Shown: positions 1 through 64,000 of the stretch, in pieces
Layout of the letters: the number at the start of each line of letters is the position of its first letter
Numbering within the stretch: position 1 is the first letter of the stretch
Source of the DNA: Fluviicola sp.
Lineage (GTDB): Bacteria > Bacteroidota > Bacteroidia > Flavobacteriales_D > Crocinitomicaceae
DNA: 64,000 bases
Direction of reading: 5' to 3'
NCBI GenBank assembly: GCA_002734085.1
Contig: NVXV01000002.1
Span: forward strand, 1 to 64,000
Translations under genes and position numbers: made by a program
The notes under the pieces: model-generated
Databases searched by the model: none
The model's input: the letters and a program-made list of their open reading frames with translations, nothing else
Told to the model about the DNA's origin: nothing

Positions 1-78
1 TATAAACTAAATCGCAGGTACTTTGGTGAGAAGGTTTTCGATAGATTAACGTTAGCCGTTGCTAAATCCTACTGGTAA
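1..78 (+). CDS. IS1595-family transposase, C-terminal end (partial)
   Basis: This is the 3' end of a transposase open at the left edge of the window. The reading frame encodes the same C-terminus (KLNRRYFGEKVFDRLTLAV then KSYW) as the complete transposase at 55808-56713. Because only 25 codons are visible, whether this copy is intact cannot be judged here. The sequence identity over the visible part suggests recent duplication of the element. Confidence 0.85.
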   Translation, partial: YKLNRRYFGEKVFDRLTLAVAKSYW

Positions 79-93
79 CATTTGGGGGAATCA
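1..93 (+). mobile_element. Right end of an IS1595-type element (second copy)
   Basis: The first 93 bases are identical to positions 56636-56728 of the complete IS copy further along. They hold the last 25 codons of the transposase (stop TAA at 76-78) and the terminal inverted repeat ending GGGGGAATCA. The rest of the element lies left of the window. The element ends about 10 bases before the stop codon of the convergent pseudouridine synthase gene, so it inserted just beyond that gene without visibly damaging it. Confidence 0.9.
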
Positions 94-102
94 AAAAAAA
101 AT

Positions 103-1026
103 TCATAAATTTTCTTTTTTCGTATTTATCCGATCTTTCCAGTTTTGTTCTCGATTTAAAAAAGATTCGAATTTATCATGTAAAGAAATATCAAACTTTA
201 ACAGCTCATCTGTTTTAGGATGTTCAAATGTTAACGATGTAGCTGTTAAAAACAAGCCTTTATGTTTTAAAATATTATCGGCTACTCCATATAACCTATC
301 ACCGACAATAGGAAAACCTAAACTTGATAAATGAATTCTAATTTGATGTTTCCTACCTGTTACGGGACTTAACTTAATAAGTGACACGAATTCGTTTTTA
401 ACTGAATCAACGACTCGCAGTGATTGATAAAGTGTTTTTGCCATTTTTGCCTGAACTACTGTGTTTATTTCACCCGAACCTTCAAGTTTCCCTTGAACAA
501 TAGCATGATAGCTTTTATGAATTTGTCTATTTTCAAACATTTCTCCTATTTTTATCCTTGAAGAATAAGTCTTTGCCACTATAACCAGCCCCGAAGTCTG
601 ACTATCTAAACGGTGCGTAGTTAAAGGAGTTGGAAGTTTATCTTTTGCTCTACTCGTCTTGAGATTTGGTTGTAGTGCATTTTGAAGTGTTTTAAACTTA
701 TTTCCAGAGACAATTAAACCTGCAGGCTTAACTACAATCGCTATCTCATCATCTTCAAAAATAACCTCAAGCTCTATTGGAAAAGTTTTATTTGAACTAA
801 CATTTAGTTGCAGCAACTCTATTTTGTCGTCGTTCTTAACATAATAAGCGCTACTGGCAAAGGCACCATTGAGGAGAATTTGTTTTCTTTTAAAGGCTTT
901 TTTAATTCCTTTTCGCGTTGAAATAATATCAAACTTACCCACTAAATAGTCATAAATCCTTGTTTTATCATCTGTGACTCCACTGACAATGTGTTTTTCA
1001 AGTACTATTTTGTTTTCCTCTTTCAT
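103..1026 (-). CDS. RluA-family RNA pseudouridine synthase
   Basis: The 307-residue product is expected to isomerise specific uridines to pseudouridine in rRNA or tRNA. The first ~75 residues resemble an S4 RNA-binding domain (STRKGIKKAFKRKQILLNG). The catalytic motif HRLDSQTSGLVIVAK carries the active-site aspartate at about residue 140, and a GRKHQIRIHL segment typical of RluA follows. Family members differ in target base, and the sequence does not tell which is modified here. A TAnnTTTG-type -7 element lies only about 8 bases upstream of the ATG. The gene converges on the IS fragment at the window start. Confidence 0.88.
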   Translation of the reverse strand: MKEENKIVLEKHIVSGVTDDKTRIYDYLVGKFDIISTRKGIKKAFKRKQILLNGAFASSAYYVKNDDKIELLQLNVSSNKTFPIELEVIFEDDEIAIVVKPAGLIVSGNKFKTLQNALQPNLKTSRAKDKLPTPLTTHRLDSQTSGLVIVAKTYSSRIKIGEMFENRQIHKSYHAIVQGKLEGSGEINTVVQAKMAKTLYQSLRVVDSVKNEFVSLIKLSPVTGRKHQIRIHLSSLGFPIVGDRLYGVADNILKHKGLFLTATSLTFEHPKTDELLKFDISLHDKFESFLNREQNWKDRINTKKENL

Positions 1027-1033
1027 TTCACCT

Positions 1034-1041
1034 CAAAAGTA
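1034..1041 (-). promoter_or_regulatory. Candidate -7 promoter element of the RluA-type gene
   Basis: Read on the minus strand this is TACTTTTG, which fits the Bacteroidota -7 consensus TAnnTTTG. It is close to the ATG at 1026, implying a very short leader. No convincing -33 TTG box was identified, so this is a motif match only. Confidence 0.4.
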
Positions 1042-1122
1042 ATTGAAGAAATATACTTCTGCACATCTATAGCGACTTTTCAACAAATTGATAAATTGAT
1101 TTTTATTAAATGAGAATACCGT

Positions 1123-1130
1123 TAACTTTG
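1123..1130 (+). promoter_or_regulatory. Candidate -7 promoter element of the flavin reductase gene
   Basis: TAACTTTG fits TAnnTTTG and sits 21 bases before the ATG at 1152. It falls inside the longest possible reading frame (ATG at 1110), which argues that translation begins at 1152 rather than 1110. Confidence 0.5.
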
Positions 1131-1151
1131 CAATTGAAAACAATAATTATA

Positions 1152-2048
1152 ATGTTAACGATCGATCCAAAAGAAATTCCGGTTCCAAAATTACATCATT
1201 ATTTGTTGGGTGCTGTAGGTCCTAGACCAATAGCATTTGCTTCTACAATTGATGAAAATGGCACACCTAATCTTGCGCCCTTCAGTTTTTTCAATGTGTT
1301 TAGTGCAAACCCTCCGATCATGGTTTTTTCTCCAGCAAGAAGTGGACGTACCAATACAACAAAAGACACGTATGAGAATGTGAAAAAAGTTCCTGAATGT
1401 GTTATAAACATTGTGAATTACGAAATCGTCGAACAAATGAGTTTAAGTTCTTCTCCCTATGAGAAAGACGTGAACGAATTTGTAAAAAGTGGATTAACTC
1501 CGATCAAATCAGATCTTGTAAAACCTTTTCGCGTTAAAGAATCACCCGTTCAGTTTGAATGTAAAGTTATTGAAGTAAAAGAGCTTGGTCAAGACGGGGG
1601 AGCAGGAAACTTAGTTATTTGTGAAGTAGTCAAAATTCACATCAATGAAGATGTGTTAGACGAAAATAAAATGATAGATCAACAAAAAATTGATTTAGTT
1701 GCTCGTATGGGTGGAAACTGGTATTGTAGAGCAGACAAAAACTCAATGTTTGAGGTTATGAAACCAATTATAACCATCGGAATTGGTTTCGATCAAATAC
1801 CTGCCGACATTAAAAATAGTACTATACTTTCTGGAAACGATTTGGGCAAACTCGGCGGAGTTCAAGAGCTTCCAAACGAGACGGAAGTTAATGAACACAA
1901 ATTGATTGAGTTATCAGATCTTTTTGTAACTTTAGAAGACGAACCTGCAAAATTAGAGCAGGAATTACATAAATTAGCAAAAACGCTTTTAGCAGAAGAC
2001 AAGGTTGAAGAAGCTTGGAAAACGCTTTTGGCATTTAATAATCAATAA
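1152..2048 (+). CDS. Flavin reductase family protein (FMN-binding split barrel)
   Basis: The product (298 residues from the chosen start MLTIDPKEIPV) matches the DIM6/NTAB flavin reductase-like family. Conserved stretches are GAVGPRPIAFASTIDENG near the N-terminus, NLAPFSFFNVFSANPP, and SSPYEKDVNEF, which in the family line an FMN pocket. The C-terminal ~100 residues are an extension of unknown role with a helical, acidic tail. Such proteins reduce flavins with NAD(P)H or act as flavin-dependent oxidoreductase subunits; the substrate cannot be deduced. An upstream ATG at 1110 is disfavoured because it precedes a promoter-like element. Confidence 0.85.
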   Translation: MLTIDPKEIPVPKLHHYLLGAVGPRPIAFASTIDENGTPNLAPFSFFNVFSANPPIMVFSPARSGRTNTTKDTYENVKKVPECVINIVNYEIVEQMSLSSSPYEKDVNEFVKSGLTPIKSDLVKPFRVKESPVQFECKVIEVKELGQDGGAGNLVICEVVKIHINEDVLDENKMIDQQKIDLVARMGGNWYCRADKNSMFEVMKPIITIGIGFDQIPADIKNSTILSGNDLGKLGGVQELPNETEVNEHKLIELSDLFVTLEDEPAKLEQELHKLAKTLLAEDKVEEAWKTLLAFNNQ

Positions 2049-2062
2049 AAAACAACAACAAT

Positions 2063-2437
2063 ATGTTTACCATTTCTGGAATTCTTAAAGTAAAAAATGA
2101 CACGCAAGTCATCTCTGACAAATTCAAAAAAAGAGAATTTGTTGTTACAGATGCATCTGGGAACTACCCACAAGATATTTTATTTCAATTGACACAAGAT
2201 CGTACAGATTTATTAGAAGAAATGAATGTGAATGATGTAGTGAATGTTACTTTCAATATTCGTGGTCGTGAATGGACAAGTCCAAAAGGAGAAGTGAAAT
2301 ACTTCAACTCATTAGACGTTTGGAAAATTGAAAAATCTCAAGGTGGTGGAAACCCAACTCCTCCAGATATTGAACCGGCTTCATCTGACAACGCTGAAAC
2401 ATTAGTTGAAGAAGGTGACGATGATTTACCTTTCTAA
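2063..2437 (+). CDS. DUF3127 OB-fold-like protein with SSB-like C-terminal tip
   Basis: The 124-residue product matches DUF3127, a Bacteroidota family of unknown function. Residues 1-90 look like a compact beta barrel (ISGILKVKNDTQVISDKFKKREFVV, then NVTFNIRGREW). A low-complexity Pro/Gly/Ser/Glu linker follows and the protein ends in EEGDDDLPF. That tip is the form used by bacterial single-stranded DNA-binding proteins to recruit repair and replication partners. The domain plan (small barrel, flexible linker, acidic tip) therefore imitates SSB; the functional link is inference. It starts 14 bases after the flavin reductase gene and may share its transcript, which ends at the strong palindrome immediately downstream. 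Confidence 0.8.
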   Translation: MFTISGILKVKNDTQVISDKFKKREFVVTDASGNYPQDILFQLTQDRTDLLEEMNVNDVVNVTFNIRGREWTSPKGEVKYFNSLDVWKIEKSQGGGNPTPPDIEPASSDNAETLVEEGDDDLPF

Positions 2438-2447
2438 AAAAAAAACA

Positions 2448-2489
2448 GTTTCCTGTAAGGGCGTACGGCCGTACGCCCTTACAGGAAAC
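2448..2489. terminator. Bidirectional terminator, perfect 42-base palindrome
   Basis: The 21-base arms are perfectly complementary with the centre between 2468 and 2469 (centre GTACGGCCGTAC). A run of A precedes it (2436-2445) and a run of T follows (2492-2498), so it can terminate transcripts from both sides. It sits between the convergent DUF3127 gene and the NamZ-type gene, as expected for a shared terminator. Confidence 0.85.
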
Positions 2490-2506
2490 CGTTTTTTTAT
2501 ACCTAA

Positions 2507-3745
2507 TCAATCATAAATCAAGTATTTCTTGCGTATCAAGCGAAATGCTTTTAAGTCATCTTCCCATGAAGCCCTGATTTCTGATTCACTTAATCCTTTT
2601 TCAATTTGCTTTCTTAGCTCATTGGTTCCTGCCAACAAATCAAACCATCCATTCTTTGTTATAAAAAAGTCATTTCGATCTACATCATTATATGATTCTA
2701 TTAGCCATTCAAGATTTAGTTTACCATTTTCTATATTGATTTCAGATAAATCTTTTCCAAAGCATTTTTTATCTTCGAGTTTTGGATGCTTAGCTCCATA
2801 GCTTGGTTTAGGCGTAAATTCAAAATTATATTTATCAGGGTATTTATCTAAATCTGGATGTCCAAATACTTCAAACGGAGTTTCTGTTCCGCGTCCGACA
2901 CTCATTATTGTACCTTCAAACAAACATAGACTTGGGTACAGTGCAATCGATTGATCACTTCTCAGATTGGGAGAAGGTGCAATTGGGAGTGAATATGTTG
3001 AATCATGAGTGTAATTTTCACAGGTCACAATCTCTAATTCACAAACTAATTCATTCTTTAGCCACTTTTCACCGTTGATCATTTTGCCGTATTCTCCAAT
3101 TGTCATTCCGTGAATAACTGGTATTGGATGCATTCCCACAAAAGATTCGTATCCTGACTTTCTTACAGGACCGTCTATTGACTGTCCGTTTGGATTCGGA
3201 CGATCTAATATAATGACTTTTTTATTCGACTCTGCACATGCCTCCATTACATAGTGTAAAGTTGAGATATAGGTATAGAAACGAGCTCCGACATCCTGAA
3301 CGTCGAAAATCACAATATCTATTCCTTCCAACTGATTTTTGGTAGGCTTTCTATTTGAACCGTAAAGAGAAAACAATGGAAGCCCAGTTTTTTGATCTTC
3401 TTTTGAATTTACTTTTTCCCCCGCGTCTGCGTCTCCACGAAAACCATGTTCTGGCGAGAAAACGGCTTTTACATCTACATTCAAAGCAATTAAAGTATCC
3501 ACTAGATGCGTATCTCCCACTCTACTCGTTTGGTTTGCAACAATTGCCACAGATTTCCCTTCGATTAATTCGAGTATTTCATTTATTTTTTCTGCGCCAA
3601 CACTTATTTGTACCGCAACTTCTTCACCGCTAGTATCAATTATTGAATCTGAATGAGTCGTATTAAAATCCAATTCTCTATTTTCTTCTGAACTTTGACA
3701 AGAAAGAAGGAAAAACAGAAAAAAACTTTTTAGGCAAAGACGCAT
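2507..3745 (-). CDS. namZ: NamZ-type exo-beta-N-acetylmuramidase (DUF1343), lipoprotein
   Basis: The 412-residue product begins MRLCLKSFFLFFLLSCQSS, a lipoprotein signal with lipobox LLSC, so it should be anchored in the envelope. The body matches DUF1343: VAIVANQTSRVG, FSPEHGFRGDADAGE, FDVQDVGARFYTYISTL and ILDRPNPNG. Characterised members (NamZ) remove terminal MurNAc from peptidoglycan fragments, suggesting a role in cell-wall recycling or scavenging. I chose the ATG giving MRLC, five codons inside the longest frame, because it starts a clean signal peptide. Activity on this substrate is inferred from the family. Confidence 0.82.
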   Translation of the reverse strand: MRLCLKSFFLFFLLSCQSSEENRELDFNTTHSDSIIDTSGEEVAVQISVGAEKINEILELIEGKSVAIVANQTSRVGDTHLVDTLIALNVDVKAVFSPEHGFRGDADAGEKVNSKEDQKTGLPLFSLYGSNRKPTKNQLEGIDIVIFDVQDVGARFYTYISTLHYVMEACAESNKKVIILDRPNPNGQSIDGPVRKSGYESFVGMHPIPVIHGMTIGEYGKMINGEKWLKNELVCELEIVTCENYTHDSTYSLPIAPSPNLRSDQSIALYPSLCLFEGTIMSVGRGTETPFEVFGHPDLDKYPDKYNFEFTPKPSYGAKHPKLEDKKCFGKDLSEINIENGKLNLEWLIESYNDVDRNDFFITKNGWFDLLAGTNELRKQIEKGLSESEIRASWEDDLKAFRLIRKKYLIYD

Positions 3746-3882
3746 TGTGTACATTAGCAAGCATTTTTAATTATACCGATTGTTATTTTAAATATCGTAT
3801 TAACATTCTCCTTAAAATATACATCGGCATAATACTTTAAGTAAACATCTGTGCAATATTAAGTGGTTAAAAAGGTATCATT

Positions 3883-5583
3883 GTGAGCAAAGAATATTTC
3901 ATAGCACGAAAAATATACAAAGGGAATAGCGAAGATAAGAAAGTTTCCCAACCTATCATTCGAATTTCGAAGGTTAGTATCGTTCTAGCTATGATAATAA
4001 ATATCATCACAATTGCTGTTGTAACTGGTTTTCAAAACCAAGTAAAAGACAAAGTGACTGGTTTTGGTTCACATGCCACTATAATGAAAGCTGGAGAATC
4101 ATCTACATTTGAATCATCTCCTATTCTCTATAGTGATTCATTGGTTGAAAAAGTCAAGTCCATTTCGAATATTAAAGCCATTCAAAAATTCGCTTACAAA
4201 CCAGCCTTACTTCAATCCGAGCCTGATACGAATTGGTATAAAGTTAAGAGTATAGATACCTTTCAAGTCCAACAGGAGATTCATGGAGTCGTTGTGAAAG
4301 GAGTTGGAGCTGATTTTAATTGGAATTTTTTTAAAAAGCACTTAAAATCAGGAAGAATACCAAATGTAAAAGATGAAGAACCAAAGTCGGAAATAATTAT
4401 TTCATCCAGAATTGCGAGGGATCTAAAACTTGAGGTCGGAGAAAAAGTAAGTACATTTTTCGTTAAATCAACTCCCGTAAAATTAAAATATGAAGTAGTT
4501 GGAATATTTGAAACTGGTCTGGAAGAATTCGATCGGCAAATTGTTTTAGGTGATATTAGAAGTGTTCAAAAACTAAATGACTGGGGAATTCAATCTTCCA
4601 TTCGCGTAGCTGATACTGTTTCAAAATACGGAAACCTTGTTATTTATGCTGATGCACGAGGTGGAAATGGTAACTACCGATACGACTGGGGTGAAGGGTA
4701 TGAGAACTCCAAAGGATTTGTTTACTGTCCTAGAAAAGATACGACAATTCGCTTAATCACTTCTGATTACTGGATGTTTATTGACGGTAAAGGAGAGAAC
4801 AATGCAATCCCAGATACTTCTTATTTAAAAATTTCAGTTTCAGGAAATAAATATTTAAGCTGCTATCCGTCAAAAATAGAAATGGGTGAAATTCAGAGAA
4901 ATTATCTCAATGAATCTGGGACAAAGTTTTCTATTGACATTAAAGGAGGTAAAACGATTACGTTTGAATACATTGATGGAGAAGGTAGCCACATGAAATA
5001 TATTGGTGGATATGAAATATTAGTTGATGATTTCCAATCGCTAAATAAAATTACAGACAAACTAAAACGGGCAATCTATTTTCAAGACAACGACAATAGA
5101 GCTGAGCTACGCGTTAGGACAATAATTGAAGATGAAGGAGAAATCTTTTTATGGTTAGACTTTTTAGATCTAAATGTAATTATCATTCTCGTATTGATGA
5201 TTCTAGTGAGTACTATCAATATGGGGTCGGGATTACTTGTACTTATAATTACAAAAACACAGCTCATTGGACTACTAAAAGCCGTAGGTGCGACCAACTG
5301 GACAATTCGAAAAATATTTCTTCATCAAGCTATCTTTATTATAGTGAAAGGAATGATCATTGGAAATATTATTGGTATTGGAATTTGTTTACTTCAAAAA
5401 TATTTCACTTTAATTCCACTTAATCCTGAAGTCTACTACTTGAATGCCGTACCAATCGAGCTCAATTTTTGGTATATTCTATTCTTGAACTTGGGTACTT
5501 TAGCGCTATGTACAGCTGTATTAATTATTCCTTCATACGTAGTCACTAAAATTTCTCCGATTAAAGCGTTAAAGTTTGATTAA
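3883..5583 (+). CDS. FtsX/LolC-type ABC transporter permease with enlarged periplasmic domain
   Basis: The 566-residue membrane protein starts at a GTG. It has one helix near residues 27-50, a long extracytoplasmic region, then three helices at about 430-455, 480-505 and 525-551, the FtsX/MacB/LolC topology. The stretch STINMGSGLLVLIITKTQLIG and LKAVGATNWTIRKIF is the family's coupling segment to the ATPase. Known LolC/E proteins extract lipoproteins and are about 400 residues; here roughly 130 extra residues (about 245-400) are inserted in the periplasmic domain. No ATPase gene is adjacent. Substrate unknown; lipoprotein release is the best guess from family. Confidence 0.75.
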   Translation: MSKEYFIARKIYKGNSEDKKVSQPIIRISKVSIVLAMIINIITIAVVTGFQNQVKDKVTGFGSHATIMKAGESSTFESSPILYSDSLVEKVKSISNIKAIQKFAYKPALLQSEPDTNWYKVKSIDTFQVQQEIHGVVVKGVGADFNWNFFKKHLKSGRIPNVKDEEPKSEIIISSRIARDLKLEVGEKVSTFFVKSTPVKLKYEVVGIFETGLEEFDRQIVLGDIRSVQKLNDWGIQSSIRVADTVSKYGNLVIYADARGGNGNYRYDWGEGYENSKGFVYCPRKDTTIRLITSDYWMFIDGKGENNAIPDTSYLKISVSGNKYLSCYPSKIEMGEIQRNYLNESGTKFSIDIKGGKTITFEYIDGEGSHMKYIGGYEILVDDFQSLNKITDKLKRAIYFQDNDNRAELRVRTIIEDEGEIFLWLDFLDLNVIIILVLMILVSTINMGSGLLVLIITKTQLIGLLKAVGATNWTIRKIFLHQAIFIIVKGMIIGNIIGIGICLLQKYFTLIPLNPEVYYLNAVPIELNFWYILFLNLGTLALCTAVLIIPSYVVTKISPIKALKFD

Positions 5584-5648
5584 TTCCGAAATCTAAAACA
5601 AAAAATTATTCTTTTCCACTTCGAACAAATCAATTCGTTGAACGTTTG

Positions 5649-5656
5649 TATCTTTG
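5649..5656 (+). promoter_or_regulatory. Candidate -7 promoter element of the PTPS-folE pair
   Basis: TATCTTTG fits TAnnTTTG. It overlaps a possible TTG start at 5654, which supports the later TTG at 5675 as the true start of the downstream gene. Confidence 0.55.
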
Positions 5657-5674
5657 TGGTTAAATTTTTTCAGA

Positions 5675-6106
5675 TTGAAAACAGTTTATATTACGCGTAG
5701 AGAACATTTTAATGCAGCCCACAAATTGTGGAGACCTGATTGGAGTGAAGAAAAGAATGACGAAGTATTTGGTAAGTGCAGCAATAAGAACTGGCACGGA
5801 CATAACTTTTACATTTTCGTAACGGTGAAAGGAAAACCTTCTGACGATACGGGGTTTGTGATTAATCTTAAAGATTTAAGTAAAATCATGAAAGAGCATG
5901 TTGTAGAAGCTCTGGATCATAAAAACCTCAACTTAGACGTCCCTTTCATGGCTGGAATTTTAGCTTCAACTGAGAATTTGGCCATTAAGATATGGGAACA
6001 AATTGAAGAACCAATTAAAGAAGCTGGTGGTGAGTTGGTTAAAATAAAACTCGAAGAAACTGAAAATAATTATGTCGAATACTTTGGTGGAAATGAACCA
6101 TTTTAG
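5675..6106 (+). CDS. 6-pyruvoyl-tetrahydropterin synthase / QueD family protein
   Basis: The product (143 residues from [22 protein letters not shown]) matches the PTPS/QueD fold. Zinc ligands are visible as HFNAAH and WHGHNF, and the cysteine in [11 protein letters not shown] occupies the catalytic position, with the spacing seen in PTPS-type enzymes. ALDHKNLN and the C-terminal [11 protein letters not shown] complete the family pattern. It converts dihydroneopterin triphosphate either to 6-pyruvoyl-tetrahydropterin or to 6-carboxy-tetrahydropterin (queuosine path); the sequence does not decide. It lies 17 bases before folE, which makes its substrate, so the two form a pterin unit. Confidence 0.87.
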
Positions 6107-6123
6107 TTAAAAACAAAAAGATT

Positions 6124-6717
6124 TTGGAAGAAAATTTTAAATATAACGAAGAGATTACGGATCGTCTGAAAGACATATATAAAGATGTAATTAAAGATTT
6201 GGGTGAAGATCCAGAAAGAGAGGGGTTACTTAAAACACCTGAGCGCGTTGCCAAAGCAATGCAGTTTTTAACCAAAGGTTATAAACAAAATCCTGACGAA
6301 ATTTTAAAAAGTGCTTTATTTCAAGAAGATTATTCGGAGATGGTAATCGTAAAAGACATTGAAGTATATTCTCAATGTGAACATCATATGTTGCCTTTCT
6401 TTGGTAAAGCACATGTTGCATACATTCCAAATGGCACAATTGTAGGGTTGAGTAAAATCCCAAGGGTTGTTGATGCTTATGCACGAAGATTGCAGGTACA
6501 AGAACGATTAACATTGGAAATACGCGATTGTATTCAAAGAACTATTAATCCAAAAGGAGTTGCTGTTGTGCTTGAGTGCAATCATATGTGCATGCAAATG
6601 CGAGGCGTTGAAAAACAAAATTCATCTACAACCTCATCTGCGTTTACTGGGTTATTCTTAAGAAATGATAGTACTCGTAAAGAGTTTATTGATTTAATTC
6701 AGGCTAAACTGCATTAA
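6124..6717 (+). CDS. folE: GTP cyclohydrolase I
   Basis: FolE converts GTP to 7,8-dihydroneopterin triphosphate, the first step of folate, pterin and queuosine synthesis. The 197-residue protein has the normal length and motifs: [34 protein letters not shown] with the zinc-binding Cys and His, [20 protein letters not shown], and [12 protein letters not shown] supplying the second zinc cysteine. The likely start is TTG at 6124, directly after the PTPS gene, indicating translation from one transcript. The encoded enzyme is complete and standard. Confidence 0.95.
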
Positions 6718-6843
6718 ATTTTGGAGTTTCCAAGCTAGTTTTCCATCAATTATATCAGAATTGATTTTTTCTTGATTCGAGAATGAAGAGTCCAATTACA
6801 GTCATATAGAATTAATTATTTTCCTCCCTTTTTTCAGTTTTAG

Positions 6844-7053
6844 GTGGTGGATAAAAATGGACGTGCTCTATCTTACTTGCTTGAGACCAATAAAATATTG
6901 GAAAAGGAGGGTACCCTAGAGCAGCAAACAAGAGCAACCATTTCTCTGGGAGAATTGTATCGTAAGATTGGTAAAAAGGAGTCTGTAATACAAGTCCTTC
7001 GCAAGACATTGCCTAAAACTCAAATCCTTTCTTTACATATACTAATCAGATAA
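6844..7053 (+). pseudogene. TPR-like gene fragment
   Basis: The frame encodes ALSYLLETNKILEKEGTLEQ and ISLGELYRKIGKKESVIQVL, which look like two degenerate tetratricopeptide helices pairs as found in TPR proteins or TPR sensor kinases. There is no convincing start, the rest of such a protein is missing, and the frame runs straight into an out-of-frame LamG remnant. I treat it as a relic rather than a gene; confidence is low because the fragment is short. Confidence 0.35.
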
Positions 7054-7560
7054 CAATTGAAGCTTGGGTATATTCTCCAGATGGGTCTTTTCCATGGGTC
7101 AATCAAGGTGAAAGCGAATAGTTCTAAGACAACAAATGTTTGGATGTGGGAAGGCAATGCAGGTATATTTTATTAACGATGCGCAAACCTGGAAAAGCTT
7201 ATCATTCCCAACCTTAGGGGCTGAATGGGCGCATATTGCTACAGTTGCAGATGCGAATGGAATGTATATTTATTATGATGGTCAGCTGGTTGCTGACAAT
7301 GCAGATGGTGCTACGACTATTTTAGATAACGCGGGATCTCTATTGGATCTTGGACAAGATATAAGGTATCCCTCTGAGACATTAAATCGAAACTCTAATT
7401 CTTCATTTGACAATTTCCATGTATGGAGTTCTGCTAGAACAGCAGCAGAAAACCAAAATAATCTAGAGAATTGTATGACTGGAACAGAAACAGGACTAGA
7501 GTTATATATAGAATTCTCAGAGGGAACGGAAACACAAATTAGTTCAGTTCTAGGTTAATA
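7020..7560 (+). pseudogene. Decayed LamG-type secreted protein gene
   Basis: Three frames must be joined to read one laminin-G-like domain. 7020-7121 encodes FTYTNQITIEAWVYSPDGS and WVNQGESE before a stop. 7117-7176 continues with NSSKTTNVWMWEGNAGIFY. 7136-7558 completes it with WAHIATVADANGMYIYYDGQ, FDNFHVWSSARTAAENQNN and LELYIEFSEGTE. The order and content fit a LamG domain of Bacteroidota surface proteins, so at least two frameshifts have broken the gene. Signal peptide and sorting domain are absent. The neighbouring TPR fragment suggests several pieces were lost or joined here. Confidence 0.75.
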
Positions 7561-7729
7561 CACGACAATAGTGAATGCTTCAACAAAATTAACTAACGGT
7601 ACCTCCATTAGAAATAATAGTAAATACAAACTACTAACTAATTAATACTAAAATATAATTCGAATAATCAAAATATTTATCATTTTTTTCTACTTTTACA
7701 ACCACTAACACATACACAATTAAATATTT

Positions 7730-10729
7730 ATGAAACTATTATCTACACTATCATTAATTGCTATACTAGCTTTTAACCTAAACAGCCAAACTTGTGGAAT
7801 CATTTATGTAACTCCAACGGGGAATGGAACAGGAACTTCTGCAGATCCTTCCTCAATTGAAAGTGCACTTTCAACAGCTAATCCTAATGATGTGATATAT
7901 TTAGGAATAGGAACATATTCTTTGGACAACCCTCTTAATCTTGTGGCCGGGATTACACTAGAGGGTGGTTTTGACCCAGCAAATAACTGGAGAAAAACAA
8001 GTCTTGCAGGTGCAACAACAATTAATCGAACAACACTCAATCCGGAGGGGCCTGCAAATGCTCCACGTCTTGTAGCTTTTTACGGTAATAATATAGTTAA
8101 TATTAGACTTCAGGACCTCACTATTTCGACAGATCATGCAATAAATAATCAAACCTCAACATACGCTGTGCATCTGAACAATTGCTCAAATTATACTATA
8201 GCTCGATGTCAATTACTTCCTGGAGATGCAGGAATGGGTGCTGATGGCGCAAATGGATCCAATGGAATAAATGGTACCGCTGGTGCTAATGGACAGAATG
8301 GAAATAATGATAACGAAATCTCTGGCGGTGGCGGCGGTAATGGCGGATCTGGTGGTGGCACAACTAATGGTGGTGCTGGTGGTGCTGGTGGTTCAACTTC
8401 TGCTTTTAATGGTTCAGCTGGTGGTGCACCTTCAGGAATCTTCGGAGGCGGAGGCGGAGGTGGCGCTTCAGGCGGAGGTGAGGATCGCGATGGTGGTGTA
8501 GGTGGAAACGGTGGTGGCGCTTTAGGTGCTGGAGGAACCGCTGGTCAAGAGAGTGGTTGTAATAGTGGTATATCATGTGGCTCAAGTGAGTCTGGAAACA
8601 ATGGACAAGTTGGTGCAAACGGTTCAAATGGCACGAATGGCTCAGCAGGTCCAACAGGAAGTCACGTAGGTGGATTTTGGATTCCAGGAACTGTAGCAGG
8701 TAATGGATCAAACGGAACTGGTGGTGCTGGCGGCGGTGGCGGCGGTGGCGGTGCAGGAGAAGGTGGCTTCTTTTGTGTTGATGGAAAAGGATCTGGCGGC
8801 GGTGGCGGTGCAGGAGGTGGTCAAGCTGGTACTGGAGGCACTGGAGGCCTCGGTGGTGGTTCAAGTTATGGACTTTACCTCGTTAATAATGGACTAAACG
8901 GTGTTATTCTCCAGTCACTCGCTAATGCAGGTAGTGCGGGCGCTGGTGGAAATGGTGGTCTCGGCGGAAATGGAGGCAACGGAGGTGCTGGTGGATTTGG
9001 TTCTACTTACACAGGGTCAGAAGTAGGTTGTGGTGGAAATGGCGGAAATGGTGGTGATGGTGGAAATGGTGGAAATGGTGGAAATGGTGCTCCTGGTGAA
9101 GCTATTAATGTTTATTTAAACTCTGGCGATCCGCTTTCTACAAGTGATGATGCGTTCAATCTGGCTGCCCAACCTGAAATTATTAAAGACAGCGTTATAT
9201 GTGTAAATAAAACAATACAGTTTGAAAGCACAATACTACCTTCTGGAGTACCAGGCACTGGAGTTGGGGTAGCGAATTGGGATTTTGATGTTAACTCAAA
9301 TGCTGCGAATCCAGCGACAGGTACAAATAATCCTGACACTACTATTTACAATACTGGCGGTAGATATACAATTAGTCAAGGTGCTGAAATCTATGAAGGA
9401 TTTGTTCATGTAACTCCTGAACAAACTGTTGACGCTGGTATTGACCAGCTTTTATGCGACGCAAGTACAGGTACATTAGTAGGTACAAGTTCAGGTGTTG
9501 ATGTTTCATGGATATCCTTAGGTGCAGCAACAATAGATAATGCAACAAGTTTAAATACAGGAGTACAAAATCTTCAACTGGGTGAAAATAAATTTGTGTT
9601 AGAAGCGAATGGGTGTTGTCCCGCAGTTCCCGATACAATTACACTTAATGTAGGGACTACAAACTCAGGTACTGATATACTTTCAGCATGTGATTCATAT
9701 ACGTGGATTGATGGTAATACCTACACATCAGATAATAACACTGCAACTTTTACATTGACAAATGTATTAGGTTGTGATTCAGTTGTGACACTAGATCTTA
9801 CTATTAATTCTCCATCGACAGGTACAGATGTAATAAGCGCTTGTGACTCATACACATGGATCGACGGGAATACATATACAACGGATAACAACACAGCAAC
9901 TTTTACGTTGACAAATACAGCAGGTTGCGACTCTTTAGTAACTTTAAACCTTACCATCAACCAACCTTCAATGGGTATTGATGTCATTACTGAGTGTGAA
10001 GAGTATACGTGGATTGATGGAAACACCTATACTTCATCTAACAATACTGCAACACATACACTCACAAACGCTGCTGGTTGCGATTCTTTAGTAACTTTAA
10101 ACCTCACCATCAACCAACCTTCAATGGGTACTGATGTCATTACTGAGTGTGAAGAATATAAGTGGATTGATGGAAATACCTATACTTCATCTAACAATAC
10201 TGCAACTTATACCCTGACAAATACTGTAGGTTGTGATTCAATAATTACATTAGACCTTACCATCAACAGTCCAGACGTAAGTGTAACCAATAATTCCCCT
10301 ACACTTATCGCAAATGCGTCTTCAGGGACTTTTCAATGGGTAAGTTGTGATGAAAATTACAACCCAATTTTGGGTGAGACTGATCCTGCTTACACTGCTA
10401 TTGGAAATGGAAATTATGCAGTTATAGTAACACAAAATGGATGCACAGATACATCGGCTTGTGAAACAGTCAATAATATTGGTCTTTCAAATGTGAATCA
10501 AAAAAACTTGAAAATTTTTCCAAACCCAACCAATAATTCAGTAACAATTAGCAATGATTTATTAATTCATTCAGTAAAGGTTATTGACTTTTCTGGAAGA
10601 GTTATTATAGAAAAAACAACGAATAAAAAAGAAGTAAAAATAGACTTGGGAGACCATTCTAAAGGAGTTTATACAATAGAAATCTTACTCTCAGATGGAG
10701 TTGTAATGAAAAAAGTAATGAAGCAATAA
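7730..10729 (+). CDS. Large glycine-rich surface protein with T9SS sorting domain
   Basis: The 999-residue protein begins with a signal peptide (MKLLSTLSLIAILAFNLNSQ). Residues ~22-160 look like the start of a right-handed beta-helix domain (IYVTPTGNGTGTSADPSSI). Residues ~165-460 are an extreme Gly/Asn/Ala tract built from GGNGG-like units (8221-9105). Four tandem repeats of 51 residues follow (residues 647-850), each with CDSYTWIDGNTYT (or CEEY variants) and GCDS. The end is a type A T9SS tail: LKIFPNPTNNSVTISN through GVYTIEILLSDGVVMKKVMK. It should be exported through the type IX system and displayed or released; an adhesin or structural role is inference. Confidence 0.88.
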   Translation: MKLLSTLSLIAILAFNLNSQTCGIIYVTPTGNGTGTSADPSSIESALSTANPNDVIYLGIGTYSLDNPLNLVAGITLEGGFDPANNWRKTSLAGATTINRTTLNPEGPANAPRLVAFYGNNIVNIRLQDLTISTDHAINNQTSTYAVHLNNCSNYTIARCQLLPGDAGMGADGANGSNGINGTAGANGQNGNNDNEISGGGGGNGGSGGGTTNGGAGGAGGSTSAFNGSAGGAPSGIFGGGGGGGASGGGEDRDGGVGGNGGGALGAGGTAGQESGCNSGISCGSSESGNNGQVGANGSNGTNGSAGPTGSHVGGFWIPGTVAGNGSNGTGGAGGGGGGGGAGEGGFFCVDGKGSGGGGGAGGGQAGTGGTGGLGGGSSYGLYLVNNGLNGVILQSLANAGSAGAGGNGGLGGNGGNGGAGGFGSTYTGSEVGCGGNGGNGGDGGNGGNGGNGAPGEAINVYLNSGDPLSTSDDAFNLAAQPEIIKDSVICVNKTIQFESTILPSGVPGTGVGVANWDFDVNSNAANPATGTNNPDTTIYNTGGRYTISQGAEIYEGFVHVTPEQTVDAGIDQLLCDASTGTLVGTSSGVDVSWISLGAATIDNATSLNTGVQNLQLGENKFVLEANGCCPAVPDTITLNVGTTNSGTDILSACDSYTWIDGNTYTSDNNTATFTLTNVLGCDSVVTLDLTINSPSTGTDVISACDSYTWIDGNTYTTDNNTATFTLTNTAGCDSLVTLNLTINQPSMGIDVITECEEYTWIDGNTYTSSNNTATHTLTNAAGCDSLVTLNLTINQPSMGTDVITECEEYKWIDGNTYTSSNNTATYTLTNTVGCDSIITLDLTINSPDVSVTNNSPTLIANASSGTFQWVSCDENYNPILGETDPAYTAIGNGNYAVIVTQNGCTDTSACETVNNIGLSNVNQKNLKIFPNPTNNSVTISNDLLIHSVKVIDFSGRVIIEKTTNKKEVKIDLGDHSKGVYTIEILLSDGVVMKKVMKQ
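9668..10279 (+). repeat. Four tandem 153-bp coding repeats
   Basis: Units begin at 9668, 9821, 9974 and 10127, each exactly 153 bases (51 codons). Every unit carries two cysteines in the same places (CDS or CEE near the start, GCDS near the end), suggesting a disulfide-stabilised domain. Units 3 and 4 are nearly identical at DNA level, pointing to recent duplication or gene conversion. Confidence 0.92.
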
Positions 10730-10751
10730 ATTAAAATATAGGTGGCAGTAA

Positions 10752-10781
10752 GATTCTTAGTGTTTTTAAAAATACTAAGAA
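10752..10781. terminator. Possible terminator hairpin
   Basis: TTCTTAGTGTTTTT is followed by AAAAATACTAAGAA, a nearly perfect inverted repeat in the gap between the convergent T9SS protein and phosphatase genes. There is no long T run after it, so the assignment is moderate. Confidence 0.45.
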
Positions 10782-10835
10782 CTCTGTCTCCCTTTTAACA
10801 AAGCTCCAATTACTGGCTCATTCTGGGTAAATACC

Positions 10836-11615
10836 TTATAGTTTAACTCCAACAAGACAGACATCATCTGTTTGAGGAGTGTGATTTTTCCAGTTTTCGA
10901 ATTCTGTTTGCAAAATATTTTTTTGTTTCATCATTGACTTGTCACTGATTCGAGAGAGTAGATTGTGCAATTTTTTTGATTTATACTTTTTATTTTGATT
11001 TCCTCCCATTTGATCTTGAAATCCGTCAGACCCCAAGTACAGCATTGTCCCCTTATCGTAAGGTATGATGTTAGCAGAAAAAGTTCTTTGATTCTCTATT
11101 TGCCATCCGCCAATTGGATATCTACTGCCTCTAAATAATTCTATATTTTTATCACCATCAACAACAAGCAACTTTCTATTTGCCGATGAAAAATGCACTT
11201 TATTATTCTTTTCATCAATACATATAATGGATAAATCAATCCATGGATTATCAAAAGGGTTGGCTTCTTTACTGAAACTTTCAATAAATTTTTTGTCCAC
11301 TTCCTGTAGGATTTTACTTACTCTCTTAATTCCCTTGTTCATGATAACATACTCAAATAAATTCAAGCCAAGAACGGAGAGTAGCGACGCTGAAATACCA
11401 TGTCCGGTACAGTCCCCTACTACAAGATATTTTAGTCCATGTTTTATCCCTACCCAATAAAAATCTCCAGAAACGATATCTTTTGGCTCGAAAAAAACAA
11501 AATAATCATTCAACACTTTTTTTAAATGTCTTTCTTTAGGTAGTAATCCAAGCTGAACAATTTTTGCGCTTTCTAAACTTTTAATCAGGTCGTTTTCTTC
11601 GGTTACACTTATCAT
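10836..11615 (-). CDS. SpoIIE/RsbU-type protein serine phosphatase
   Basis: The 259-residue protein is a stand-alone PP2C-like phosphatase domain of the SpoIIE class. Metal-binding aspartates sit in VSGDFYWVG, GDCTGHGISASLLS and GSDGFQDQMGG, and the end QTDDVCLVGVKL is typical. Such enzymes dephosphorylate anti-sigma antagonists or regulate partner-switching; many carry N-terminal sensors, but here only about 25 residues precede the domain. No partner-switch genes are adjacent. The signal and target are unknown. Confidence 0.85.
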   Translation of the reverse strand: MISVTEENDLIKSLESAKIVQLGLLPKERHLKKVLNDYFVFFEPKDIVSGDFYWVGIKHGLKYLVVGDCTGHGISASLLSVLGLNLFEYVIMNKGIKRVSKILQEVDKKFIESFSKEANPFDNPWIDLSIICIDEKNNKVHFSSANRKLLVVDGDKNIELFRGSRYPIGGWQIENQRTFSANIIPYDKGTMLYLGSDGFQDQMGGNQNKKYKSKKLHNLLSRISDKSMMKQKNILQTEFENWKNHTPQTDDVCLVGVKL

Positions 11616-11938
11616 TGTTGATATTCTTTAATTCTTTCAGCAAAGAAAGAGTTTAAAGAACCAAACATTATTAAATGGAGGTTAATTCACTACCCCACAT
11701 CCATTCATCACATAGAACCAGTTCATTAAAATGAAAAGACTAATGATTCAATCGTTATACACTTAAATAGTGCTTAACAGATTGATAAACTAAGCTTAAC
11801 TCCAAAGTGATTTTACTTTAAAAATAATCAACTCAGTCAACAGTTATAAAAAATCATAAAATTAAATTTGAATCTTATCTCCATAACAAAGTAGAAACTC
11901 GAATTTGATTATATTTGTAGTATCAAATTTTAAAAAAT
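11616..11938. other. Intergenic region between divergent genes
   Basis: About 320 A+T-rich bases separate the phosphatase gene from the BI-1 gene. I see no RNA gene, repeat or additional reading frame. The only recognisable element is a TAnnTTTG box at 11910-11917. Confidence 0.5.
11910..11917 (+). promoter_or_regulatory. Candidate -7 promoter element of the BI-1 gene
   Basis: TATATTTG fits TAnnTTTG and lies 21 bases before the ATG at 11939, the usual spacing in this window. Confidence 0.5.
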
Positions 11939-12658
11939 ATGGAAGAATATTTAGATGCGCAGTCGGAAACAGTTAATAGCCAAGCCAGAGTAAAAGAGTT
12001 CTTTACCGGTGTTTATACTTTTATGTTTATGGCTCTTTTCATCTCAGGTGCCGTTTCATACTATATGGCTAGTTCAGGATTATTTACTGAATGGTTCATT
12101 AATTACGAAACGCAAAGTATCAGTCCTGTTTTCTATGTTGTAATGTTTGCACCATTGGGTCTTGTCTTATTAATTCAGGCAAAATATCGCTCTTTCTCTA
12201 TGGGAACACTGGTGGCTTTGTTTATTCTTTACTCAGCACTCGTAGGAGCTTCTTTATCTTCTATTTTCTTTGTCTATAGCATGGGAGATATTGCCTCCAC
12301 GTTCTTTATCACTGGAGGTGCTTTTGCAGCGATGGCTATTCTGGGCTATACTACGTCCGTAGATTTATCTAAAATGGGAAGTCTACTCTACATGGCATTC
12401 ATTGGAATTTTTATCGCAGCGATTGTCAACATGTTTTTAGGTAGTTCTTGGCTGGGTTATTTAATATCAATCATTGGAGTATTCGTATTCACAGGACTTA
12501 CGGCCTGGGAAATGCAGAAATTAAAAGCTATTGCTCACGACCCTCAGTTCTCTGATGATGAAAGGAAAAAAATGAGCTTAATGGGCGGGTTAACGCTTTA
12601 TATTCTATTTATCAATCTTTTCTTGTCTTTACTTCATCTTTTAGGAGGACGAGATTAA
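11939..12658 (+). CDS. Bax inhibitor-1/YccA family membrane protein
   Basis: The 239-residue protein has seven hydrophobic helices and the family pattern: MFMALFISGAVSYYMASS, LVGASLSSIFFVYSMGDIAS, FFITGGAFAAMAILGYTTSV and a final FTGLTAWEMQKLKAIAH before the last helix. Bacterial relatives (YccA, BsYetJ) are inner-membrane proteins linked to FtsH control or calcium leak. No partner gene is adjacent. Function in this organism is not known. Confidence 0.9.
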   Translation: MEEYLDAQSETVNSQARVKEFFTGVYTFMFMALFISGAVSYYMASSGLFTEWFINYETQSISPVFYVVMFAPLGLVLLIQAKYRSFSMGTLVALFILYSALVGASLSSIFFVYSMGDIASTFFITGGAFAAMAILGYTTSVDLSKMGSLLYMAFIGIFIAAIVNMFLGSSWLGYLISIIGVFVFTGLTAWEMQKLKAIAHDPQFSDDERKKMSLMGGLTLYILFINLFLSLLHLLGGRD

Positions 12659-12717
12659 TTTTTTTTATTTGGCATAGTTTTCGTAATATTGCTGACAATT
12701 ATTCTAAAACTATTATT

Positions 12718-13401
12718 ATGAAAAAGCACTTTTTATTTGTTGCCTTAGGATCACTTTTGATATTTACTTCTTGTAACAAAGAAGATTCTGACACTGTTGA
12801 TCAAGACAAAATCTATGCATCTTATGTACTTGAATACAATTCAAATCAAGATGTAACCTTCGCTCGTTCCAACTTTCATTTTAGCAATGCCTTTGGTACA
12901 AAGTTAGAGCTTGTATCACCTGCTGAAATAACTGTTGATGGTGATATTATTCCTTTTAAACAAGCCTTGGCTTATTATGAAAAAGAATATAATGGAGTTA
13001 AAAATTCAGGTGATTTCAAATACGTTGATGTAGATGGTAATACTTTTAACAACACTGTTACAATGGTACCTTCGATTGATTTTGATGGTACGTTAGATAC
13101 TATTTCTCGTTCTTCAAACTACATGTTAACATGGGTAGGTGATCCCGTTCAAACTGGTGAAGTTGTTACAGTAACGATTGATGGAGCTGGTGAAAATGAT
13201 ACTCAAATCTTCACTCAGACGGGTGTTGGTGCGACTGATATCAATCTTACACAAAATCAATTGCAGAACTTAGGATTAGAGAACGCTACTTTCTATATTA
13301 GAAGATCAAAAAACATGGATGCTCAGGAAGTAACTAGTGCTGGTGGTAAAGTTATCGCTCGATACGATGGTCAACCTAGTACAGTATACGTTGAACCATA
13401 G
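12718..13401 (+). CDS. Predicted lipoprotein of unknown function
   Basis: The 227-residue product starts with a lipoprotein signal (MKKHFLFVALGSLLIFTSCNKE) with lipobox FTSC. The rest looks like a beta-sandwich, with GEVVTVTIDGAG and QTGVGATDINLTQNQLQNL; I do not recognise a named family. It is followed after 26 bases by a strong terminator, so it is probably transcribed alone. Confidence 0.75.
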   Translation: MKKHFLFVALGSLLIFTSCNKEDSDTVDQDKIYASYVLEYNSNQDVTFARSNFHFSNAFGTKLELVSPAEITVDGDIIPFKQALAYYEKEYNGVKNSGDFKYVDVDGNTFNNTVTMVPSIDFDGTLDTISRSSNYMLTWVGDPVQTGEVVTVTIDGAGENDTQIFTQTGVGATDINLTQNQLQNLGLENATFYIRRSKNMDAQEVTSAGGKVIARYDGQPSTVYVEP

Positions 13402-13426
13402 TTTAACAGATAAATTATTGATAGAG

Positions 13427-13457
13427 AAAGGCGTTCTTAATCGGACGCCTTTTTTAT
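13427..13457 (+). terminator. Terminator of the lipoprotein gene, overlapping the end of waaA
   Basis: Arms AAAGGCGTTC (13427-13436) and GGACGCCTTT (13443-13452) form a 10-bp stem with one G-U pair, loop TTAATC, followed by a T run. The stop codon and last codons of the convergent waaA gene lie inside the loop and second arm. Confidence 0.8.
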
Positions 13458-14660
13458 TGTTTCAAGAATTTGTTTTGTAGCTCCAACCCTACTCTTAATA
13501 AATGTTTTTGTCAATCCTTGGATATCTTCTGAATCGCTAAATTCTTTATACGCTTTTACGAACTCTACGTCGTTCATAATAGAATTCGCTATCCCTGCAG
13601 ATATAAAATCAAATGCCTCTGGAAACTTTTTAAACTCTGGCCCAAAGATAACGGGCAAACCAAATACAGCGGGTTCTAATATATTGTGCAATCCTGTGCC
13701 AAATCCACCTCCAACATAGGCTATAGAACCATATTTATAAGCTTCTGCTAAAACTCCAATGCAATCCAGAATAATGACTTGAGTGTCATCTTGAGGCATG
13801 TTTTCTTCGGATAAATCGGTATACTTTTGATAGGGTACGCTCAATAATGCCTCTATTTCATCAATATGCCTTTTATTCACTTCATGAGGTGCTAGAATAA
13901 CCTTCGAACTAATCGCATTATTATTAATTAATGGAATCAATAAAGCTTCATCATCAGTCCAGGAGCTACCAATTACCAATACTGGTTCATTCGAAAATCT
14001 CCATTTTTCGAAATATCTATTTTTCACATTGAATTCTAATCTATCTGCTACGCGATCATAACGTGTGTCACCTGCCACTACAGTATTATTGATGCCGTAT
14101 CTCTCTAAAAGCACTTGGTTCTCTTCTCGCTGTAAAAACAAACAGTCAAAAGAATGTAGAGCTTCACGAAATTGCTTTCCATACCACTTAAAAAAACGTT
14201 GATTGGAGCGAAATAAAACACTTATACCATATAGTTTAGATCCGCTTTCTTTTGCTTTTCGGATAAAATTCAACCAAAATTCATACTTCACAAAAAAGGT
14301 AGACTTGGGTTGAAAGTGATCAATGAATCTCCTTGCATTACCGGGAGTATCCAATGGCAAGTAAGTAATAAAATCTGCAATTTTATCGTTCTTTTTTACC
14401 TCGTAACCAGAAGGACTAAAGAAAGTAACTAAAATAAAATCATTCGGAAATTCATTTTTCCAGCTTTCGATAACAGGTCTACCCTGTTCAAATTCGCCTA
14501 AAGAAGCACAGTGAAACCAAACGACATTTTGGTCTTTTACATCAGGCAAATGATTCCAGTACCCCCTTCTTCCAGCCACCCATCTACGCGCTTTTTCATT
14601 AAATAAAGCGGCAATATGAATGCCCATACCATAAAGCCGGATACCAAAATTGTACAACAT
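13437..14660 (-). CDS. waaA: 3-deoxy-D-manno-octulosonic acid (Kdo) transferase
   Basis: WaaA/KdtA adds Kdo to lipid A at the inner membrane. The 407-residue protein has the GT30 pattern: WFHCASLGEFEQGRPVIE, LVTFFSPSGYEV, a VAGDTRYDRV segment, VIGSSWTDDE at the domain hinge, LAPHEVNKRHI and YVGGGFGTGLHNILEPAVFG near the donor site. An N-terminal hydrophobic segment anchors it. Length is normal. It starts one base after a barrel protein gene on the same strand, so both are likely in one operon. Confidence 0.92.
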   Translation of the reverse strand: MLYNFGIRLYGMGIHIAALFNEKARRWVAGRRGYWNHLPDVKDQNVVWFHCASLGEFEQGRPVIESWKNEFPNDFILVTFFSPSGYEVKKNDKIADFITYLPLDTPGNARRFIDHFQPKSTFFVKYEFWLNFIRKAKESGSKLYGISVLFRSNQRFFKWYGKQFREALHSFDCLFLQREENQVLLERYGINNTVVAGDTRYDRVADRLEFNVKNRYFEKWRFSNEPVLVIGSSWTDDEALLIPLINNNAISSKVILAPHEVNKRHIDEIEALLSVPYQKYTDLSEENMPQDDTQVIILDCIGVLAEAYKYGSIAYVGGGFGTGLHNILEPAVFGLPVIFGPEFKKFPEAFDFISAGIANSIMNDVEFVKAYKEFSDSEDIQGLTKTFIKSRVGATKQILETIKKASD

Positions 14661-14661
14661 A

Positions 14662-15417
14662 TTAATCGAAATAATATTCCTTTGGTTGACGCTTATAAAT
14701 AGGTATTAACCAACCCACTCTCAATCCGTAGAGATGTTCAATACGAATATCTTTAGACACTTCTTTTTCGGGCATATCCCAAAATACATCTCTTTGATTT
14801 ACAGTATAACCTTGCTGAAAATAAAGGCCAGCATAAAAATTATATATTCCTCGATTTGCCATAAAGCTATACCCGATAAACTGGGACGTATTTGCCCCGA
14901 TAGTTAATCTATCATATCCTTTTAAATAATCCCCTTGCAATTGAGGCACATCATCTTCTTGCGTTTCCACTCGTAATTTATGCCAAGAGTAACCCACGCC
15001 AAATTGAATCATGGGACCCGAATTTGGATTAGGTCTCCAAAATGGAAGAATCTTACCTATCATCCCATTCACATGAAAACCACGATTAAAAAGCAATACA
15101 ATTGAGCGTCCTCCAGAGGTGTTTGTGATTTCGCCTTGATCATCTCTTAAATTATCAAGCAAACCATCCATTCTTATATCATTTCCAAAAAGAAAGTTCC
15201 CGTCTAAGGCAAAGATCCAGTTTCGATTTGTTTTATATCCTGCAATTGCACCCAATGCATTAGTGAATCCATAGCGCTCCGCTAAATCCCCACCTGTTAA
15301 GTTTGCTCCATATTGAACTCCAATATACGGCGTACCAATAGTTTCATCCGTCACATTTCTCTGTGTAAAGATTAGGTTACTTACAAATAATGCAACTAAA
15401 ACAATCAAAAACCTCAT
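14662..15417 (-). CDS. Predicted outer-membrane beta-barrel protein
   Basis: The 251-residue product has a signal peptide (MRFLIVLVALFVSNLIFTQ) and alternating aromatic strands (IGVQYGANLTGGDLAERYGF, IQFGVGYSWHKLRV, YNFYAGLYFQQGYTV) ending near an aromatic residue, as in small barrels. I chose the ATG giving MRFL over a TTG three codons upstream. It is directly upstream of waaA. Named family not recognised; a role in the envelope is inferred only from these features. Confidence 0.75.
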   Translation of the reverse strand: MRFLIVLVALFVSNLIFTQRNVTDETIGTPYIGVQYGANLTGGDLAERYGFTNALGAIAGYKTNRNWIFALDGNFLFGNDIRMDGLLDNLRDDQGEITNTSGGRSIVLLFNRGFHVNGMIGKILPFWRPNPNSGPMIQFGVGYSWHKLRVETQEDDVPQLQGDYLKGYDRLTIGANTSQFIGYSFMANRGIYNFYAGLYFQQGYTVNQRDVFWDMPEKEVSKDIRIEHLYGLRVGWLIPIYKRQPKEYYFD

Positions 15418-15522
15418 TGTGTACAATTTAAATTAATTCTCTTGATAGATAAAACTTTTACAAAGTTAAATTTATAGATAAACATTGAACTTTTCAAATG
15501 TTAAAAATAGCGAATCAATGTT

Positions 15523-17142
15523 CTAATTCTTGAATAAAATACTGCCGTAACGTTGTCTATTACTACTTCGACTATACAAAAACAGCTCATTATTTTCTCT
15601 GTTTTCTATACACAGTTTTGGCACCAAAACAGTACTCAACTCATTTTTACCGCCTATGGCAAACCGATTTATTGAACCGTCTTCCAAGTTTATTTTTGTC
15701 ATTGCAATGGTGTTTTTTCGGAAATTAAAATTTGCTGTCTTAGGAAATTCTAAATTGAGATAATAATTCAAATCATCGTAGTTTTTACTATTATCATTAA
15801 AAAGTAAAAACAAATGGTTATCGGTTAACGCCTGAACAATCGACAAATAATAACCATTATCATTTATAGAGTTTTGAGATTTTGGTATTCGTTTCACCCA
15901 ATCCAATACACCAAGACTATCTAGTTTATACACCAAAATATCATCGTAGAAAAAATAAGTATCTATTCTATTACTGGCTCCTGGAGTTCCTACACCACTG
16001 AATCTTTTTTCAATTTCGAAATGTTCTGCTACCCCAATATAACCATTGTCTGATGTCTTTCTTAAATCGTGCATCACAAAATTGCCCAACCCATCCACAG
16101 GCATACCGTTGAAATCATTTTCCAGTGCTCTATTTTTAGCCCAAGATGATTTACCTAAATTCAAAAAATCAACAGAAAAAGGATGATACTCTTTATTCAG
16201 AATTTCACCTTCTGAGTCGGTTTTAATAAAAAAAACACCGTGAATTCCAGAGAACTCATCCTCAGAATAAAGTCCAGAAAAAATCAAATTTCCATTCTCA
16301 TCAGATACTACATTGATTTCAGACAAGATGAATTCGGACTGATTAATTTTGAAGTTGTTCAATTCTCCATCCTCAACTTTAAAAACTCTTATTTGACTTT
16401 GCGCTTCTTCATTGAGCCAAATAGAGTTATTGTTTTCAGTGAATTCTCTGGCCAAAACAAAAAAGTCCCCTGAAGGAGTTAAGTACTCATCAAAAAAATT
16501 CAACTTCTTTTTTCTGTATGGAAAAGTAGTTTCATTTTTATATAACAATTCCTGATGATCATTTAGAACGCCAAAGGAATAACGCGGAAAGTCAAACCCT
16601 TCAGATGGAATAGTATAAAAAATTCCCGCTAGATTTTTGTTATAATCACTCGTGAGCGAAATATAGCCAAATCCATTTTTTGATCCTGTATAGTTGTATC
16701 TTCCAAGAAGAAAGCCTCTGGATTCGACACTCAGTAAGTTGGGGTCTATGAAATGATAATAAAAACCTGTTTCCTTTTTCCAAAAGAAATTCTTTTTGGA
16801 AACGGCAACTAATTGATTATCGATAGTAGTAATATCCTCTAATGTTGTTCTTTTTCCATCCCCAATCAGTTTTACTTTCTTCCTTGATTGTGGCTCAAAT
16901 GCCTCGATAGGTTCAATATAAAAACGCTTTTTATAGTCTGTAAAAAAATTATAAACAGTTGTTTTATTAACCAGACTAAAATACTGGTTATCATTTGTTT
17001 TCAATAATGCTTCAACATTACCGGAAGATCGGAACAATTCTCCCCATTCCAATTCAAAATCATCGTAATGCTTTAGCACTTGTGACCTAGAGTAAGGATG
17101 ATATAAAAAAACAAAAATAATTACGAAAACGATTCGTGACAT
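15523..17142 (-). CDS. Secreted protein of unknown function
   Basis: The 539-residue product has a signal peptide (MSRIVFVIIFVFLYHPYSRSQ) and a repeating pattern of short strands with motifs such as ISLTSDYNKNLAGIFY, DENGNLIFSGLYS and KTSDNGYIGVAEHF. These resemble blades of a beta-propeller or Bacteroidota delta-60-like repeats, but no named family is certain. No lipobox or T9SS tail is seen, so it is probably periplasmic. Confidence 0.65.
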   Translation of the reverse strand: MSRIVFVIIFVFLYHPYSRSQVLKHYDDFELEWGELFRSSGNVEALLKTNDNQYFSLVNKTTVYNFFTDYKKRFYIEPIEAFEPQSRKKVKLIGDGKRTTLEDITTIDNQLVAVSKKNFFWKKETGFYYHFIDPNLLSVESRGFLLGRYNYTGSKNGFGYISLTSDYNKNLAGIFYTIPSEGFDFPRYSFGVLNDHQELLYKNETTFPYRKKKLNFFDEYLTPSGDFFVLAREFTENNNSIWLNEEAQSQIRVFKVEDGELNNFKINQSEFILSEINVVSDENGNLIFSGLYSEDEFSGIHGVFFIKTDSEGEILNKEYHPFSVDFLNLGKSSWAKNRALENDFNGMPVDGLGNFVMHDLRKTSDNGYIGVAEHFEIEKRFSGVGTPGASNRIDTYFFYDDILVYKLDSLGVLDWVKRIPKSQNSINDNGYYLSIVQALTDNHLFLLFNDNSKNYDDLNYYLNLEFPKTANFNFRKNTIAMTKINLEDGSINRFAIGGKNELSTVLVPKLCIENRENNELFLYSRSSNRQRYGSILFKN

Positions 17143-17255
17143 GAATTGAGTAAATTGAATAGTACTAAAATAATAATTTAAATGTGTAATACATCAAAAT
17201 AAAAAAGTTTACTATATATTAACCATGGTAAATAAAATAGTTCTATTTTTGAACG

Positions 17256-17810
17256 ATGGGTTATGATCAAAAAGATATTGAGAAATGGGTCGATAAACAT
17301 AGTGACTACCTTCTGAATTACACACTCTCAAAAATAAATGACCGAGATCTTGCTTTAGATTTCATTCAAGACACATTTGTTGCCGCATTAGGAGCCATCA
17401 ATAAATTCGAAGGGAGAAGTACACCACGTACATGGTTAACCAGTATATTAAATCGAAAAATTATAGACCATTGGCGAAAAAAGAAAAGTCAAAAAACAAA
17501 TGTTGCTTCACACTTTTTTTATGGTGAAAATGACAAGAGTGAAGGTCATTGGATATTAGAAAATGCTCCTAGTCAACAAATCGCTTCAATTGAAGAGGAA
17601 ATCGAAGCTGAGGAACAAGTAAAAGAATTAGAAGATTGTCTAAAAATTTTACCTGAGCAATGGAGAGGGATTGTCTATGCGAAATATATGGAACAAAAGA
17701 AAGGAGAGGAAATATGTAATGAATTTGATGTCACATCGTCTAACTTCTGGGTGATTGTTCACCGTGCAAAACTTGCACTGCGCGACTGCCTAAAAAGTAA
17801 ATGGTTATAG
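17256..17810 (+). CDS. ECF-type RNA polymerase sigma factor
   Basis: The 184-residue protein has region 2 (LSKINDRDLALDFIQDTFVAA and FEGRSTPRTWLTSILNRKIIDHWRK) and region 4 (LPEQWRGIVYAKYMEQKKGEEICNEFDVTSSNFWVIVHRAKLALRDCL). The region 4 helix-turn-helix has the unusual SNFWVIVHRA form seen in Bacteroidota sigma factors paired with tiny zinc proteins. It is followed two bases later by a small anti-sigma-like gene, so the two form a regulatory pair. Target genes are unknown. Confidence 0.9.
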   Translation: MGYDQKDIEKWVDKHSDYLLNYTLSKINDRDLALDFIQDTFVAALGAINKFEGRSTPRTWLTSILNRKIIDHWRKKKSQKTNVASHFFYGENDKSEGHWILENAPSQQIASIEEEIEAEEQVKELEDCLKILPEQWRGIVYAKYMEQKKGEEICNEFDVTSSNFWVIVHRAKLALRDCLKSKWL

Positions 17811-17812
17811 CC

Positions 17813-18049
17813 ATGAAAAGTTGTAAAGACATTACATTATTAGTTGAGAAAGGAAAGATTACAAAGCTCTCCTTTAAAGAAAAAGTGCAAGTTAAATTTC
17901 ACTTAGCGATGTGTAAGCTATGTCGTAATTTTGCTGTTGATTCTGATTTTTTGGATCGCGTTTTATCTCAGCTCAAACCGAGTAGTTTGAAGTTGACTTA
18001 TGAGGAGAAGGAGAGTGTTAAAGATTCTTTAAACAGGAGTAAGGAGTAA
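17813..18049 (+). CDS. Small zinc-binding anti-sigma-like protein
   Basis: The 78-residue product (start MKSCKDITLLVEKG) carries HLAMCKLC, an H-x3-C-x2-C motif as in zinc-binding anti-sigma domains, preceded by a cysteine near the N-terminus. No transmembrane segment follows, so it would be a soluble inhibitor or redox sensor for the sigma factor encoded just upstream. Assignment rests on motif and position. A decayed relative of its C-terminus lies 200 bases downstream. Confidence 0.75.
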   Translation: MKSCKDITLLVEKGKITKLSFKEKVQVKFHLAMCKLCRNFAVDSDFLDRVLSQLKPSSLKLTYEEKESVKDSLNRSKE

Positions 18050-18437
18050 CAGTTAAGAAGAAGGTTATTTCAATTCGATTTGGAATTCCCGTTTCAAAAG
18101 TCTTTATGTCACAATTTTTGACTCAAAAATTCCGCCATAAAGGATTTTTGCATTTGAGGGGTTGCGAGGGTTGACACCCTTTTTTCCGAAATGTCGTCCT
18201 TAGTAGGACTTTGCTCTGGTAAATTGTTATTTAAGTATTCATTACACAGGATTATACAAAGAAAATATCTCTGTGATTCTCGAAGTACTTTGTGCTAAAA
18301 CTGAATTAAAATTGACACCAGAAGAAAAATTGAGAATAAAATCTTCAGTTTCCAAAATGAATAAATAGCTATTGAGTCATTCGTGGAATTTCTAAAGTCT
18401 AATGTCTATATTCTAACATCTAATGTCTCAATAACAA
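18050..18437. other. Intergenic region with a duplicated remnant and weak hairpins
   Basis: Apart from the anti-sigma-like remnant at 18240-18368, this 390-base stretch holds a short hairpin AGGGT-TGAC-ACCCT followed by T6 near 18167-18186, which may end the sigma/anti-sigma transcript, and GTCCT-TAGT-AGGAC just after it. No other gene is supported. Confidence 0.45.
18240..18368 (+). pseudogene. Remnant of a second anti-sigma-like gene
   Basis: The open frame ends ILEVLCAKTELKLTPEEKLR and IKSSVSKMNK, matching the end of the intact upstream protein (FLDRVLSQLKPSSLKLTYEEK then ESVKDSLNRSKE) at LKLT-EEK, K-S and the same distance to the stop. No start codon or zinc motif is left. It looks like the 3' end of a duplicated copy that decayed. 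Confidence 0.55.
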
Positions 18438-19781
18438 TCAAACTCCCGTATAATTCTGTGGTGAAATTGCTTTTAATTCTTCTTTAATTGCGTCACTCAC
18501 CTCCAACGTCTCAACAAAAGCGTGTACGGTTTGCTTCGTTACTTTTTCATTTTTACGTGTCAATCCTTTTAGTGCTTCGTATGGTTTTGGGAAACCTTCT
18601 CTTCTCAATACCGTTTGGATTGCCTCAGCAACTACTGCCCAATTATTTTCTAAATCTGCGTCAAGAGCAGGTTCGTTCAGTAATAATTTTTCAAGACCAA
18701 CTAATGTAGATTTAAAGCCTATTAAAGCATGACTTAAAGGAACACCAACATTTCTCAAAACAGTTGAATCCGTTAAATCGCGTTGCAATCTTGAAATTGG
18801 AAGTTTAGCTGCAAGATGTTCCAATACAGCAGTTGCGATTCCTAAATTTCCTTCCGAATTTTCGAAATCGATTGGATTTACTTTGTGTGGCATTGCACTC
18901 GAACCAATTTCTCCTTCTTTTAACTTCTGTTTGAAGTAATCCATTGAGATGTACGTCCACATATCACGATCTAAATCGATGAGAATATTATTGATGCGTT
19001 TCATTGCATCAAAAAGCGCCGCTAAATTATCATAATGTTCAATTTGTGTTGTTGTTTGACTTCTAGACAAACCAAGTTGACTAGATACAAACACATTGGC
19101 AAAACTCACCCAGTCATGATTCGGAAAAGCTACATTATGCGCATTCAAATTTCCTGTGGCTCCACCAAATTTAGCTGAGAACGGAACTTCTATCAGCTGA
19201 CTTAACTGAATCTTTAATCGCTCACTAAAAACCCTGATTTCTTTCCCTAAACGTGTAGGTGAGGCAGGTTGACCATGTGTTTTAGCCAACATTGGAATAT
19301 CTTTCCAATCTTTAGCATAATCATCCAGTTTTTCAATCACTTTTGAAAGTGCTGGAATATAAACATCCTCAACTGCGTTTTTCATTGACAATGGAACAGC
19401 CGTATTATTGATGTCCTGGGAAGTCAAACCGAAATGTACAAACTCTAAGTACTTTTCAAGTCCCAATTCCTCCATCTTTTGTTTCACGAAATACTCTACC
19501 GCTTTAACGTCATGGTTTGTCGTTTTTTCTGTGGTTTTGATCACATTCGCATCGTCTTCAGAAAAATGAGTATATACTTTTCGCAAAGCGTCAAATTTAT
19601 CTTTCGGAAAATCTGAAAGCGGCGCAATTCCCGAATCAACAAGCGCAATTAAGTACTCTATCTCCACCAAAACACGGTATTTGATCAATCCGTATTCAGA
19701 AAAATAAGGAGCTAATTCAGAAACTTTTCTTCTGTACCTCCCATCTATTGGCGAAATTGCTGTAAGTGTATTCAAATCCAT
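18438..19781 (-). CDS. purB: Adenylosuccinate lyase
   Basis: PurB cleaves adenylosuccinate and SAICAR in purine synthesis. The product (447 residues from MDLNTLTAISPIDGRY) shows the fumarase/lyase signature GSSAMPHKVNPIDFENSEGN with the catalytic loop serine, TTNHDVKAVEYFVK and LTSQDINNTA. The longest frame begins nine codons earlier, but a TATCTTTG promoter element (19806-19813, minus strand) overlaps that region, so MDLN is the better start. Confidence 0.95.
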   Translation of the reverse strand: MDLNTLTAISPIDGRYRRKVSELAPYFSEYGLIKYRVLVEIEYLIALVDSGIAPLSDFPKDKFDALRKVYTHFSEDDANVIKTTEKTTNHDVKAVEYFVKQKMEELGLEKYLEFVHFGLTSQDINNTAVPLSMKNAVEDVYIPALSKVIEKLDDYAKDWKDIPMLAKTHGQPASPTRLGKEIRVFSERLKIQLSQLIEVPFSAKFGGATGNLNAHNVAFPNHDWVSFANVFVSSQLGLSRSQTTTQIEHYDNLAALFDAMKRINNILIDLDRDMWTYISMDYFKQKLKEGEIGSSAMPHKVNPIDFENSEGNLGIATAVLEHLAAKLPISRLQRDLTDSTVLRNVGVPLSHALIGFKSTLVGLEKLLLNEPALDADLENNWAVVAEAIQTVLRREGFPKPYEALKGLTRKNEKVTKQTVHAFVETLEVSDAIKEELKAISPQNYTGV

Positions 19782-19805
19782 GACATTAATGTTTTTACGA
19801 AACGG

Positions 19806-19813
19806 CAAAGATA
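19806..19813 (-). promoter_or_regulatory. Candidate -7 promoter element of purB
   Basis: On the minus strand this reads TATCTTTG (TAnnTTTG), 24 bases upstream of the ATG at 19781. Confidence 0.55.
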
Positions 19814-19989
19814 GTAAAACTACCTAAAAGAAATTTTTAGTTGAACTAAAGTTTTGACGGTAACAGAGACTACAAAGTTATTTTTGAGTCGAATGAAGTC
19901 TTTGAATTTTAATACGTATTAAGACTGCCATTGAACCAACACGTACTTTCTTCTATTGTGCTCCTTTATTTCGAGAAAACCATATTTAT

Positions 19990-20382
19990 AACAAAACAGA
20001 TATACATCTCCCTTCTGATTTGAGAATTTATTATAAAGAATGGAAACCAAAAACTTATCTTTTTGAAGGAGCCGTTGACACAACTTACAGTGGCACTAGT
20101 GTTGGCAAAATTGTAAAGACTGCAGGTCGCAAAGCAGGTATAAAAAAAACAGTTACACCTCACATGTTAAGACATAGTTTTGCCACACACTTATTAGAAA
20201 ATGGAACAGACTTAAGATATATTCAAGTTCCATTAGGACATAATAGTACACGAACAACGGAGATATACACGCATGTAGCAGTGAATAATATAAAAACTAT
20301 TAAAAGTCCTATAGATTTACTAAATTTGGATCAAAACACATATGTTTTTTACACACACGTTACAAGCAACCTAAAAGACTAA
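19990..20382 (+). pseudogene. Tyrosine recombinase, truncated C-terminal catalytic part
   Basis: The frame carries the C-terminal half of a site-specific tyrosine recombinase: [34 protein letters not shown] (box with His and Arg), [15 protein letters not shown] (His and nucleophilic Tyr). The N-terminal SAM-like domain and the first catalytic arginine are missing, so this is not a working enzyme. It resembles the Xer-like integrases common in Bacteroidota and lacks the extra segment that marks classical integron IntI. Its last codons (HVTSNLKD) overlap the GTTACAAGCA boundary of the first downstream cassette, so its original C-terminus was probably replaced by cassette DNA. Confidence 0.8.
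20359..20368 (+). repeat. Cassette boundary core (attI-like or half attC)
   Basis: GTTACAAGCA marks the left edge of the first cassette. Its reverse complement TGCTTGTAAC recurs (9/10) as AGCTTGTAAC at 21083-21092 after the cassette gene. Upstream bases resemble the right arm of the other sites. A second core-like palindrome, GACTAACGTTAGTC, follows at 20377-20390. Confidence 0.65.
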
Positions 20383-20406
20383 CGTTAGTCAAATAACGAT
20401 ATTAAA

Positions 20407-21048
20407 ATGAAACTTTCAACAAAGGCAGAAAATATACTGAAACAAATTAGCGACAAGAACACAAAACTTGGCGACTTGCGGAAAATTGCGAAAGAGATAA
20501 AAAAAGACCACCAATTAGCTATTGAACTTTGGTCAACGGAACATTTTTTTGCACGACAATTAGCAATCTTGATTATAGACAAAAAACTTCTTGCAGAAGA
20601 AGTGATTGACAAATTAGTTGCTGACATTAACCAACACAACGAAAAAGAAAAACTTCAACTTATTGATTGGTTAATGGCAAACCAACTAACCAAAGACAAA
20701 AAGACACTTGCTTTATTAGAAAGTTGGGAAGACAATCAATCTTCACTTAAAAGGCGAATCTTTTGGTATTATCAAGGTCGTTTGCGTTGGACAGGAAACC
20801 CACAACCTGACAGTGAAAAATTGCTTTATAAAATTGAAAAAGAAATCGAAAAAGAGCAACCCGAAGTGCAATGGGCAATGAATTTTTTAGCAGGTTGGAT
20901 AGGTGTTTACGAAAAACAATATCGCGAACGCTGTGTAGCACTTGGCGAAAAGACAGGACTTTATAAAGGTAAAATGGTGTCAAAAGGATGTACACCAGAA
21001 TATTTGCCTGAATTCATTGCGATTGAAAGTAATAAACGAAATTTATAA
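20407..21048 (+). CDS. AlkD-like DNA alkylation repair protein (cassette 1)
   Basis: The 213-residue product matches the DNA alkylation repair family built of HEAT-like helical repeats: KLGDLRKIAKEIKKDHQLAI, ELWSTEHFFARQLAILIIDK, IDWLMANQL, RRIFWYYQGRLRW and a final helix with VQWAMNFLAGWIG. Relatives such as AlkD remove bulky or cationic alkylated bases. It is complete and forms the first gene of the cassette array, with its site R1 after it. Whether it is expressed from its own promoter or from upstream is unknown. Confidence 0.82.
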   Translation: MKLSTKAENILKQISDKNTKLGDLRKIAKEIKKDHQLAIELWSTEHFFARQLAILIIDKKLLAEEVIDKLVADINQHNEKEKLQLIDWLMANQLTKDKKTLALLESWEDNQSSLKRRIFWYYQGRLRWTGNPQPDSEKLLYKIEKEIEKEQPEVQWAMNFLAGWIGVYEKQYRERCVALGEKTGLYKGKMVSKGCTPEYLPEFIAIESNKRNL

Positions 21049-21082
21049 TTCTTGTGACGATTGAACGAAATATAATAAAGGC

Positions 21083-21219
21083 AGCTTGTAACAATGTATA
21101 TAAAAAATAGGCGGAATAGTAATAAAATCAAAGCTTGTGGATCGTGTCAAACTTTGTTCTTAACCGAAAGCTTGGTGCTTCGAAATCGCCTACTTTTCAT
21201 ATACTAACCGTTGTAGGTA
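21083..21219 (+). repeat. attC-like recombination site R1
   Basis: Left arm AGCTTGTAAC then GTATATAAAAAATAGGCG pairs imperfectly with the right arm CGCCTACTTTTCATATAC then CCGTTGTAGG. The left core matches the boundary at 20359 (9/10). The right core GTTGTAGGTA (21210-21219) begins cassette 2. Total length is 137 bases, within the range of integron attC sites. Confidence 0.75.
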
Positions 21220-21225
21220 TTAGGG

Positions 21226-21241
21226 TATGGTAAATACCATA
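21226..21241. repeat. Short inverted repeat upstream of cassette 2 gene
   Basis: TATGGTA-AA-TACCATA is a perfect 7-base inverted repeat about 45 bases before the ATG at 21285. It could be an operator or part of the cassette leader; nothing else supports a role. Confidence 0.4.
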
Positions 21242-21284
21242 TCCTTTAAATAGAATAAATTACTATTCAATTCGTTATGACAAT

Positions 21285-21707
21285 ATGAAAATTGTTTTAA
21301 CTGCTATTCTCTTTATTATTAGCATAACGTCTTGTAAAAAGGAATCAATTGATTTTGAATTGCCTGATGAATTCAATGGACCATCGACAGAACACAGTCA
21401 ATTCTATGGTAATTGGATATGGATTTATTCAAATTCTCCATCCACTGCATATCCTCCTATGGCTGGGAATATTAGAATGGAGATAAAGAAAGATAGTGTT
21501 AAGTTCTCAGAAAATGGAACCGATTACTTCTACTTTACAAAAAGTACACTGGAAGATTCAAACCGATCTTTCGTGCACTACTTCAATTTTGGAACATACT
21601 TATATAGTTCCTCGATTGATACTTTAAATAATCAAGATTCAATAATCCTCAAATTTGTTAATGGAGAAGCGGGAATGGAAAATGACCTTGTCTTAAAAAA
21701 ACAATAG
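21285..21707 (+). CDS. Small predicted lipoprotein (cassette 2, first gene)
   Basis: The 140-residue product has a lipoprotein signal (MKIVLTAILFIISITSCKKE, lipobox ITSC). The mature part begins with an acidic linker and contains FYGNWIWIYSNSP and IRMEIKKDSVKFSENGTDYF, which resemble a lipocalin-like META or DUF domain that measures fit to a small barrel; no named family is certain. It is six bases from the next gene, so cassette 2 carries two genes. Confidence 0.7.
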   Translation: MKIVLTAILFIISITSCKKESIDFELPDEFNGPSTEHSQFYGNWIWIYSNSPSTAYPPMAGNIRMEIKKDSVKFSENGTDYFYFTKSTLEDSNRSFVHYFNFGTYLYSSSIDTLNNQDSIILKFVNGEAGMENDLVLKKQ

Positions 21708-21713
21708 TATACA

Positions 21714-22244
21714 ATGAAATTTTTAACTTTCACATTTTATATAATAACATTAATAAACTGTTCAACACAAATAGATGTTGTAAATAATAATAATCTCAAA
21801 AATAAATTATCTAAGGAGTTGGCAAAATGTTTACCAATCAATTGGACAATATGGGAAGAGCATTCAGAAGAGAATAAAATAAACCTACCTCACATCGGAA
21901 AGGCAATTTACGACATACACATAAAAGCCAACTATATACTAATAGATACAGTTTATGCCGAAAACATTTTGGGAAAGCATATACATTCTTATAATCCTGA
22001 AATTGTTTTACACGTCTTTAATAATGAAGAAAAAACTAGAAAAACTGTTGAATTTGTAAACTCAAATCCAGAAGTGATTTCAACTAATGGCTTTGAAATT
22101 TATTTCGGTGAAACTATGGAGTTCATAATTTTTGAACACTCTCTAGAGTATCAAAATTTTGAACCGAAAGATGAAAAAGTTGACGAATTACGGAATTGTC
22201 TAAAAAATAAAATTACTACCTACAACACGATGTATAGAAAATAG
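21714..22244 (+). CDS. Small predicted lipoprotein (cassette 2, second gene)
   Basis: The 176-residue product begins MKFLTFTFYIITLINCSTQ, a probable lipoprotein signal with lipobox LINC. The body is mixed alpha/beta (LPINWTIWEEHSEEN, IHIKANYILIDTVYAENI) with no family I recognise. The last codons and the stop (TTYNTMYRK) are encoded by the left arm of the downstream recombination site, typical for genes carried in cassettes. Confidence 0.7.
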   Translation: MKFLTFTFYIITLINCSTQIDVVNNNNLKNKLSKELAKCLPINWTIWEEHSEENKINLPHIGKAIYDIHIKANYILIDTVYAENILGKHIHSYNPEIVLHVFNNEEKTRKTVEFVNSNPEVISTNGFEIYFGETMEFIIFEHSLEYQNFEPKDEKVDELRNCLKNKITTYNTMYRK

Positions 22245-22416
22245 GGCGGTTCAGAGGTTTGGAGAGAGCCAAGCTACCTACTAGCACCGCCAAATTTACA
22301 ATTTGGCTTTACAACCGATAAAATGTAAAAACAAAATTGTAAATCTGGCTCAGAGCAAACCGAAAATGCAGTGCATTCCTAATGCCCTACATTCCATACA
22401 TAAACCGTTAGCAATA
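22217..22416 (+). repeat. attC-like recombination site R2
   Basis: Left core TACCTACAAC (22217-22226) is the exact reverse complement of the core that opens this cassette (GTTGTAGGTA, 21210-21219). The arm CACGATGTATAGAAAATAGG continues into GGCGG and pairs with TGCCCTACATTCCATACA and AACC before the right core GTTAGCAATA (22407-22416). Inner arms include CAAATTTACAATTTGG and a matching AATTGTAAATCTGG. Length is 200 bases. Confidence 0.8.
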
Positions 22417-22424
22417 ATTACAAG

Positions 22425-22931
22425 ATGACACAATCATATTTGACAACAATTTTTTTAGCTCTTCTGAACTCCATTGTTTTCGGACAAGATTTGATTCTGG
22501 AATATTCAAATTTTTCCGATTGTGTAAGAACGAAAAGTGAATCGAATAAAATATTATCAGCAAGTTTAGAATCTGATACTTTAAACCTTAAACTCGAACT
22601 AATTCTAAATTGTTCGGTGAGTGCAAAAACGAAAGTTGATTTTAAACTAAATCAGGACACGCTTCATCTATTTATTCCAGAAACTAAAACAACAACTACA
22701 ATAACTGGAGAAAGTGACACAACTGTTGTGGAAACCGACTTTAAAATGAGTGAAAGTGGAGAAACCACAACTTACTCAACAGTTATTATAGACAGTCCAA
22801 CAGCCGAAACTAAAAACGAAAGAGCATTATGTGATTGCACTTACCTTCTTATCTTAAAGTTTAAGAATGCTAGTCAAATACCAACAATAGTAGCAAATAA
22901 CATACTGCTAACAAAAAATAAATGGCATTAA
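22425..22931 (+). CDS. Small secreted protein (cassette 3)
   Basis: The 168-residue product has a signal peptide (MTQSYLTTIFLALLNSIVFGQ) and four cysteines (FSDCVRT, LILNCSVS, ALCDCTYLLILKF), perhaps forming disulfides in the periplasm. The middle is Thr/Glu rich (TKTTTTITGESDTTVVETDF). No family recognised. Its start lies 18 bases after the cassette boundary, and its stop overlaps the left arm of site R3. Confidence 0.7.
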   Translation: MTQSYLTTIFLALLNSIVFGQDLILEYSNFSDCVRTKSESNKILSASLESDTLNLKLELILNCSVSAKTKVDFKLNQDTLHLFIPETKTTTTITGESDTTVVETDFKMSESGETTTYSTVIIDSPTAETKNERALCDCTYLLILKFKNASQIPTIVANNILLTKNKWH

Positions 22932-22961
22932 AACGTCCGTTTATTCAAAACGTTGTGTGGC
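22903..22961 (+). repeat. attC-like recombination site R3 (short form)
   Basis: Left core TACTGCTAAC (22903-22912) matches the reverse complement of the opening core GTTAGCAATA at 9 of 10 positions. The right core is GTTGTGTGGC (22952-22961). Arms are imperfectly complementary (AACAAAAAATAAATGG against CCGTTTATTCAAAACGTT). Only 59 bases long, like the shortest integron attC sites. Confidence 0.72.
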
Positions 22962-23019
22962 ATTGATTTGATAATTGAGTTAGAGTTAAGTCAATAAACA
23001 AGGATATTTTGCGTTCAAA

Positions 23020-23388
23020 ATGAATATGAAATTACAGATAGGAACAATATTGGTATTACTTCTTTGTAGTTGCTCTGAGCATAATGCTCCTGAGCATTTA
23101 ACAGCCGCAAAGATTTCACAAATTGAACTAGGGATGAGTAAGAATGAAGTAATTGAAATTCTAAATGAACCAATTAGTAAAGAGGGTGAAACCTTTCAGT
23201 TTACCGAGAAACATGACTACAATTACCCAATGTTATGGGTGCACTTTGATTCGCTAGGTGTCAGAGCAGTGTATGCTAAATACTACGATTACTGGGATGA
23301 CAAAGGAATCTATTGTTTAGATGAAAAATCCAAAAAACATGGCCGATATGGAGCTAGCGAAGATGCATTGAAAGAATATTTTAATTAA
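23020..23388 (+). CDS. Small lipoprotein with BamE/SmpA-like fold (cassette 4)
   Basis: The 122-residue product starts MNMKLQIGTILVLLLCSCSE, a lipoprotein signal (lipobox LLCS/CSC). The segment ISQIELGMSKNEVIEILNEP is the hallmark first helix-turn of BamE/SmpA-like small lipoproteins (a GMSkxEVxxxLGxP pattern), followed by strands YPMLWVHFDSLGVRAVYAKY. The similarity gives a fold, not a function; membership of the Bam complex is not implied. It is the sole gene of its cassette. Confidence 0.72.
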   Translation: MNMKLQIGTILVLLLCSCSEHNAPEHLTAAKISQIELGMSKNEVIEILNEPISKEGETFQFTEKHDYNYPMLWVHFDSLGVRAVYAKYYDYWDDKGIYCLDEKSKKHGRYGASEDALKEYFN

Positions 23389-23391
23389 AAC

Positions 23392-23450
23392 GCCACACAA
23401 CAAGGTGTAAAAATGTATTAAAACGCATTTTACACTAACCATTGGCGATA
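23392..23450 (+). repeat. attC-like recombination site R4 (short form)
   Basis: Left core GCCACACAAC (23392-23401) is the exact reverse complement of the opening core GTTGTGTGGC. Arms GGTGTAAAAATG and CGCATTTTACACT pair around a short loop. The right core reads ATTGGCGATA instead of the expected GTTGGCGATA, so the recombination triplet is mutated here. Length is 59 bases. Confidence 0.78.
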
Positions 23451-23464
23451 ATTTCATACAATCA

Positions 23465-23981
23465 ATGATAAAAAAATTTGTCCCTTTCGTTTTTATTAAT
23501 GGCTTGTCTAATCTGTAAGGGTCAGTCAGACTCGACTATCATTGCAAAAAAAGAGTACAAAGCTTACACAAATGAATTTATGATTAGCGCAGGTTACGAA
23601 TATTGCACAAGAAACTTTATGGATGTTGGTCTACGCTATTATCATTGGAGAAATGATGGGCAAACTGCTATGGCGTTTTCTGGATTTGCAATTGGCACTG
23701 AAATTAGTTTGGTTGAAAAAGAACAGATATACATTCCTTACATTGGTTGGCAAGGACAATATATGTTTATCGCTTATGGACTAAGAGCTGAATATGGGAT
23801 TGGTAAAAAAAATCAAGCTTTTAGTATCTTACCTGAAATTGGACTTAGTCTTATAGAATTATTACGAATTACAGCTGGTTATCGATTTGTAGTCGAAAAC
23901 AAAGACCCATTGAATCTAAGTGGTTTTCGCTTTTCAGTAATTGTCGCTTTTCCGTTGAGTTTTTTGAAAAAGGACGTCTAA
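23465..23981 (+). CDS. Small outer-membrane barrel, start region frameshifted (cassette 5)
   Basis: The open frame from TTG at 23478 encodes 167 residues with barrel-like strands (FMISAGYEYCTRNFMDVGLR, IPYIGWQGQYMFIAYGLRAE, RITAGYRFVVE). A classical start lies at ATG 23465 but is one base out of frame. If one base of the A7-T3 run after it were removed, the protein would begin MIKKLSLSFLLMACLICKGQ, a textbook signal peptide. I infer a slippage frameshift (or a sequencing error); translation from TTG would leave a shortened signal peptide. Function is unknown. Confidence 0.6.
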
Positions 23982-23990
23982 TGAAAAACT

Positions 23991-24190
23991 ATCGCTAACA
24001 CTGTATATAGCAAATAGGGCGTTCGGTGGTTTACAAAAGTTCAGTGCTATTTACAAACACTGTCAAATCGTTGATTTGGCTTTTAAGAATGAATAAATTA
24101 AAAACAAAATACAACGTTTTGGCTCAGTGCAAATCCGAAAGTTCATCGCTTTCTATTACCCTACATGCTATACACTAAACGTTATACGTA
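23991..24190 (+). repeat. attC-like recombination site R5
   Basis: Left core TATCGCTAAC (23991-24000) matches the reverse complement of the opening core ATTGGCGATA at 8 of 10. Arm CTGTATATAGCAAATAGGGC pairs with TACCCTACATGCTATACAC. The right core GTTATACGTA (24181-24190) directly abuts the ATG of the next gene. The inner part (CAAATCGTTGATTTGG, TTTTGGCTCAGTGCAAATCC) resembles the inner part of R2. Confidence 0.78.
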
Positions 24191-25093
24191 ATGGCGAACA
24201 TGCTTAAAATATTAATCTTTCTTATCTTCTGTTCTCTGCAATTGCTAGGACAGGATACTTTGACGCCTATACCCGAATTTGACCTACCAGATGATACTTC
24301 AGGGGCTGTTTATAAAGACTATTTTTTCGATGATAAATTAAAAATCAATGATTCCACCTCACTAGTAGTATTCACCAGAAATCCTCAAACTCAAATGGCA
24401 AAGGATCTTGGACCAAGGATATATAGTGATACAAATTTCATTCGGAGAATAAAAAGTGATTTTTATGAATTAAAAAACCCATTGATGCCCGAGATTGTTC
24501 ATTTTTGTGATTTCGATGTTTTCTTTTACTCGTATAATGGACATGAGCTAAATTATTTGAATAAACTTAATTCACACTGTGATATTTCAAAAATAAACTG
24601 TCGGGATCTAGAGGTTCTTTTTCAGCCTGGCAGTCAATTACGAGTTGATACGCTGAGTAGATTTCCTGATAAATATAGAGATGATAAAAGCAAGATTTTT
24701 TCAGAAAACGTAATCGTTTCATATTTTGAGAATACTGGATCCTGGGATTTTGGAAATACTGATTGGGATGTTTGCAAGAGTTCAAGATTTCCACGAATTT
24801 ATTATGATGGATATACTGTAGTAAATATTGAACTAGACACCTCTTATACCATAGAAGAAAATATAATAAGTTACGTCAAAAGATATTCAGATGATTTTGA
24901 CAATATAAATTGGAATGCTTGGTCTTATACTGAAGGTGTTCAAGAGTTTACTTTGTTTAACGAGCCTTCAAAAATAGATCTATTTATCTACCTCAAAATA
25001 GATGCGTTTGATGATTTCAAGGAGTTTGATATAAAAAAAATTGAACCGCGAATTACAGAGAACAGCAAACTACTAATATTTTACAAAGATTAA
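24191..25093 (+). CDS. Secreted protein of unknown function (cassette 6)
   Basis: The 300-residue product has a signal peptide (MLKILIFLIFCSLQLLGQ; translation may begin at ATG 24191 or 24200). The mature region has scattered cysteines (FCDFD, NSHCDISKINC, DVCKSS) and many aromatic residues but no family I recognise. The start codon touches the cassette boundary, so the gene has almost no leader of its own. Confidence 0.68.
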   Translation: MANMLKILIFLIFCSLQLLGQDTLTPIPEFDLPDDTSGAVYKDYFFDDKLKINDSTSLVVFTRNPQTQMAKDLGPRIYSDTNFIRRIKSDFYELKNPLMPEIVHFCDFDVFFYSYNGHELNYLNKLNSHCDISKINCRDLEVLFQPGSQLRVDTLSRFPDKYRDDKSKIFSENVIVSYFENTGSWDFGNTDWDVCKSSRFPRIYYDGYTVVNIELDTSYTIEENIISYVKRYSDDFDNINWNAWSYTEGVQEFTLFNEPSKIDLFIYLKIDAFDDFKEFDIKKIEPRITENSKLLIFYKD

Positions 25094-25094
25094 G

Positions 25095-25143
25095 TGCGTA
25101 TAATAGCGCATATAAAACACTGCAACAATTGCCCTTCGAATGA
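25095..25143 (+). repeat. Left half of attC-like site R6 (truncated)
   Basis: TGCGTATAAT (25095-25104) matches the reverse complement of the opening core GTTATACGTA at 8 of 10, followed by AGCGCATATAAAACACTGCA. No matching right arm follows; instead a gene without start begins. The right half and the start of the next cassette are missing. Confidence 0.6.
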
Positions 25144-25144
25144 T

Positions 25145-25719
25145 AAATCATCCTTAGCCAATCTTCAAAGCCAGACACATTAAAAGAAAAATATGCGTGG
25201 ACCATTTCTTTGGGCAATTATGCCAAAGGGGGACTCGGCACTACTTTCCTTGGATTTGGGTATAGTCCTAATCGACATTTGGACTTTTTTGAAGCTCCAT
25301 CTTGGGGAATATTTACTGGAGGAACAGCAATCTTTTTCGGCAGTAAGTTCAATGTTTTTTCAAAACGCAAATTGCTTTTCAATACAGAACTGACTTATAG
25401 ACACTCCTCAAGTACAGTGGTTAATTACGAAAACTACGACACAGGTGGACAAGAGAGTTATTACATTCCACCCTCAGACTACTTATTAACGGGCATTGGA
25501 ATCAATTATAGAACAACTAACAAACAAAGTGAGTCTGGCTTAATGGTCTTTAATGTTACTATAAATTATAATCTTGCATTAGGTGATAAACATTTTAAAT
25601 ATTTGAGTGGCCCGTTTTCCAAAGAAGGGAAAAATAGTGCCCGACGGAAATTAGCCGGGGGCTTCGGCTTTTCCATATCTTTTGCCATTCAACTTTGGCG
25701 TACCAATAAGAAAAGTTAA
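25145..25719 (+). pseudogene. 5'-truncated barrel-like gene (cassette 7 remnant)
   Basis: The open frame begins after a stop at 25142-25144 with IILSQSSKPDTLKEKYAW, which looks like the end of a signal peptide and a mature start, yet there is no start codon or hydrophobic leader before it. The remainder (ISLGNYAKGGLGTTFLGFGY, LLTGIGINYRTTNKQSESGL, FGFSISFAIQLWRTNKKS) resembles a small outer-membrane barrel. TTG at 25210 could give a 169-residue protein lacking a signal. A deletion joining the left half of R6 to this gene explains both damages. Confidence 0.6.
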
Positions 25720-25724
25720 TAACT

Positions 25725-25867
25725 ATCTATTAACACATATCTAGCAATCAAGTCTCAGTAAAGAGTATTTTAGAAATTTAATTGTAAATTTGAACTCTTC
25801 ACGGCGTTTAAGTAAGTGAATTGAGTTTAAACGGTTTGATTGTCCAGCTAAAAAAACGTTATCACCT
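25725..25867 (+). repeat. attC-like recombination site R7 (last site)
   Basis: Left arm ends TCTATTAACACATATCTAGC and AATC; right arm reads GATTGTCCAGCTAAAAAAAC with core GTTATCACCT (25858-25867). The cores cannot be compared because the opening of this cassette is deleted. No partner for GTTATCACCT was found downstream, so this seems to be the array's end. Confidence 0.55.
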
Positions 25868-25925
25868 AGTTTGAATGAGGTTTAAACTTCATTTGGCTCG
25901 TGCAATAAATAAAAAATAAGTATTA

Positions 25926-26555
25926 ATGGATAAAAATTATTGGAGGTCTTATTACTTTAAGCAACGAGAAGAAAGACTCCCCTCCTTATTTGCAAAACAT
26001 ATAGTAGATAACTATATAAGTGATAAGAATACCACATTAATCGAACTGGGTTGTGGAAACGGAAGAGATAGCATCTATTTTAGTGAAAAAGGTTTAAACG
26101 TTATTGCGATTGATCAGGTAGAAGAAGAAATTAACTTTTTACGAGATAAATATTGCGCTATTAATAATCTAGAGTTCATTAGTGGAGATTTTACTAAGTT
26201 AGATGGGAATAGAAAATATAATGTGGTCTATTCTCGTTTTACATTACACTCAATAAACGCGGAGCAACAGGATCGAGTATTGAAATGGTCTTTCAAAAAC
26301 CTTGATAAAGATGGCTTGTTTTGTATTGAAGTTAGAGGAAAGAAAAACGAAATATATAGAAAAGGAGAACAAGTGGCTGGCGAAGAAGATGCTTTTGTAT
26401 ACGAAAATCATTATAGAAGATTCCTTGATTTCAATGCTCTTTGTAATGAACTTAAAGGTATTGGTTTTACCCTAATTTATTGTCAGGAAAAAAAGGGTTT
26501 TGCGCCTTTTAAAAACACAAATGAAACATTCATTAGAGTAATCGCTAAAAAATAG
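25926..26555 (+). CDS. Class I SAM-dependent methyltransferase
   Basis: The 209-residue protein has the SAM-binding motif LIELGCGNGRDSIYFSEKGL with acidic D in VIAIDQ, and a YSRFTLHSINA motif IV-like segment. It starts the operon with the CDP-glycerol-transferase-like and YidC-sulfatase genes (7-base and zero-base gaps). A role in methylating a surface polymer or its precursor is inferred from this position; the substrate is unknown. It lies just after the last attC-like site but is not followed by one. Confidence 0.82.
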   Translation: MDKNYWRSYYFKQREERLPSLFAKHIVDNYISDKNTTLIELGCGNGRDSIYFSEKGLNVIAIDQVEEEINFLRDKYCAINNLEFISGDFTKLDGNRKYNVVYSRFTLHSINAEQQDRVLKWSFKNLDKDGLFCIEVRGKKNEIYRKGEQVAGEEDAFVYENHYRRFLDFNALCNELKGIGFTLIYCQEKKGFAPFKNTNETFIRVIAKK

Positions 26556-26562
26556 TTTTAAA

Positions 26563-27771
26563 ATGACAATAGGTTCAGTTTTCTTGTATATTGACCCAGG
26601 AACTGGTAGTCTATTAATTAGTGCTCTCTTAGGTATATTAGCAACTATTTTATACTCTGTTAAAGGCATTTTTTATAAGGCATCATTACTAATCTCTGCA
26701 ACAGGAAAAAAAAACTTGGCCGATTTTTCTGGACAAATTGTGTTTTTTAGTGAGGGCAAAGCATATTGGCGAGTATACAAGCCTGTTATTGAAGCGTTAA
26801 TTAATAGAGAACAAAAAATTATTTATCTATCTGCTGACAAAGGGGATGATGGGTTGCTAATGTCATCTGAATATGTTGAAACACATTATCTTGGTAAGAT
26901 TAATCAAGCTATTTTTATTTTAAATAGGTTAAGAGCAAAAATGTGTGTTATGACAACTCCACAGCTCGATGTAATCTCATTAAAACGCTCAAAACATGTT
27001 GAGCATTATTGTCACATTATTCATTCACCTACAGATATTCATGCCTATAAAAAGTTTGCGTTTGATTTTTATGATTCCGTTTTATGTAGCAGCTCATCAC
27101 AAATAGCTAATTTAAGATACTTGGAGAAGGAACGACAAACTAAGCCCAAACAATTATTTAAAGCGGGGTGTACTTATTACGATGTCTTTAAACCCAATAA
27201 TTTAGAAAAAGGTGATTCTATTTTGCTGGCTCCTACGTGGGGGGATCGATCATTCTTCAAACTTCATGGTAAAGAAATGCTAACCAACCTATTAAATGGA
27301 GGTCATAAAATTATATTTCGACCACATCCTCAATCTTGGATTTCTGATAAAGAATTAATGGCTGATATAGTTTCTTCGTTTGGCTCTAATCCCAATTTAA
27401 TTATTGATAAAGAAACAAGTGGAGAAAAGAGCATACTCAATTCTAAGTTATTGATATGTGATATTACATCAGGGATGTTGTTTGATATGGCTTTCGCGTA
27501 TAAAAAGCCAGTCGTAGCTATTAATTTTGAATGGGCAGATGGTGGTTACGAAGCCTCTGATCTAAATAGTGAAACTGCAGCAATCGCCTTGTTAAAAGAT
27601 GTTGGTGAAATAGTTAATGTTGCAGACATGAGAAGCATCTCAGAAACGATTAGCAAAAACACGCATAAAGTTATAAGTAAGGAGATAATAAGTAAACACA
27701 TCTTCCATTTTCAAAATTCGGGTAAGATAGCAGCTGAACAAATAGTATCCATTTTTAAAGCGATAGAATAA
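26563..27771 (+). CDS. CDP-glycerol glycerophosphotransferase-like (TagB/TagF family) protein
   Basis: The 402-residue protein starts with a membrane segment and the motif YIDPGTGSLLISALLG, found in many cell-surface polymer proteins. The body resembles TagB/TagF transferases: SPTDIHAYKKFAF, LLAPTWGDRSFFK, FRPHPQSW and ICDITSGMLFDMAFAYKKPV with the nucleotide-binding His and Ser/Thr. Such enzymes add glycerol-phosphate from CDP-glycerol. Teichoic-acid-like polymers are unusual in Bacteroidota, so another donor is possible. Its stop codon overlaps the ATG of the next gene, so translation is coupled. Confidence 0.75.
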   Translation: MTIGSVFLYIDPGTGSLLISALLGILATILYSVKGIFYKASLLISATGKKNLADFSGQIVFFSEGKAYWRVYKPVIEALINREQKIIYLSADKGDDGLLMSSEYVETHYLGKINQAIFILNRLRAKMCVMTTPQLDVISLKRSKHVEHYCHIIHSPTDIHAYKKFAFDFYDSVLCSSSSQIANLRYLEKERQTKPKQLFKAGCTYYDVFKPNNLEKGDSILLAPTWGDRSFFKLHGKEMLTNLLNGGHKIIFRPHPQSWISDKELMADIVSSFGSNPNLIIDKETSGEKSILNSKLLICDITSGMLFDMAFAYKKPVVAINFEWADGGYEASDLNSETAAIALLKDVGEIVNVADMRSISETISKNTHKVISKEIISKHIFHFQNSGKIAAEQIVSIFKAIE

Positions 27772-30383
27772 TGTTTTTTATAGATTTTTTAAAATATATA
27801 CTCGCGTTTTTCTACAGCTTAACTGATAGTTATGGTTTTTCCATTATTTTACTCAGCCTAGCGGTAACCATTATGATGTTCCCTCTGTTTTGGATAGCTG
27901 AGATTATTCAAAACAAGGAAAGGGCCAGAAAGGCAAAAATGCAACCCGCTCTTGATAAACTGAAGGACGTTACCAACAAACGAGAAAAGTACTATTACAC
28001 ACAAAGAATTTATAGGCAATATAATTATTCACTTCTCTATTCATTGTCAGGATTATTAGGCTTGGTTATACAAATCCCATTTTTCTTGGCTGCTTACTGG
28101 ATGTTAATAGAATTTACACCGATTGAGGGTGTTTCTTTTGGTCCGATTAAAGATCTATCTAAACCAGATGGACTATTGTCTTTCAACGGACTAACAATCA
28201 ATATCCTACCTTTTGTAATGACAGTTGTCAATTTATTTGCTGCTTTTTTATATGCGAAAAACCTAGATAAAACGCAGCAAAAACAACAGATAGTCATTGC
28301 CCTAGTCTTTTTAATACTGTTATATAATCTTCCTTCAGCACTCGTACTTTATTGGACAATGAATAATGTTTTTGCAATAGGAAAAAACGGGTTAATTGAT
28401 AAAGTATATCCTGTTAAAACCAACTTTAATCATGATCGATATATATTGTTAAAAGATTGTCTTTCTTGGTTAAAAACACATCATTCAAAAATAATATTTG
28501 TGTTATTAACCTGGTCTGTTTACTTCTTAATATTAAACGCTTTCTATAAGGCTACTTTGGGTCCCTGTTTAACAACCACAATGTCACTCTTTGTTTCATT
28601 CTTTTTTTTAGAGGTCGTTTGCGTTTTGTTGTTACTTTTTAAACACAAAGAGAAAAAACAACTAAAACGAAAAATGATAATAACCTATTTCCTTCTTCAC
28701 ATTCCGCTCGTCAGTTTTTTCATCTTCATGAAATTTTCGAATACTTTCTATATATCAGGTTCTTTCGTTTTGACGTTGTTCTCAATAGTTCTATTCCTCT
28801 TTATCATTGTATTTTTGACGCAAGGGCGCTCCGTTAAGGTGGACAAACCCAATTACAATCGTAAATCAAGGACCAAAATTCTCTACTTTGTCGCAAGTGC
28901 TTTAATAGTAATCGCTCCTCTCATTCAGTACTACCTAAACAACACCATATATTTTTCAACTTCATCAGCTTTCCTTTATTTCATTGTCTTTTTGGGAGCT
29001 CCTCTTTTACTTGTTGCAGTAACAAACTATTTAAATAAAAGCAATTCAACCTACCTTTACTTTGGAGTATTCATTGCACTATTTTTTACATTATACACAT
29101 TACCTATAATAACCAGTCTCACTTCATTAATTGCGGAAAATAATTTTTCGGTGCATATAGTTTCTTTATTGATAACAAGCCTTGTATTTATCTGGCTCTT
29201 TTATAATTCAAAAATTACAGTTCTTTTATTTAGCATATTCCTTCTTGTAGGCTCGACTATTCAAGTTGTAAACGTTTCGTACCAAGATCTGCCAGTTAAG
29301 TTAAGTACAGCGAAATCTGACCTCTATAGTCACTTATCATCAAAGGAAATAAAAAGGAGTCCAAATATTTATTATTTACTATATGATTCATACATTAATG
29401 AAAACTTAATGGCTTTATACGATATTGATAATTCTGAACAAATGAATTATCTGAGAAGTAATAATTTTCAAATTTCTGAAAAAGTGTATTCTACTGGTTC
29501 CGGAACGCTAATAACGACTTCGCACTTATTGGATCTCTCAACCGATGGTATTAAGGAACAATATTCAAATATTATAATGGGTAATTCAACCGTAGACAAC
29601 TTGCTCCAAAAAAATGGATATGAGACACATTATATCGTTGGTGAGTATTTCATAAGGGGATTCAACGTCCCTTTTGGTGGAGACTACTTGAATAATGAAA
29701 GTGCTACTTCTCTATCAGAAAAGAAAAGTGAACATTCAAACAACTCAGTGAAGACAGTTATGTACAGTATTTTGATGGGAGAATTTAAGTTTAATAATGA
29801 GTTTTTACTTGGGAAAAAGACAGAGGAGGTAAAAGAAGAACTCAAAAGGTATAATATCGCTAACTTCAGAAAAAAACCAAAGTTTTTGTTTTATCACTCA
29901 AATTATCCAGGACATGGAAATGGTAATTGTCACCCAAATGAAAATGAATTATATGCAAAGAATATACAACTTGCAAACAAGATGATGAAAGAAGATGTTG
30001 AAAGTATATTCTCCACTGATACGAATGCAGTTATCATAATTGCTGGTGATCATGGAGTACATAGAAAAGGAGATTGTCAGACAAAATTAAAAGGTTATCA
30101 GGAGAATGAAATTAAATCCGAACATATTCTAGATAATTATGGAACTTTTTTAGCGGTAAAATACCCAGATCATTATAAACAGAAAGAAATAATATTACTA
30201 CAGAATGTATTCATTAATATTTTTTCATATCTCTTTGACCTTAATAATCTTAACGATTATAAGCTTCCCTCAAAAACGATTGGAGGATCTCTACCAAAAG
30301 GAAGTATCAGTAATGGAAAAATAACTTATGGTGCTGATAAAGGTAGTAGCCTTGACGAAATATTCTCTAAAGGTTCAGAATAA
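27771..30383 (+). CDS. YidC/Oxa1-like domain fused to a sulfatase-fold transferase domain
   Basis: The 870-residue protein has three parts. Residues 1-220 resemble YidC/Oxa1 (YGFSIILLSLAVTIMMFPLF, GLVIQIPFFLAAYWMLI, LYNLPSALVLYWTMNNVFAI). The arginine of the insertase groove is replaced by Thr33 (AVTIMMFPL where the family has VR). Residues ~235-510 form about nine helices. Residues ~528-870 match the alkaline-phosphatase/sulfatase fold (NIYYLLYDSY, STGSGTLITTSHLLDL, IIIAGDHGVHRKGDC) as in LtaS/OpgB-type phosphoglycerol transferases. It is translationally coupled to the transferase-like gene. A role in building or decorating a phosphoglycerol-like surface polymer is inference. Confidence 0.75.
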   Translation: MFFIDFLKYILAFFYSLTDSYGFSIILLSLAVTIMMFPLFWIAEIIQNKERARKAKMQPALDKLKDVTNKREKYYYTQRIYRQYNYSLLYSLSGLLGLVIQIPFFLAAYWMLIEFTPIEGVSFGPIKDLSKPDGLLSFNGLTINILPFVMTVVNLFAAFLYAKNLDKTQQKQQIVIALVFLILLYNLPSALVLYWTMNNVFAIGKNGLIDKVYPVKTNFNHDRYILLKDCLSWLKTHHSKIIFVLLTWSVYFLILNAFYKATLGPCLTTTMSLFVSFFFLEVVCVLLLLFKHKEKKQLKRKMIITYFLLHIPLVSFFIFMKFSNTFYISGSFVLTLFSIVLFLFIIVFLTQGRSVKVDKPNYNRKSRTKILYFVASALIVIAPLIQYYLNNTIYFSTSSAFLYFIVFLGAPLLLVAVTNYLNKSNSTYLYFGVFIALFFTLYTLPIITSLTSLIAENNFSVHIVSLLITSLVFIWLFYNSKITVLLFSIFLLVGSTIQVVNVSYQDLPVKLSTAKSDLYSHLSSKEIKRSPNIYYLLYDSYINENLMALYDIDNSEQMNYLRSNNFQISEKVYSTGSGTLITTSHLLDLSTDGIKEQYSNIIMGNSTVDNLLQKNGYETHYIVGEYFIRGFNVPFGGDYLNNESATSLSEKKSEHSNNSVKTVMYSILMGEFKFNNEFLLGKKTEEVKEELKRYNIANFRKKPKFLFYHSNYPGHGNGNCHPNENELYAKNIQLANKMMKEDVESIFSTDTNAVIIIAGDHGVHRKGDCQTKLKGYQENEIKSEHILDNYGTFLAVKYPDHYKQKEIILLQNVFINIFSYLFDLNNLNDYKLPSKTIGGSLPKGSISNGKITYGADKGSSLDEIFSKGSE

Positions 30384-30572
30384 AGTAAATTTGAGCTAAG
30401 AAATTTACGAATTGCCTTAGCATTAAAGTCTGATCAAGTTCAAAAATCTTTTTGAATGATTATAAATAAAACTATATTCAATTATAAAAGATGAAACATG
30501 TATTGTTCAACTGTTCTTCATTTTGTATATATTCGTAATAGAATAAAGGCTAACAACTAAAACAGTTATACT

Positions 30573-31109
30573 ATGAAATCTATACTGAGTTTAACAATTA
30601 TGTTTATTTCAATATCTAGTTGCCTTTTCGGTCAGTCGGATAAAGTTAATCAACATGGCATTAATGGCAAGAAAGCTGGGAAATGGATGCTTTACCTTGA
30701 TAAGAATTGGAAAGTCATTGATGATAGCACAAATGCTGTATATATTCACTACACCTATTTTGAAGATGGAACAAATATTTATCCAATGGGGCCAAGTGGA
30801 GGCAAAGACTTTTCTGTACAACCACAAGCAGATACAACGGATCAACCCATACTTTTAGATGGTGAGTACAAATGGTATGACAACAAAGGACGTTTAAGTT
30901 CAGTACACGAATTTAAAAACGGAAAATACATTTCTTGCAAAGAGTATTTCCCGACAGGAGAATTAAGCCAGCATTTTGATTACACAAAAAAATGTGAAGG
31001 ACACCTACATGGCTGGACTGTTATTATTTACGATAAAAAAGGAAATGTTAAACAAAACATGATGGTTTGTAAAGATAAAAATGGTAATTGGCCTAAAATG
31101 CGAGGGTAA
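30573..31109 (+). CDS. Secreted MORN/YwqK-like repeat protein
   Basis: The 178-residue product has a signal peptide (MKSILSLTIMFISISSCLFGQ) and MORN-type repeats of the YwqK kind: INGKKAGKWMLYLDKN, LDGEYKWYDNKGRLSSVHEF, FPTGELSQHFDY and HGWTVIIYDKKGNVKQ. These repeats are common in secreted Bacteroidota proteins and are not informative about function. It stands alone between other small secreted genes. Confidence 0.7.
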   Translation: MKSILSLTIMFISISSCLFGQSDKVNQHGINGKKAGKWMLYLDKNWKVIDDSTNAVYIHYTYFEDGTNIYPMGPSGGKDFSVQPQADTTDQPILLDGEYKWYDNKGRLSSVHEFKNGKYISCKEYFPTGELSQHFDYTKKCEGHLHGWTVIIYDKKGNVKQNMMVCKDKNGNWPKMRG

Positions 31110-31157
31110 AAATCCCAGTGAACTATAAACACTTAAATAATCATCCAATAATAAATT

Positions 31158-31553
31158 ATGAAAACAATATTAACAGTCCTATTTAGTTCATTATTTCTAA
31201 GTTTTACCGCATCTTCTCAATCAAGTGAATGCCTGGATAAAATCAAAATGGGCAAGTTTAAGTACATGGCTTCTGGAGCGGTGATTGAGATAACAAGAAC
31301 TAAAACCAAACAAATAGAGACTTTTAATAATGGGAAATCTAAAGTGATTTCAAAGATTAAATGGATAAGTGATACGGAATGTATTTTAACGTTTGAAAAA
31401 GAGATAAACGCTCCTGGTTGCTTGAAGAAAGGAGACAAAATGAAAATGACTATTCTAGAGTGTGATGGTAATGAATACTTAGTAAGCGTTACTTCTGAGA
31501 ATTGTGGAGATGTAGAGATAACAGTAATGATTGTTTCCAATAAATCTAAATAG
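31158..31553 (+). CDS. Small secreted protein of unknown function
   Basis: The 131-residue product has a signal peptide (MKTILTVLFSSLFLSFTASSQ) and a compact beta-rich body (MGKFKYMASGAVIEITRTKT, VISKIKWISDTECILTFEK, LVSVTSENCGDVEITVMIV) with four cysteines. The strand order suggests a small barrel that carries an ITRT...Q segment seen in similar short Flavobacteriales proteins. No function is known to me. Confidence 0.65.
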   Translation: MKTILTVLFSSLFLSFTASSQSSECLDKIKMGKFKYMASGAVIEITRTKTKQIETFNNGKSKVISKIKWISDTECILTFEKEINAPGCLKKGDKMKMTILECDGNEYLVSVTSENCGDVEITVMIVSNKSK

Positions 31554-31667
31554 GAGAAACCCACAGAATTAAGAAAACATTACAAAACAAGAACTCTTTT
31601 CTTTGCAAACTACCAAAGACTTAAAAAGGATAGAAAATTTGTTTAGTTTTGAAGCGAATTAATCAAA

Positions 31668-32582
31668 ATGAACTTTATTCGTCACTTCGTATTAGGGATA
31701 AAAAGTTACTGGAAAGCGGTAAGTTATATACGTGAACACAAGCTTTATTGGTATTTGCCTATTCCTGCAGCTTTAATGTTGATTATTTACTACGTAGGAA
31801 GCGAAATTGCCTCATGGCAAGCATCATGGGATCCTCAATTAGGGTGTTTAGAATGTTCGAATATGAACGAGACCATTTGGTTTATGGTAAAAATGCTTTT
31901 AAGTATTTCATTAGGATTAGTTTTAATGAAATTCGCCAAATACATTGTCGTAATTGTCCTCTCCCCCCTTCTTTCTATACTATCTCAATCGGTAGAGAAA
32001 AAGTTAACCAACAATAAATACCCGTTCAGTCTGCGCCAAACTTTGCACGACGTGCGTCGGGGAATTCGTATTGCATTGAGAAATGTGATGTGGGAATACA
32101 TTTTCTTTTTGGTTATCTTGATCGTTTCCGCTTTCGGATGGGAAGAAGCGCATCAATCTCCAGTATTCTACCTCACATTTGTAATCGGCTTTTTCTATTA
32201 TGGATTTAGCTTTATCGATTACATCAATGAAAGAAGAAGACTTGATATTGATCAAAGTATTCATTTTATGAGAAATCACCGAGGTTTAGCAATTGCAATT
32301 GGAACCATTTATTCCATATTAATACTTGTCCCAGTAGATTTAGGTGAAATGACAAACTTTACTGGTTTTTTAGATCACCCATTTGAAACTATGGGTACGG
32401 TTTTACTTCAGCTTGTTTTGTGGTTTTTAGCGTCCTCTGCTCCTATTTTAGCGATTGTTGCTGCCACATTGGCCATGCACGAACTAGTTGATTTAAACAC
32501 AAATAAATTCTCTGTAAAAGCCGCTGGGAATACAGATGTTGATTCCGATCAATACGAAGGTGAGCAAGACCAAGAAAATTAG
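31668..32582 (+). CDS. EI24 domain membrane protein
   Basis: The 304-residue protein contains several long hydrophobic segments and the EI24/CysZ-like pattern ILSPLLSILSQSVEKKLTNN, FLVILIVSAFG, FSFIDYINERRRLDIDQSI and ASSAPILAIVAATLAMHEL. CysZ relatives transport sulfate or act as membrane channels; in Bacteroidota the role is uncertain. A hydrophilic acidic tail (DVDSDQYEGEQDQEN) ends the protein. Confidence 0.8.
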   Translation: MNFIRHFVLGIKSYWKAVSYIREHKLYWYLPIPAALMLIIYYVGSEIASWQASWDPQLGCLECSNMNETIWFMVKMLLSISLGLVLMKFAKYIVVIVLSPLLSILSQSVEKKLTNNKYPFSLRQTLHDVRRGIRIALRNVMWEYIFFLVILIVSAFGWEEAHQSPVFYLTFVIGFFYYGFSFIDYINERRRLDIDQSIHFMRNHRGLAIAIGTIYSILILVPVDLGEMTNFTGFLDHPFETMGTVLLQLVLWFLASSAPILAIVAATLAMHELVDLNTNKFSVKAAGNTDVDSDQYEGEQDQEN

Positions 32583-32653
32583 TTAAGCCTTTGTAAACTA
32601 TTTCGATATCTTTCAGAAACTGTTAATAAAATGAAGTTATTAGAACAAATTCT

Positions 32654-32661
32654 TATCTTTG
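32654..32661 (+). promoter_or_regulatory. Candidate -7 promoter element of the TPR/PD40 gene
   Basis: TATCTTTG fits TAnnTTTG and lies 79 bases upstream of the ATG at 32740, leaving a longer leader than usual here. Confidence 0.4.
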
Positions 32662-32739
32662 GAATGAATTTTATGGTTGTTTACTTGAAAATTAAAAATA
32701 AACACTTTACTTTGAACTTTTAAATGAATACTAAAGCGC

Positions 32740-34110
32740 ATGAAATCAATGTTTAACAAATTGCTCGTAGTTCTATTTTTATTTATGTTGTCAAATCAAG
32801 TATTGGCAAATAAATTTTTAGTTGTTCCACCAGATTCTAGTTCTTCTATAATAGATCGTACTGCAGCTCTTTTCCTTATTGACGAAGGAAAAAAATTCTA
32901 CAACCAAGGAAAGTCAATAGATGCTTTGAGAAAATTCCGTGAAGCTTATGTTCGCGATAAATATAGTTCAAGAGCAGCGTATTGGATAGGTAAAGCGCAT
33001 TACAGCATGGATAATTATGGTTATGCTCTAAAATATGCAAAAATTGCCGAATCGTTGAGTGAAGCAGCTGATGGTGAGGTTTTCTTATTGTTAGGAGAGG
33101 CATATCATAGACAAAATTATTTAGATAGCGCTAGAATGAACTATGACTTAGCCAAGATTCAGTTGAGTACAATTAAGAGAAATGCATTTAATATTGACCA
33201 GAAAATTGAAGAGGTATCATACGCTCAGTCAGTGGCAGATAAAACTATTAAGTATGAAAAAGTGTTGTTATCTGATCACATTAATTCAGGATATGACGAT
33301 TACAATTCGGTGATTACTAATGATGGAAAAACAATGTATTTTTCTTCAAGAAGACCTGATACAAAAGGAGGGAACATTAATCCAGATGATCAACGTTATT
33401 ATGAAGATGTCTACATGTCTGTTTGGGTTGACTCGCTAAATGAATGGAAAGATGCTACAAACGACGTTGAACGATTAAATTCAGAAGGATTCGATGCTAT
33501 AGGTCATATTACAAGTGAAAATGAAGCTTACATGACTGTGAACACATCCATTATTGACACCAAAAACCCAACTAGAAGTTCTGACATCTGCACCTCATCG
33601 AAAACCAAAGAAGACCGTTGGAATACACCGAAACCAATTGACAACAAGACAATTAACACATCTTTTTTCGATGGTGCTCCTACGCTAACAGCGGATGGAA
33701 ATACTATGTACTTTGTGAGCGGTAGAAATGGAGAAAAATCTTTATCAGATATTTTTGTAGTCTATAAAGAAGGGAGAAACTGGGGAGAAGCTGAACCATT
33801 ACCAATGTCTGTAAACACATTAGGAAATGAAACTACTCCGTTCATTACACCAGATAATCGTTATTTGTTTTTCTCTTCTGATGGAAGAAAAGGAATGGGA
33901 GGATATGATATCTATGTATCAGAAAACCTTGGGGACACTTGGTCAGAACCGAAAAACTTAGGCCCTGAATTCAATACCGTAAACAACGATACACATTTTA
34001 AATACTATGAAGCCTTGAAAAAGGCTTATCTTGCTACTTACCGTCTACAAGGAAGTAAAGCAAGTATAGATATTTTTGAAATCGTTTTAGACGGGTGGAA
34101 AATACCGTAG
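32740..34110 (+). CDS. TPR and PD40 beta-propeller protein
   Basis: The 456-residue product has a signal peptide (MKSMFNKLLVVLFLFMLSNQVLA) and two to three TPR helices pairs (GKKFYNQGKSIDALRKFREA, AAYWIGKAHYSMDNYGYALK). A TolB-like propeller follows with PD40 blades SVITNDGKTMYFSSRR, LTADGNTMYFVSGRNG and ITPDNRYLFFSSDGRKGMGG. Proteins with this start and an OmpA-like end (such as T9SS component PorE) exist, but no OmpA domain is present here. A role in envelope or T9SS assembly is only a possibility. Confidence 0.75.
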   Translation: MKSMFNKLLVVLFLFMLSNQVLANKFLVVPPDSSSSIIDRTAALFLIDEGKKFYNQGKSIDALRKFREAYVRDKYSSRAAYWIGKAHYSMDNYGYALKYAKIAESLSEAADGEVFLLLGEAYHRQNYLDSARMNYDLAKIQLSTIKRNAFNIDQKIEEVSYAQSVADKTIKYEKVLLSDHINSGYDDYNSVITNDGKTMYFSSRRPDTKGGNINPDDQRYYEDVYMSVWVDSLNEWKDATNDVERLNSEGFDAIGHITSENEAYMTVNTSIIDTKNPTRSSDICTSSKTKEDRWNTPKPIDNKTINTSFFDGAPTLTADGNTMYFVSGRNGEKSLSDIFVVYKEGRNWGEAEPLPMSVNTLGNETTPFITPDNRYLFFSSDGRKGMGGYDIYVSENLGDTWSEPKNLGPEFNTVNNDTHFKYYEALKKAYLATYRLQGSKASIDIFEIVLDGWKIP

Positions 34111-34152
34111 AAAGAATGATTGAGGCTGTAACTCGATAAAATAGACTATAAA

Positions 34153-34188
34153 GAAAAAGCTGCTCAAATAAGTTTGAGCAGCTTTTTC
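34153..34188. terminator. Bidirectional terminator between TPR/PD40 gene and dnaJ
   Basis: Arms GAAAAAGCTGCTCAAA and TTTGAGCAGCTTTTTC form a perfect 16-bp stem with loop TAAG, between the convergent genes. The A-rich and T-rich ends give U-tracts on both strands. Confidence 0.88.
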
Positions 34189-34214
34189 ATTCTTAAAACA
34201 ATATAATAACTCTA

Positions 34215-35345
34215 TTAGTTACTAAACATATCTTTCACTCTTTGAAAGAAACCTTTTTCTCGTCCATCTGGATTTGGAGCAAAGTTTTCACTATCTCTTA
34301 GTTTTTCTAGAACTGATTGTTCTTCTTTTGACAATTTCTTTGGCGTCCAAACATTAATATGGACAAATTGATCACCTGTTCCATAAGCTTGTACACTTGG
34401 TAATCCTTTGCCTTTCAGGCGAAGCATTTTACCACTTTGCGTTCCAGGTTCAATTTTAATTTTAGCTCTACTTTTAATCGTTGGAACTTCAATACTTGCT
34501 CCTAGCGCCGCATCAATAAAGCTGATAAACGCTTCGTGATGAACATTTTGACCATCTCTTCTTAGAGAATCATGTTCTATTTCTTCAATAACCACAAGTA
34601 AATCACCAGGGATTCCATTGAATGGACCTGCATTCCCTTTCCCATTAACAGAAAGCTGCATTCCCTCTTCTACTCCGGCTGGAATTTCAATTTCAATAAC
34701 TTCTTCCTTACGTTTTAAACCTTGGCTATCAGCATCAGAAGGTTTTTTATCGATTATTTTACCAGTACCTTGACAATTCGGACAAGTTGAAGCGGTTTGC
34801 ATAGCACCCAAAAAAGTTTGCGTAACACGCTGTACTCTACCCGAGCCTTTACATGTCGAACAATTTTTAAAAGTAACGCCATCAGCATTAACCAATTTAT
34901 TTACCTTGATCTTTTTCTTAACTCCTTCCGATATTTCGTCTAAAGTTAGTTTTAGCTTTACACGTAAATTGGTACCACGAGCAGAGCGCTGTCTTCCTCC
35001 TCCACCTCTTTGTCGACCTCCACCACCGAAGGCACCACCAAAGATGTCACCAAACTGAGAAAAGATGTCATCCATATCCATTCCACCGAAACCACCTGCA
35101 CCACCGCCAGCAGCCCCCCCAACACCAGCATGACCAAATTGATCATAACGTTGTTTTTTCTGTGGATTACTCAGTACTTCATACGCCTCAGCAGCTTCTT
35201 TGAATTTTGCTTCTGCGGTTGAATCATCTGGATTTTTATCAGGGTGATACTTTAAAGCCATCTTACGGTAGGCTTTTTTAATCTCCGATTCTGACGCCGA
35301 TTTGCTTACTCCTAATACTTCGTAAAAATCTCTTTTGTCGCTCAT
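34215..35345 (-). CDS. dnaJ: Chaperone DnaJ with a reduced zinc domain
   Basis: The 376-residue protein has the J domain ([16 protein letters not shown] with HPD), a Gly/Phe linker ([15 protein letters not shown]) and the C-terminal substrate domains. The zinc region keeps only motifs II and III ([18 protein letters not shown]). Positions of motifs I and IV read [11 protein letters not shown] and [11 protein letters not shown] without cysteines. In standard DnaJ motifs I and IV form zinc centre I and II and III centre II, so centre I is lost and II kept. It lies 7 bases after grpE, forming the usual co-chaperone pair. Confidence 0.92.
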
Positions 35346-35352
35346 AAAATAA

Positions 35353-35913
35353 TTATTGTCCTACAACTACTTTTGCGTAGCGGAGCACTTTTTCATTTAA
35401 AAAATATCCTTTTTCTACAACATCCATCACTTTCCCTTTTTCTTTTTTGCTTGGCGCAGGAATATTGGTAATTGCTTCGTGGTGTTCTATATCAAAAGTT
35501 TTCCCCATGCTATTCATAGGTTCTAGTCCTTTTGCTTTTAGAATATTATTGAATTTGTTATAAATTAATTGAAATCCCTCCTTCAATCCATCTGGATCTT
35601 CGGATTTTTCATTGGAGGCAATAGCGCGTTCAAAATCATCAAGTATGGTAAGTAAATCTTTCATAACTCCAGCTCCTGCTGAAGAAATCATTTCACTTTT
35701 CTCTTTGATTGTACGCTTTCTATAATTGTCAAAATCGGAGTATAGACGTAAGTATTTATCGTTTAATTCGTTATACTTTTGTTCTAACTTTTCTTCTTTA
35801 GAAAGATCGTTTTCAACTTCTCTCTCTTCAGAATTTTGTTCATTTTCAGCAGTTTGAACATCATCTCTAACCTCCTCCTTCTCGTCTTTATTTTTTTTAT
35901 CCTTTTTTCCCAT
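35353..35913 (-). CDS. grpE: Nucleotide exchange factor GrpE
   Basis: The 186-residue protein has a charged N-terminal region, a long coiled coil ([20 protein letters not shown]) and the GrpE signature: [52 protein letters not shown] and the end [18 protein letters not shown]. It releases ADP from DnaK. It is transcribed with dnaJ; dnaK is not in the window. Confidence 0.93.
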
Positions 35914-35946
35914 TTGTTCCTTTATTTTTCGCTGAAAGGAACTTCA

Positions 35947-35954
35947 CAAAGATA
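35947..35954 (-). promoter_or_regulatory. Candidate -7 promoter element of grpE-dnaJ
   Basis: On the minus strand this reads TATCTTTG, 34 bases upstream of the grpE ATG at 35913. No CIRCE-like inverted repeat was seen, so heat control is not evident here. Confidence 0.55.
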
Positions 35955-36106
35955 TTGCCATTAAAATATTTGGGACATTATGTCAGAAATACAAAGGTGG
36001 TTTGCATAATTGTCAGCATTGAAATTTAGATTGTCATAATTAATGACAGGTGGTTCTAAAGCAGGTGTGGTTTTTTAAAATCAACAACCCCTAAAGGGGA
36101 ATATTA

Positions 36107-36457
36107 CTATTCAACCACAATCAATCTCATTCTAATTTCATTATTTGCATTCAGTTTCACATAGTACTTTCCAGGCTTCACATTAGTTAAATCAAAACTA
36201 TAATCTGTTTTACTTTCTTGAACAAACTCATAGTAAACTGCTGCCCCTCTTTGATTCACCAATGAAATACTTGCTAAACTATCTTGAACACCACTTAAGC
36301 GAATATTCACCAAGCTCAAATTTTCAGCATTTACGTTAAAAACAAGTTCGTTACTTGTAGAGTCTTTCGACATTACTTTAATTTTGTCTCCTTCCCCTCC
36401 ATAAGAAATTGTAAGGGTTCCCATTAAAAATGCGATTGAAACAATCATCTTTTTCAT
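36107..36457 (-). CDS. Small secreted beta-sandwich protein
   Basis: The 116-residue product has a signal peptide (MKKMIVSIAFLMGTLTISYG) and strands VNIRLSGVQDSLASISLVNQ and SFDLTNVKPGKYYVKLNA, resembling a lone T9SS C-terminal-like or DUF3244-type Ig fold. It lacks the terminal basic tail of T9SS cargo. Periplasmic location is likely; function unknown. Confidence 0.65.
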   Translation of the reverse strand: MKKMIVSIAFLMGTLTISYGGEGDKIKVMSKDSTSNELVFNVNAENLSLVNIRLSGVQDSLASISLVNQRGAAVYYEFVQESKTDYSFDLTNVKPGKYYVKLNANNEIRMRLIVVE

Positions 36458-36746
36458 AATTTTTTTATTTAATTTATTTGCTACAAAAGTATGACACTTA
36501 AGTGGAAAAAAAGTTACTCGAGAACAGTCTTAAAACAATAATAATCTCGATAACAATTCCATCATAAATCGATGCAAATAATAAACAATTTGATAATATT
36601 TCAGAGTGTCGTTAATTGAAAATTAAAACTCACATGACCAGTGAATTTTATAGTTATTAAACCTATAAATAACGCGTGAAGAGACTTGTTTTCAATGTAG
36701 AAGTTCTACACAAATACTAAAAGGAAGTATTGGAATTCGAATCGAT

Positions 36747-37478
36747 TTACCAAACGAACATATCAAACAATATTCTGTCGACCTGTCCCCATTGGGAAAA
36801 ACGTTCAGTAATTAAATCTTTAAGTTGATCTTCGGTGTACCAGTCTTTCTTTTTTCCTGTTGGAATCTTTTTTTCGATGTTCGGGTCATCCAGTTTCTCG
36901 ATTTTTTTTGCAAAGTATACTACTCCACCATCTTCTATTCCAAGACCTAGAATAACTCCAGGTAATCCATTGAAAGTTTCAGGACCTACACTTGCCATTA
37001 ACTCATCTGCATACCAAGCATAGATTCGAGTAGAGTCATTTGCTTCCCACATTGCCTGACGACAATTGTATCCAGCAATCTCTCTGCTTGAGCCAGTAAT
37101 GATCCATTCGCGTTCTTCTACGGTATCTTTCATCAACACTTGAGTCCCCCAAAAGGAAAATTGTTGAATCAACTCACCCGAGTTCAAATTTTGATAGGTC
37201 GTATTTTGCATTGTAGCCCATTCCCTTTCATCAGGAACTTCAGGTAAAATAGGAATAAAAATTGCCGTAGAATCCGTAAATCGAAGCTCAAATTCATCTA
37301 TTTTAGGCTCTTTCATCTTTCCTTTCATCCAACCACGACTTTCTTGATCTGCGAATCGCTTCTCAAGATTTGTTCTTCTTTCGAAAGTAATCTTCCCCGA
37401 ACTCATCATCGTCTGTGAGTTTACCGATATAGATAGAAATAGTATACAAAGTAATAAATACGTTTTAGAACCAACCAT
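36747..37478 (-). CDS. GLPGLI family protein
   Basis: The 243-residue product (start MVGSKTYLLLCILFLSISVNSQ, a signal peptide) has the family hallmark FNGLPGVILGLGIEDGG and the preceding CRQAMWEANDSTRIYAWYAD. GLPGLI proteins are secreted proteins of unknown function usually encoded with TonB-receptor-like barrels, as here: its 5' end overlaps the end of the barrel gene by 14 bases. A joint envelope function is inferred. Confidence 0.87.
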   Translation of the reverse strand: MVGSKTYLLLCILFLSISVNSQTMMSSGKITFERRTNLEKRFADQESRGWMKGKMKEPKIDEFELRFTDSTAIFIPILPEVPDEREWATMQNTTYQNLNSGELIQQFSFWGTQVLMKDTVEEREWIITGSSREIAGYNCRQAMWEANDSTRIYAWYADELMASVGPETFNGLPGVILGLGIEDGGVVYFAKKIEKLDDPNIEKKIPTGKKKDWYTEDQLKDLITERFSQWGQVDRILFDMFVW

Positions 37479-40230
37479 GCCCTCCTTCATCAACTTTAGT
37501 TTTATTATTATTAAATCTCAATGTAAGTCCAACCATAAAGTATCTCGCGATAATCTGGTTTCTATTATCAATAATTACGTTATTCGAAATGCTTCTTCTA
37601 ATTCCAATATTTTGATTCAATATATCATAGGCAGAAACGGAAGCTACCAAGTTACCAGTGCTAAGGAAACGCTTACTTAATTTTGCATTCCAAATGAATG
37701 GTGAAACATTGAATCCGTCTGCTCTCTGTGAATTAATTGTGTATGAAGCATCACTTTCTATAAAAAATCTTGCTGGTAATTCAAAGAACACCTCTGCAGA
37801 GTACGACTGAAGTGAATAAGGTTGATTTGTTCCCGCTGACAAAGTACTGCTCGGTTGATTATAGCTATAACTAACGCCAATGCTTACCTCTATTGTATCG
37901 CTTCTTAAACCAAGTTCTAAGTTACCTCCTAGTCCAAGGTTTTCAGTTGTATTTTTTTGTTCGTTAATAAACGAGTTGTATTTGTAGTAATTCACATCAA
38001 CACGAGGGTCTAAACGCAATATTTTAAAAATAGGGAGACCTCCTCCCATATAGAAACCACCATTAATATTACCATCAACATTTACTGATTGAGAAATCGT
38101 TCTTCCATCTGGCAAATAGGTAATACTATTTGAAAATGCATCATTTTGATAAGACATATAAGTACTGGCCCAAATGTAAGACTGTTCTAGCGCATTCCAT
38201 TTATTGTAAAACGCATTAAAGCTGTGAGAGTAATTAGGAACTAAATCCGGATTACCTATAACTAGATTGTTTGGATTAGTATTATCCCTTACAGGCTGAA
38301 GCTGAGTAAGACTTGGCTGCGAAGAGCTCGTTGAATAATTGAATGTTATTCTTTGCGAGTTACTAAACTTGTAGACGTATCTCAAGAAAGGTAAAATATT
38401 ATCTACATCCTGAGTAATTACTTCTCCAGTAAAGTTATTTTCATTGTCAATTTGCACATTTCGAACTCGTGATCCAACTGTTAATGTATGCTTTCTATCC
38501 GTATAAATAAATGATGCACCAAACCTGTTTTCCATTCTCGTATTACTAAAATCATTACTGTAAAGCATCGATAAATCTTCATACATTCCATTTGATTCGT
38601 CATACGTTAAGTTCGACTGATTCCCCGTAAAGTAGTCCAACTTATATTGAAAATTCAACTTAACCTTCCTTGACAAAGGCTCGGTATATTCAATCAAACC
38701 ACGATGACCATTTGTCTTGTTTAATACGTCTCTCTTTTGATCAAAAGTTGAGTCTGGAACTGGGAAAGCAAAAAATCGTATGTTGGATTGCATAAAGTTT
38801 TCTCTCTCCTGCTCGGTGTAACCGAATTGATATTGCGCAATAAATTCTCTGTTTCTTTTCTTAAAATCGCGAATCAATTTAAAATCGACATTCCCTTCCA
38901 GCCCATCAGCAACACTGCTGTTTTTCACATCTGTTGCATTCGTTCTTACATCACTTGCACTCATGTAATCAGTAGAATTCTCTTCATCCAAAGACTCTTC
39001 ACGAAGAATAATATTGGACTTAACCTCTAAAGTTGTAAGCGAATCCATCTGATAGTCCAACGTAAAGTTTACCGTGTGAGAAAGTTGTTTTTCTTCTCGA
39101 AAGTCTGATGACTCAGTCGTATATGTTGTATCTGGCAAGAAATATTCTGAGTTTCTAGTTTCGTTTGTAGTCATACGACTATCGTTATAGGTATAGTTCA
39201 AACCAACTTTGGCATTTTTCTTTTTACCGAATTTATTGGAGAAGTAAAATCCGCCCTTATAGTTTTCGGGAAGACCTTGTAACTGACTCCCACCACCAAA
39301 TTGAGATCTCCAACCTCCATTCATCTCATTCGTAAGACCAAATCTGGATGCATCTCTATAACTAAATCCTGTATTCGGCGTATTTGAACCCAATGCAAAA
39401 ACCGACACTTTCATATCTTTATTGAAATAATTAGCCAACATCTCACCTTCATAAAAAAGCCTCCCATCGGGGTCTCCGTTGAAATATTCAGAATTGGCTC
39501 CGCCAGAACCAGCGACTTTACCAAAGTACCCTTTCTTTGCGTCTTCTTTCAAACGCACATCAAGCACTTGTATTTTTTCTTCTGAATTACCCCCGGAAGT
39601 TTCATCTTCTGTTTCATAGACCTCAACTGTTTCAACACCGTCTGCTTGTAGATTTCGTGTTGCAATCGTCGGGTCGTCGCCAAAGAATTCATCTCCATCC
39701 ACTAATACTTTTGTGATTTTACGACCTTGAGAGCTTACATTTCCATCATCATCGACTTGAAGTCCTGGTAGATTCTTTAATAAATCTTCTACCATCGCAT
39801 TCTCTTTGGTAGCAAAGGAGTCAGCAACATACACTAAGGTATCACCTCTGAAATAAATGGGTTCTTTATTGGCGTAAATTATGACTTCTTCATATTCTGT
39901 TGCTTGTTCTGGTAAAATAATGTTTGGAATATTGATTTCATTGTTTTCCGCTGAACCAATGATATAAAATCGTTTTTCATCAAACTTTGGATGCGTCACG
40001 ACCAACTCCATTGTATCAATTGGAACTGAATTCAGTTCAAAGCTCCCATCACTTTGTGTCCGAGTAAATCCCAAAAGTTTACCGTCAGTCACCCGAACTG
40101 CCATGACAACAGCATGCTCAAGAGGTTGATCATTGATGGTATCATTCACTACTCCAGTGAATTTCATATTTTGTCCGATAGACGTTAATGAAATGGTCAG
40201 AAAAAAAGCAATTAAGATTCTAGACAGCAT
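37465..40230 (-). CDS. TonB-receptor-like outer-membrane barrel protein
   Basis: The 921-residue product has a signal peptide, a carboxypeptidase-regulatory-like domain (KFTGVVNDTINDQPLEHAVV, residues ~22-105), a plug-like domain (VEDLLKNLPGLQVDDDGNVS, KVLVDGDEFFGDDPTIATRN) and a long barrel. It belongs to the barrel group often paired with GLPGLI proteins. No TonB box is obvious. Substrate unknown. A TATTTTTG promoter element is 18 bases before the ATG. Confidence 0.87.
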   Translation of the reverse strand: MLSRILIAFFLTISLTSIGQNMKFTGVVNDTINDQPLEHAVVMAVRVTDGKLLGFTRTQSDGSFELNSVPIDTMELVVTHPKFDEKRFYIIGSAENNEINIPNIILPEQATEYEEVIIYANKEPIYFRGDTLVYVADSFATKENAMVEDLLKNLPGLQVDDDGNVSSQGRKITKVLVDGDEFFGDDPTIATRNLQADGVETVEVYETEDETSGGNSEEKIQVLDVRLKEDAKKGYFGKVAGSGGANSEYFNGDPDGRLFYEGEMLANYFNKDMKVSVFALGSNTPNTGFSYRDASRFGLTNEMNGGWRSQFGGGSQLQGLPENYKGGFYFSNKFGKKKNAKVGLNYTYNDSRMTTNETRNSEYFLPDTTYTTESSDFREEKQLSHTVNFTLDYQMDSLTTLEVKSNIILREESLDEENSTDYMSASDVRTNATDVKNSSVADGLEGNVDFKLIRDFKKRNREFIAQYQFGYTEQERENFMQSNIRFFAFPVPDSTFDQKRDVLNKTNGHRGLIEYTEPLSRKVKLNFQYKLDYFTGNQSNLTYDESNGMYEDLSMLYSNDFSNTRMENRFGASFIYTDRKHTLTVGSRVRNVQIDNENNFTGEVITQDVDNILPFLRYVYKFSNSQRITFNYSTSSSQPSLTQLQPVRDNTNPNNLVIGNPDLVPNYSHSFNAFYNKWNALEQSYIWASTYMSYQNDAFSNSITYLPDGRTISQSVNVDGNINGGFYMGGGLPIFKILRLDPRVDVNYYKYNSFINEQKNTTENLGLGGNLELGLRSDTIEVSIGVSYSYNQPSSTLSAGTNQPYSLQSYSAEVFFELPARFFIESDASYTINSQRADGFNVSPFIWNAKLSKRFLSTGNLVASVSAYDILNQNIGIRRSISNNVIIDNRNQIIARYFMVGLTLRFNNNKTKVDEGGHGWF

Positions 40231-40247
40231 ATAATGTAAATTTGTGA

Positions 40248-40255
40248 CAAAAATA
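40248..40255 (-). promoter_or_regulatory. Candidate -7 promoter element of the barrel-GLPGLI pair
   Basis: On the minus strand this reads TATTTTTG (TAnnTTTG), 18 bases upstream of the ATG at 40230. Confidence 0.5.
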
Positions 40256-40374
40256 ACGGAATCAATTAATCTGGTTACATAATTAATGATGAAGAGTTAT
40301 AATAAAGGTTAAAATTGCGGTTTTAGTGTTCGATTGGTCATATTGAGAGATTAGCTGGAGGGTTGTGACACAGA

Positions 40375-40425
40375 GAGGTCGCTTAGACCTCCCCGCGAAC
40401 GAGATGCAATCTCGCACGAACGGGG
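40375..40425. repeat. REP-like nested hairpin element, copy 1
   Basis: GAGGTC-GCTTA-GACCTC is followed by arms CCCCG and CGGGG enclosing an inner perfect hairpin CGAGAT-GCA-ATCTCG, then GAACTAC. A related element with the same GATGCAATC centre and AACT end lies at 42375-42411. The rest of this 390-base intergenic region (40231-40621) holds two promoter elements and nothing else I can support. Confidence 0.7.
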
Positions 40426-40592
40426 GAACTACGATGGTCTCGGCAATTTTTTGACTTCACTGCATTTCGCCTAAAATACTCGATCACCTTGCTTTCTAAT
40501 TTTATTTTAAAATGATATTGAAAAGCAGTAAAGTGAATGCAGTCGTTTCAAAGAGTAAAATTATTATCCGTTCTAATTCACCTAAAAAATCT

Positions 40593-40600
40593 TAACTTTG
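40593..40600 (+). promoter_or_regulatory. Candidate -7 promoter element of rsgA-dtd-mazG
   Basis: TAACTTTG fits TAnnTTTG, 21 bases before the TTG start of rsgA. Confidence 0.55.
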
Positions 40601-40621
40601 AAATGAAGTTAAATCTATACA

Positions 40622-41548
40622 TTGAAAAAAGGAAAAGTTTTAAAATCTACAGGTAAATGGTATGATGTCGAGTTGGATGACGGCTCGATAATTAAGTGTG
40701 GAATTCGTGGGAAAATCCGTTTAGACAAATTAAAATCTACCAATCCCGTTGCAGCTGGCGACGAAGTTATTATTGACATAGAAGACGATGAAAGAGGTGT
40801 GATTAAAGAAATTTGTCCACGTAAAAATTATATCGTTAGAAAATCCATCAACCTTTCAAAACAAAGTCATATTCTCGCAGCCAACGTTGATAGAGCATAT
40901 TTACTGGTTACGCTAATTGCTCCTGAAACACACCTTACTTTTATTGATCGCTTCTTAGTAGCTGCGGAATCCTTTCGAATTCCAGTAACGTTGCTTTTTA
41001 ATAAAATTGATCTTTATTTTGAAGAACATTTACCCATCGTTGAGAACGTAATGAACATTTATGAAAGTATAGGTTATCCTTGTCATAAAATTTCCGCGCT
41101 TAAAAAGGAGAATGTTGAGTTTCTACGAAAAGAGATTAGCGGTAATCAAGTTATGATTGCTGGACATAGTGGTACGGGGAAGAGTACACTAATTAATGCA
41201 CTTGACGACACTTTAGACTTAAAAACAGCGCAAATTTCAATTCATCATCTACAAGGTCAACACACCACCACTTTTGCCGAAATGCATAAATTAAAAACGG
41301 GAGGATATATTATTGACACACCAGGAATAAAAGCATTTGGCGTTGTTGATTTAGACAAAGAAGTCATGAGTCACTATTTCCCAGAAATGCGGGAGTTATT
41401 AGGGAGTTGTAAGTTTCACAACTGCCAGCACCTTAACGAGCCAAACTGCGCGGTGAAGGAAGCTGTTAAAAATGGGGAAATTGCTGAAACGAGATACAAA
41501 ACCTACGAAGGGTTAATGACAGAAGATCAATCACAAACATATAGATAA
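40622..41548 (+). CDS. rsgA: Ribosome small subunit-dependent GTPase A
   Basis: RsgA is a circularly permuted GTPase that helps mature the 30S subunit. The 308-residue product starts at TTG and has an OB-like N-terminus, then G4 FNKIDLY, G1 GHSGTGKSTLINAL and G3 DTPGIKAFG in permuted order. The C-terminal zinc motif is GSCKFHNCQHLNEPNCAV. Length and motifs are normal. It leads an operon with dtd (12-base gap) and a MazG-like gene. Confidence 0.94.
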   Translation: MKKGKVLKSTGKWYDVELDDGSIIKCGIRGKIRLDKLKSTNPVAAGDEVIIDIEDDERGVIKEICPRKNYIVRKSINLSKQSHILAANVDRAYLLVTLIAPETHLTFIDRFLVAAESFRIPVTLLFNKIDLYFEEHLPIVENVMNIYESIGYPCHKISALKKENVEFLRKEISGNQVMIAGHSGTGKSTLINALDDTLDLKTAQISIHHLQGQHTTTFAEMHKLKTGGYIIDTPGIKAFGVVDLDKEVMSHYFPEMRELLGSCKFHNCQHLNEPNCAVKEAVKNGEIAETRYKTYEGLMTEDQSQTYR

Positions 41549-41560
41549 AAACCAAAAATT

Positions 41561-42013
41561 ATGAGAATTGTACTACAACGGGTAAAAAATGCTGAAGTCA
41601 CGGTTCAAGGAGAATCAAAAGGAGCTATTGAACAAGGTATCTTATTATTTGTCGGAATTGTAGAAGACGACACCGAAGAAGACATTGAATGGGTATGTAA
41701 AAAACTTTCAAGTCTACGCATATTTTCAGATGAGGAAGGAAAAATGAACAACTCAATCCAAGATGTGAACGGTAGTTTCTTAGCTGTTTCTCAGTTCACC
41801 CTTCACGCCAAAACGAAGAAAGGTAATCGACCAAGCTTTATGCGTGCTGCACATCCAGATATTGCTATTCCACTTTACGAGAAGTTTATAAAAGTACTAG
41901 GAGCTGTTTCGGGTCGACCAGTGGAGACAGGAGCATTTGGTGAAGACATGCAAGTTAACCTATTAAACGATGGTCCCGTTACAATAATCATAGATACTAA
42001 GGATAAGGAATAA
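41561..42013 (+). CDS. dtd: D-aminoacyl-tRNA deacylase
   Basis: Dtd removes D-amino acids and glycine mis-charged on tRNA. The 150-residue product has the expected length and both active-site motifs, VSQFTLHA and LLNDGPVTIII, with the starting MRIVLQRVKNAEVTVQG. Its stop overlaps the next gene's ATG (ATAATGG), showing translational coupling with the MazG-like gene. Confidence 0.94.
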   Translation: MRIVLQRVKNAEVTVQGESKGAIEQGILLFVGIVEDDTEEDIEWVCKKLSSLRIFSDEEGKMNNSIQDVNGSFLAVSQFTLHAKTKKGNRPSFMRAAHPDIAIPLYEKFIKVLGAVSGRPVETGAFGEDMQVNLLNDGPVTIIIDTKDKE

Positions 42014-42339
42014 TGGAAATAACTGATTTACAAAAAAATGTAGACACTTGGATTAAGAAGCATGGCGTTCGTTATTTCGATGAGCTAACCAATACAACCA
42101 TCCTCATGGAAGAAGTTGGCGAAGTAGCACGAATTATGGCGCGTCGCTATGGTGAACAAAGCGAAAAAGAATCCGATAAGAACAAAGACCTCGGTGATGA
42201 AATTGCTGATGTGATATTCGTACTGACTTGCATTGCGAATCAAACGGGGATTAACTTAGAGGAGGCCATTGCTAAAAATTTTGAGAAAAAGACGAAGCGC
42301 GATGGGGAAAGACATAAGGGGAATGAGAAGTTAAGGTAG
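42013..42339 (+). CDS. MazG-like nucleotide pyrophosphohydrolase
   Basis: The 108-residue protein has the all-alpha NTP pyrophosphatase pattern: metal ligands in LMEEVGEVARIMARR and DLGDEIADVIFVLTCIANQTG, then a basic tail. It likely hydrolyses a non-canonical or damaged nucleoside triphosphate. In Bacteroidota it commonly follows dtd. Substrate is not fixed by sequence. Confidence 0.88.
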   Translation: MEITDLQKNVDTWIKKHGVRYFDELTNTTILMEEVGEVARIMARRYGEQSEKESDKNKDLGDEIADVIFVLTCIANQTGINLEEAIAKNFEKKTKRDGERHKGNEKLR

Positions 42340-42374
42340 AAGTTGGAAAGACTAAGTTACCAAGTCGTTTGGAT

Positions 42375-42411
42375 CCCAAGCTCACGCGATGCAATCGCGC
42401 GACAGCTTGGG
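42375..42411. repeat. REP-like nested hairpin element, copy 2
   Basis: Outer arms CCCAAGCT and AGCTTGGG enclose a perfect inner hairpin CGCGAT-GCA-ATCGCG, then CAACTGC. Architecture and centre match the element at 40375-40425 although the arm sequences differ. It lies between convergent genes. Confidence 0.7.
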
Positions 42412-42433
42412 CAACTGCTACAGAGCTCGATTC

Positions 42434-42826
42434 TCAGCTTATGTAAAGTAATATATACCAACTCAAACTTGCAATAAAAGGTATAACTGAAAAAATTTCT
42501 TTGGTATCAAATTTCGAGGGTCGAAATATCACAAAAAATGACAGAACAATACCGATTCCTAGCAATAAAGAGAGGTGATAAAATTGGTGAATTCCTATCC
42601 AATAATAACATAGTCCGATAAAAATCGTCACAACTGGGATAGCAATTATAGAATGTCTTGGGGCAAAAACAGCAAGTACCATTAGAAAAAAGCTATGAGC
42701 TGATACAAATAAAGCAGCCCATCCTAATGTACGAATATCATGTTCTTCTATAGACAACTCATACGTCGTATACATCCCATATAAAATCAATACTAAATAC
42801 AGAAATCGATATAGGCTTATTTTCAT
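42434..42826 (-). CDS. Small membrane protein, four predicted helices
   Basis: The 130-residue protein has four hydrophobic stretches (FLYLVLILYGMYTTYEL, AALFVSAHSFFLMVLAVFAP, IIAIPVVTIFIGLCYYWIGI, FSVIPFIASLSWYILLYIS). No conserved family was recognised. Gene neighbours give no functional hint. Confidence 0.55.
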   Translation of the reverse strand: MKISLYRFLYLVLILYGMYTTYELSIEEHDIRTLGWAALFVSAHSFFLMVLAVFAPRHSIIAIPVVTIFIGLCYYWIGIHQFYHLSLLLGIGIVLSFFVIFRPSKFDTKEIFSVIPFIASLSWYILLYIS

Positions 42827-42937
42827 ATCAGTCAGAGATTTATGCTAAATCAAAACAACCTAATCGTTCTAAAACTAAGCTACTTAATATAGCTCAACAG
42901 CTAGATAGAAAAATCTTTTTACAAAGTAATAAGTTTT

Positions 42938-44005
42938 CTAGTTACAAGCAAAGCTATACCCTTGAGCAATATCGTTTGGGTGACTACTGCAGAAATCTAA
43001 ATTGAAAGTGTATTGACCTTCGCAGAGTTCTCTCGTTGAGTTTACACTCAGTGCTCTAATATTTGGGTTTGATGGATTTATAACATATTTAAACTGAGAA
43101 ATGGTAGTTCGCGCTGAGAAAATACCTAGCGCTCCAGTCACATTTGAAAATGTTGGTTTGTTCTGAGCTAAACTTGAAGTTGGTTCGTTGACAAGCATAT
43201 ATGTATTCAAGTCTTCAGAACCAGCTGTAAGGAGGATTTCAAAAGAGTAAGGTGTTCTACGTGTCACATCATCATCCACGGGAACGCTATTTCTTACTAA
43301 TTCATAAAACAATTCTCCACTTGCAGAAAATGAAGGTGTAGTCACCGAAATATCTTCTTCTTTTACTGAACCCAAATTCCATAAGATAGATTTAGCTTCC
43401 GTTCCAGAGGAGGTTGTTTCTCTATAAACAAAATTAATCTTGCAATTATAAATAGCACCTGTACCTTTAGTAAAAGAAATAGATTGCGTTCTGTAACCAT
43501 TAGCAGGTACGTCAGCCTCTGCGAAACTTAATTGTTGGTTCACATTAGGGAAGTTAATATCGACACCTTGTACAAGACTAGTTTGACCCGTCACAACATG
43601 TTTCCCATTGTCAATTTCAATGCTAAGTCGGTAAAGAGCGTCTTCATCTAAATCATCTGCTTTGAAGCAATACAATTTTTGCTCAGGATAATAAAATACT
43701 CCCGGGTTTTTGTTTTCAATAATCGTGTCATAAAGCTGCCATGATCTAACCACACTACCTCCAACGACCTCTTCAACTGTTGCTTCTACTAAATCAAAGT
43801 ATGAAGAATCAGCAACTGAAGCAAAAGTATTTGCATTTCCATCACCTAAAAAGGTTTTGTTCACTTTGAGGAAATGGAATTCATCATTTGGATCGAGCAG
43901 CATGTGCACTATTGGTGTTTCTTCGTATTCACCATTCACACTAAAATCAGTACTACAGCCAACTGCTGTGATTATTAATAACAGAAAAAAGATTATTCGC
44001 TTCAT
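42938..44005 (-). CDS. DUF4249-like lipoprotein
   Basis: The 355-residue product begins MKRIIFFLLLIITAVGCSTD, a lipoprotein signal with lipobox AVGC; the longest frame extends 15 codons upstream without a signal, so this start is preferred. The body fits DUF4249: EFHFLKVNKTFLGDGNA, ALYRLSIEIDNGKHVVTGQT and NVTGALGIFSARTTISQFKY. Such lipoproteins usually accompany TonB-dependent receptors, but none is adjacent here. Confidence 0.75.
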   Translation of the reverse strand: MKRIIFFLLLIITAVGCSTDFSVNGEYEETPIVHMLLDPNDEFHFLKVNKTFLGDGNANTFASVADSSYFDLVEATVEEVVGGSVVRSWQLYDTIIENKNPGVFYYPEQKLYCFKADDLDEDALYRLSIEIDNGKHVVTGQTSLVQGVDINFPNVNQQLSFAEADVPANGYRTQSISFTKGTGAIYNCKINFVYRETTSSGTEAKSILWNLGSVKEEDISVTTPSFSASGELFYELVRNSVPVDDDVTRRTPYSFEILLTAGSEDLNTYMLVNEPTSSLAQNKPTFSNVTGALGIFSARTTISQFKYVINPSNPNIRALSVNSTRELCEGQYTFNLDFCSSHPNDIAQGYSFACN

Positions 44006-44089
44006 AGTATCTATATATAACTGTAAAAGTAAAAAAATTATGTGAGTCAATAACTACCGCACAATCGATAAAAGGGACAAATCACACTT

Positions 44090-45154
44090 TTATTTCACTC
44101 GATTAAGCCCCATTGCTTTCAACATCCAATTTGGAAGTGCTTTTTTAGGGCCTCTCTTTTTAATGTTTACATACCAACCTAGTTTTTTCAAAATCGGGAC
44201 TTTGTGTGTTTCAACAAATTCGATTAGCGTACCATCCGGGTCTTCAATATAAGAAAATCTTCCACCTGCTTCCCCCATATCAAAGGTATCTCCACTATCA
44301 GTAGTAAATGGAAAACCATTTTCTTCACAATCTTTCTTCAACGCTTCCATTCCTTGAATATCAAAGCACAAGTGGATAAAACCCCAATCTCCCCAAAATC
44401 TATCTTTGAAAATCTTTTTACAATCTGATCTGTCAAGCGATTGCACCAATTCAATTTTAGTTGGTCCTAACAATGGAGCAAAAGGACCTTGCCTTTGTTC
44501 TGGGTGAGAAAGTAAAACTCTTCTTACTTTTTTATCACCTTGAGGTAGTTCCGAAAAACAGTCAAAAACACCAGTTTCATCATATTCTACTTTTGAATAT
44601 CCCAACACATCTGCATACAATTTCATTGATATTTCAATATTACTCACTCCAATCATTGTTCCAGCAACTCCACCTGTTTTACCAGGGAAATTTGTGTCTT
44701 TAAAAGTAGTTTTCTCCAAAACAACATTAAAAATATTGCCATTTGGATCTTTGACAAAAAAATGAGGCTCGCCATGAGGTGTTTTCTTTAGTCCACCTAA
44801 AACTTCAGCTCCATTATTCTTCATGTATTCATAAGAAGCTTCAACATCTTTGGATTTAATTCTACAAACGTACAGTCCGTAATCCCCCAATTGAATATCG
44901 AACTTAGCTTTTTCTGTATTTCTACTAGTAAATTGCCAAATTTCAAATCCTCCTCCACCTTCCATGGAAAGCGCTAGGGTTGCCGTTCTAGAATGGACTT
45001 CGTCTCCAGTATACATAGTCATTAAGGGAGCTTCTGCAGCATCTTCGAAAATTCTTACATCGATACCAAAAAATTTTCTATACCACTTCCAAATTTCTTG
45101 AACATCGGGAACGCCAATCCCCATTTGTTGAATACCACAGATAATTTTTTCCAT
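44090..45154 (-). CDS. VOC superfamily protein with two glyoxalase-like domains
   Basis: The 354-residue protein has two vicinal-oxygen-chelate modules (residues ~5-150, with FFVKDPNGNIFNVVLE, and ~165-320, with FSYIEDPDGTLIEFVE). Each carries His/Glu-like metal ligands. VOC proteins include dioxygenases, isomerases and lyases; the reaction is not identifiable. A TATTTTTG element lies 17 bases before the start, so it is likely transcribed alone. Confidence 0.85.
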   Translation of the reverse strand: MEKIICGIQQMGIGVPDVQEIWKWYRKFFGIDVRIFEDAAEAPLMTMYTGDEVHSRTATLALSMEGGGGFEIWQFTSRNTEKAKFDIQLGDYGLYVCRIKSKDVEASYEYMKNNGAEVLGGLKKTPHGEPHFFVKDPNGNIFNVVLEKTTFKDTNFPGKTGGVAGTMIGVSNIEISMKLYADVLGYSKVEYDETGVFDCFSELPQGDKKVRRVLLSHPEQRQGPFAPLLGPTKIELVQSLDRSDCKKIFKDRFWGDWGFIHLCFDIQGMEALKKDCEENGFPFTTDSGDTFDMGEAGGRFSYIEDPDGTLIEFVETHKVPILKKLGWYVNIKKRGPKKALPNWMLKAMGLNRVK

Positions 45155-45170
45155 TTCGTTCAGTTTGGGA

Positions 45171-45178
45171 CAAAAATA
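45171..45178 (-). promoter_or_regulatory. Candidate -7 promoter element of the VOC gene
   Basis: On the minus strand TATTTTTG (TAnnTTTG), 17 bases upstream of the ATG at 45154. Confidence 0.5.
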
Positions 45179-45345
45179 ATATTCTTTTTAATTGTAGTGA
45201 GTATAATAAGACCTTTGAATCACTAGACAACCAACTTCTTTATATTTTCTTCAACACTAATAACTTCAACGTACTTAACCTTCATAATATTTTGAAATTT
45301 AAATATTTATGCTTAAAGTTGTAGGAACAATCAACTTTTTTATAA

Positions 45346-46935
45346 TTGAACTATTATAAGTTTTACATTTTTATTCTATTACTTTTCTTCTCAAAACTTG
45401 GGAATACTCAAAGCATTCAATTTACTCAAAAAGAAAAAGCCTGGATCGAAAATCATCCAGTTATTGATTTTGGCTATGAACCCAATTGGGAACCTTACGA
45501 AATCTATGAAGATGGGGAGTACTCTGGAATAGTAGGTGATTATGTGAAAATCATAGAAGAAAAGACAGGTATTGATATGCGTCCGATCCCTAACTTAACC
45601 TGGGACAAAACCATGAAAGGTTTAATGAACGGAACAATAAAAGTAGCCCCAAGTTGTGCCATAACTCCAAATAGAAAAGAAGAGTTTTTGTTTACTGATA
45701 TTTATATCAAAGACCCAATCGTTATCGCCTCAAAATCAAAAGGCCCTTACATAGGTAATATAAGAGACTTAGAAGGTAAAACAATTGCTTTATCAAAAAG
45801 CTACTATACCATAGAATTGATTTCAAATCAATTTCCTGAAATTAACATCATAGAAAAAAATAATATAAAGGAATGTCTAGATGCAGTTAGCGCTGGGGAG
45901 GTTGATGCTTTTATTGGGAACTTACATGTGATAACCTACTATATGAATCACAAAGGATTTTATGATATTAAGATCGTATCACCCACTCCTTTTAAAAATA
46001 CAGGAGTAGCACTAGTTGTAAACCCAGAATGGAAAGACTTTATCGGTATTGTTCAAAAAGTATTTGATAATGTAGAGCAAGGGGAGCGTCATCAAATTCG
46101 AAAAAAATGGATAGGTAATGAATACAATACTTCCTTCTTTTCAGAAAGATTTATTATATGGACAGTTATAATTGCAGTTGGATTGATTGTGTGCTTTATT
46201 ATTCTCTATTATTGGAACAAAGTATTACGCCAAATTATAAAAAGAAAAAAGACAAGCGAGCAACAGTTAAAAGAATCTTTAATTACTCTTAAGAAGCAAG
46301 ACGAGGAGAAAAAAGTGTTACTTCAAGAAATACACCATAGAGTAAAAAACAATCTTCAGGTGGTTTCGAGTATGATACGACTTCAGGCAAATGTAAATAA
46401 GGATCCAAATGCGGTCAAAACACTAAATGAAGCAGTTGATCGCGTAAAAACGATCGCTCTGATTCACGATAAAATTTATAAGTCTACTGAAATTAATATA
46501 ATTGAATTAAATGAATATGTTGATTCTCTTTATCAGGACATTGAGCTTCAGTTTAAATTCGGTAAGGAGATAAAATTATCAATTGAAGGTGAAGACATAA
46601 AAGTAAGCGTTGATACAATTGTACCATTAGCTTTAATCCTAAATGAACTTTTCACTAATAGTTTAAAGTACGCATTTGAAAATCAAGAAAATCCAGAGAT
46701 AAAAATTGAATTCAAGACACTAGATAAACATCATTTAGAGATGGTTTATTTTGACAATGGTAAATGGCTAGAAAATGCTGAAAGCGACTTTTTTGGTACT
46801 TCACTAATCGAAATTTTCACAGAGCAGCTCGAGGGAGACTTGAAGCTCCACAAAGCTGAAACTGGTACAGAATATAAATTCATATTTAAGACCATTAAAT
46901 TTGAAAGCGATTCGAAGACAAGTGATAAAGATTAA
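45346..46935 (+). CDS. Hybrid sensor histidine kinase with periplasmic solute-binding domain
   Basis: The 529-residue protein starts at TTG and has a signal peptide, then a periplasmic SBP_bac_3-type domain (residues ~30-255: WIENHPVIDFGYEPNWEPYE, MKGLMNGTIKVAPSCAITPN). A membrane helix at ~267-290 follows. The cytoplasmic part is a HisKA_2 kinase with the phosphorylated His in LLQEIHHRVKNNLQVVSSMI and an ATPase region (NELFTNSLKYAFEN, DNGKWLENAE, FGTSLIEIFTEQLEGD). The glycine-rich G1 box is degenerate (FDNGKW), so kinase strength is uncertain. It probably reads a small solute such as an amino acid; no response regulator is adjacent. Confidence 0.85.
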   Translation: MNYYKFYIFILLLFFSKLGNTQSIQFTQKEKAWIENHPVIDFGYEPNWEPYEIYEDGEYSGIVGDYVKIIEEKTGIDMRPIPNLTWDKTMKGLMNGTIKVAPSCAITPNRKEEFLFTDIYIKDPIVIASKSKGPYIGNIRDLEGKTIALSKSYYTIELISNQFPEINIIEKNNIKECLDAVSAGEVDAFIGNLHVITYYMNHKGFYDIKIVSPTPFKNTGVALVVNPEWKDFIGIVQKVFDNVEQGERHQIRKKWIGNEYNTSFFSERFIIWTVIIAVGLIVCFIILYYWNKVLRQIIKRKKTSEQQLKESLITLKKQDEEKKVLLQEIHHRVKNNLQVVSSMIRLQANVNKDPNAVKTLNEAVDRVKTIALIHDKIYKSTEINIIELNEYVDSLYQDIELQFKFGKEIKLSIEGEDIKVSVDTIVPLALILNELFTNSLKYAFENQENPEIKIEFKTLDKHHLEMVYFDNGKWLENAESDFFGTSLIEIFTEQLEGDLKLHKAETGTEYKFIFKTIKFESDSKTSDKD

Positions 46936-46958
46936 TCAAAATACGACAAGTTAAAACG

Positions 46959-49430
46959 TCAGAAATTAAATTTCATGTCCCGCCTATCCAACACTGAGAA
47001 ACTTATCTTGAAGGAGTTTCTATAGTCGCTTTGATTTCCATCTGAGAAAGTGACATATAACCCAAGTCGGATTCTGCGTTTTGTGATTTTAAAGATTCTT
47101 TCTAACCCAACGAAAAACTCATAGTGTTGCCAATTGTGTTCAGGGACCCATAAATAACCTGTACCAGCCACAGAAGTAATTCGCGTTTTTTTCATGAATG
47201 GTATTTTATTGATCAAGGCTCCATTAAAGTGATGGATGAAATGTGCTTCGTAGTACCAATCGAGTGTTGGCAATGAAGTATCTAAGTCCTGAAAAGAATA
47301 CAATGGGTTTGAAAACCATAACTGGTCAGAGCGACGATGATATTTATAATCCACCTCTCTCAAATCTTTCGAATTTAAAAACTTACCTGTGGTGGTGTGA
47401 TACGAAGATGTACCAAAAGTTGATATTTTAAACGACTGACGAATACCAAACCTGATATAATCATGATTGATTTCACTCCCTAAAAGCTTGGGAATACCTT
47501 TTTCATAGTAGACATAAAATTCAGGCCACTTCGACCCAAGAACAACTTTTCTATGCGGTTCTCTCATATACTTTTGAAATGGAATATAACTGAGGGTCAT
47601 ATCAAACAAAAGTGCTTTGTAACTTTGGAAATCTGGTGGTTCATTATTATCAAGAGCATCGTCAAACCAGCGAATAAACTTAGTGTCTTCAGGCAAAGGT
47701 CTTCTTTGTGTTAATTCTAAGTTATTCTCCAAATACAAACCATTAAAAATTTCAATATCATTAAAAATAGACAAAGAGGTCTTTTCAATAAAATTCTCTC
47801 TTAAAAAGACTTGTGAAAAGGCATCATAAGTTCGGATCAAATCGTAATTATGTTCAAAATCAATACCTGCGGTCGCTAACTTAAAAGGATTGTATAGATG
47901 AGCGATTCGCTGCCTACCTTTAATATCACCATTTAAAACCCCAACATCTACTCTAGTGTAGGAATCGATTAACTTTTCATTGTCCCATTTCTTGAAAAAA
48001 TCAAAGTTTTGTCCCACTCTTGGTCCGGCGATAAAAGCTGGTTGAAGCATACCAGCAAGTGAGCTGATCGTCCATTGTGTCTTCTTCGCTCTGTTCCGAT
48101 GATCAATACCAAACCAAACAACTTTCCAAAAAGTAACTTTGTTAAACACCGAATCCACAGAATCCAGGTAGGAAGACTGGGAAAATAGGTTTTCTATACT
48201 ATCCCTTCTTTTAATGTACTCATATTCTTCTTTAGAAAGTGGGGATAACCTATTTTCAGTCCAATAGGATGTATCTTTGTCATATGCTTCCTCTGTCGTG
48301 ATAGCCACCTCATTTCCAAAATATTTTTTCGGGAAATCCGGAAAGAATTCATAATTGGTATATTTAACTATGGTCTGACCTTTGAAATTTGCCTTCCTAT
48401 ATTCTGCACCATAGTTCATCTCTTGCGACTTCAACAAGCAAAGAGAATCTGAAGAGACATCAAAGTCTTGTATCACTTGAAAGTAATCATATATGAAAAG
48501 ATTGCCTTTCACTAGTTTTAAATCAAGTTTTTCAACCAACCAAGTACTATCTTGCACCCAAATGTGACCTTGTAATGTAGATGTGACAACGCTTCTCGGT
48601 TCTATTTCAATTTTATTTAATGTTGGTTGACCTTCTCTTTCAATCTTCTCCACCAAACGATATTTATACGATAGAATTCCTGCAGTACTTATCGGAGATT
48701 GAATAGGAGACTCGTTTAAATCATCCAAATAGAGCATGTTTTTAAAGAAGTTTATGTTTGATTTTGCAGTTGTTGTATGGTACAACCAGCTATCGTTTCC
48801 TCTTTTTGAATAGGCATTTCTAATTTCGCGAACATTATTAGGAGGCTCATAATTTCTCACCATTTCGACCTCAACAAGGTTCATGTTATTTAATTCACCT
48901 AGCTTTTGTCTTTTAAGTTCTTCCGTATCGCGAACAGTTTCATCTTCATCCTCATTAGGTTCTTCGTTGCTTTCTTTATTATCCTTTGCTCGAATGTAAA
49001 CATTACACTTATAAGGATATTGGTTGAAATCGAGTTGATCTTTAATTTCAACTACGTTTTTAATAATATCTCGTCCGGGATTAGTTCGTTTTACCGCATA
49101 CTCGAATTCATCAAGTTCATTTATATCTATAGGATACAGTTGAACATTCTTGATGGTTTCTCCTTCTCTTACCACGACAAAAATCTCTCTTTGTTCGTAA
49201 CCACTAGCTGAAAAAACCATATAGTACTCTCCTTCTTGAAGTCTCATGAGATAATTGCCTTCAACATCTGCACGCGTTCGCAATTCAGGTCTGTTTTTAA
49301 CGTAAACATCTGCCATTGGAATTCCCATATGAGCTTCATCTACAATTTTCCCTTTCACAATACCCTGCGCAATTCCATCTGCATTATGCAGTAGGACAAA
49401 CAGAAGGATAAAAAATTGAAAGTATCTCAT
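46959..49430 (-). CDS. DUF5686 outer-membrane barrel with carboxypeptidase-like N-terminal domain
   Basis: The 823-residue product (start MRYFQFFILLFVLLHNADG) has a signal peptide, a carboxypeptidase-regulatory-like domain (GIVKGKIVDEAHMGIPMADV) and a long DUF5686 barrel (DQLDFNQYPYKCNVYIRAKD, SSLAGMLQPAFIAGPRVG). It is an outer-membrane protein typical of Bacteroidota; function unknown. It lies nine to ten bases downstream of the YopX-like gene in the envelope block. Confidence 0.88.
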   Translation of the reverse strand: MRYFQFFILLFVLLHNADGIAQGIVKGKIVDEAHMGIPMADVYVKNRPELRTRADVEGNYLMRLQEGEYYMVFSASGYEQREIFVVVREGETIKNVQLYPIDINELDEFEYAVKRTNPGRDIIKNVVEIKDQLDFNQYPYKCNVYIRAKDNKESNEEPNEDEDETVRDTEELKRQKLGELNNMNLVEVEMVRNYEPPNNVREIRNAYSKRGNDSWLYHTTTAKSNINFFKNMLYLDDLNESPIQSPISTAGILSYKYRLVEKIEREGQPTLNKIEIEPRSVVTSTLQGHIWVQDSTWLVEKLDLKLVKGNLFIYDYFQVIQDFDVSSDSLCLLKSQEMNYGAEYRKANFKGQTIVKYTNYEFFPDFPKKYFGNEVAITTEEAYDKDTSYWTENRLSPLSKEEYEYIKRRDSIENLFSQSSYLDSVDSVFNKVTFWKVVWFGIDHRNRAKKTQWTISSLAGMLQPAFIAGPRVGQNFDFFKKWDNEKLIDSYTRVDVGVLNGDIKGRQRIAHLYNPFKLATAGIDFEHNYDLIRTYDAFSQVFLRENFIEKTSLSIFNDIEIFNGLYLENNLELTQRRPLPEDTKFIRWFDDALDNNEPPDFQSYKALLFDMTLSYIPFQKYMREPHRKVVLGSKWPEFYVYYEKGIPKLLGSEINHDYIRFGIRQSFKISTFGTSSYHTTTGKFLNSKDLREVDYKYHRRSDQLWFSNPLYSFQDLDTSLPTLDWYYEAHFIHHFNGALINKIPFMKKTRITSVAGTGYLWVPEHNWQHYEFFVGLERIFKITKRRIRLGLYVTFSDGNQSDYRNSFKISFSVLDRRDMKFNF

Positions 49431-49454
49431 AGTGACCAATTGCAAGCAATCAAG

Positions 49455-49817
49455 TTAGTTTATAAAGTTGAACGTTATTCGGGTTACCTTACGTTTATCA
49501 TTACAAACCAACTCAATAGAATGTTCAAATATAACCTGCTCATTAATTTCTACCAATAAAAACTTAGTTAAATGGTTATCATACATCACAACAAAAGTAT
49601 TATCAGGATAGTCGGTAGACTGAATAATATCTTGTTCAAAGAGCCAGTTATTGTTTTTATCCTGCAATCCAGTACAACGATCGCTCTGGCTAAAATCTAT
49701 AGGCTTTCCATTCCAATGAAATAGATCTAAGGAAAATAAAGTGTAATTTCCTGAAACCCTTTTATAACCAACAATTTGATTATCTACTCTCAGCCTAAAA
49801 TCATTTACTGTTAGCAT
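49455..49817 (-). CDS. YopX-like small protein
   Basis: The 120-residue protein resembles the YopX domain first seen in phage and plasmid genes: FRLRVDNQIVGYKRVSG, then the hallmark CTGLQDKNNNWLFEQDIIQS (family form TGLKDKNGKEIYEGDIV). Finding it inside an envelope operon is unexpected; its role is unknown. Its start overlaps the end of the upstream membrane gene by 17 bases, so it is translated within the same operon. Confidence 0.75.
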   Translation of the reverse strand: MLTVNDFRLRVDNQIVGYKRVSGNYTLFSLDLFHWNGKPIDFSQSDRCTGLQDKNNNWLFEQDIIQSTDYPDNTFVVMYDNHLTKFLLVEINEQVIFEHSIELVCNDKRKVTRITFNFIN

Positions 49818-50046
49818 CCCTGCTGTTTTCTTTTTTGCTCTGTTCTTCCAGATAGCGTTGATGCTTTTCCATGTGTTTCATCATAAATCGACGAATGAAG
49901 AATAAACCCAAGGTTAAAAGACAAAATATGTAATAAAAAGCCCATTTTTCAAAGCCTTCCTTAAAACACAAATACGTAACAGAAACGAATACGATGACCG
50001 TAACTGCCAGCCAAAATTTTTGCATCACCTTATTGTAAGTATTCAT
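49801..50046 (-). CDS. Small membrane protein in the lptC operon
   Basis: The 81-residue protein has two hydrophobic helices (FWLAVTVIVFVSVTYLCF and WAFYYIFCLLTLGLFFI) followed by a charged tail (MMKHMEKHQRYLEEQSKKEN). The start overlaps the lptC stop, and the 3' end overlaps the YopX-like gene. No family assigned. Confidence 0.75.
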   Translation of the reverse strand: MNTYNKVMQKFWLAVTVIVFVSVTYLCFKEGFEKWAFYYIFCLLTLGLFFIRRFMMKHMEKHQRYLEEQSKKENSRDANSK

Positions 50047-50615
50047 TTTTCTTCGTTTTGATTTATAAATATTTTAGCGGTCGGATTATAGAATTGAGCT
50101 GTATCAAACTTATGGGTGGTCCAACCTCCATTTCCATATAGTATCATGTCTGGATAAGTAATAACCATAGGTTTATCCGTATAAATTGAGTCTCCTTTTT
50201 TATTCCAATACAAAACTTCTGTTTCAAGTTTTTTCTTTTCTAAGATGTTGAGCAATTCAACACTATCTCGTACAGTAATATTACCACTTTCATCGTCTAC
50301 CTCTCCGTACAGTGAGGTCAACACGGAGGTAATTTCTCCTTTTTCATTAAAGAAGTTCACTTTTAATCCGTCTTTAAACTTCGTAATGGGTTTCGGTAAT
50401 TTGTACGTTTCCGCAATTCCAGCAAATAATTCTACTTGAGCATACCCTGAATCTGTATAGGTTACGTGGAGGTTTTCGCTCGTTTCATTTGGACTGTTTG
50501 GGTCAGCATTGATTCTTTTGATTTTTTCTAAATCGTTTTCACAGGAAAAAAAGATTCCTGCCATGAAGATCATGACAGGAATAATAAAGTATTTATATCC
50601 TATTTTAGTTGGCAT
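50043..50615 (-). CDS. lptC: LPS export protein LptC
   Basis: LptC sits in the inner membrane and passes lipopolysaccharide along the Lpt bridge. The 190-residue product has an N-terminal membrane or lipoprotein segment (FIIPVMIFMAGIFFSCEND) and the jellyroll pattern YTDSGYAQVELFAGIAETYK, LKVNFFNEKGEITSVLTSLYGE and VLYWNKKGDSIYTDKPMVIT. Bacteroidota often encode LptC next to TPR and barrel genes, as here. Confidence 0.82.
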   Translation of the reverse strand: MPTKIGYKYFIIPVMIFMAGIFFSCENDLEKIKRINADPNSPNETSENLHVTYTDSGYAQVELFAGIAETYKLPKPITKFKDGLKVNFFNEKGEITSVLTSLYGEVDDESGNITVRDSVELLNILEKKKLETEVLYWNKKGDSIYTDKPMVITYPDMILYGNGGWTTHKFDTAQFYNPTAKIFINQNEEK

Positions 50616-51871
50616 TAATAAAGCTCAATTGTATATGTTTTACCCCAACATTCGAGCGTTACTTTTTCTCCCACTTCTTTGTCTTCATTAAATAAATCTG
50701 AAGACGTTGGACATTGCTTTTTATAATCTTCTACTAAAGAACTGTTTCCCGACTTTTTAGCAAGTTCTACTGCGTAATAGTTGTTTGCTTTTCTATCAAA
50801 AGTAGAAACACCACAATCACTCATCAAGGCATTTACACACTTTGCTGCAATTTCATAACCTTTACTCGAATTTTTACCAGAAACTCTGATTCCCGCATTG
50901 TGGGCAGCTTTATAATTTCCAGCACGATAGTAAGCCCATACAATTTCTAACTCAATATCACTTTTTTGTTCAGCATCTTTTGACATTTTCAAAGCCTTTT
51001 CAAAAGTGTCAACTGCGTCTGATATTTTATTTTGAGCTAATAGTAATTTTGCTTTAGCAAGAACTGCATCAACTGAAGGATCAATAGCAATAATAGTATC
51101 TACAAGCATTGCGTATTCCTTACTGTCGGTACACTCTTGCTTTTCAATTAACGCCATAAAGTTCTTCACCATTCCTTTCTTTGCTTCTTTTTCAGAAGGC
51201 AGATCTTTCATAAATGCATTAATCTCAGGAAGCATAGATTCACAGTCCGTTATTGCTTTTTCCATGTAGATTGAAAGGAAATCTATTGTTTCAGGATCCA
51301 TTTCACCTTTAGAAACATATTCTGACAACTTGAAGTATTCAGTAATTAAACGTTTTTTGTACTCTGCTTTTTTAGCTTCATCTGTTTCTTGTACCCATAA
51401 ATTGTAGATGTTTGCATAATATTGCTTAAGAAATCCTACGTTCACATCTTTTCCTTCAAAGTGAATTCCTTTTTTATATGCTTCATCTGCTTTTTGCATG
51501 TATCCTGGTTTACCTTGCTTTAAGTAATAATAACCAAGATATGCTTGCCATTCATTCTGAATACCATGCGTTTTTTGAGCTTCATCATAAACCCAAATCA
51601 ATGTATCCAAATATTTCGATTCAGTTTCAGCATCCGGAGCATCTTTCATCGCCTTTTTAATCGAATATATAAAAGGATTGTAAAATATCATTTCAAGTGA
51701 TTCACAATGTTCTAAAGCTTTCACATAAGCCATTGTCACTTTCGGATAATCTTTGGCTTTATACGCATTACCAGCAATTGCTTTGAATCTTGTACACTCA
51801 TCTTCTTGAGCAACCAAAGCTGTTGAGCTGATAAACAAAAGTGTTCCTAATATTAATTTTGCAAATTTCAT
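50615..51871 (-). CDS. TPR-repeat periplasmic protein
   Basis: The 418-residue product has a signal peptide (MKFAKLILGTLLFISSTALVAQ) and helical repeats of TPR type (AGNAYKAKDYPKVTMAYVKA, AKLLLAQNKISDAVDTFEKA, ELEIVWAYYRAGNYKAAHNAG). Its stop overlaps the lptC start, so it is co-transcribed. It probably serves as a scaffold in the envelope; partners are unknown. Confidence 0.78.
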   Translation of the reverse strand: MKFAKLILGTLLFISSTALVAQEDECTRFKAIAGNAYKAKDYPKVTMAYVKALEHCESLEMIFYNPFIYSIKKAMKDAPDAETESKYLDTLIWVYDEAQKTHGIQNEWQAYLGYYYLKQGKPGYMQKADEAYKKGIHFEGKDVNVGFLKQYYANIYNLWVQETDEAKKAEYKKRLITEYFKLSEYVSKGEMDPETIDFLSIYMEKAITDCESMLPEINAFMKDLPSEKEAKKGMVKNFMALIEKQECTDSKEYAMLVDTIIAIDPSVDAVLAKAKLLLAQNKISDAVDTFEKALKMSKDAEQKSDIELEIVWAYYRAGNYKAAHNAGIRVSGKNSSKGYEIAAKCVNALMSDCGVSTFDRKANNYYAVELAKKSGNSSLVEDYKKQCPTSSDLFNEDKEVGEKVTLECWGKTYTIELY

Positions 51872-51881
51872 CTTATCTTAT

Positions 51882-53237
51882 TTAATCTAATTTATATTTT
51901 CTAAACCATCTGTCGTAACTAGGAGCAATATTTATGCCTAAATTGAATCCATAATAGTTTTCTTTAATAACATTTGGGCTTCCACTTCCGTCCTGAGAAC
52001 CGTAATTAGCTGAAATATTAACAGTTGAGATCGCTCTATTTATGACAATAGGAATACCAATTCCAAAAGAAACACCTTGATCAACGAGTTGTTCACCATC
52101 TACTGAATAGGGCGTATTGACAGAGTATGCTCCTACTCGGTAACTAAACTTGTGATAAAAGTTAACGTACGCAGAGCGATCTGATACTTTTCTGTGGGGA
52201 GTGTATTCTACTCCTACACGAAGAGCAGATGAATTCTTAAAATTCGGATTCGACAAAGTAGTACCGAAAGATTCTCTATAATTCGCCCAGTTTTCAAGCG
52301 TATACTCTCCAGTTAACAATAACTTCGGTAGCCTTGAGTTTCGTGAAGAAGAATCTTTAATGGGTAAAAATTCATAAGTAAAACCAGCGCTTAATCTACT
52401 CGGGGAGGTTACTTCACCATCCACATTGACAGGTTCTACAATCGTATCGTAAGAACTAATATTCGTAAATCCTGTATAAAATATTCTAGATTCTGATTGT
52501 ATGAAATTCAAGTTTTGTTCTGGCCTATAGGTTAGACCTAAAGTAAAGTTATTTGTTTTATTTGGGGTAAACCTATAATTGGCTCCTATTTCAAACCCCA
52601 ACGCTCTAGCTCTCATAAAACGTTGATCCATCCCACCTATCTCACCAAAGTTATTATCTTTAATGTAGGCTTTTCTTGTATTATCTAACCGTCCGAAATA
52701 ATGCTTACCATTCACCCCTATTGAAAATGAATGATTTCTCTTTTTAATGATTTGGGCTGAGAATCCTAGTAAAAATTCTTGGATTTCTCCACTTCCTTCA
52801 TAATCGTAAAAAATACTATCTCCATTTATCACTTCATAGTTGTTCACATCATAACCTCTTCTAGAGTATGGCTTCAGACCAAAAGCTAATCCAAATCTAT
52901 CAGCAAATGGAATTACTAGAGACATATGTGTAATCCCCGTATAATTTCCTTCCGTTTCTATTCCATTCAGAGAAAAACGATTTCGTCTGTGCATTATTCC
53001 CACAGAAAACATTGGGAGTTGTTTTGCGAGGTGTGAATATGAGGAAGGATTAAATAAGTTCACTTGGCTTGAGTCGATAAGTGCTGTTGAAGCTCCTCCC
53101 AATCCCGACATAAATGCCGTTCCGTAAAAACTGGCATCTCCTATTCCTTGTGATGAGTAGGGACTATTGGTGCTAACCTGTGCGTTTAATGCAACGCTAC
53201 TCAATACAAATAAAACCACCAATAATTTACTATACAT
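51882..53237 (-). CDS. Outer-membrane barrel protein in the coaX-lptC block
   Basis: The 451-residue product has a signal peptide (MYSKLLVVLFVLSSVALNAQ) and begins with NSPYSSQGIGDASFYGTAFM and GGASTALIDSSQVNLFNPSS, the start seen in FadL/PorV-like barrels of Bacteroidota. The remainder is alternating strands. It overlaps coaX by 8 bases and precedes the TPR gene by 10 bases. Confidence 0.8.
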   Translation of the reverse strand: MYSKLLVVLFVLSSVALNAQVSTNSPYSSQGIGDASFYGTAFMSGLGGASTALIDSSQVNLFNPSSYSHLAKQLPMFSVGIMHRRNRFSLNGIETEGNYTGITHMSLVIPFADRFGLAFGLKPYSRRGYDVNNYEVINGDSIFYDYEGSGEIQEFLLGFSAQIIKKRNHSFSIGVNGKHYFGRLDNTRKAYIKDNNFGEIGGMDQRFMRARALGFEIGANYRFTPNKTNNFTLGLTYRPEQNLNFIQSESRIFYTGFTNISSYDTIVEPVNVDGEVTSPSRLSAGFTYEFLPIKDSSSRNSRLPKLLLTGEYTLENWANYRESFGTTLSNPNFKNSSALRVGVEYTPHRKVSDRSAYVNFYHKFSYRVGAYSVNTPYSVDGEQLVDQGVSFGIGIPIVINRAISTVNISANYGSQDGSGSPNVIKENYYGFNLGINIAPSYDRWFRKYKLD

Positions 53238-53967
53238 TATGTCTTAAAATTAAGTACAACCCATACAGGGTTAAATTATTCTCGGCAAAGATGCTATTTT
53301 TTAATCCTTTATCAAACCTTTTATGGTCTCCACCTGTCAAAAAAATTGTTAACGGTGTGAATTTTTGATTGTAAAGTGCTATCATTCCGTCTATTTCGGC
53401 GTTCATTCCAACCATCACTCCAGTGTTCATTGATTGAAAAGTGGATTGTCCAATCAAATCAGCTTCTTCTGGTGTCTCGATTAAAGGTAATTGTCCTGTA
53501 TAGTCATACAATGCTTTAAAACGCATCATCATACCCGGAGAAATTGAGCCTCCTTGATAGATCCCTTGGGCATCAATAAAATCAAATTTCACACAAGTTC
53601 CTATGTCAATCACCAAAGTATTTTCTTGACTTGAAAGTGAATATCCAGCCACCACATTTGCGATTCGGTCTGCACCTAATGTTTGAGGTGTTTCATAATT
53701 CTCAAGTGAAATAGGTAATTTAGTTTTCTCAGACAAAACAATATTAGGTCGAAGTAATTCTATCAATCGATTCTTCTTTTCTTCACTCACCACACTTGAC
53801 AATATAGACGGATTTGAATTTATTTTCCTCAACTCTTCGTGCAAAGTATCTTCGTTGGAATCATCAAATAATTGAACACTTCGAAGTTCATCATTGTAAT
53901 AACGAGCGAGTTTCGTTCTTGAGTTACCCGCATCAATCACATAATATTCTTTTTTCTCCATATTCAT
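53230..53967 (-). CDS. coaX: Type III pantothenate kinase
   Basis: CoaX phosphorylates pantothenate, starting coenzyme A synthesis. The 245-residue product has the normal length and motifs: YVIDAGNSRTKLA (phosphate loop), TPQTLGADRIANVVAGYSL and VIDIGTCVKFDFID, and FLTGGDHKRF. A second ATG at 53961 is equally possible. A TAACTTTG promoter element lies just upstream. It heads the operon running to the YopX-like gene. Confidence 0.93.
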   Translation of the reverse strand: MNMEKKEYYVIDAGNSRTKLARYYNDELRSVQLFDDSNEDTLHEELRKINSNPSILSSVVSEEKKNRLIELLRPNIVLSEKTKLPISLENYETPQTLGADRIANVVAGYSLSSQENTLVIDIGTCVKFDFIDAQGIYQGGSISPGMMMRFKALYDYTGQLPLIETPEEADLIGQSTFQSMNTGVMVGMNAEIDGMIALYNQKFTPLTIFLTGGDHKRFDKGLKNSIFAENNLTLYGLYLILRHNV

Positions 53968-53971
53968 TCCG

Positions 53972-53979
53972 CAAAGTTA
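53972..53979 (-). promoter_or_regulatory. Candidate -7 promoter element of the coaX operon
   Basis: On the minus strand TAACTTTG (TAnnTTTG), 5 to 11 bases upstream of the two candidate ATGs. Confidence 0.5.
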
Positions 53980-54034
53980 ACAGAAGAATTTTTATTTTTT
54001 TTCAAAAAGGTATCGCTCAAATAAAATTAGTTTC

Positions 54035-54042
54035 TATCTTTG
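54035..54042 (+). promoter_or_regulatory. Candidate -7 promoter element of tRNA-Phe
   Basis: TATCTTTG fits TAnnTTTG, about 50 bases upstream of the tRNA 5' end. Confidence 0.5.
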
Positions 54043-54091
54043 CCCCCACCTAAACGGAAACATCGCAATTAAATTGTGAAGCATTTTAAAA

Positions 54092-54164
54092 GGTGATGTA
54101 GCTCAGTTGGTAGAGCAAAGGACTGAAAATCCTTGTGTCGGCGGTTCGATTCCGTCCATCACCA
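54092..54164 (+). tRNA. tRNA-Phe (GAA)
   Basis: The 73-base gene folds into a standard cloverleaf. The acceptor stem GGTGATG pairs with CATCACC, followed by discriminator A. The anticodon stem AAGGA/TCCTT closes the loop CTGAAAA, with anticodon GAA at 54125-54127. The T arm contains GGTTCGATTCC. The 3' CCA is not encoded. A hairpin terminator follows. Confidence 0.96.
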
Positions 54165-54180
54165 CAGGTACAGAATGAGA

Positions 54181-54218
54181 AAGAGAGTGAGAACGGAAGT
54201 TTTTACTCTCTTTTTTTT
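54181..54218 (+). terminator. Terminator of tRNA-Phe
   Basis: Arms AAAGAGAGT (54181-54189) and ACTCTCTTT (54206-54214) with a 16-base loop, followed by a T run. Confidence 0.75.
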
Positions 54219-54277
54219 AGCAATATCGGAACTGTTTTGTTGTTGAACGATGTGGACTGTGCATGGTCAAATGATTT

Positions 54278-54931
54278 TCATCGAACAAACTCTATAATGT
54301 CTGGCGTCTTTTTTGGTATTCTAACTACAACTTCACTATTATTTTTGTCTTTTGCATTCACAACCCACTCTTTATTTGTTTCAGCGACTACTTCAAAACC
54401 TGTAAGTTTGGACGAATACAGTTTAAACCTCAAATATCTAACTAATGAATCATTATTAACTATTTGAAAATAATCAGATATTTGTGTTTTAAAAAAACCT
54501 CCGCTAATAAAGAGAATTTTTCTTTCAGAATTATGAACAGCTATTAAATATGGAGAATCTAGTACAGAATAATAATTCGGAATGGAAACAAGCAAACCAT
54601 TTCCTGAAATAGAATCCTCAAAAATAAATTTATCAATATTAATGCTATATAGCCTATAATTCGTATCGGGAAAAGGTTTATCGCTTACCTCTTCCATATC
54701 CATTAACAGTTCAGATTTTTGACCTTTCATAAGGAGATTAATCCAATCTCCACTAAATCTTTCACTTTTCAGGACTTCCTTACCTGAAGACTCAATATTG
54801 CTCTCTACTAACTTTACAATTTGATAAGAAATAATATTGTTTTGAACCAAGTTTTTTATTTCAACTGAAGAGAACTGCGCACTACTCGAAGAATACAAGA
54901 ATACTATCAGTATCGAAACGATAATTTTCAT
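54278..54931 (-). CDS. Secreted protein of unknown function
   Basis: The 217-residue product has a signal peptide (MKIIVSILIVFLYSSSSAQ) and a mixed alpha/beta body (NYRLYSINIDKFIFEDSISG, SPYLIAVHNSERKILFISGG). Family not recognised. It is near two paralogous small genes and the IS copy, in an accessory-looking patch. Confidence 0.6.
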   Translation of the reverse strand: MKIIVSILIVFLYSSSSAQFSSVEIKNLVQNNIISYQIVKLVESNIESSGKEVLKSERFSGDWINLLMKGQKSELLMDMEEVSDKPFPDTNYRLYSINIDKFIFEDSISGNGLLVSIPNYYSVLDSPYLIAVHNSERKILFISGGFFKTQISDYFQIVNNDSLVRYLRFKLYSSKLTGFEVVAETNKEWVVNAKDKNNSEVVVRIPKKTPDIIEFVR

Positions 54932-55062
54932 TTTTCTGATTTTATTTATTTTTTTGGAAAGTCATTATTCATCTCTCTTATCTTGTATACTCGAACTGGT
55001 TTTGTAAACCCTCCTCGAGCGGATGTGCAGATGAAACATTCGCTAGATAGTTAAGTTTGTTA

Positions 55063-55458
55063 TCAATCATAATCAGCTGAAATATTTCGTACTTCAAAAG
55101 TAATCTTATCCATTTGATTCTTCTTGATAACAGTAAAGACTTTTGATTCTTTTGACTTTATTAATGAATCACCAATATCAATTTTAGATAAAAAAGTTGA
55201 TATCAATACCTTTTTCTCGGGACTAATATCAGTTACAAATTCTTTTCCATCTGAAAGCCTGAAATACGAGTATCTTCCTTCTCTTCCTATTGAATCAATG
55301 GTACTGTTTAAGCTACTTTTAATTGGATTTATATTATTTTTTTGTTCCCAACTTTTACTGAAACTATTTTCAGAAATATTTATAATTATCAATATCAATA
55401 CTGGAGCTACAACTAGCCATATTCCAAAGATAATAGCACTCTTATCCTTTTTCATCAT
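55063..55458 (-). CDS. Small single-pass membrane protein
   Basis: The 131-residue protein has one N-terminal helix (IIFGIWLVVAPVLILIIINI) and a small extracytoplasmic domain (IDSIGREGRYSYFRLSDGKE, KIDIGDSLIKSKESKVFTVI). The adjacent upstream gene fragment is a close relative, so these are tandem paralogs. Function unknown. Confidence 0.65.
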   Translation of the reverse strand: MMKKDKSAIIFGIWLVVAPVLILIIINISENSFSKSWEQKNNINPIKSSLNSTIDSIGREGRYSYFRLSDGKEFVTDISPEKKVLISTFLSKIDIGDSLIKSKESKVFTVIKKNQMDKITFEVRNISADYD

Positions 55459-55735
55459 TATTCCTTTAGGTGTTTATAATCAGAACTGTGGTTCATTACT
55501 TCAAATCTAATAGTATCATTATTCTCTTTTTTTATTACTAAGAATTGTTTAGAGTTTTTTTCACCTATTAATGTATCGCCAATATTAATTTTATCTTTAT
55601 AATAATCCCTTTTTCTGGGTGGAGTATATATATAAAGAAGAAACATACTACCATCAGCTAATTTGAAAAGAGTTTGTCTTCCTTCTTTTCCTAAAGAATC
55701 AATTTTACTACAAATATATTGTTCTATAGGATTAC
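55458..55735 (-). pseudogene. Paralog of the neighbouring membrane gene, 5' end removed at the IS
   Basis: The frame reads SNPIEQYICSKIDSLGKEGR, LFKLADGSMF, INIGDTLIGEKNSKQFLVIK and FEVMNHSSDY, matching the intact neighbour at NPI, IDS-G-EGR, L-DG, I-IGD-LI, SK-F-VIKK and FEV-N-S-DY. The N-terminal helix is missing because the gene is cut where the IS begins. The seven codons that could supply a start (MLVFCGG) belong to the IS end. The missing part is not found on the other side of the IS. Confidence 0.8.
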
Positions 55736-56728
55736 TGATTCCCCCACAAAATACCAGCACGTAAATAGAATAAGTTCTGCCGGTCTAGTTTTGAAGAAAA
55801 AAGCAAGATGAATATACTAAAATTTATGGAAGAGTTTCCTACAGAGCAAGCGTGTAAAGATCACTTCAGAAAACAAAGAGAACAGGAAGGACTTAAATGT
55901 AAAAAGTGCGGGTGTACCAAGCACTACTGGCTAAAAGCTAAATATCAGTGGCAATGCAGCGAGTGTGATTTTAGAACTACATTAAAAAGTGGTAGCATTA
56001 TGGAAGGTTCAAAGGTTGATATACATACCTGGTATAAGGCCATGGCTTTTATGACTTACAGTAAAAAAACAATCTCAGCCGCAGAGCTTCAGCGTCAGTT
56101 AAATCATCCAAAATATGATACCGTTTGGCGTTTAATGCACAAAATACGTTCAGCCATGGGAAAGCGGGATGCCCTCTACCAGCTGGAGGGGGCAATTGAG
56201 TTTGATGAAGGCTATTTTGAAAGAGCTACCTCTGAAAAGGTTAAACTAAAGAGAGGGCGTGGCAGTCAAAGGCAAATTAATGTTGCAGTAATGGCTGAAT
56301 CAACACCCCTTGAAGATTTAAATACAGGAGTGAAAACTAGTCAATGTAGGTATTATAAGATGAGGGTATTAACTGATCATAAAGCAACAGCAATTAATAA
56401 TACAGTTAAGGAAAACTTTAGTGAAAGCAGTATTGTATTTTCTGATAAGAGTACCAGTTATGTAGATATTGCTGATTATGTTGATATTCATGTCACTGAG
56501 AAATCAGATAAAAATACAACAAAGACAACCCTTAAATGGGTGCACATTGCTATAAGTAATGCCAAAAGAACTTTGCTGGGCGTTTTCCATAAAATAAAAG
56601 GGAAATATTTACAAAATTACCTCAACGAATTTTGCTATAAACTAAATCGCAGGTACTTTGGTGAGAAGGTTTTCGATAGATTAACGTTAGCCGTTGCTAA
56701 ATCCTACTGGTAACATTTGGGGGAATCA
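55736..56728 (+). mobile_element. Complete IS1595-family insertion sequence
   Basis: The left end TGATTCCCCCACAAAATACC and the reverse complement of the right end TGATTCCCCCAAATGTTACC form imperfect terminal inverted repeats bounding 993 bases with one transposase gene. The right end is identical to window positions 1-93. The expected 8-base target duplication is not seen (AGGATTAC left, AAATTGTT right), suggesting rearrangement or deletion after insertion. Confidence 0.85.
55808..56713 (+). CDS. IS1595-family (ISXO2-type) transposase
   Basis: The 301-residue protein has an N-terminal zinc ribbon (CKKCGCTKHYW and CSECDFRTT), then the ISXO2-like catalytic domain with acidic residues in AIEFDEGYFERA and VLTDHKATA and the N/K/H part KWVHIAISNAKRTLLGVFHK then KGKYLQNYLNEFCYKLNRRY. 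All motifs are intact, so the enzyme is probably active. Start ATG at 55808 follows the inverted repeat by 50 bases. Confidence 0.92.
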   Translation: MNILKFMEEFPTEQACKDHFRKQREQEGLKCKKCGCTKHYWLKAKYQWQCSECDFRTTLKSGSIMEGSKVDIHTWYKAMAFMTYSKKTISAAELQRQLNHPKYDTVWRLMHKIRSAMGKRDALYQLEGAIEFDEGYFERATSEKVKLKRGRGSQRQINVAVMAESTPLEDLNTGVKTSQCRYYKMRVLTDHKATAINNTVKENFSESSIVFSDKSTSYVDIADYVDIHVTEKSDKNTTKTTLKWVHIAISNAKRTLLGVFHKIKGKYLQNYLNEFCYKLNRRYFGEKVFDRLTLAVAKSYW

Positions 56729-56767
56729 AAATTGTTTTTATTTACATTTGAAGAAAATAGAAGTAAA

Positions 56768-57163
56768 ATGATTAGAAATATCACATTATTATTTTTGGCG
56801 ATTATCGCTTTAAATTCCTGTAAAAAAGTTGAAGGTCAAGGAGGTTCTTCTGAAATAGTAGGAAATGTTTATATTCAAGACAAGAACATTAATGGAGATA
56901 ATGTTGGTAACATTTATCCCGCTCAAGATGTAAAAGTTTTTATCATTTATGGACCAGATGGAACACTTCATAATGATGATTACGATACAAGTTATGATGG
57001 TTCTTATCATTTCGAGTTTTTAACGAATGGGACATATCAAATTTTTGCATATCAAGAATGTCCATCGTGTGATAAGATTGATCAACCTGTAATTAAAACA
57101 GTGAATATTGATTCGAAAAAATCAACTGTTGTTGCACCTGATATTGTCTTAGATAACTATTAA
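56768..57163 (+). CDS. Small lipoprotein with carboxypeptidase-like fold
   Basis: The 131-residue product (start MIRNITLLFLAIIALNSCKK, lipobox LNSC) has strands VGNVYIQDKNI, AQDVKVFIIYGPDG and DYDTSYDGSYHFEFLTNGTY, like a peptidase-associated or SpaA-type domain. A longer frame begins at 56717 inside the IS end, but the ATG at 56768 makes the signal peptide. It lies nine bases before the DUF2490 gene, likely one operon. Confidence 0.72.
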   Translation: MIRNITLLFLAIIALNSCKKVEGQGGSSEIVGNVYIQDKNINGDNVGNIYPAQDVKVFIIYGPDGTLHNDDYDTSYDGSYHFEFLTNGTYQIFAYQECPSCDKIDQPVIKTVNIDSKKSTVVAPDIVLDNY

Positions 57164-57171
57164 GATACGCT

Positions 57172-57867
57172 ATGAAATATTTATTTATTGTATCATTTTT
57201 ATTTCTAAGTAACATTTCTTTAAGCCAAAATCGATTGTGGCTATCTTCTGGGGTAAAAACGAATGTTTTTACAGATGACTTTAGAGTTCAAGGTTTAATA
57301 GAGGGAAGATTCTATGATAATGGTAGGTATGATAAGATATTTCCTGAACTCTCTGCTCGTTGTGAAGTAACAAGTTGGTTCAAGCCAAGTATTGACTATC
57401 GTTTTGTTTTCAATCAGTCAAGAACTAGTTATGAGAGGTCAATAGGGCATAGTTTCAGATTGAATTTAAATATTGATTACGATTATGGTCGATTTGATTT
57501 TCAACTGAGGGGAAGGTATCAAAATTCTTTTGTTCGTTTGTCTAATAATTCAGGTTATGATCCAGACTTTGACAATGCTTTGAGAATTAAGCCTAAGATT
57601 AAATACGATATTAAGGGAAGTAAAATTGATCCTTTACTAGAAAGTGAGTGGTTTTACAATACTAATTATGGTGAGTTTGGTAAGCAGTTCGTGAAATATA
57701 GATTAGCTATAGGAGTTGAAATTAACTTGCCAAATAAACATGAGCTTTCAATTAAATACAGGTACGACTATGAGTTTAACGTACCAAATCCATGGCGTTC
57801 ACATGTGTTAAGTATCGGTCATACGTATGAATATGAAAGAGATAATTATAATGTGGAGGGTCTCTAA
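57172..57867 (+). CDS. DUF2490 outer-membrane protein
   Basis: The 231-residue product has a signal peptide (MKYLFIVSFLFLSNISLSQ) and the DUF2490 strand pattern: LWLSSGVKTNVFTDDFRVQG, PSIDYRFVFNQSRTSYERSI, FDFQLRGRYQNSFV and HELSIKYRYDYEFNVP. Such proteins are small outer-membrane barrels of unknown function. It overlaps the end of gldH on the opposite strand by four bases. Confidence 0.8.
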   Translation: MKYLFIVSFLFLSNISLSQNRLWLSSGVKTNVFTDDFRVQGLIEGRFYDNGRYDKIFPELSARCEVTSWFKPSIDYRFVFNQSRTSYERSIGHSFRLNLNIDYDYGRFDFQLRGRYQNSFVRLSNNSGYDPDFDNALRIKPKIKYDIKGSKIDPLLESEWFYNTNYGEFGKQFVKYRLAIGVEINLPNKHELSIKYRYDYEFNVPNPWRSHVLSIGHTYEYERDNYNVEGL

Positions 57868-58340
57868 TTGTTTTTCTCCACTCTTAAACTAATATCCAAA
57901 ACCTCTTCTATATTTTCTTGTTGTGTAGCATTTACGATATCAAAAGTATATTTGCCTTTCATTGGAAATGGCTTGGAATCAAATTTCAGCCTACTCTCTA
58001 CGATGGTTCCAGATACACGTCCAATCCACGAACCATCTGGACGCGCTAAAGGAATTCTTTGAGCAACCTTTGATTTTGTCCCATCTGGCGCTTCTGAAAT
58101 AACATAAACCCAAATATTACTAAATTGATATTGAGTACTTGTACGCAAAGTCATGATGAAATTAAACGGTTGAATGGTGTCATCAACCTCAATCTCAAAA
58201 TGCGCTGTATCCGTCTCTGACCAACTATTATTTTCGAAACTGTATGCTTCGTCAAAATAAGCTTGATCTCCACAGCTAGTTAAAGCTAACATTGAGACTA
58301 ATACAAGAGAAAGACACGTTATTTTTCTACTTTTTCTCAT
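57864..58340 (-). CDS. gldH: Gliding motility lipoprotein GldH
   Basis: GldH is a lipoprotein needed for gliding in Flavobacterium and present in many non-gliding relatives. The 158-residue product begins MRKSRKITCLSLVLVSMLAL with lipobox LTSC, then YFDEAYSFENNSWSETDTAH and VAQRIPLARPDGSWIGRVSG, typical of GldH. A much longer open frame upstream is an artefact of the lysine-rich coding of the overlapping ricT tail; the start is the ATG at 58340, 14 bases inside ricT. Confidence 0.85.
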   Translation of the reverse strand: MRKSRKITCLSLVLVSMLALTSCGDQAYFDEAYSFENNSWSETDTAHFEIEVDDTIQPFNFIMTLRTSTQYQFSNIWVYVISEAPDGTKSKVAQRIPLARPDGSWIGRVSGTIVESRLKFDSKPFPMKGKYTFDIVNATQQENIEEVLDISLRVEKNN

Positions 58341-59694
58341 TATCACTTGCCCCTTTCGGTTTATTATTATTTGGTCCTTTTTTTCTTGGAGGACGTCTTT
58401 TTTTATTAGGATTATTCGTTGGTTTGTTTCCTTTGTTATCCTTTTGATTCGGATTATCTTTCTTATTGGGATTATTCTTCTTCTTAGGGGGGACATTTTT
58501 TTTAGACCCTTTATTCCCTTGATTTGTTGGCTTATCACCTGTCTTTTTGCCTTGAGGATTTCTACGCTTATTTGGTCTTTTCTTCTTTTTCTTTTTGAAA
58601 ACCTTATCAAAACGATTCAAGTCGTCTTGACCAACAACATTAGTGTAATCAGGTTCTTTAATTTCAAGCGGTTCTTCGAAATCCTTTAAATCTGCTGGTT
58701 TTTTCTTGTCCTTATTAAGCGCAATGATTTCTTTTACGCGTTCTGGGGAAAGAGCTATAATTGCAGGGCCAGTCGGTGCATTTGTTTGATGTAAGTACCA
58801 CATCAATCTTTTGAAAACATCTGTTTTAATATGTACTGCAGAACCTTTTTCAGTGTGAAGTCTTATTTCAGTAGAAGGAAAATCTTTTAATGCATCTAAG
58901 TACATATCCAACTCATAGTTGAGACAGCATTTAAGTTTACCACATTGTCCAGCTAGTTTTTGAGGGTTAAGAGATAATTGCTGATAACGTGCAGCACTTG
59001 TTGAAACTGATCTAAAATCTGTTAACCAAGTTGAACAACATAACTCTCTACCACAAGAGCCAATACCACCCAGTCGAGCCGATTCTTGACGCGCACCAAT
59101 TTGACGCATTTCTATACGAACTCTGAATTTCTCAGCAAGTTCTTTAATCAATTCACGGAAATCTACACGACCTTCAGCAGTATAGTAAAACGTTGCTTTC
59201 GACCCATCTCCTTGATATTCTACATCAGATATTTTCATATCCAACTTTAGACGTATAGCAATTTCACGGGCACCGTGCATAGTTTTGTCTTCTTTACCAC
59301 GTACATCAACCCATTTATCGATCTCCTCTTGAGAAGCATGTCTTAATATTTGTCTTGCCTCGTGAGTTTTGAAACTCGGTGCTTTTTTCTGAAGCTGTAT
59401 TCTGGCGAGCTCACCTACTATGGAGACAACTCCTACGTCGTAGCCAGGACTACCCTCAACTACAACAACATCTCCAACATTTAATGTCAACCCTTTTAAA
59501 TTTCTAAAAAAGGACTTACGACTGTTCTTAAATCGTATTTCTATTATATCAAATTGGCTTTTTCCACTTGGTAGCTGCATATTTGCTAACCAATCAAAAA
59601 CGCCTAGTTTATCGCATCCGCCAGAACTACAGGTTCCGTTATTTTTGCAACCTTTTGGTGTTCCACCACCAGTGCTACAACTTGAACATCCCAT
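58327..59694 (-). CDS. ricT: PSP1-domain protein RicT with a Lys/Asn-rich tail
   Basis: The 455-residue protein begins with a cysteine cluster (MGCSSCSTGGG, CKNNGTCSSGGCDK) and contains the PSP1 domain (GVVSIVGELARIQLQ, FRVRIEMRQIGARQESARLG, GRELCCSTWLTDFRSVS, LAGQCGKLKCCLNYELDMYL). In Bacillus the RicT homologue (YaaT) forms a complex with RicA and RicF that carries iron-sulfur clusters and controls RNA processing. The last ~100 residues are very rich in Lys, Asn, Pro (KKKKKRPNKRRNPQ and similar), likely disordered and nucleic-acid binding. A TACATTTG promoter element lies just upstream. Confidence 0.88.
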   Translation of the reverse strand: MGCSSCSTGGGTPKGCKNNGTCSSGGCDKLGVFDWLANMQLPSGKSQFDIIEIRFKNSRKSFFRNLKGLTLNVGDVVVVEGSPGYDVGVVSIVGELARIQLQKKAPSFKTHEARQILRHASQEEIDKWVDVRGKEDKTMHGAREIAIRLKLDMKISDVEYQGDGSKATFYYTAEGRVDFRELIKELAEKFRVRIEMRQIGARQESARLGGIGSCGRELCCSTWLTDFRSVSTSAARYQQLSLNPQKLAGQCGKLKCCLNYELDMYLDALKDFPSTEIRLHTEKGSAVHIKTDVFKRLMWYLHQTNAPTGPAIIALSPERVKEIIALNKDKKKPADLKDFEEPLEIKEPDYTNVVGQDDLNRFDKVFKKKKKKRPNKRRNPQGKKTGDKPTNQGNKGSKKNVPPKKKNNPNKKDNPNQKDNKGNKPTNNPNKKRRPPRKKGPNNNKPKGASDNEKK

Positions 59695-59710
59695 AGTTAT
59701 TTATTTTTGT

Positions 59711-59718
59711 CAAATGTA
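59711..59718 (-). promoter_or_regulatory. Candidate -7 promoter element of ricT-gldH
   Basis: On the minus strand TACATTTG (TAnnTTTG), 17 bases upstream of the ricT ATG. Confidence 0.5.
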
Positions 59719-59860
59719 ATAAATATGTCCGAGAAGCACGATTAAAAAAAGGTAAAAGAGCATTCAAAACTGTAGATCGTTTTAAAGGTTTATTGTAGGG
59801 GATTAATATAATTAACAATATTTAGGAGAAAGCATATGATAAGATTAAACTTTAAAATTA

Positions 59861-59877
59861 ACTTTGAAGCACAAAGT
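59861..59877. promoter_or_regulatory. Operator-like palindrome, copy 1
   Basis: ACTTTG-AAGCA-CAAAGT overlaps a TAACTTTG -7 element and lies 8 bases before the start of the membrane protein gene. The same arms and 5-base spacing recur at 60810-60826 upstream of creD. The winged-helix regulator encoded between them is the natural candidate to bind both. Confidence 0.65.
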
Positions 59878-59885
59878 ACTTTTAT

Positions 59886-60494
59886 ATGGAAGAAAGAAAA
59901 TATTTAGATGACCTAGCTGAAATTAAGAGAATAATGGGACAATCCACTCAATTTATGTCTCTAAGCGGATTGTCTGGTGTGCTTGCCGGAATATATGCCT
60001 TGATTGGAGCTTTTATTGCTCATGGTTTAATAGAAAACCATCATAGTAAATTTATTATTTTGGAAAGTTGGACTTTTCAAATGATTGTTGTTACAGCGCT
60101 TTCCGTTTTGGTATTGTCGGTTGTAACTGCTTTTATCTTTACTTACTTTAAGACGAAAAAATCTTCTGATAAATTATGGAATCCTGTGTCCAAAAGATTA
60201 TTGGTGAATTTTCTAATACCTCTACTCACAGGTGGAATATTTGTCATATTATTGATTAATCATGGAGTTTATGGGTTAATTGGACCAGTGACATTAATTT
60301 TTTATGGTTTAGCCCTTGTCAACGCGAGCAAGTATACTGTTAGAGATATCCGATATTTGGGAATTACCGAAATTATTGTCGGTTTGTTCGCAACAGCTTA
60401 TCCGGGAAATTCATTGTATTTTTGGGCCTTTGGATTTGGAGTTTTACATATTGTCTACGGAGCAATTATGCATTTTAAATATGACAGAAAGTAA
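59886..60494 (+). CDS. Six-helix membrane protein of the creD cluster
   Basis: The 202-residue product has six hydrophobic helices (LSGVLAGIYALIGAFIAHGL, MIVVTALSVLVLSVVTAFIF, LLVNFLIPLLTGGIFVILLI and three more) with a short N-terminal helix. Its family is not recognised. It begins an apparent unit with a winged-helix regulator (3-base gap) and creD, and has the shared operator-like palindrome over its promoter. Confidence 0.75.
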   Translation: MEERKYLDDLAEIKRIMGQSTQFMSLSGLSGVLAGIYALIGAFIAHGLIENHHSKFIILESWTFQMIVVTALSVLVLSVVTAFIFTYFKTKKSSDKLWNPVSKRLLVNFLIPLLTGGIFVILLINHGVYGLIGPVTLIFYGLALVNASKYTVRDIRYLGITEIIVGLFATAYPGNSLYFWAFGFGVLHIVYGAIMHFKYDRK

Positions 60495-60496
60495 AA

Positions 60497-60793
60497 GTGA
60501 AGCATTTACTAAATAACATAAATAAAGTATTTGATCATAGGATTCGTCTGGCTATAATGTCAGCGCTTATGGTAAATGATTTTATGGATTTTAAATCTCT
60601 CAAAGAACTTCTCGGAGTTACTGATGGAAACCTTGCGAGTCATATAAAAGCATTGGAAAAAGAAGACTTTATTAACGTTGACAAACAATTTATCAAGAAG
60701 AAACCTAATACACGATATAGTGCCTCAAAAATTGGTAAGAAGGCGTTTAATGATCATTTAGATGCATTAGAAAAACTAATAAATAGGGATTAA
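60497..60793 (+). CDS. Winged-helix transcriptional regulator
   Basis: The 98-residue protein starts at GTG and has a compact winged-helix DNA-binding domain: FDHRIRLAIMSALMVNDFMD, FKSLKELLGVTDGNLASHIK (recognition helix) and KKKPNTRYSASKIGKKAFND. It resembles the small ArsR/MarR-like regulators that accompany CreD in Bacteroidota. It probably binds the two matching palindromes flanking it, and so controls its own unit. Confidence 0.85.
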   Translation: MKHLLNNINKVFDHRIRLAIMSALMVNDFMDFKSLKELLGVTDGNLASHIKALEKEDFINVDKQFIKKKPNTRYSASKIGKKAFNDHLDALEKLINRD

Positions 60794-60809
60794 ATTTTTT
60801 TACATATTT

Positions 60810-60826
60810 ACTTTGAAAAACAAAGT
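60810..60826. promoter_or_regulatory. Operator-like palindrome, copy 2
   Basis: ACTTTG-AAAAA-CAAAGT lies 24 bases before the creD ATG, with the same arms and spacing as the copy at 59861-59877 and a shared ACTTTTA on the right side. Confidence 0.65.
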
Positions 60827-60849
60827 ACTTTTAATTTAAATAATAGATT

Positions 60850-62196
60850 ATGAAAATCGAAGAAAAAACATCAGAGAAAAGTAGTTTTATGAACTCTACT
60901 TCAGTACAACTTGGTCTAATAGTACTACTTGTACTACTTTTAATGATACCCTTAGAGTATGTGAAATATCTTACTTATGAAAGGCAGGAAAGGGAAAAAG
61001 AAGTTATGCAGGAAATGGCTGACAAGTGGGGAGGAGAGGTTGTCGTATATGGTCCAATTCTAAATATTCCTTACAAGAAATATGTGAAATCAAAAAGGAA
61101 AAATGAAGAAGGTAATTATGAAACTGTAACAACTACCGAAACGCATCAAGCCTATTTCTTACCGAATCAGTTAAAAATGCACTCCAAAGTAAAAGCATCA
61201 AATAAAAACCGTGGCATTTATGAAGCGGTGGTGTACAAGAGTGATTTGAATTTTTCAGGTGATTTTAAAGTTCCAGACTTTGCTTCCATGAAAATTAAAA
61301 CTGAAGATGTCCTTTGGAGTGAAGCTAAATTGATAGTGAAAACCTCTAGTTTAAAAAGTATTAGGGATGAGATGAAAATAAAATTCGAAAATAAAAATTA
61401 TACGTTTCAACCCATTTATGTTGGAGGACATAATAAGTTGAAATCACTACAATCAAAGGAAATAAATCTCACGGAGGTGATAAAAAAACAGAAAAATTTG
61501 AATTTTAAAATGGACTTATCTTACAATGGAAGTCAGGCTCTTCAAATGCTTCCGATTGGGAAAACCTCAACTTTTAGCATGGAATCAAATTGGAAGGATC
61601 CGAGTTTTTCAGGTGAATACCTTCCAATGGATAAAACAGTAAGTGAAAAAGGGTTTAAGGCAAATTGGAAAATACTGGATTTTAATAGACCATTTCCTCA
61701 ATCTTTTTTAGGAGGATTACCAAATTTTGATGAATATACTTTCGGTGTTAATTTTATTAATACTATTGATCAGTATCAACAAAATGAAAGATCCTCTAAA
61801 TACGGACTTCTGGTTATTGGACTAACCTTCTTAACCTTTTTCATGATCCAAGTAGTTAATAAATTAAAGATTCATATCATTGAGTATACTATGATAGGAG
61901 CGGCTATGGTACTTTTCTATACTTTACTTTTGTCTATAACTGAACATCTAAGCTTCTCCACGGCATATTTGATTTCCGCTTCGGCAGTGATAATATTAGT
62001 ATCGTTGTACTCTTACTCATTGTTAAAACAAAAGAAGCTGTTGTTCTTTGTGGCCGCTACTATGTCACTATTGTACGCCTACATATATGTGATTATTCAA
62101 ATGGAAAACTATGCTCTGCTCTCAGGAAGTGTTGGATTGTTCATTATTCTTTCAATTATAATGTATTTCTCACGGAAGATTGATTGGCAGAAATAA
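60850..62196 (+). CDS. creD: Inner-membrane protein CreD
   Basis: The 448-residue protein has an N-terminal helix, a large periplasmic domain (residues ~40-305; GGEVVVYGPILNIPYKK, DVLWSEAKLIVKTSSLKSIR, SFLGGLPNFDEYTFGVNFIN) and a C-terminal bundle of about five helices (LTFLTFFMIQVVNKLKIHII). This is the CreD family, whose role in envelope integrity and resistance is only partly known. Its own operator-like palindrome suggests separate control together with the upstream two genes. Confidence 0.9.
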   Translation: MKIEEKTSEKSSFMNSTSVQLGLIVLLVLLLMIPLEYVKYLTYERQEREKEVMQEMADKWGGEVVVYGPILNIPYKKYVKSKRKNEEGNYETVTTTETHQAYFLPNQLKMHSKVKASNKNRGIYEAVVYKSDLNFSGDFKVPDFASMKIKTEDVLWSEAKLIVKTSSLKSIRDEMKIKFENKNYTFQPIYVGGHNKLKSLQSKEINLTEVIKKQKNLNFKMDLSYNGSQALQMLPIGKTSTFSMESNWKDPSFSGEYLPMDKTVSEKGFKANWKILDFNRPFPQSFLGGLPNFDEYTFGVNFINTIDQYQQNERSSKYGLLVIGLTFLTFFMIQVVNKLKIHIIEYTMIGAAMVLFYTLLLSITEHLSFSTAYLISASAVIILVSLYSYSLLKQKKLLFFVAATMSLLYAYIYVIIQMENYALLSGSVGLFIILSIIMYFSRKIDWQK

Positions 62197-62215
62197 TTGA
62201 CCTAACCATCAAAAA

Positions 62216-62247
62216 AAGAGCGCTAAAACTTATGTCTTAGCGCTCTT
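62216..62247 (-). terminator. Terminator of the keto-acid dehydrogenase gene
   Basis: Arms AAGAGCGCTAA and TTAGCGCTCTT flank a 10-base loop. Preceding A7 on the plus strand is a T run for transcripts arriving on the minus strand. It may also end creD transcripts, though the plus-strand T run is weak. Confidence 0.82.
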
Positions 62248-62270
62248 CTATTAAATTACAGTTTTGTGTA

Positions 62271-64000
62271 TCAATACTTCAACAACTCATCAATCACAAC
62301 CTCAACTTTCTCTGCGTTTGGTAAAAGTGCAGCTTCTAAAGTACTGTGAAGTGGAATTGCTGGAGTATCTACAGATCCAACTATTTTAACTGGAGCATCC
62401 AGATATTCAAAACAGTCACGTTGAATCTTTCCAGCTAAACCTGTTGTAAAGGAAGCTTCAATTGACTCTTCCGTAACCAGCATAATTTTATTGTGTCTTT
62501 TTGCCGCATCGTAAATGATTTCATGGTCTACTGGACTTAAAGAACGCAAATCAATAATTTCAACTTTTCCCTTATGCTTTTCTGACGCTTCTTTTGTCCA
62601 ATAAACACCTCTACCGTAGGTGACAACCGCACAACTTTCTCCATTATCAATAAATGACTGTTCTGCTTCTTGAACCACGCGACCTTTACCAATAGGCACA
62701 ACATAATCTTCATCTGGTTCAACGCTCATAGCGCCTTCTGTTCCTTTGATTTTTGACCAATACAGTCCTTTATGTTCCAATATAACTACTGGATTTGGGT
62801 CATAAAATGCAGCTTTCATTAATCCTTTCAAGTCAGCTCCTGTTGATGGATAGACAACTTTAATTCCGCGAATATTTGTTACGATAGACTCAACACTCGA
62901 GGAGTGATATGGCCCACCTGATCCGTAAGCTCCAATTGGTACTCTGATTATTGAACTAACTGGCCATTTTCCATTTGATAAGTAATAACTACGACTTAAC
63001 TCAGTGAATAATTGATTTAGTCCAGGCCAGATATAATCTGCAAACTGAACCTCAACAATTGGTTTTAATCCAACAGCAGACATACCGACTGTACTTCCAA
63101 TTATATAAGCTTCTTGTATAGGAGTATTAAAAACACGATTGTCACCAAATGTTTTTGCCAATGTAGCTGCTTCTCTAAAAACCCCACCTAATCGTCCACC
63201 AACATCTTGCCCGTAGAGCAAAGCTTCTGGATGTTTAGTCATTAACTCTCTAACCGCAAAAAGCGCACAATCCACCATTACGGTTTTTTGTTTTCCTTTT
63301 GGTTCTCGAACTCCTTTTTCCTCTGTTATAGGCGTTGGAGCAAAATAATAATCCGTTATTGATTCTGGAGTAGGGTCATCTGCTGCCTCAGCTTTTGTAT
63401 AAACTTCATCTATTTCAGCTTTTATTTCCGCTTCGAAATTCACCAAATCTGCTTCGTCAATTCCAGCCTGTCTTGCTAAGTCTTTAATTTTTGGATAAGG
63501 GTCGCGTTTTGCGTGATCGTCTAAATCATCTCTGTACCATTCTTTGCGAACTCCAGATGTATGGTGTCCTAAAAGTGGAACTTTAGCGTGAATTAAAAAT
63601 GGTCTACGTTCTTTTCTTATGGTTGCGATTGTGTCTTCAATTGCTTTGTAAGAAGCTTCGAAATCACTTCCATCAATTGTTAAAACCTCAATTCCCTTAA
63701 ATCCTTTGGCATAATGCGTAATATCTTGAGCTCTCGTTTCTTCGGCGTTTGCTGAAATATCCCAACCATTATCTTGTACTAAATATAGAATTGGATATTG
63801 TTTTAAAGCAGCCATTTGAAGTGCTTCCGAAAACTCCCCTTCTGTACAAGCAGCGTCTCCTATAGAACAAACAACAACTGGATTTTCTCCGTCAAAATCT
63901 TGAGCAATTCCTTCTTTTTCTGTGTACTGAATGCCCATAGCAACTCCTGTTGTAGGAATAGCCTGCATACCAGTTGCAGAAGATTGATGTGGGATTTTCG
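62271..64000 (-). CDS. Fused E1 alpha/beta subunits of a 2-oxo acid dehydrogenase (partial)
   Basis: The gene runs off the window's right end; 576 residues are visible. The N-terminal visible part is E1 alpha (thiamine diphosphate segment IGDAACTEGEFSEALQMAA ending QDNGW; HTSGVRKEWYRDDLDDH), joined by a short linker (residues ~215-235) to E1 beta (LFAVRELMTKHPEALLYGQD, GLKPIVEVQFADYIWPGLNQ, RVPIGAYGSGGPYHSS, HKGLYWSKIKG). Single-chain fusions of this kind are usual in Bacteroidota. They decarboxylate pyruvate or branched-chain 2-oxo acids; the substrate cannot be told. Confidence 0.88.
   Translation of the reverse strand, partial: KIPHQSSATGMQAIPTTGVAMGIQYTEKEGIAQDFDGENPVVVCSIGDAACTEGEFSEALQMAALKQYPILYLVQDNGWDISANAEETRAQDITHYAKGFKGIEVLTIDGSDFEASYKAIEDTIATIRKERRPFLIHAKVPLLGHHTSGVRKEWYRDDLDDHAKRDPYPKIKDLARQAGIDEADLVNFEAEIKAEIDEVYTKAEAADDPTPESITDYYFAPTPITEEKGVREPKGKQKTVMVDCALFAVRELMTKHPEALLYGQDVGGRLGGVFREAATLAKTFGDNRVFNTPIQEAYIIGSTVGMSAVGLKPIVEVQFADYIWPGLNQLFTELSRSYYLSNGKWPVSSIIRVPIGAYGSGGPYHSSSVESIVTNIRGIKVVYPSTGADLKGLMKAAFYDPNPVVILEHKGLYWSKIKGTEGAMSVEPDEDYVVPIGKGRVVQEAEQSFIDNGESCAVVTYGRGVYWTKEASEKHKGKVEIIDLRSLSPVDHEIIYDAAKRHNKIMLVTEESIEASFTTGLAGKIQRDCFEYLDAPVKIVGSVDTPAIPLHSTLEAALLPNAEKVEVVIDELLKY

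Follow-up and report, generated by a model that had tools for sequence, protein, structure and literature searches.

The locus raises the question of what a YidC/Oxa1-type insertase domain does when it is fused to a transferase of the LtaS/EptA type and encoded directly behind a TagF-like gene. In the window, by which we mean the whole 64,000-nucleotide stretch of Fluviicola DNA analysed here, the gene at 27771-30383 (+) is a single ATG-started open reading frame of 870 codons without internal stop, and its reverse strand contains stops throughout. Residues 21-209 of the product match Pfam 60KD_IMP (E 1.5e-24, 87.3 bits against a cut-off of 35) and residues 20-209 match NCBIfam TIGR03592 (95.1 bits against 84.3). 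No sulfatase model was matched at E<=1 in a Pfam search with the window protein alone; among 45 aligned fusion members, the window protein included, Pfam Sulfatase is found in 38 and 60KD_IMP in all 45 (E<=0.01). The predicted structure is of middling confidence overall (mean pLDDT 62.9), with ten-residue blocks of residues 1-210 at 75-95; residues 1-219 align with solved YidC structures at Z 17.4-19.2, and residues 524-870 with YejM, MCR/EptA, LtaP and sulfatases at Z 14-16. These results confirm that the protein is a real fusion, in which nine predicted helices lie between a YidC/Oxa1 domain and a domain of the LtaS/EptA type, the architecture that a sequence-only reading of this DNA had proposed, including an Oxa1 fold for residues 1-220. 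That reading had also named separate genes joined by assembly error as a possible refutation. We reject this explanation because 102 non-identical full-length members share the layout, some of them in complete chromosomes, e.g. those of Haliotispira prima (L016) and Breznakiella homolactica (L040); naturally split versions exist as well. The features of the locus are collected in the table.

Table. Features of the fusion locus, in window positions. Residue counts refer to 102 fusion members.
Feature	Position	Strand	Basis
Class I methyltransferase, separated by 7 nt from the TagF-like gene that follows	25926..26555	+	Same trio in locus L003
TagF-like transferase, 402 aa, GT-B fold, N-terminal membrane helix YIDPGTGS	26563..27771	+	Profiles, model
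TAATG, TagF-like stop overlapping the fusion start by one base	27769..27773	+	Sequence
Oxa1-like/sulfatase-fold fusion protein, 870 aa	27771..30383	+	ORF, profile searches, predicted structure
Oxa1/YidC-like domain, residues 1-215	27771..28415	+	Pfam 60KD_IMP 1.5e-24; model resembles YidC, Z 17-19
T33, opposite the E. coli YidC groove Arg; the canonical YidC of this genome has Lys	27867..27869	+	Alignments
Membrane region, residues 216-520, nine hydrophobic segments	28416..29330	+	Predicted helices, hydropathy count
LtaS/EptA/sulfatase-fold domain, residues 521-870	29331..30380	+	Z 14-16; PF00884 matched in relatives
D539 (LLYDSY), probable metal ligand	29385..29387	+	Asp in 100/100 members with the residue, 2 gaps
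T579 (GSGTL), probable nucleophile	29505..29507	+	Thr 100, Ser 1, gap 1 of 102
H715, probable active-site His	29913..29915	+	101/102, 1 gap
D760-H761 (GDHG), probable metal ligands	30048..30053	+	101/102 each, 1 gap

The C-terminal domain carries a complete transferase-type active site. D539, T579, H715, D760 and H761 are essentially invariant across the 102 members, which bears out the metal motifs and candidate nucleophile picked out earlier from the sequence; the roles of the threonine nucleophile and of the D, H, D, H metal and acid residues are those that we take over from LtaS and EptA. An ordinary formylglycine sulfatase was rejected because the nucleophile is threonine, and only one member has serine there. 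A crude hydropathy count gives an odd number of membrane segments for the window protein, as it does for 84 of the 102 members, predicting that the transferase domain lies on the outer face of the membrane; in the 18 members with an even count the domain would lie inside.

The Oxa1 domain has lost the charge of its groove. In a phmmer alignment T33, in LAVTIMMFPL, stands opposite the arginine of E. coli YidC in FIVRGIMYPL, as had been noticed from the sequence, and the position is uncharged in every fusion member that has the residue (0/102 charged, 2 gaps). To speak of the arginine that YidC needs was an overstatement, since among 17 canonical YidCs encoded in the genomes that carry fusions the position is lysine in 13, arginine in three and tyrosine in one. 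The canonical protein is kept beside the fusion in 17 of the 18 genomes searched, and that the fused domain no longer inserts proteins is plausible. Its predicted membrane helices retain polar residues at conserved positions (T151, N198 and N199, 100/100; N154 and T196, 99; Q101, 98).

The product of the partner gene shows a weak similarity to TagF. The window protein scores 18.0 bits against Pfam Glyphos_transf, below the cut-off of 22.1, and 59 of 60 TagF-like family members match that model at E<=0.01. Foldseek returned TagF (3l7k) as the first match of the predicted structure (E 1.1e-9); with VIA-align, UDP-GlcNAc epimerases scored higher (Z 21) than TagF (Z 18). The start of the N-terminal helix is conserved in the family, with Y9, D11 and P12 invariant in 60 rows. 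On sequence grounds, the TagF-like gene and the fusion are probably translationally coupled in the window. Relatives' loci were chosen for their similarity to the fusion, and the 75 examined from the best 80 of 173 show that the tight pairing recurs elsewhere: 59 carry a TagF-like gene, and in 48 of these the nearest pair lies within 60 nt (28 overlapping, 20 at 0-59 nt). For the 16 loci whose fetched stretch has no such gene, a match was found elsewhere in 14 genomes, one of them partial, and none in two. The locus set includes near-copies (L062/L074, L066/L075 and L007/L011). In 74 loci from the same best 80 of 173 there are 115 fusion frames, partial ones included, against 63 TagF-like genes, as if one donor served several acceptors. 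A Fisher test on the tally that underlies the pair spacing and frame counts gives p 2e-29, a value that ignores relatedness and on which we do not lean.

The fusion belongs to a widespread family that recurs in distant bacteria. Among 148 evenly drawn genomes of one spirochaete class, 28 match both the fusion and TagF-like profiles, 119 match neither, none matches the TagF-like profile only, and the one genome with the fusion only is that of L122, whose gene runs off its contig. Of the 29 spirochaete genomes with a fusion match, 21 have a single match that covers both halves, and the other eight are split, partial or cut. Near the window's organism the system is rare, in line with the sequence-only reading, which called a phosphoglycerol-like polymer unusual for Bacteroidota: the window's own genome is the only one with the fusion among 100 of its family and among 296 drawn evenly from its phylum (taken as Bacteroidota), where at least one of the 296 is a lower bound because few candidates were scored per genome for the long fusion profile. 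The TagF-like search of the phylum draw agrees with this rarity. Carriage on plasmids was considered and rejected, as 72,556 plasmid records contained no TagF-like match at E<=1e-20 and one transferase-only relative of the fusion; five pattern matches in viral contigs included no relative.

Trees of the individual domains, built on chosen rows, disagree: the TagF-like protein follows the Oxa1 domain and not the transferase half. In the Oxa1 tree, 33 fusion domains separate from 17 canonical ones at 100/100, with a long branch (1.7) leading to the fusion side. In the transferase half, support of 100/100 unites the window protein with L003, L004 and a stand-alone protein of a Leptolinea plasmid. 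A grouping of L001, L003 and L004 is rejected for the TagF-like protein (p 0.00017) and for the Oxa1 domain (AU p 0.011, a modest value), the tested group having been chosen after the trees were inspected; the TagF-like tree instead joins L001, L003 and L016 at 100/99. The modules also occur apart. L120 and L121 each have a free-standing Oxa1 gene of the fusion clade beside the TagF-like gene and a separate transferase gene in the same stretch, and in L121 the DPGTGS helix has a 93-aa frame of its own, which separates the TagF-like body from the free Oxa1 gene. L123 is a doubtful further case: a few bases beyond its Oxa1 gene, a frame cut by the contig end weakly matches the latter part of another fusion (E 1.7e-7). 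Split or truncated fusion copies are seen in a few cases, e.g. in Treponema putidum.

What group the system might handle is suggested by the genes next to it. Among 74 relatives' loci from the best 80 of 173, 40 have at least one cluster of head-group or CTP-activation genes and 34 have none. Phosphonate head-group genes stand at 25 of the 74, and by cluster the counts are 22 for cytidylyltransferase-PEP mutase, 22 for phosphonopyruvate decarboxylase, 15 for a PsrA-like dehydrogenase, 12 for a LicC/PntC-like nucleotidyltransferase-aminotransferase fusion, seven for PntC-AEP transaminase and three for a stand-alone TagD-like gene. In an NCBIfam scan of one representative per cluster (three for the 12-locus cluster), PEP mutase, decarboxylase and AEP transaminase passed their cut-offs, whereas scores were too low for the dehydrogenase (175 bits, cut-off 424) and for the TagD-like protein (75 bits, cut-off 165, TIGR01518). 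L120 and L123 carry frames that by eye resemble the TagD-like gene. In the window genome itself a phosphonate pathway was considered and rejected, as PEP mutase was not found with PF13714, a model that also covers isocitrate-lyase relatives and was matched in nine of 14 control genomes. The three of its four CTP_transf_like genes that were judged by eye resemble NadD, CoaD and an adenylyltransferase of the HldE type, none of them a TagD, and the fourth is a 346-aa frame; a PntC query gave only a weak match (E 3.3e-4). The window genome thus has no known dedicated maker of the donor.

We propose, at slightly less than even probability, that the two genes encode a surface-tailoring machine in which the TagF-like enzyme loads a CTP-activated group, the Oxa1 module moves the lipid and the transferase attaches the group. 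The TagF-like enzyme, held by one membrane helix at the inner face, would pass a CTP-activated phospho- or phosphono-group to a carrier that is itself a lipid or is linked to one; the domain derived from Oxa1, with its groove charge lost and its polar uncharged residues kept, would receive this lipid and let the head group cross the membrane; and the LtaS/EptA-type domain outside would take the group onto Thr579 and hand it on, the acceptor being a glycan, a lipid or a protein. The acceptor, the flipping and the lipid intermediate are inferred. In favour of this model we count the pairing, the head-group neighbours in relatives, the invariant active site, the uncharged groove, the domain trees, the free-standing Oxa1 genes, the surplus of fusion frames and the scrambling of lipids by E. 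coli YidC in vitro (PMC10491306); against it stand the lack of a recognised donor maker in the window genome, the loci with no head-group cluster, the low Glyphos_transf score and the members with an even helix count. More tentatively, the Oxa1 module might have been turned from protein insertion to carrying a dedicated lipid-linked head group (a phosphonate, phosphoglycerol or an amino-alcohol phosphate) across the membrane for a fused or adjacent transferase, with the TagF-like protein and the Oxa1 domain as the constant core, the transferase as an exchangeable part that sets the acceptor, and the whole as the export and attachment step of many phosphonate-tailoring pathways.

The 'platform' role assigned to the Oxa1 domain by the sequence-only reading is the serious, live rival to active lipid movement. 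As a docking or assembly scaffold the domain would hold or insert the YIDPGTGS helix of the TagF-like protein and join the two enzymes, moving no lipid. We consider this somewhat unlikely, but much of the evidence above fits it: the TagF-like protein and the Oxa1 domain group in the trees and adjoin even where the transferase is separate, the start of the helix is conserved with its invariant residues, the loss of the groove charge agrees with a loss of insertion, and the separate helix frame in L121 suits docking no less than it suits lipid movement. By itself, however, docking leaves the polar helix positions unaccounted for, nor does it say by what route a group produced in the cytoplasm would get to the outer-face domain. 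That the domain still inserts a few clients, such as the fusion's own transferase helices or the TagF-like helix, is rather improbable; the YidC fold is kept in the predicted model, and the known members of the YidC/Oxa1 family do not all strictly require a groove charge, but a canonical YidC is present as well in nearly all of the genomes searched, no fusion member seen has the charge, and a long branch leads to the fusion side.

Doubt of a similar order attaches to the sequence-only reading's version, in which TagF and an LtaS-like polymerase together build a phosphoglycerol polymer and which we hold to be quite improbable. TagF heads the Foldseek matches, LtaP is among the matches of the transferase domain and a few loci have TagD-like genes or frames; against this, genes of the phosphonate or LicC type occur much more often (37 of 74 loci from the best 80 of 173) and the window genome's CTP_transf_like genes judged by eye include no TagD. 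The polymer is too narrow a description because the CTP-activation genes that often adjoin the relatives are mostly of the phosphonate kind. A broken or decorative fusion without function, which the few split or truncated copies might suggest, is highly improbable, being contradicted by the near-invariance of the active site and Oxa1 core across very distant members and by the co-occurrence with the TagF-like gene.

If the lipid-moving reading is true, the pair would fill a gap in many bacterial phosphonate pathways, that of export and attachment, and represent a novel type of system for decorating the envelope. Nature would then also provide an example of an insertase fold adapted to a different cargo, making lipid scrambling by insertases testable as an evolved function. 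In Bacteroidales, in Neptunomonas and at several loci of Treponema, the fusion/TagF-like pair has PEP mutase genes as neighbours. In the open-licence literature we found no paper describing an Oxa1/YidC-sulfatase fusion or its TagF-like pairing.

Each part nevertheless has known counterparts. With the YidC/Oxa1/Alb3 insertases (PF02096, TIGR03592) the fusion shares the domain family, the predicted fold and a Y-W/Y...N motif that ends the core; it differs in lacking the groove charge, in its separate side of the tree, in the attached transferase and in coexisting with a canonical YidC. A multi-helix membrane part, an outer-face domain and a D, T, H, D, H active site are common to LtaS, EptA (MCR), OpgB and YejM, OpgB not being among the structure matches. 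Unlike these, the fusion has an additional N-terminal Oxa1 module and a TagF-like partner, and its donor is probably other than plain PG or PE. The TagF/TarL/Cps3D CDP-alditol transferases (PF04464) resemble the partner's family in the GT-B fold, in the Glyphos_transf match at E<=0.01 of 59 of 60 members and in conserved RPHPQ and SDxS segments, whereas the partner is short (~400 aa), has a single N-terminal YIDPGTGS helix and no second domain, and is only weakly similar. In the Lic/Pnt systems (LicC, PntC, LicD), as described in passages of Rice et al. 2019 (PMC6697681), CTP activates phosphocholine or aminoethylphosphonate for surface attachment; the PntC-transaminase and PEP mutase-cytidylyltransferase fusions described there also adjoin relatives of our fusion. 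The same passages call the steps after C-P bond formation enigmatic and point to LicD-like transferases or glycosyltransferases for the later ones, a different set of proteins from a TagF-like enzyme and an Oxa1-transferase. Finally, excerpts of a study of lipid-scrambling insertases (PMC10491306) report that E. coli YidC scrambles lipids in vitro, with an Oxa1-family fold and a lipid path through the insertion groove; lipid movement is a side activity there, whereas here it is proposed as the main role.

The fusion gene reads as a single ORF, with the opposite strand closed over the same interval. Residues 21–209 of its product match Pfam 60KD_IMP (E 1.5e-24) and residues 20–209 match TIGR03592 with a score over the cut-off. 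In an AlphaFold2 model of moderate confidence (mean pLDDT 62.9; good over the Oxa1 part, poor for the middle helices and for stretches of the last domain), residues 1–219 match solved YidC (Z 17–19) and residues 524–870 match YejM, MCR/EptA, LtaP and sulfatases (Z 14–16). By hydropathy count, nine hydrophobic segments separate the two domains and, since YidC cores end inside, the last domain is predicted from the sequence to lie on the outer side; the same rule, a crude one, gave an odd count in 84 of 102 full-length fusions and an even count in 18.

Features in the window and the stand-alone transferase relative
Feature	Location	Strand	Description
Phage-type integrase, C-terminal part	window 20020-20382		120-aa ORF; PF00589
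Methyltransferase	window 25926-26555	+	
TagF-like gene	window 26563-27771	+	
Fusion gene	window 27771-30383	+	single ORF, 870 aa
EI24/CysZ-type membrane protein	window 31668-32582		downstream of fusion; PF07264
Stand-alone transferase relative	L119 (Leptolinea plasmid) 5734-7467		577 aa; annotated hypothetical

A genome-collection scan, from which the best 80 of 173 relatives were kept, yielded 74 loci, with record names covering Bacteroidales and other Bacteroidetes, Treponema and other spirochaetes, Clostridia, Lachnospiraceae, one Chloroflexi MAG and Neptunomonas. Together, these loci and that of the window contain 102 non-identical full-length fusions; one Lachnospiraceae genome (XPB1003; G105, locus L034) has eleven Oxa1-domain matches, ten of them in fusion-length frames. 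60KD_IMP is matched by 45 of 45 aligned fusions and Sulfatase by 38. D539, T579, H715, D760 and H761 are invariant across the 102 except for one Ser at 579 and one or two gaps, and we take them to be the residue set expected of LtaS/EptA-type transferases. A formylglycine sulfatase was rejected, this set not being the one expected of it.

The groove arginine of YidC is essential in Bacillus and dispensable in E. coli. At the corresponding position, T33 of the window fusion, the 102 fusions carry T (58), S (29), N (8), Q (3), F (1), C (1) or a gap (2), and canonical YidCs from 17 genomes also holding fusions carry K (13), R (3) or Y (1), K being found in the window genome's own YidC. Canonical YidC was present besides the fusion in 17 of 18 genomes searched and was not found in the other, a MAG. 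In a tree of domains from 25 chosen loci, a 100/100 branch separates the 33 Oxa1 domains of fusions from the 17 of canonical YidCs. Polar groove residues are kept: T151, N198 and N199 in 100 of 100 fusions, N154 and T196 in 99, and Q101 in 98.

The stop codon of the TagF-like gene shares one base with the fusion start (TAATG). Its 402-aa product has an N-terminal membrane helix, YIDPGTGS, and is modelled as GT-B (pLDDT 88.9), with TagF as the first Foldseek match and VIA Z scores of 21 for UDP-GlcNAc 2-epimerases versus 18 for TagF. Alone it scores under the Pfam cut-off for Glyphos_transf, which 59 of 60 family members match at E<=0.01; a PDB search with the family profile finds Cps3D, TarL and TagF.

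A TagF-like gene was present in 59 of the 75 loci (the window's and the 74 from the best 80 of 173 relatives), the nearest same-strand pair overlapping in 28, being separated by 0–59 nt in 20 and by a larger gap in 11. Among 16 genomes with none in the fetched stretch, 14 had a match elsewhere (one partial) and two had none genome-wide. The 74 loci hold 63 TagF-like genes versus 115 fusion frames, two or three fusions often being accompanied by one TagF-like gene. Treponema putidum has tandem pairs (L066 6860-9564; L075 5167-8029 and 8026 onward), and in several of its fusions the Oxa1 and transferase parts occupy separate ORFs, through frameshift, phase variation or genuinely split genes. Among 148 genomes drawn evenly from the spirochaete class of one Treponema (locus L053), the TagF-like profile, derived from fusion-locus genes such that a distant lone gene could escape it, matched 28, and the fusion profile matched the same 28 plus one (L122), in which the gene is truncated where the contig stops. 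A single match covers both fusion halves in 21 of these 29; in eight it is split, partial or cut. The fusion was found in one of 100 genomes of the window's family, and the fusion or TagF-like gene in one of 296 of its phylum, in each case the window's own.

The transferase half appears to have a different history. The window's is 33% identical to that of Neptunomonas (L004) and 11–18% to the other 40 aligned rows, and it groups with L003, L004 and the Leptolinea plasmid protein (100/100) against 30 other fusions. The Leptolinea protein keeps the active-site residues (26% identity over 498 columns) and has no detectable Oxa1 part and no Pfam match at E<=0.01; no annotated TagF-like gene lies near it, and the window TagF-like protein has no match at E<=1e-20 in the plasmid collection of 72,556 records. 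A single clade of L001 (the window), L003 and L004 was rejected for Oxa1 (AU p 0.011) and for TagF-like (p 0.00017, 28 rows). L001 and L003 stand with L016 (Haliotispira) in the TagF-like tree (100/99) and, in agreement, with L013 and L016 in the Oxa1 tree (95/84). Because these two trees agree and that of the transferase differs, the TagF-like gene seems to move together with the Oxa1 domain, and at least one exchange of the transferase half seems to have taken place.

The window pair is preceded by the methyltransferase gene. Among window ORFs of at least 100 aa, only these three match L003 (E<=1e-10); together with the integrase ORF, which borders a run of short ORFs (about 20–31.7 kb), this suggests that the region holding the three-gene cassette may be variable. 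Elsewhere, the 55808-56713 protein resembles a zinc-ribbon transposase by eye.

Clustering of 579 ORFs around the 74 loci (best 80 of 173 relatives), named from one representative per cluster (three for the 12-locus cluster), gave as largest clusters a cytidylyltransferase-PEP mutase fusion and a phosphonopyruvate decarboxylase (22/74 loci each), followed by glycosyltransferase and sugar-nucleotide genes. Fifteen loci have a PsrA-like iron alcohol dehydrogenase, 12 a LicC/PntC-like nucleotidyltransferase-class I/II aminotransferase fusion, seven a PntC-AEP transaminase and three a TagD-like gene, the dehydrogenase and TagD-like representatives scoring under NCBIfam cut-offs; near-copy loci (L062/L074, L066/L075, L007/L011) slightly inflate these counts. 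At least one head-group gene is present in 40 loci and none in 34; 39 of the 40 fall among the 58 loci with a TagF-like gene. The order, where genes are present, is PEP mutase, decarboxylase, dehydrogenase, TagF-like, fusion in Bacteroidales and Neptunomonas, and fusion, TagF-like, PEP mutase, decarboxylase, PntC-transaminase in spirochaete loci L058, L062, L064 and L074; it differs elsewhere. The LicC/PntC-like-aminotransferase fusion, seen near the pair at L065 10576-12615 and as eleven similar ORFs (three of the twelve Pfam-scanned), perhaps makes an amino-alcohol phosphate. Neither PEP mutase nor, with three of four candidates read, a clear dedicated cytidylyltransferase was found in the window genome.

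TagF acts inside on CTP-activated donors. With the TagF-like enzyme inside and an LtaS/EptA-type domain outside, something must cross the membrane. According to passages of one report, lipids are scrambled by Oxa1 proteins, E. coli YidC among them, along a path that simulations place in the insertion groove (PMC10491306). Since an Oxa1 module with an uncharged but polar groove appears to travel with the donor enzyme, we propose that the TagF-like enzyme would build a lipid-linked head group from a CTP-activated donor, that the Oxa1 module would carry it across, and that the outer transferase would pass it to an acceptor, the exchangeable transferase setting which acceptor. We hold this route tentatively, at just short of an even chance.

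The main alternative, that the Oxa1 module merely docks the TagF-like helix, is a serious rival, somewhat less likely in our estimate than lipid crossing. Free-standing Oxa1 proteins of the fusion clade occur in two spirochaete-class genomes. At L120 a 229-aa Oxa1 gene shares one base with the TagF-like gene, with a separate 721-aa transferase and, by eye, a TagD-like frame upstream. At L121 (11640-13725, minus strand) a helix-less TagF-like body is followed by a 93-aa DPGTGS-helix frame and a 230-aa Oxa1 frame; the 739-aa transferase is some 6.5 kb distant, and the interval includes a frame that by eye resembles a nucleotidyltransferase. At L123 a free-standing Oxa1 gene is doubtful, since the contig stops within the adjacent frame. 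The separate L121 helix frame fits docking, which we therefore raised slightly, lowering lipid crossing slightly from an even chance.

No description of an Oxa1/YidC-sulfatase fusion or of the TagF-like/fusion pair was found in the open-licence literature searched. Passages of a YidC review mention a proposed scramblase role and contain no Oxa1-transferase fusion (PMC7618853). In the parts consulted, Rice et al. 2019 characterise PntC, including T. denticola Tde1415, call the later tailoring steps "enigmatic" and point to LicD-like transferases or glycosyltransferases (PMC6697681).
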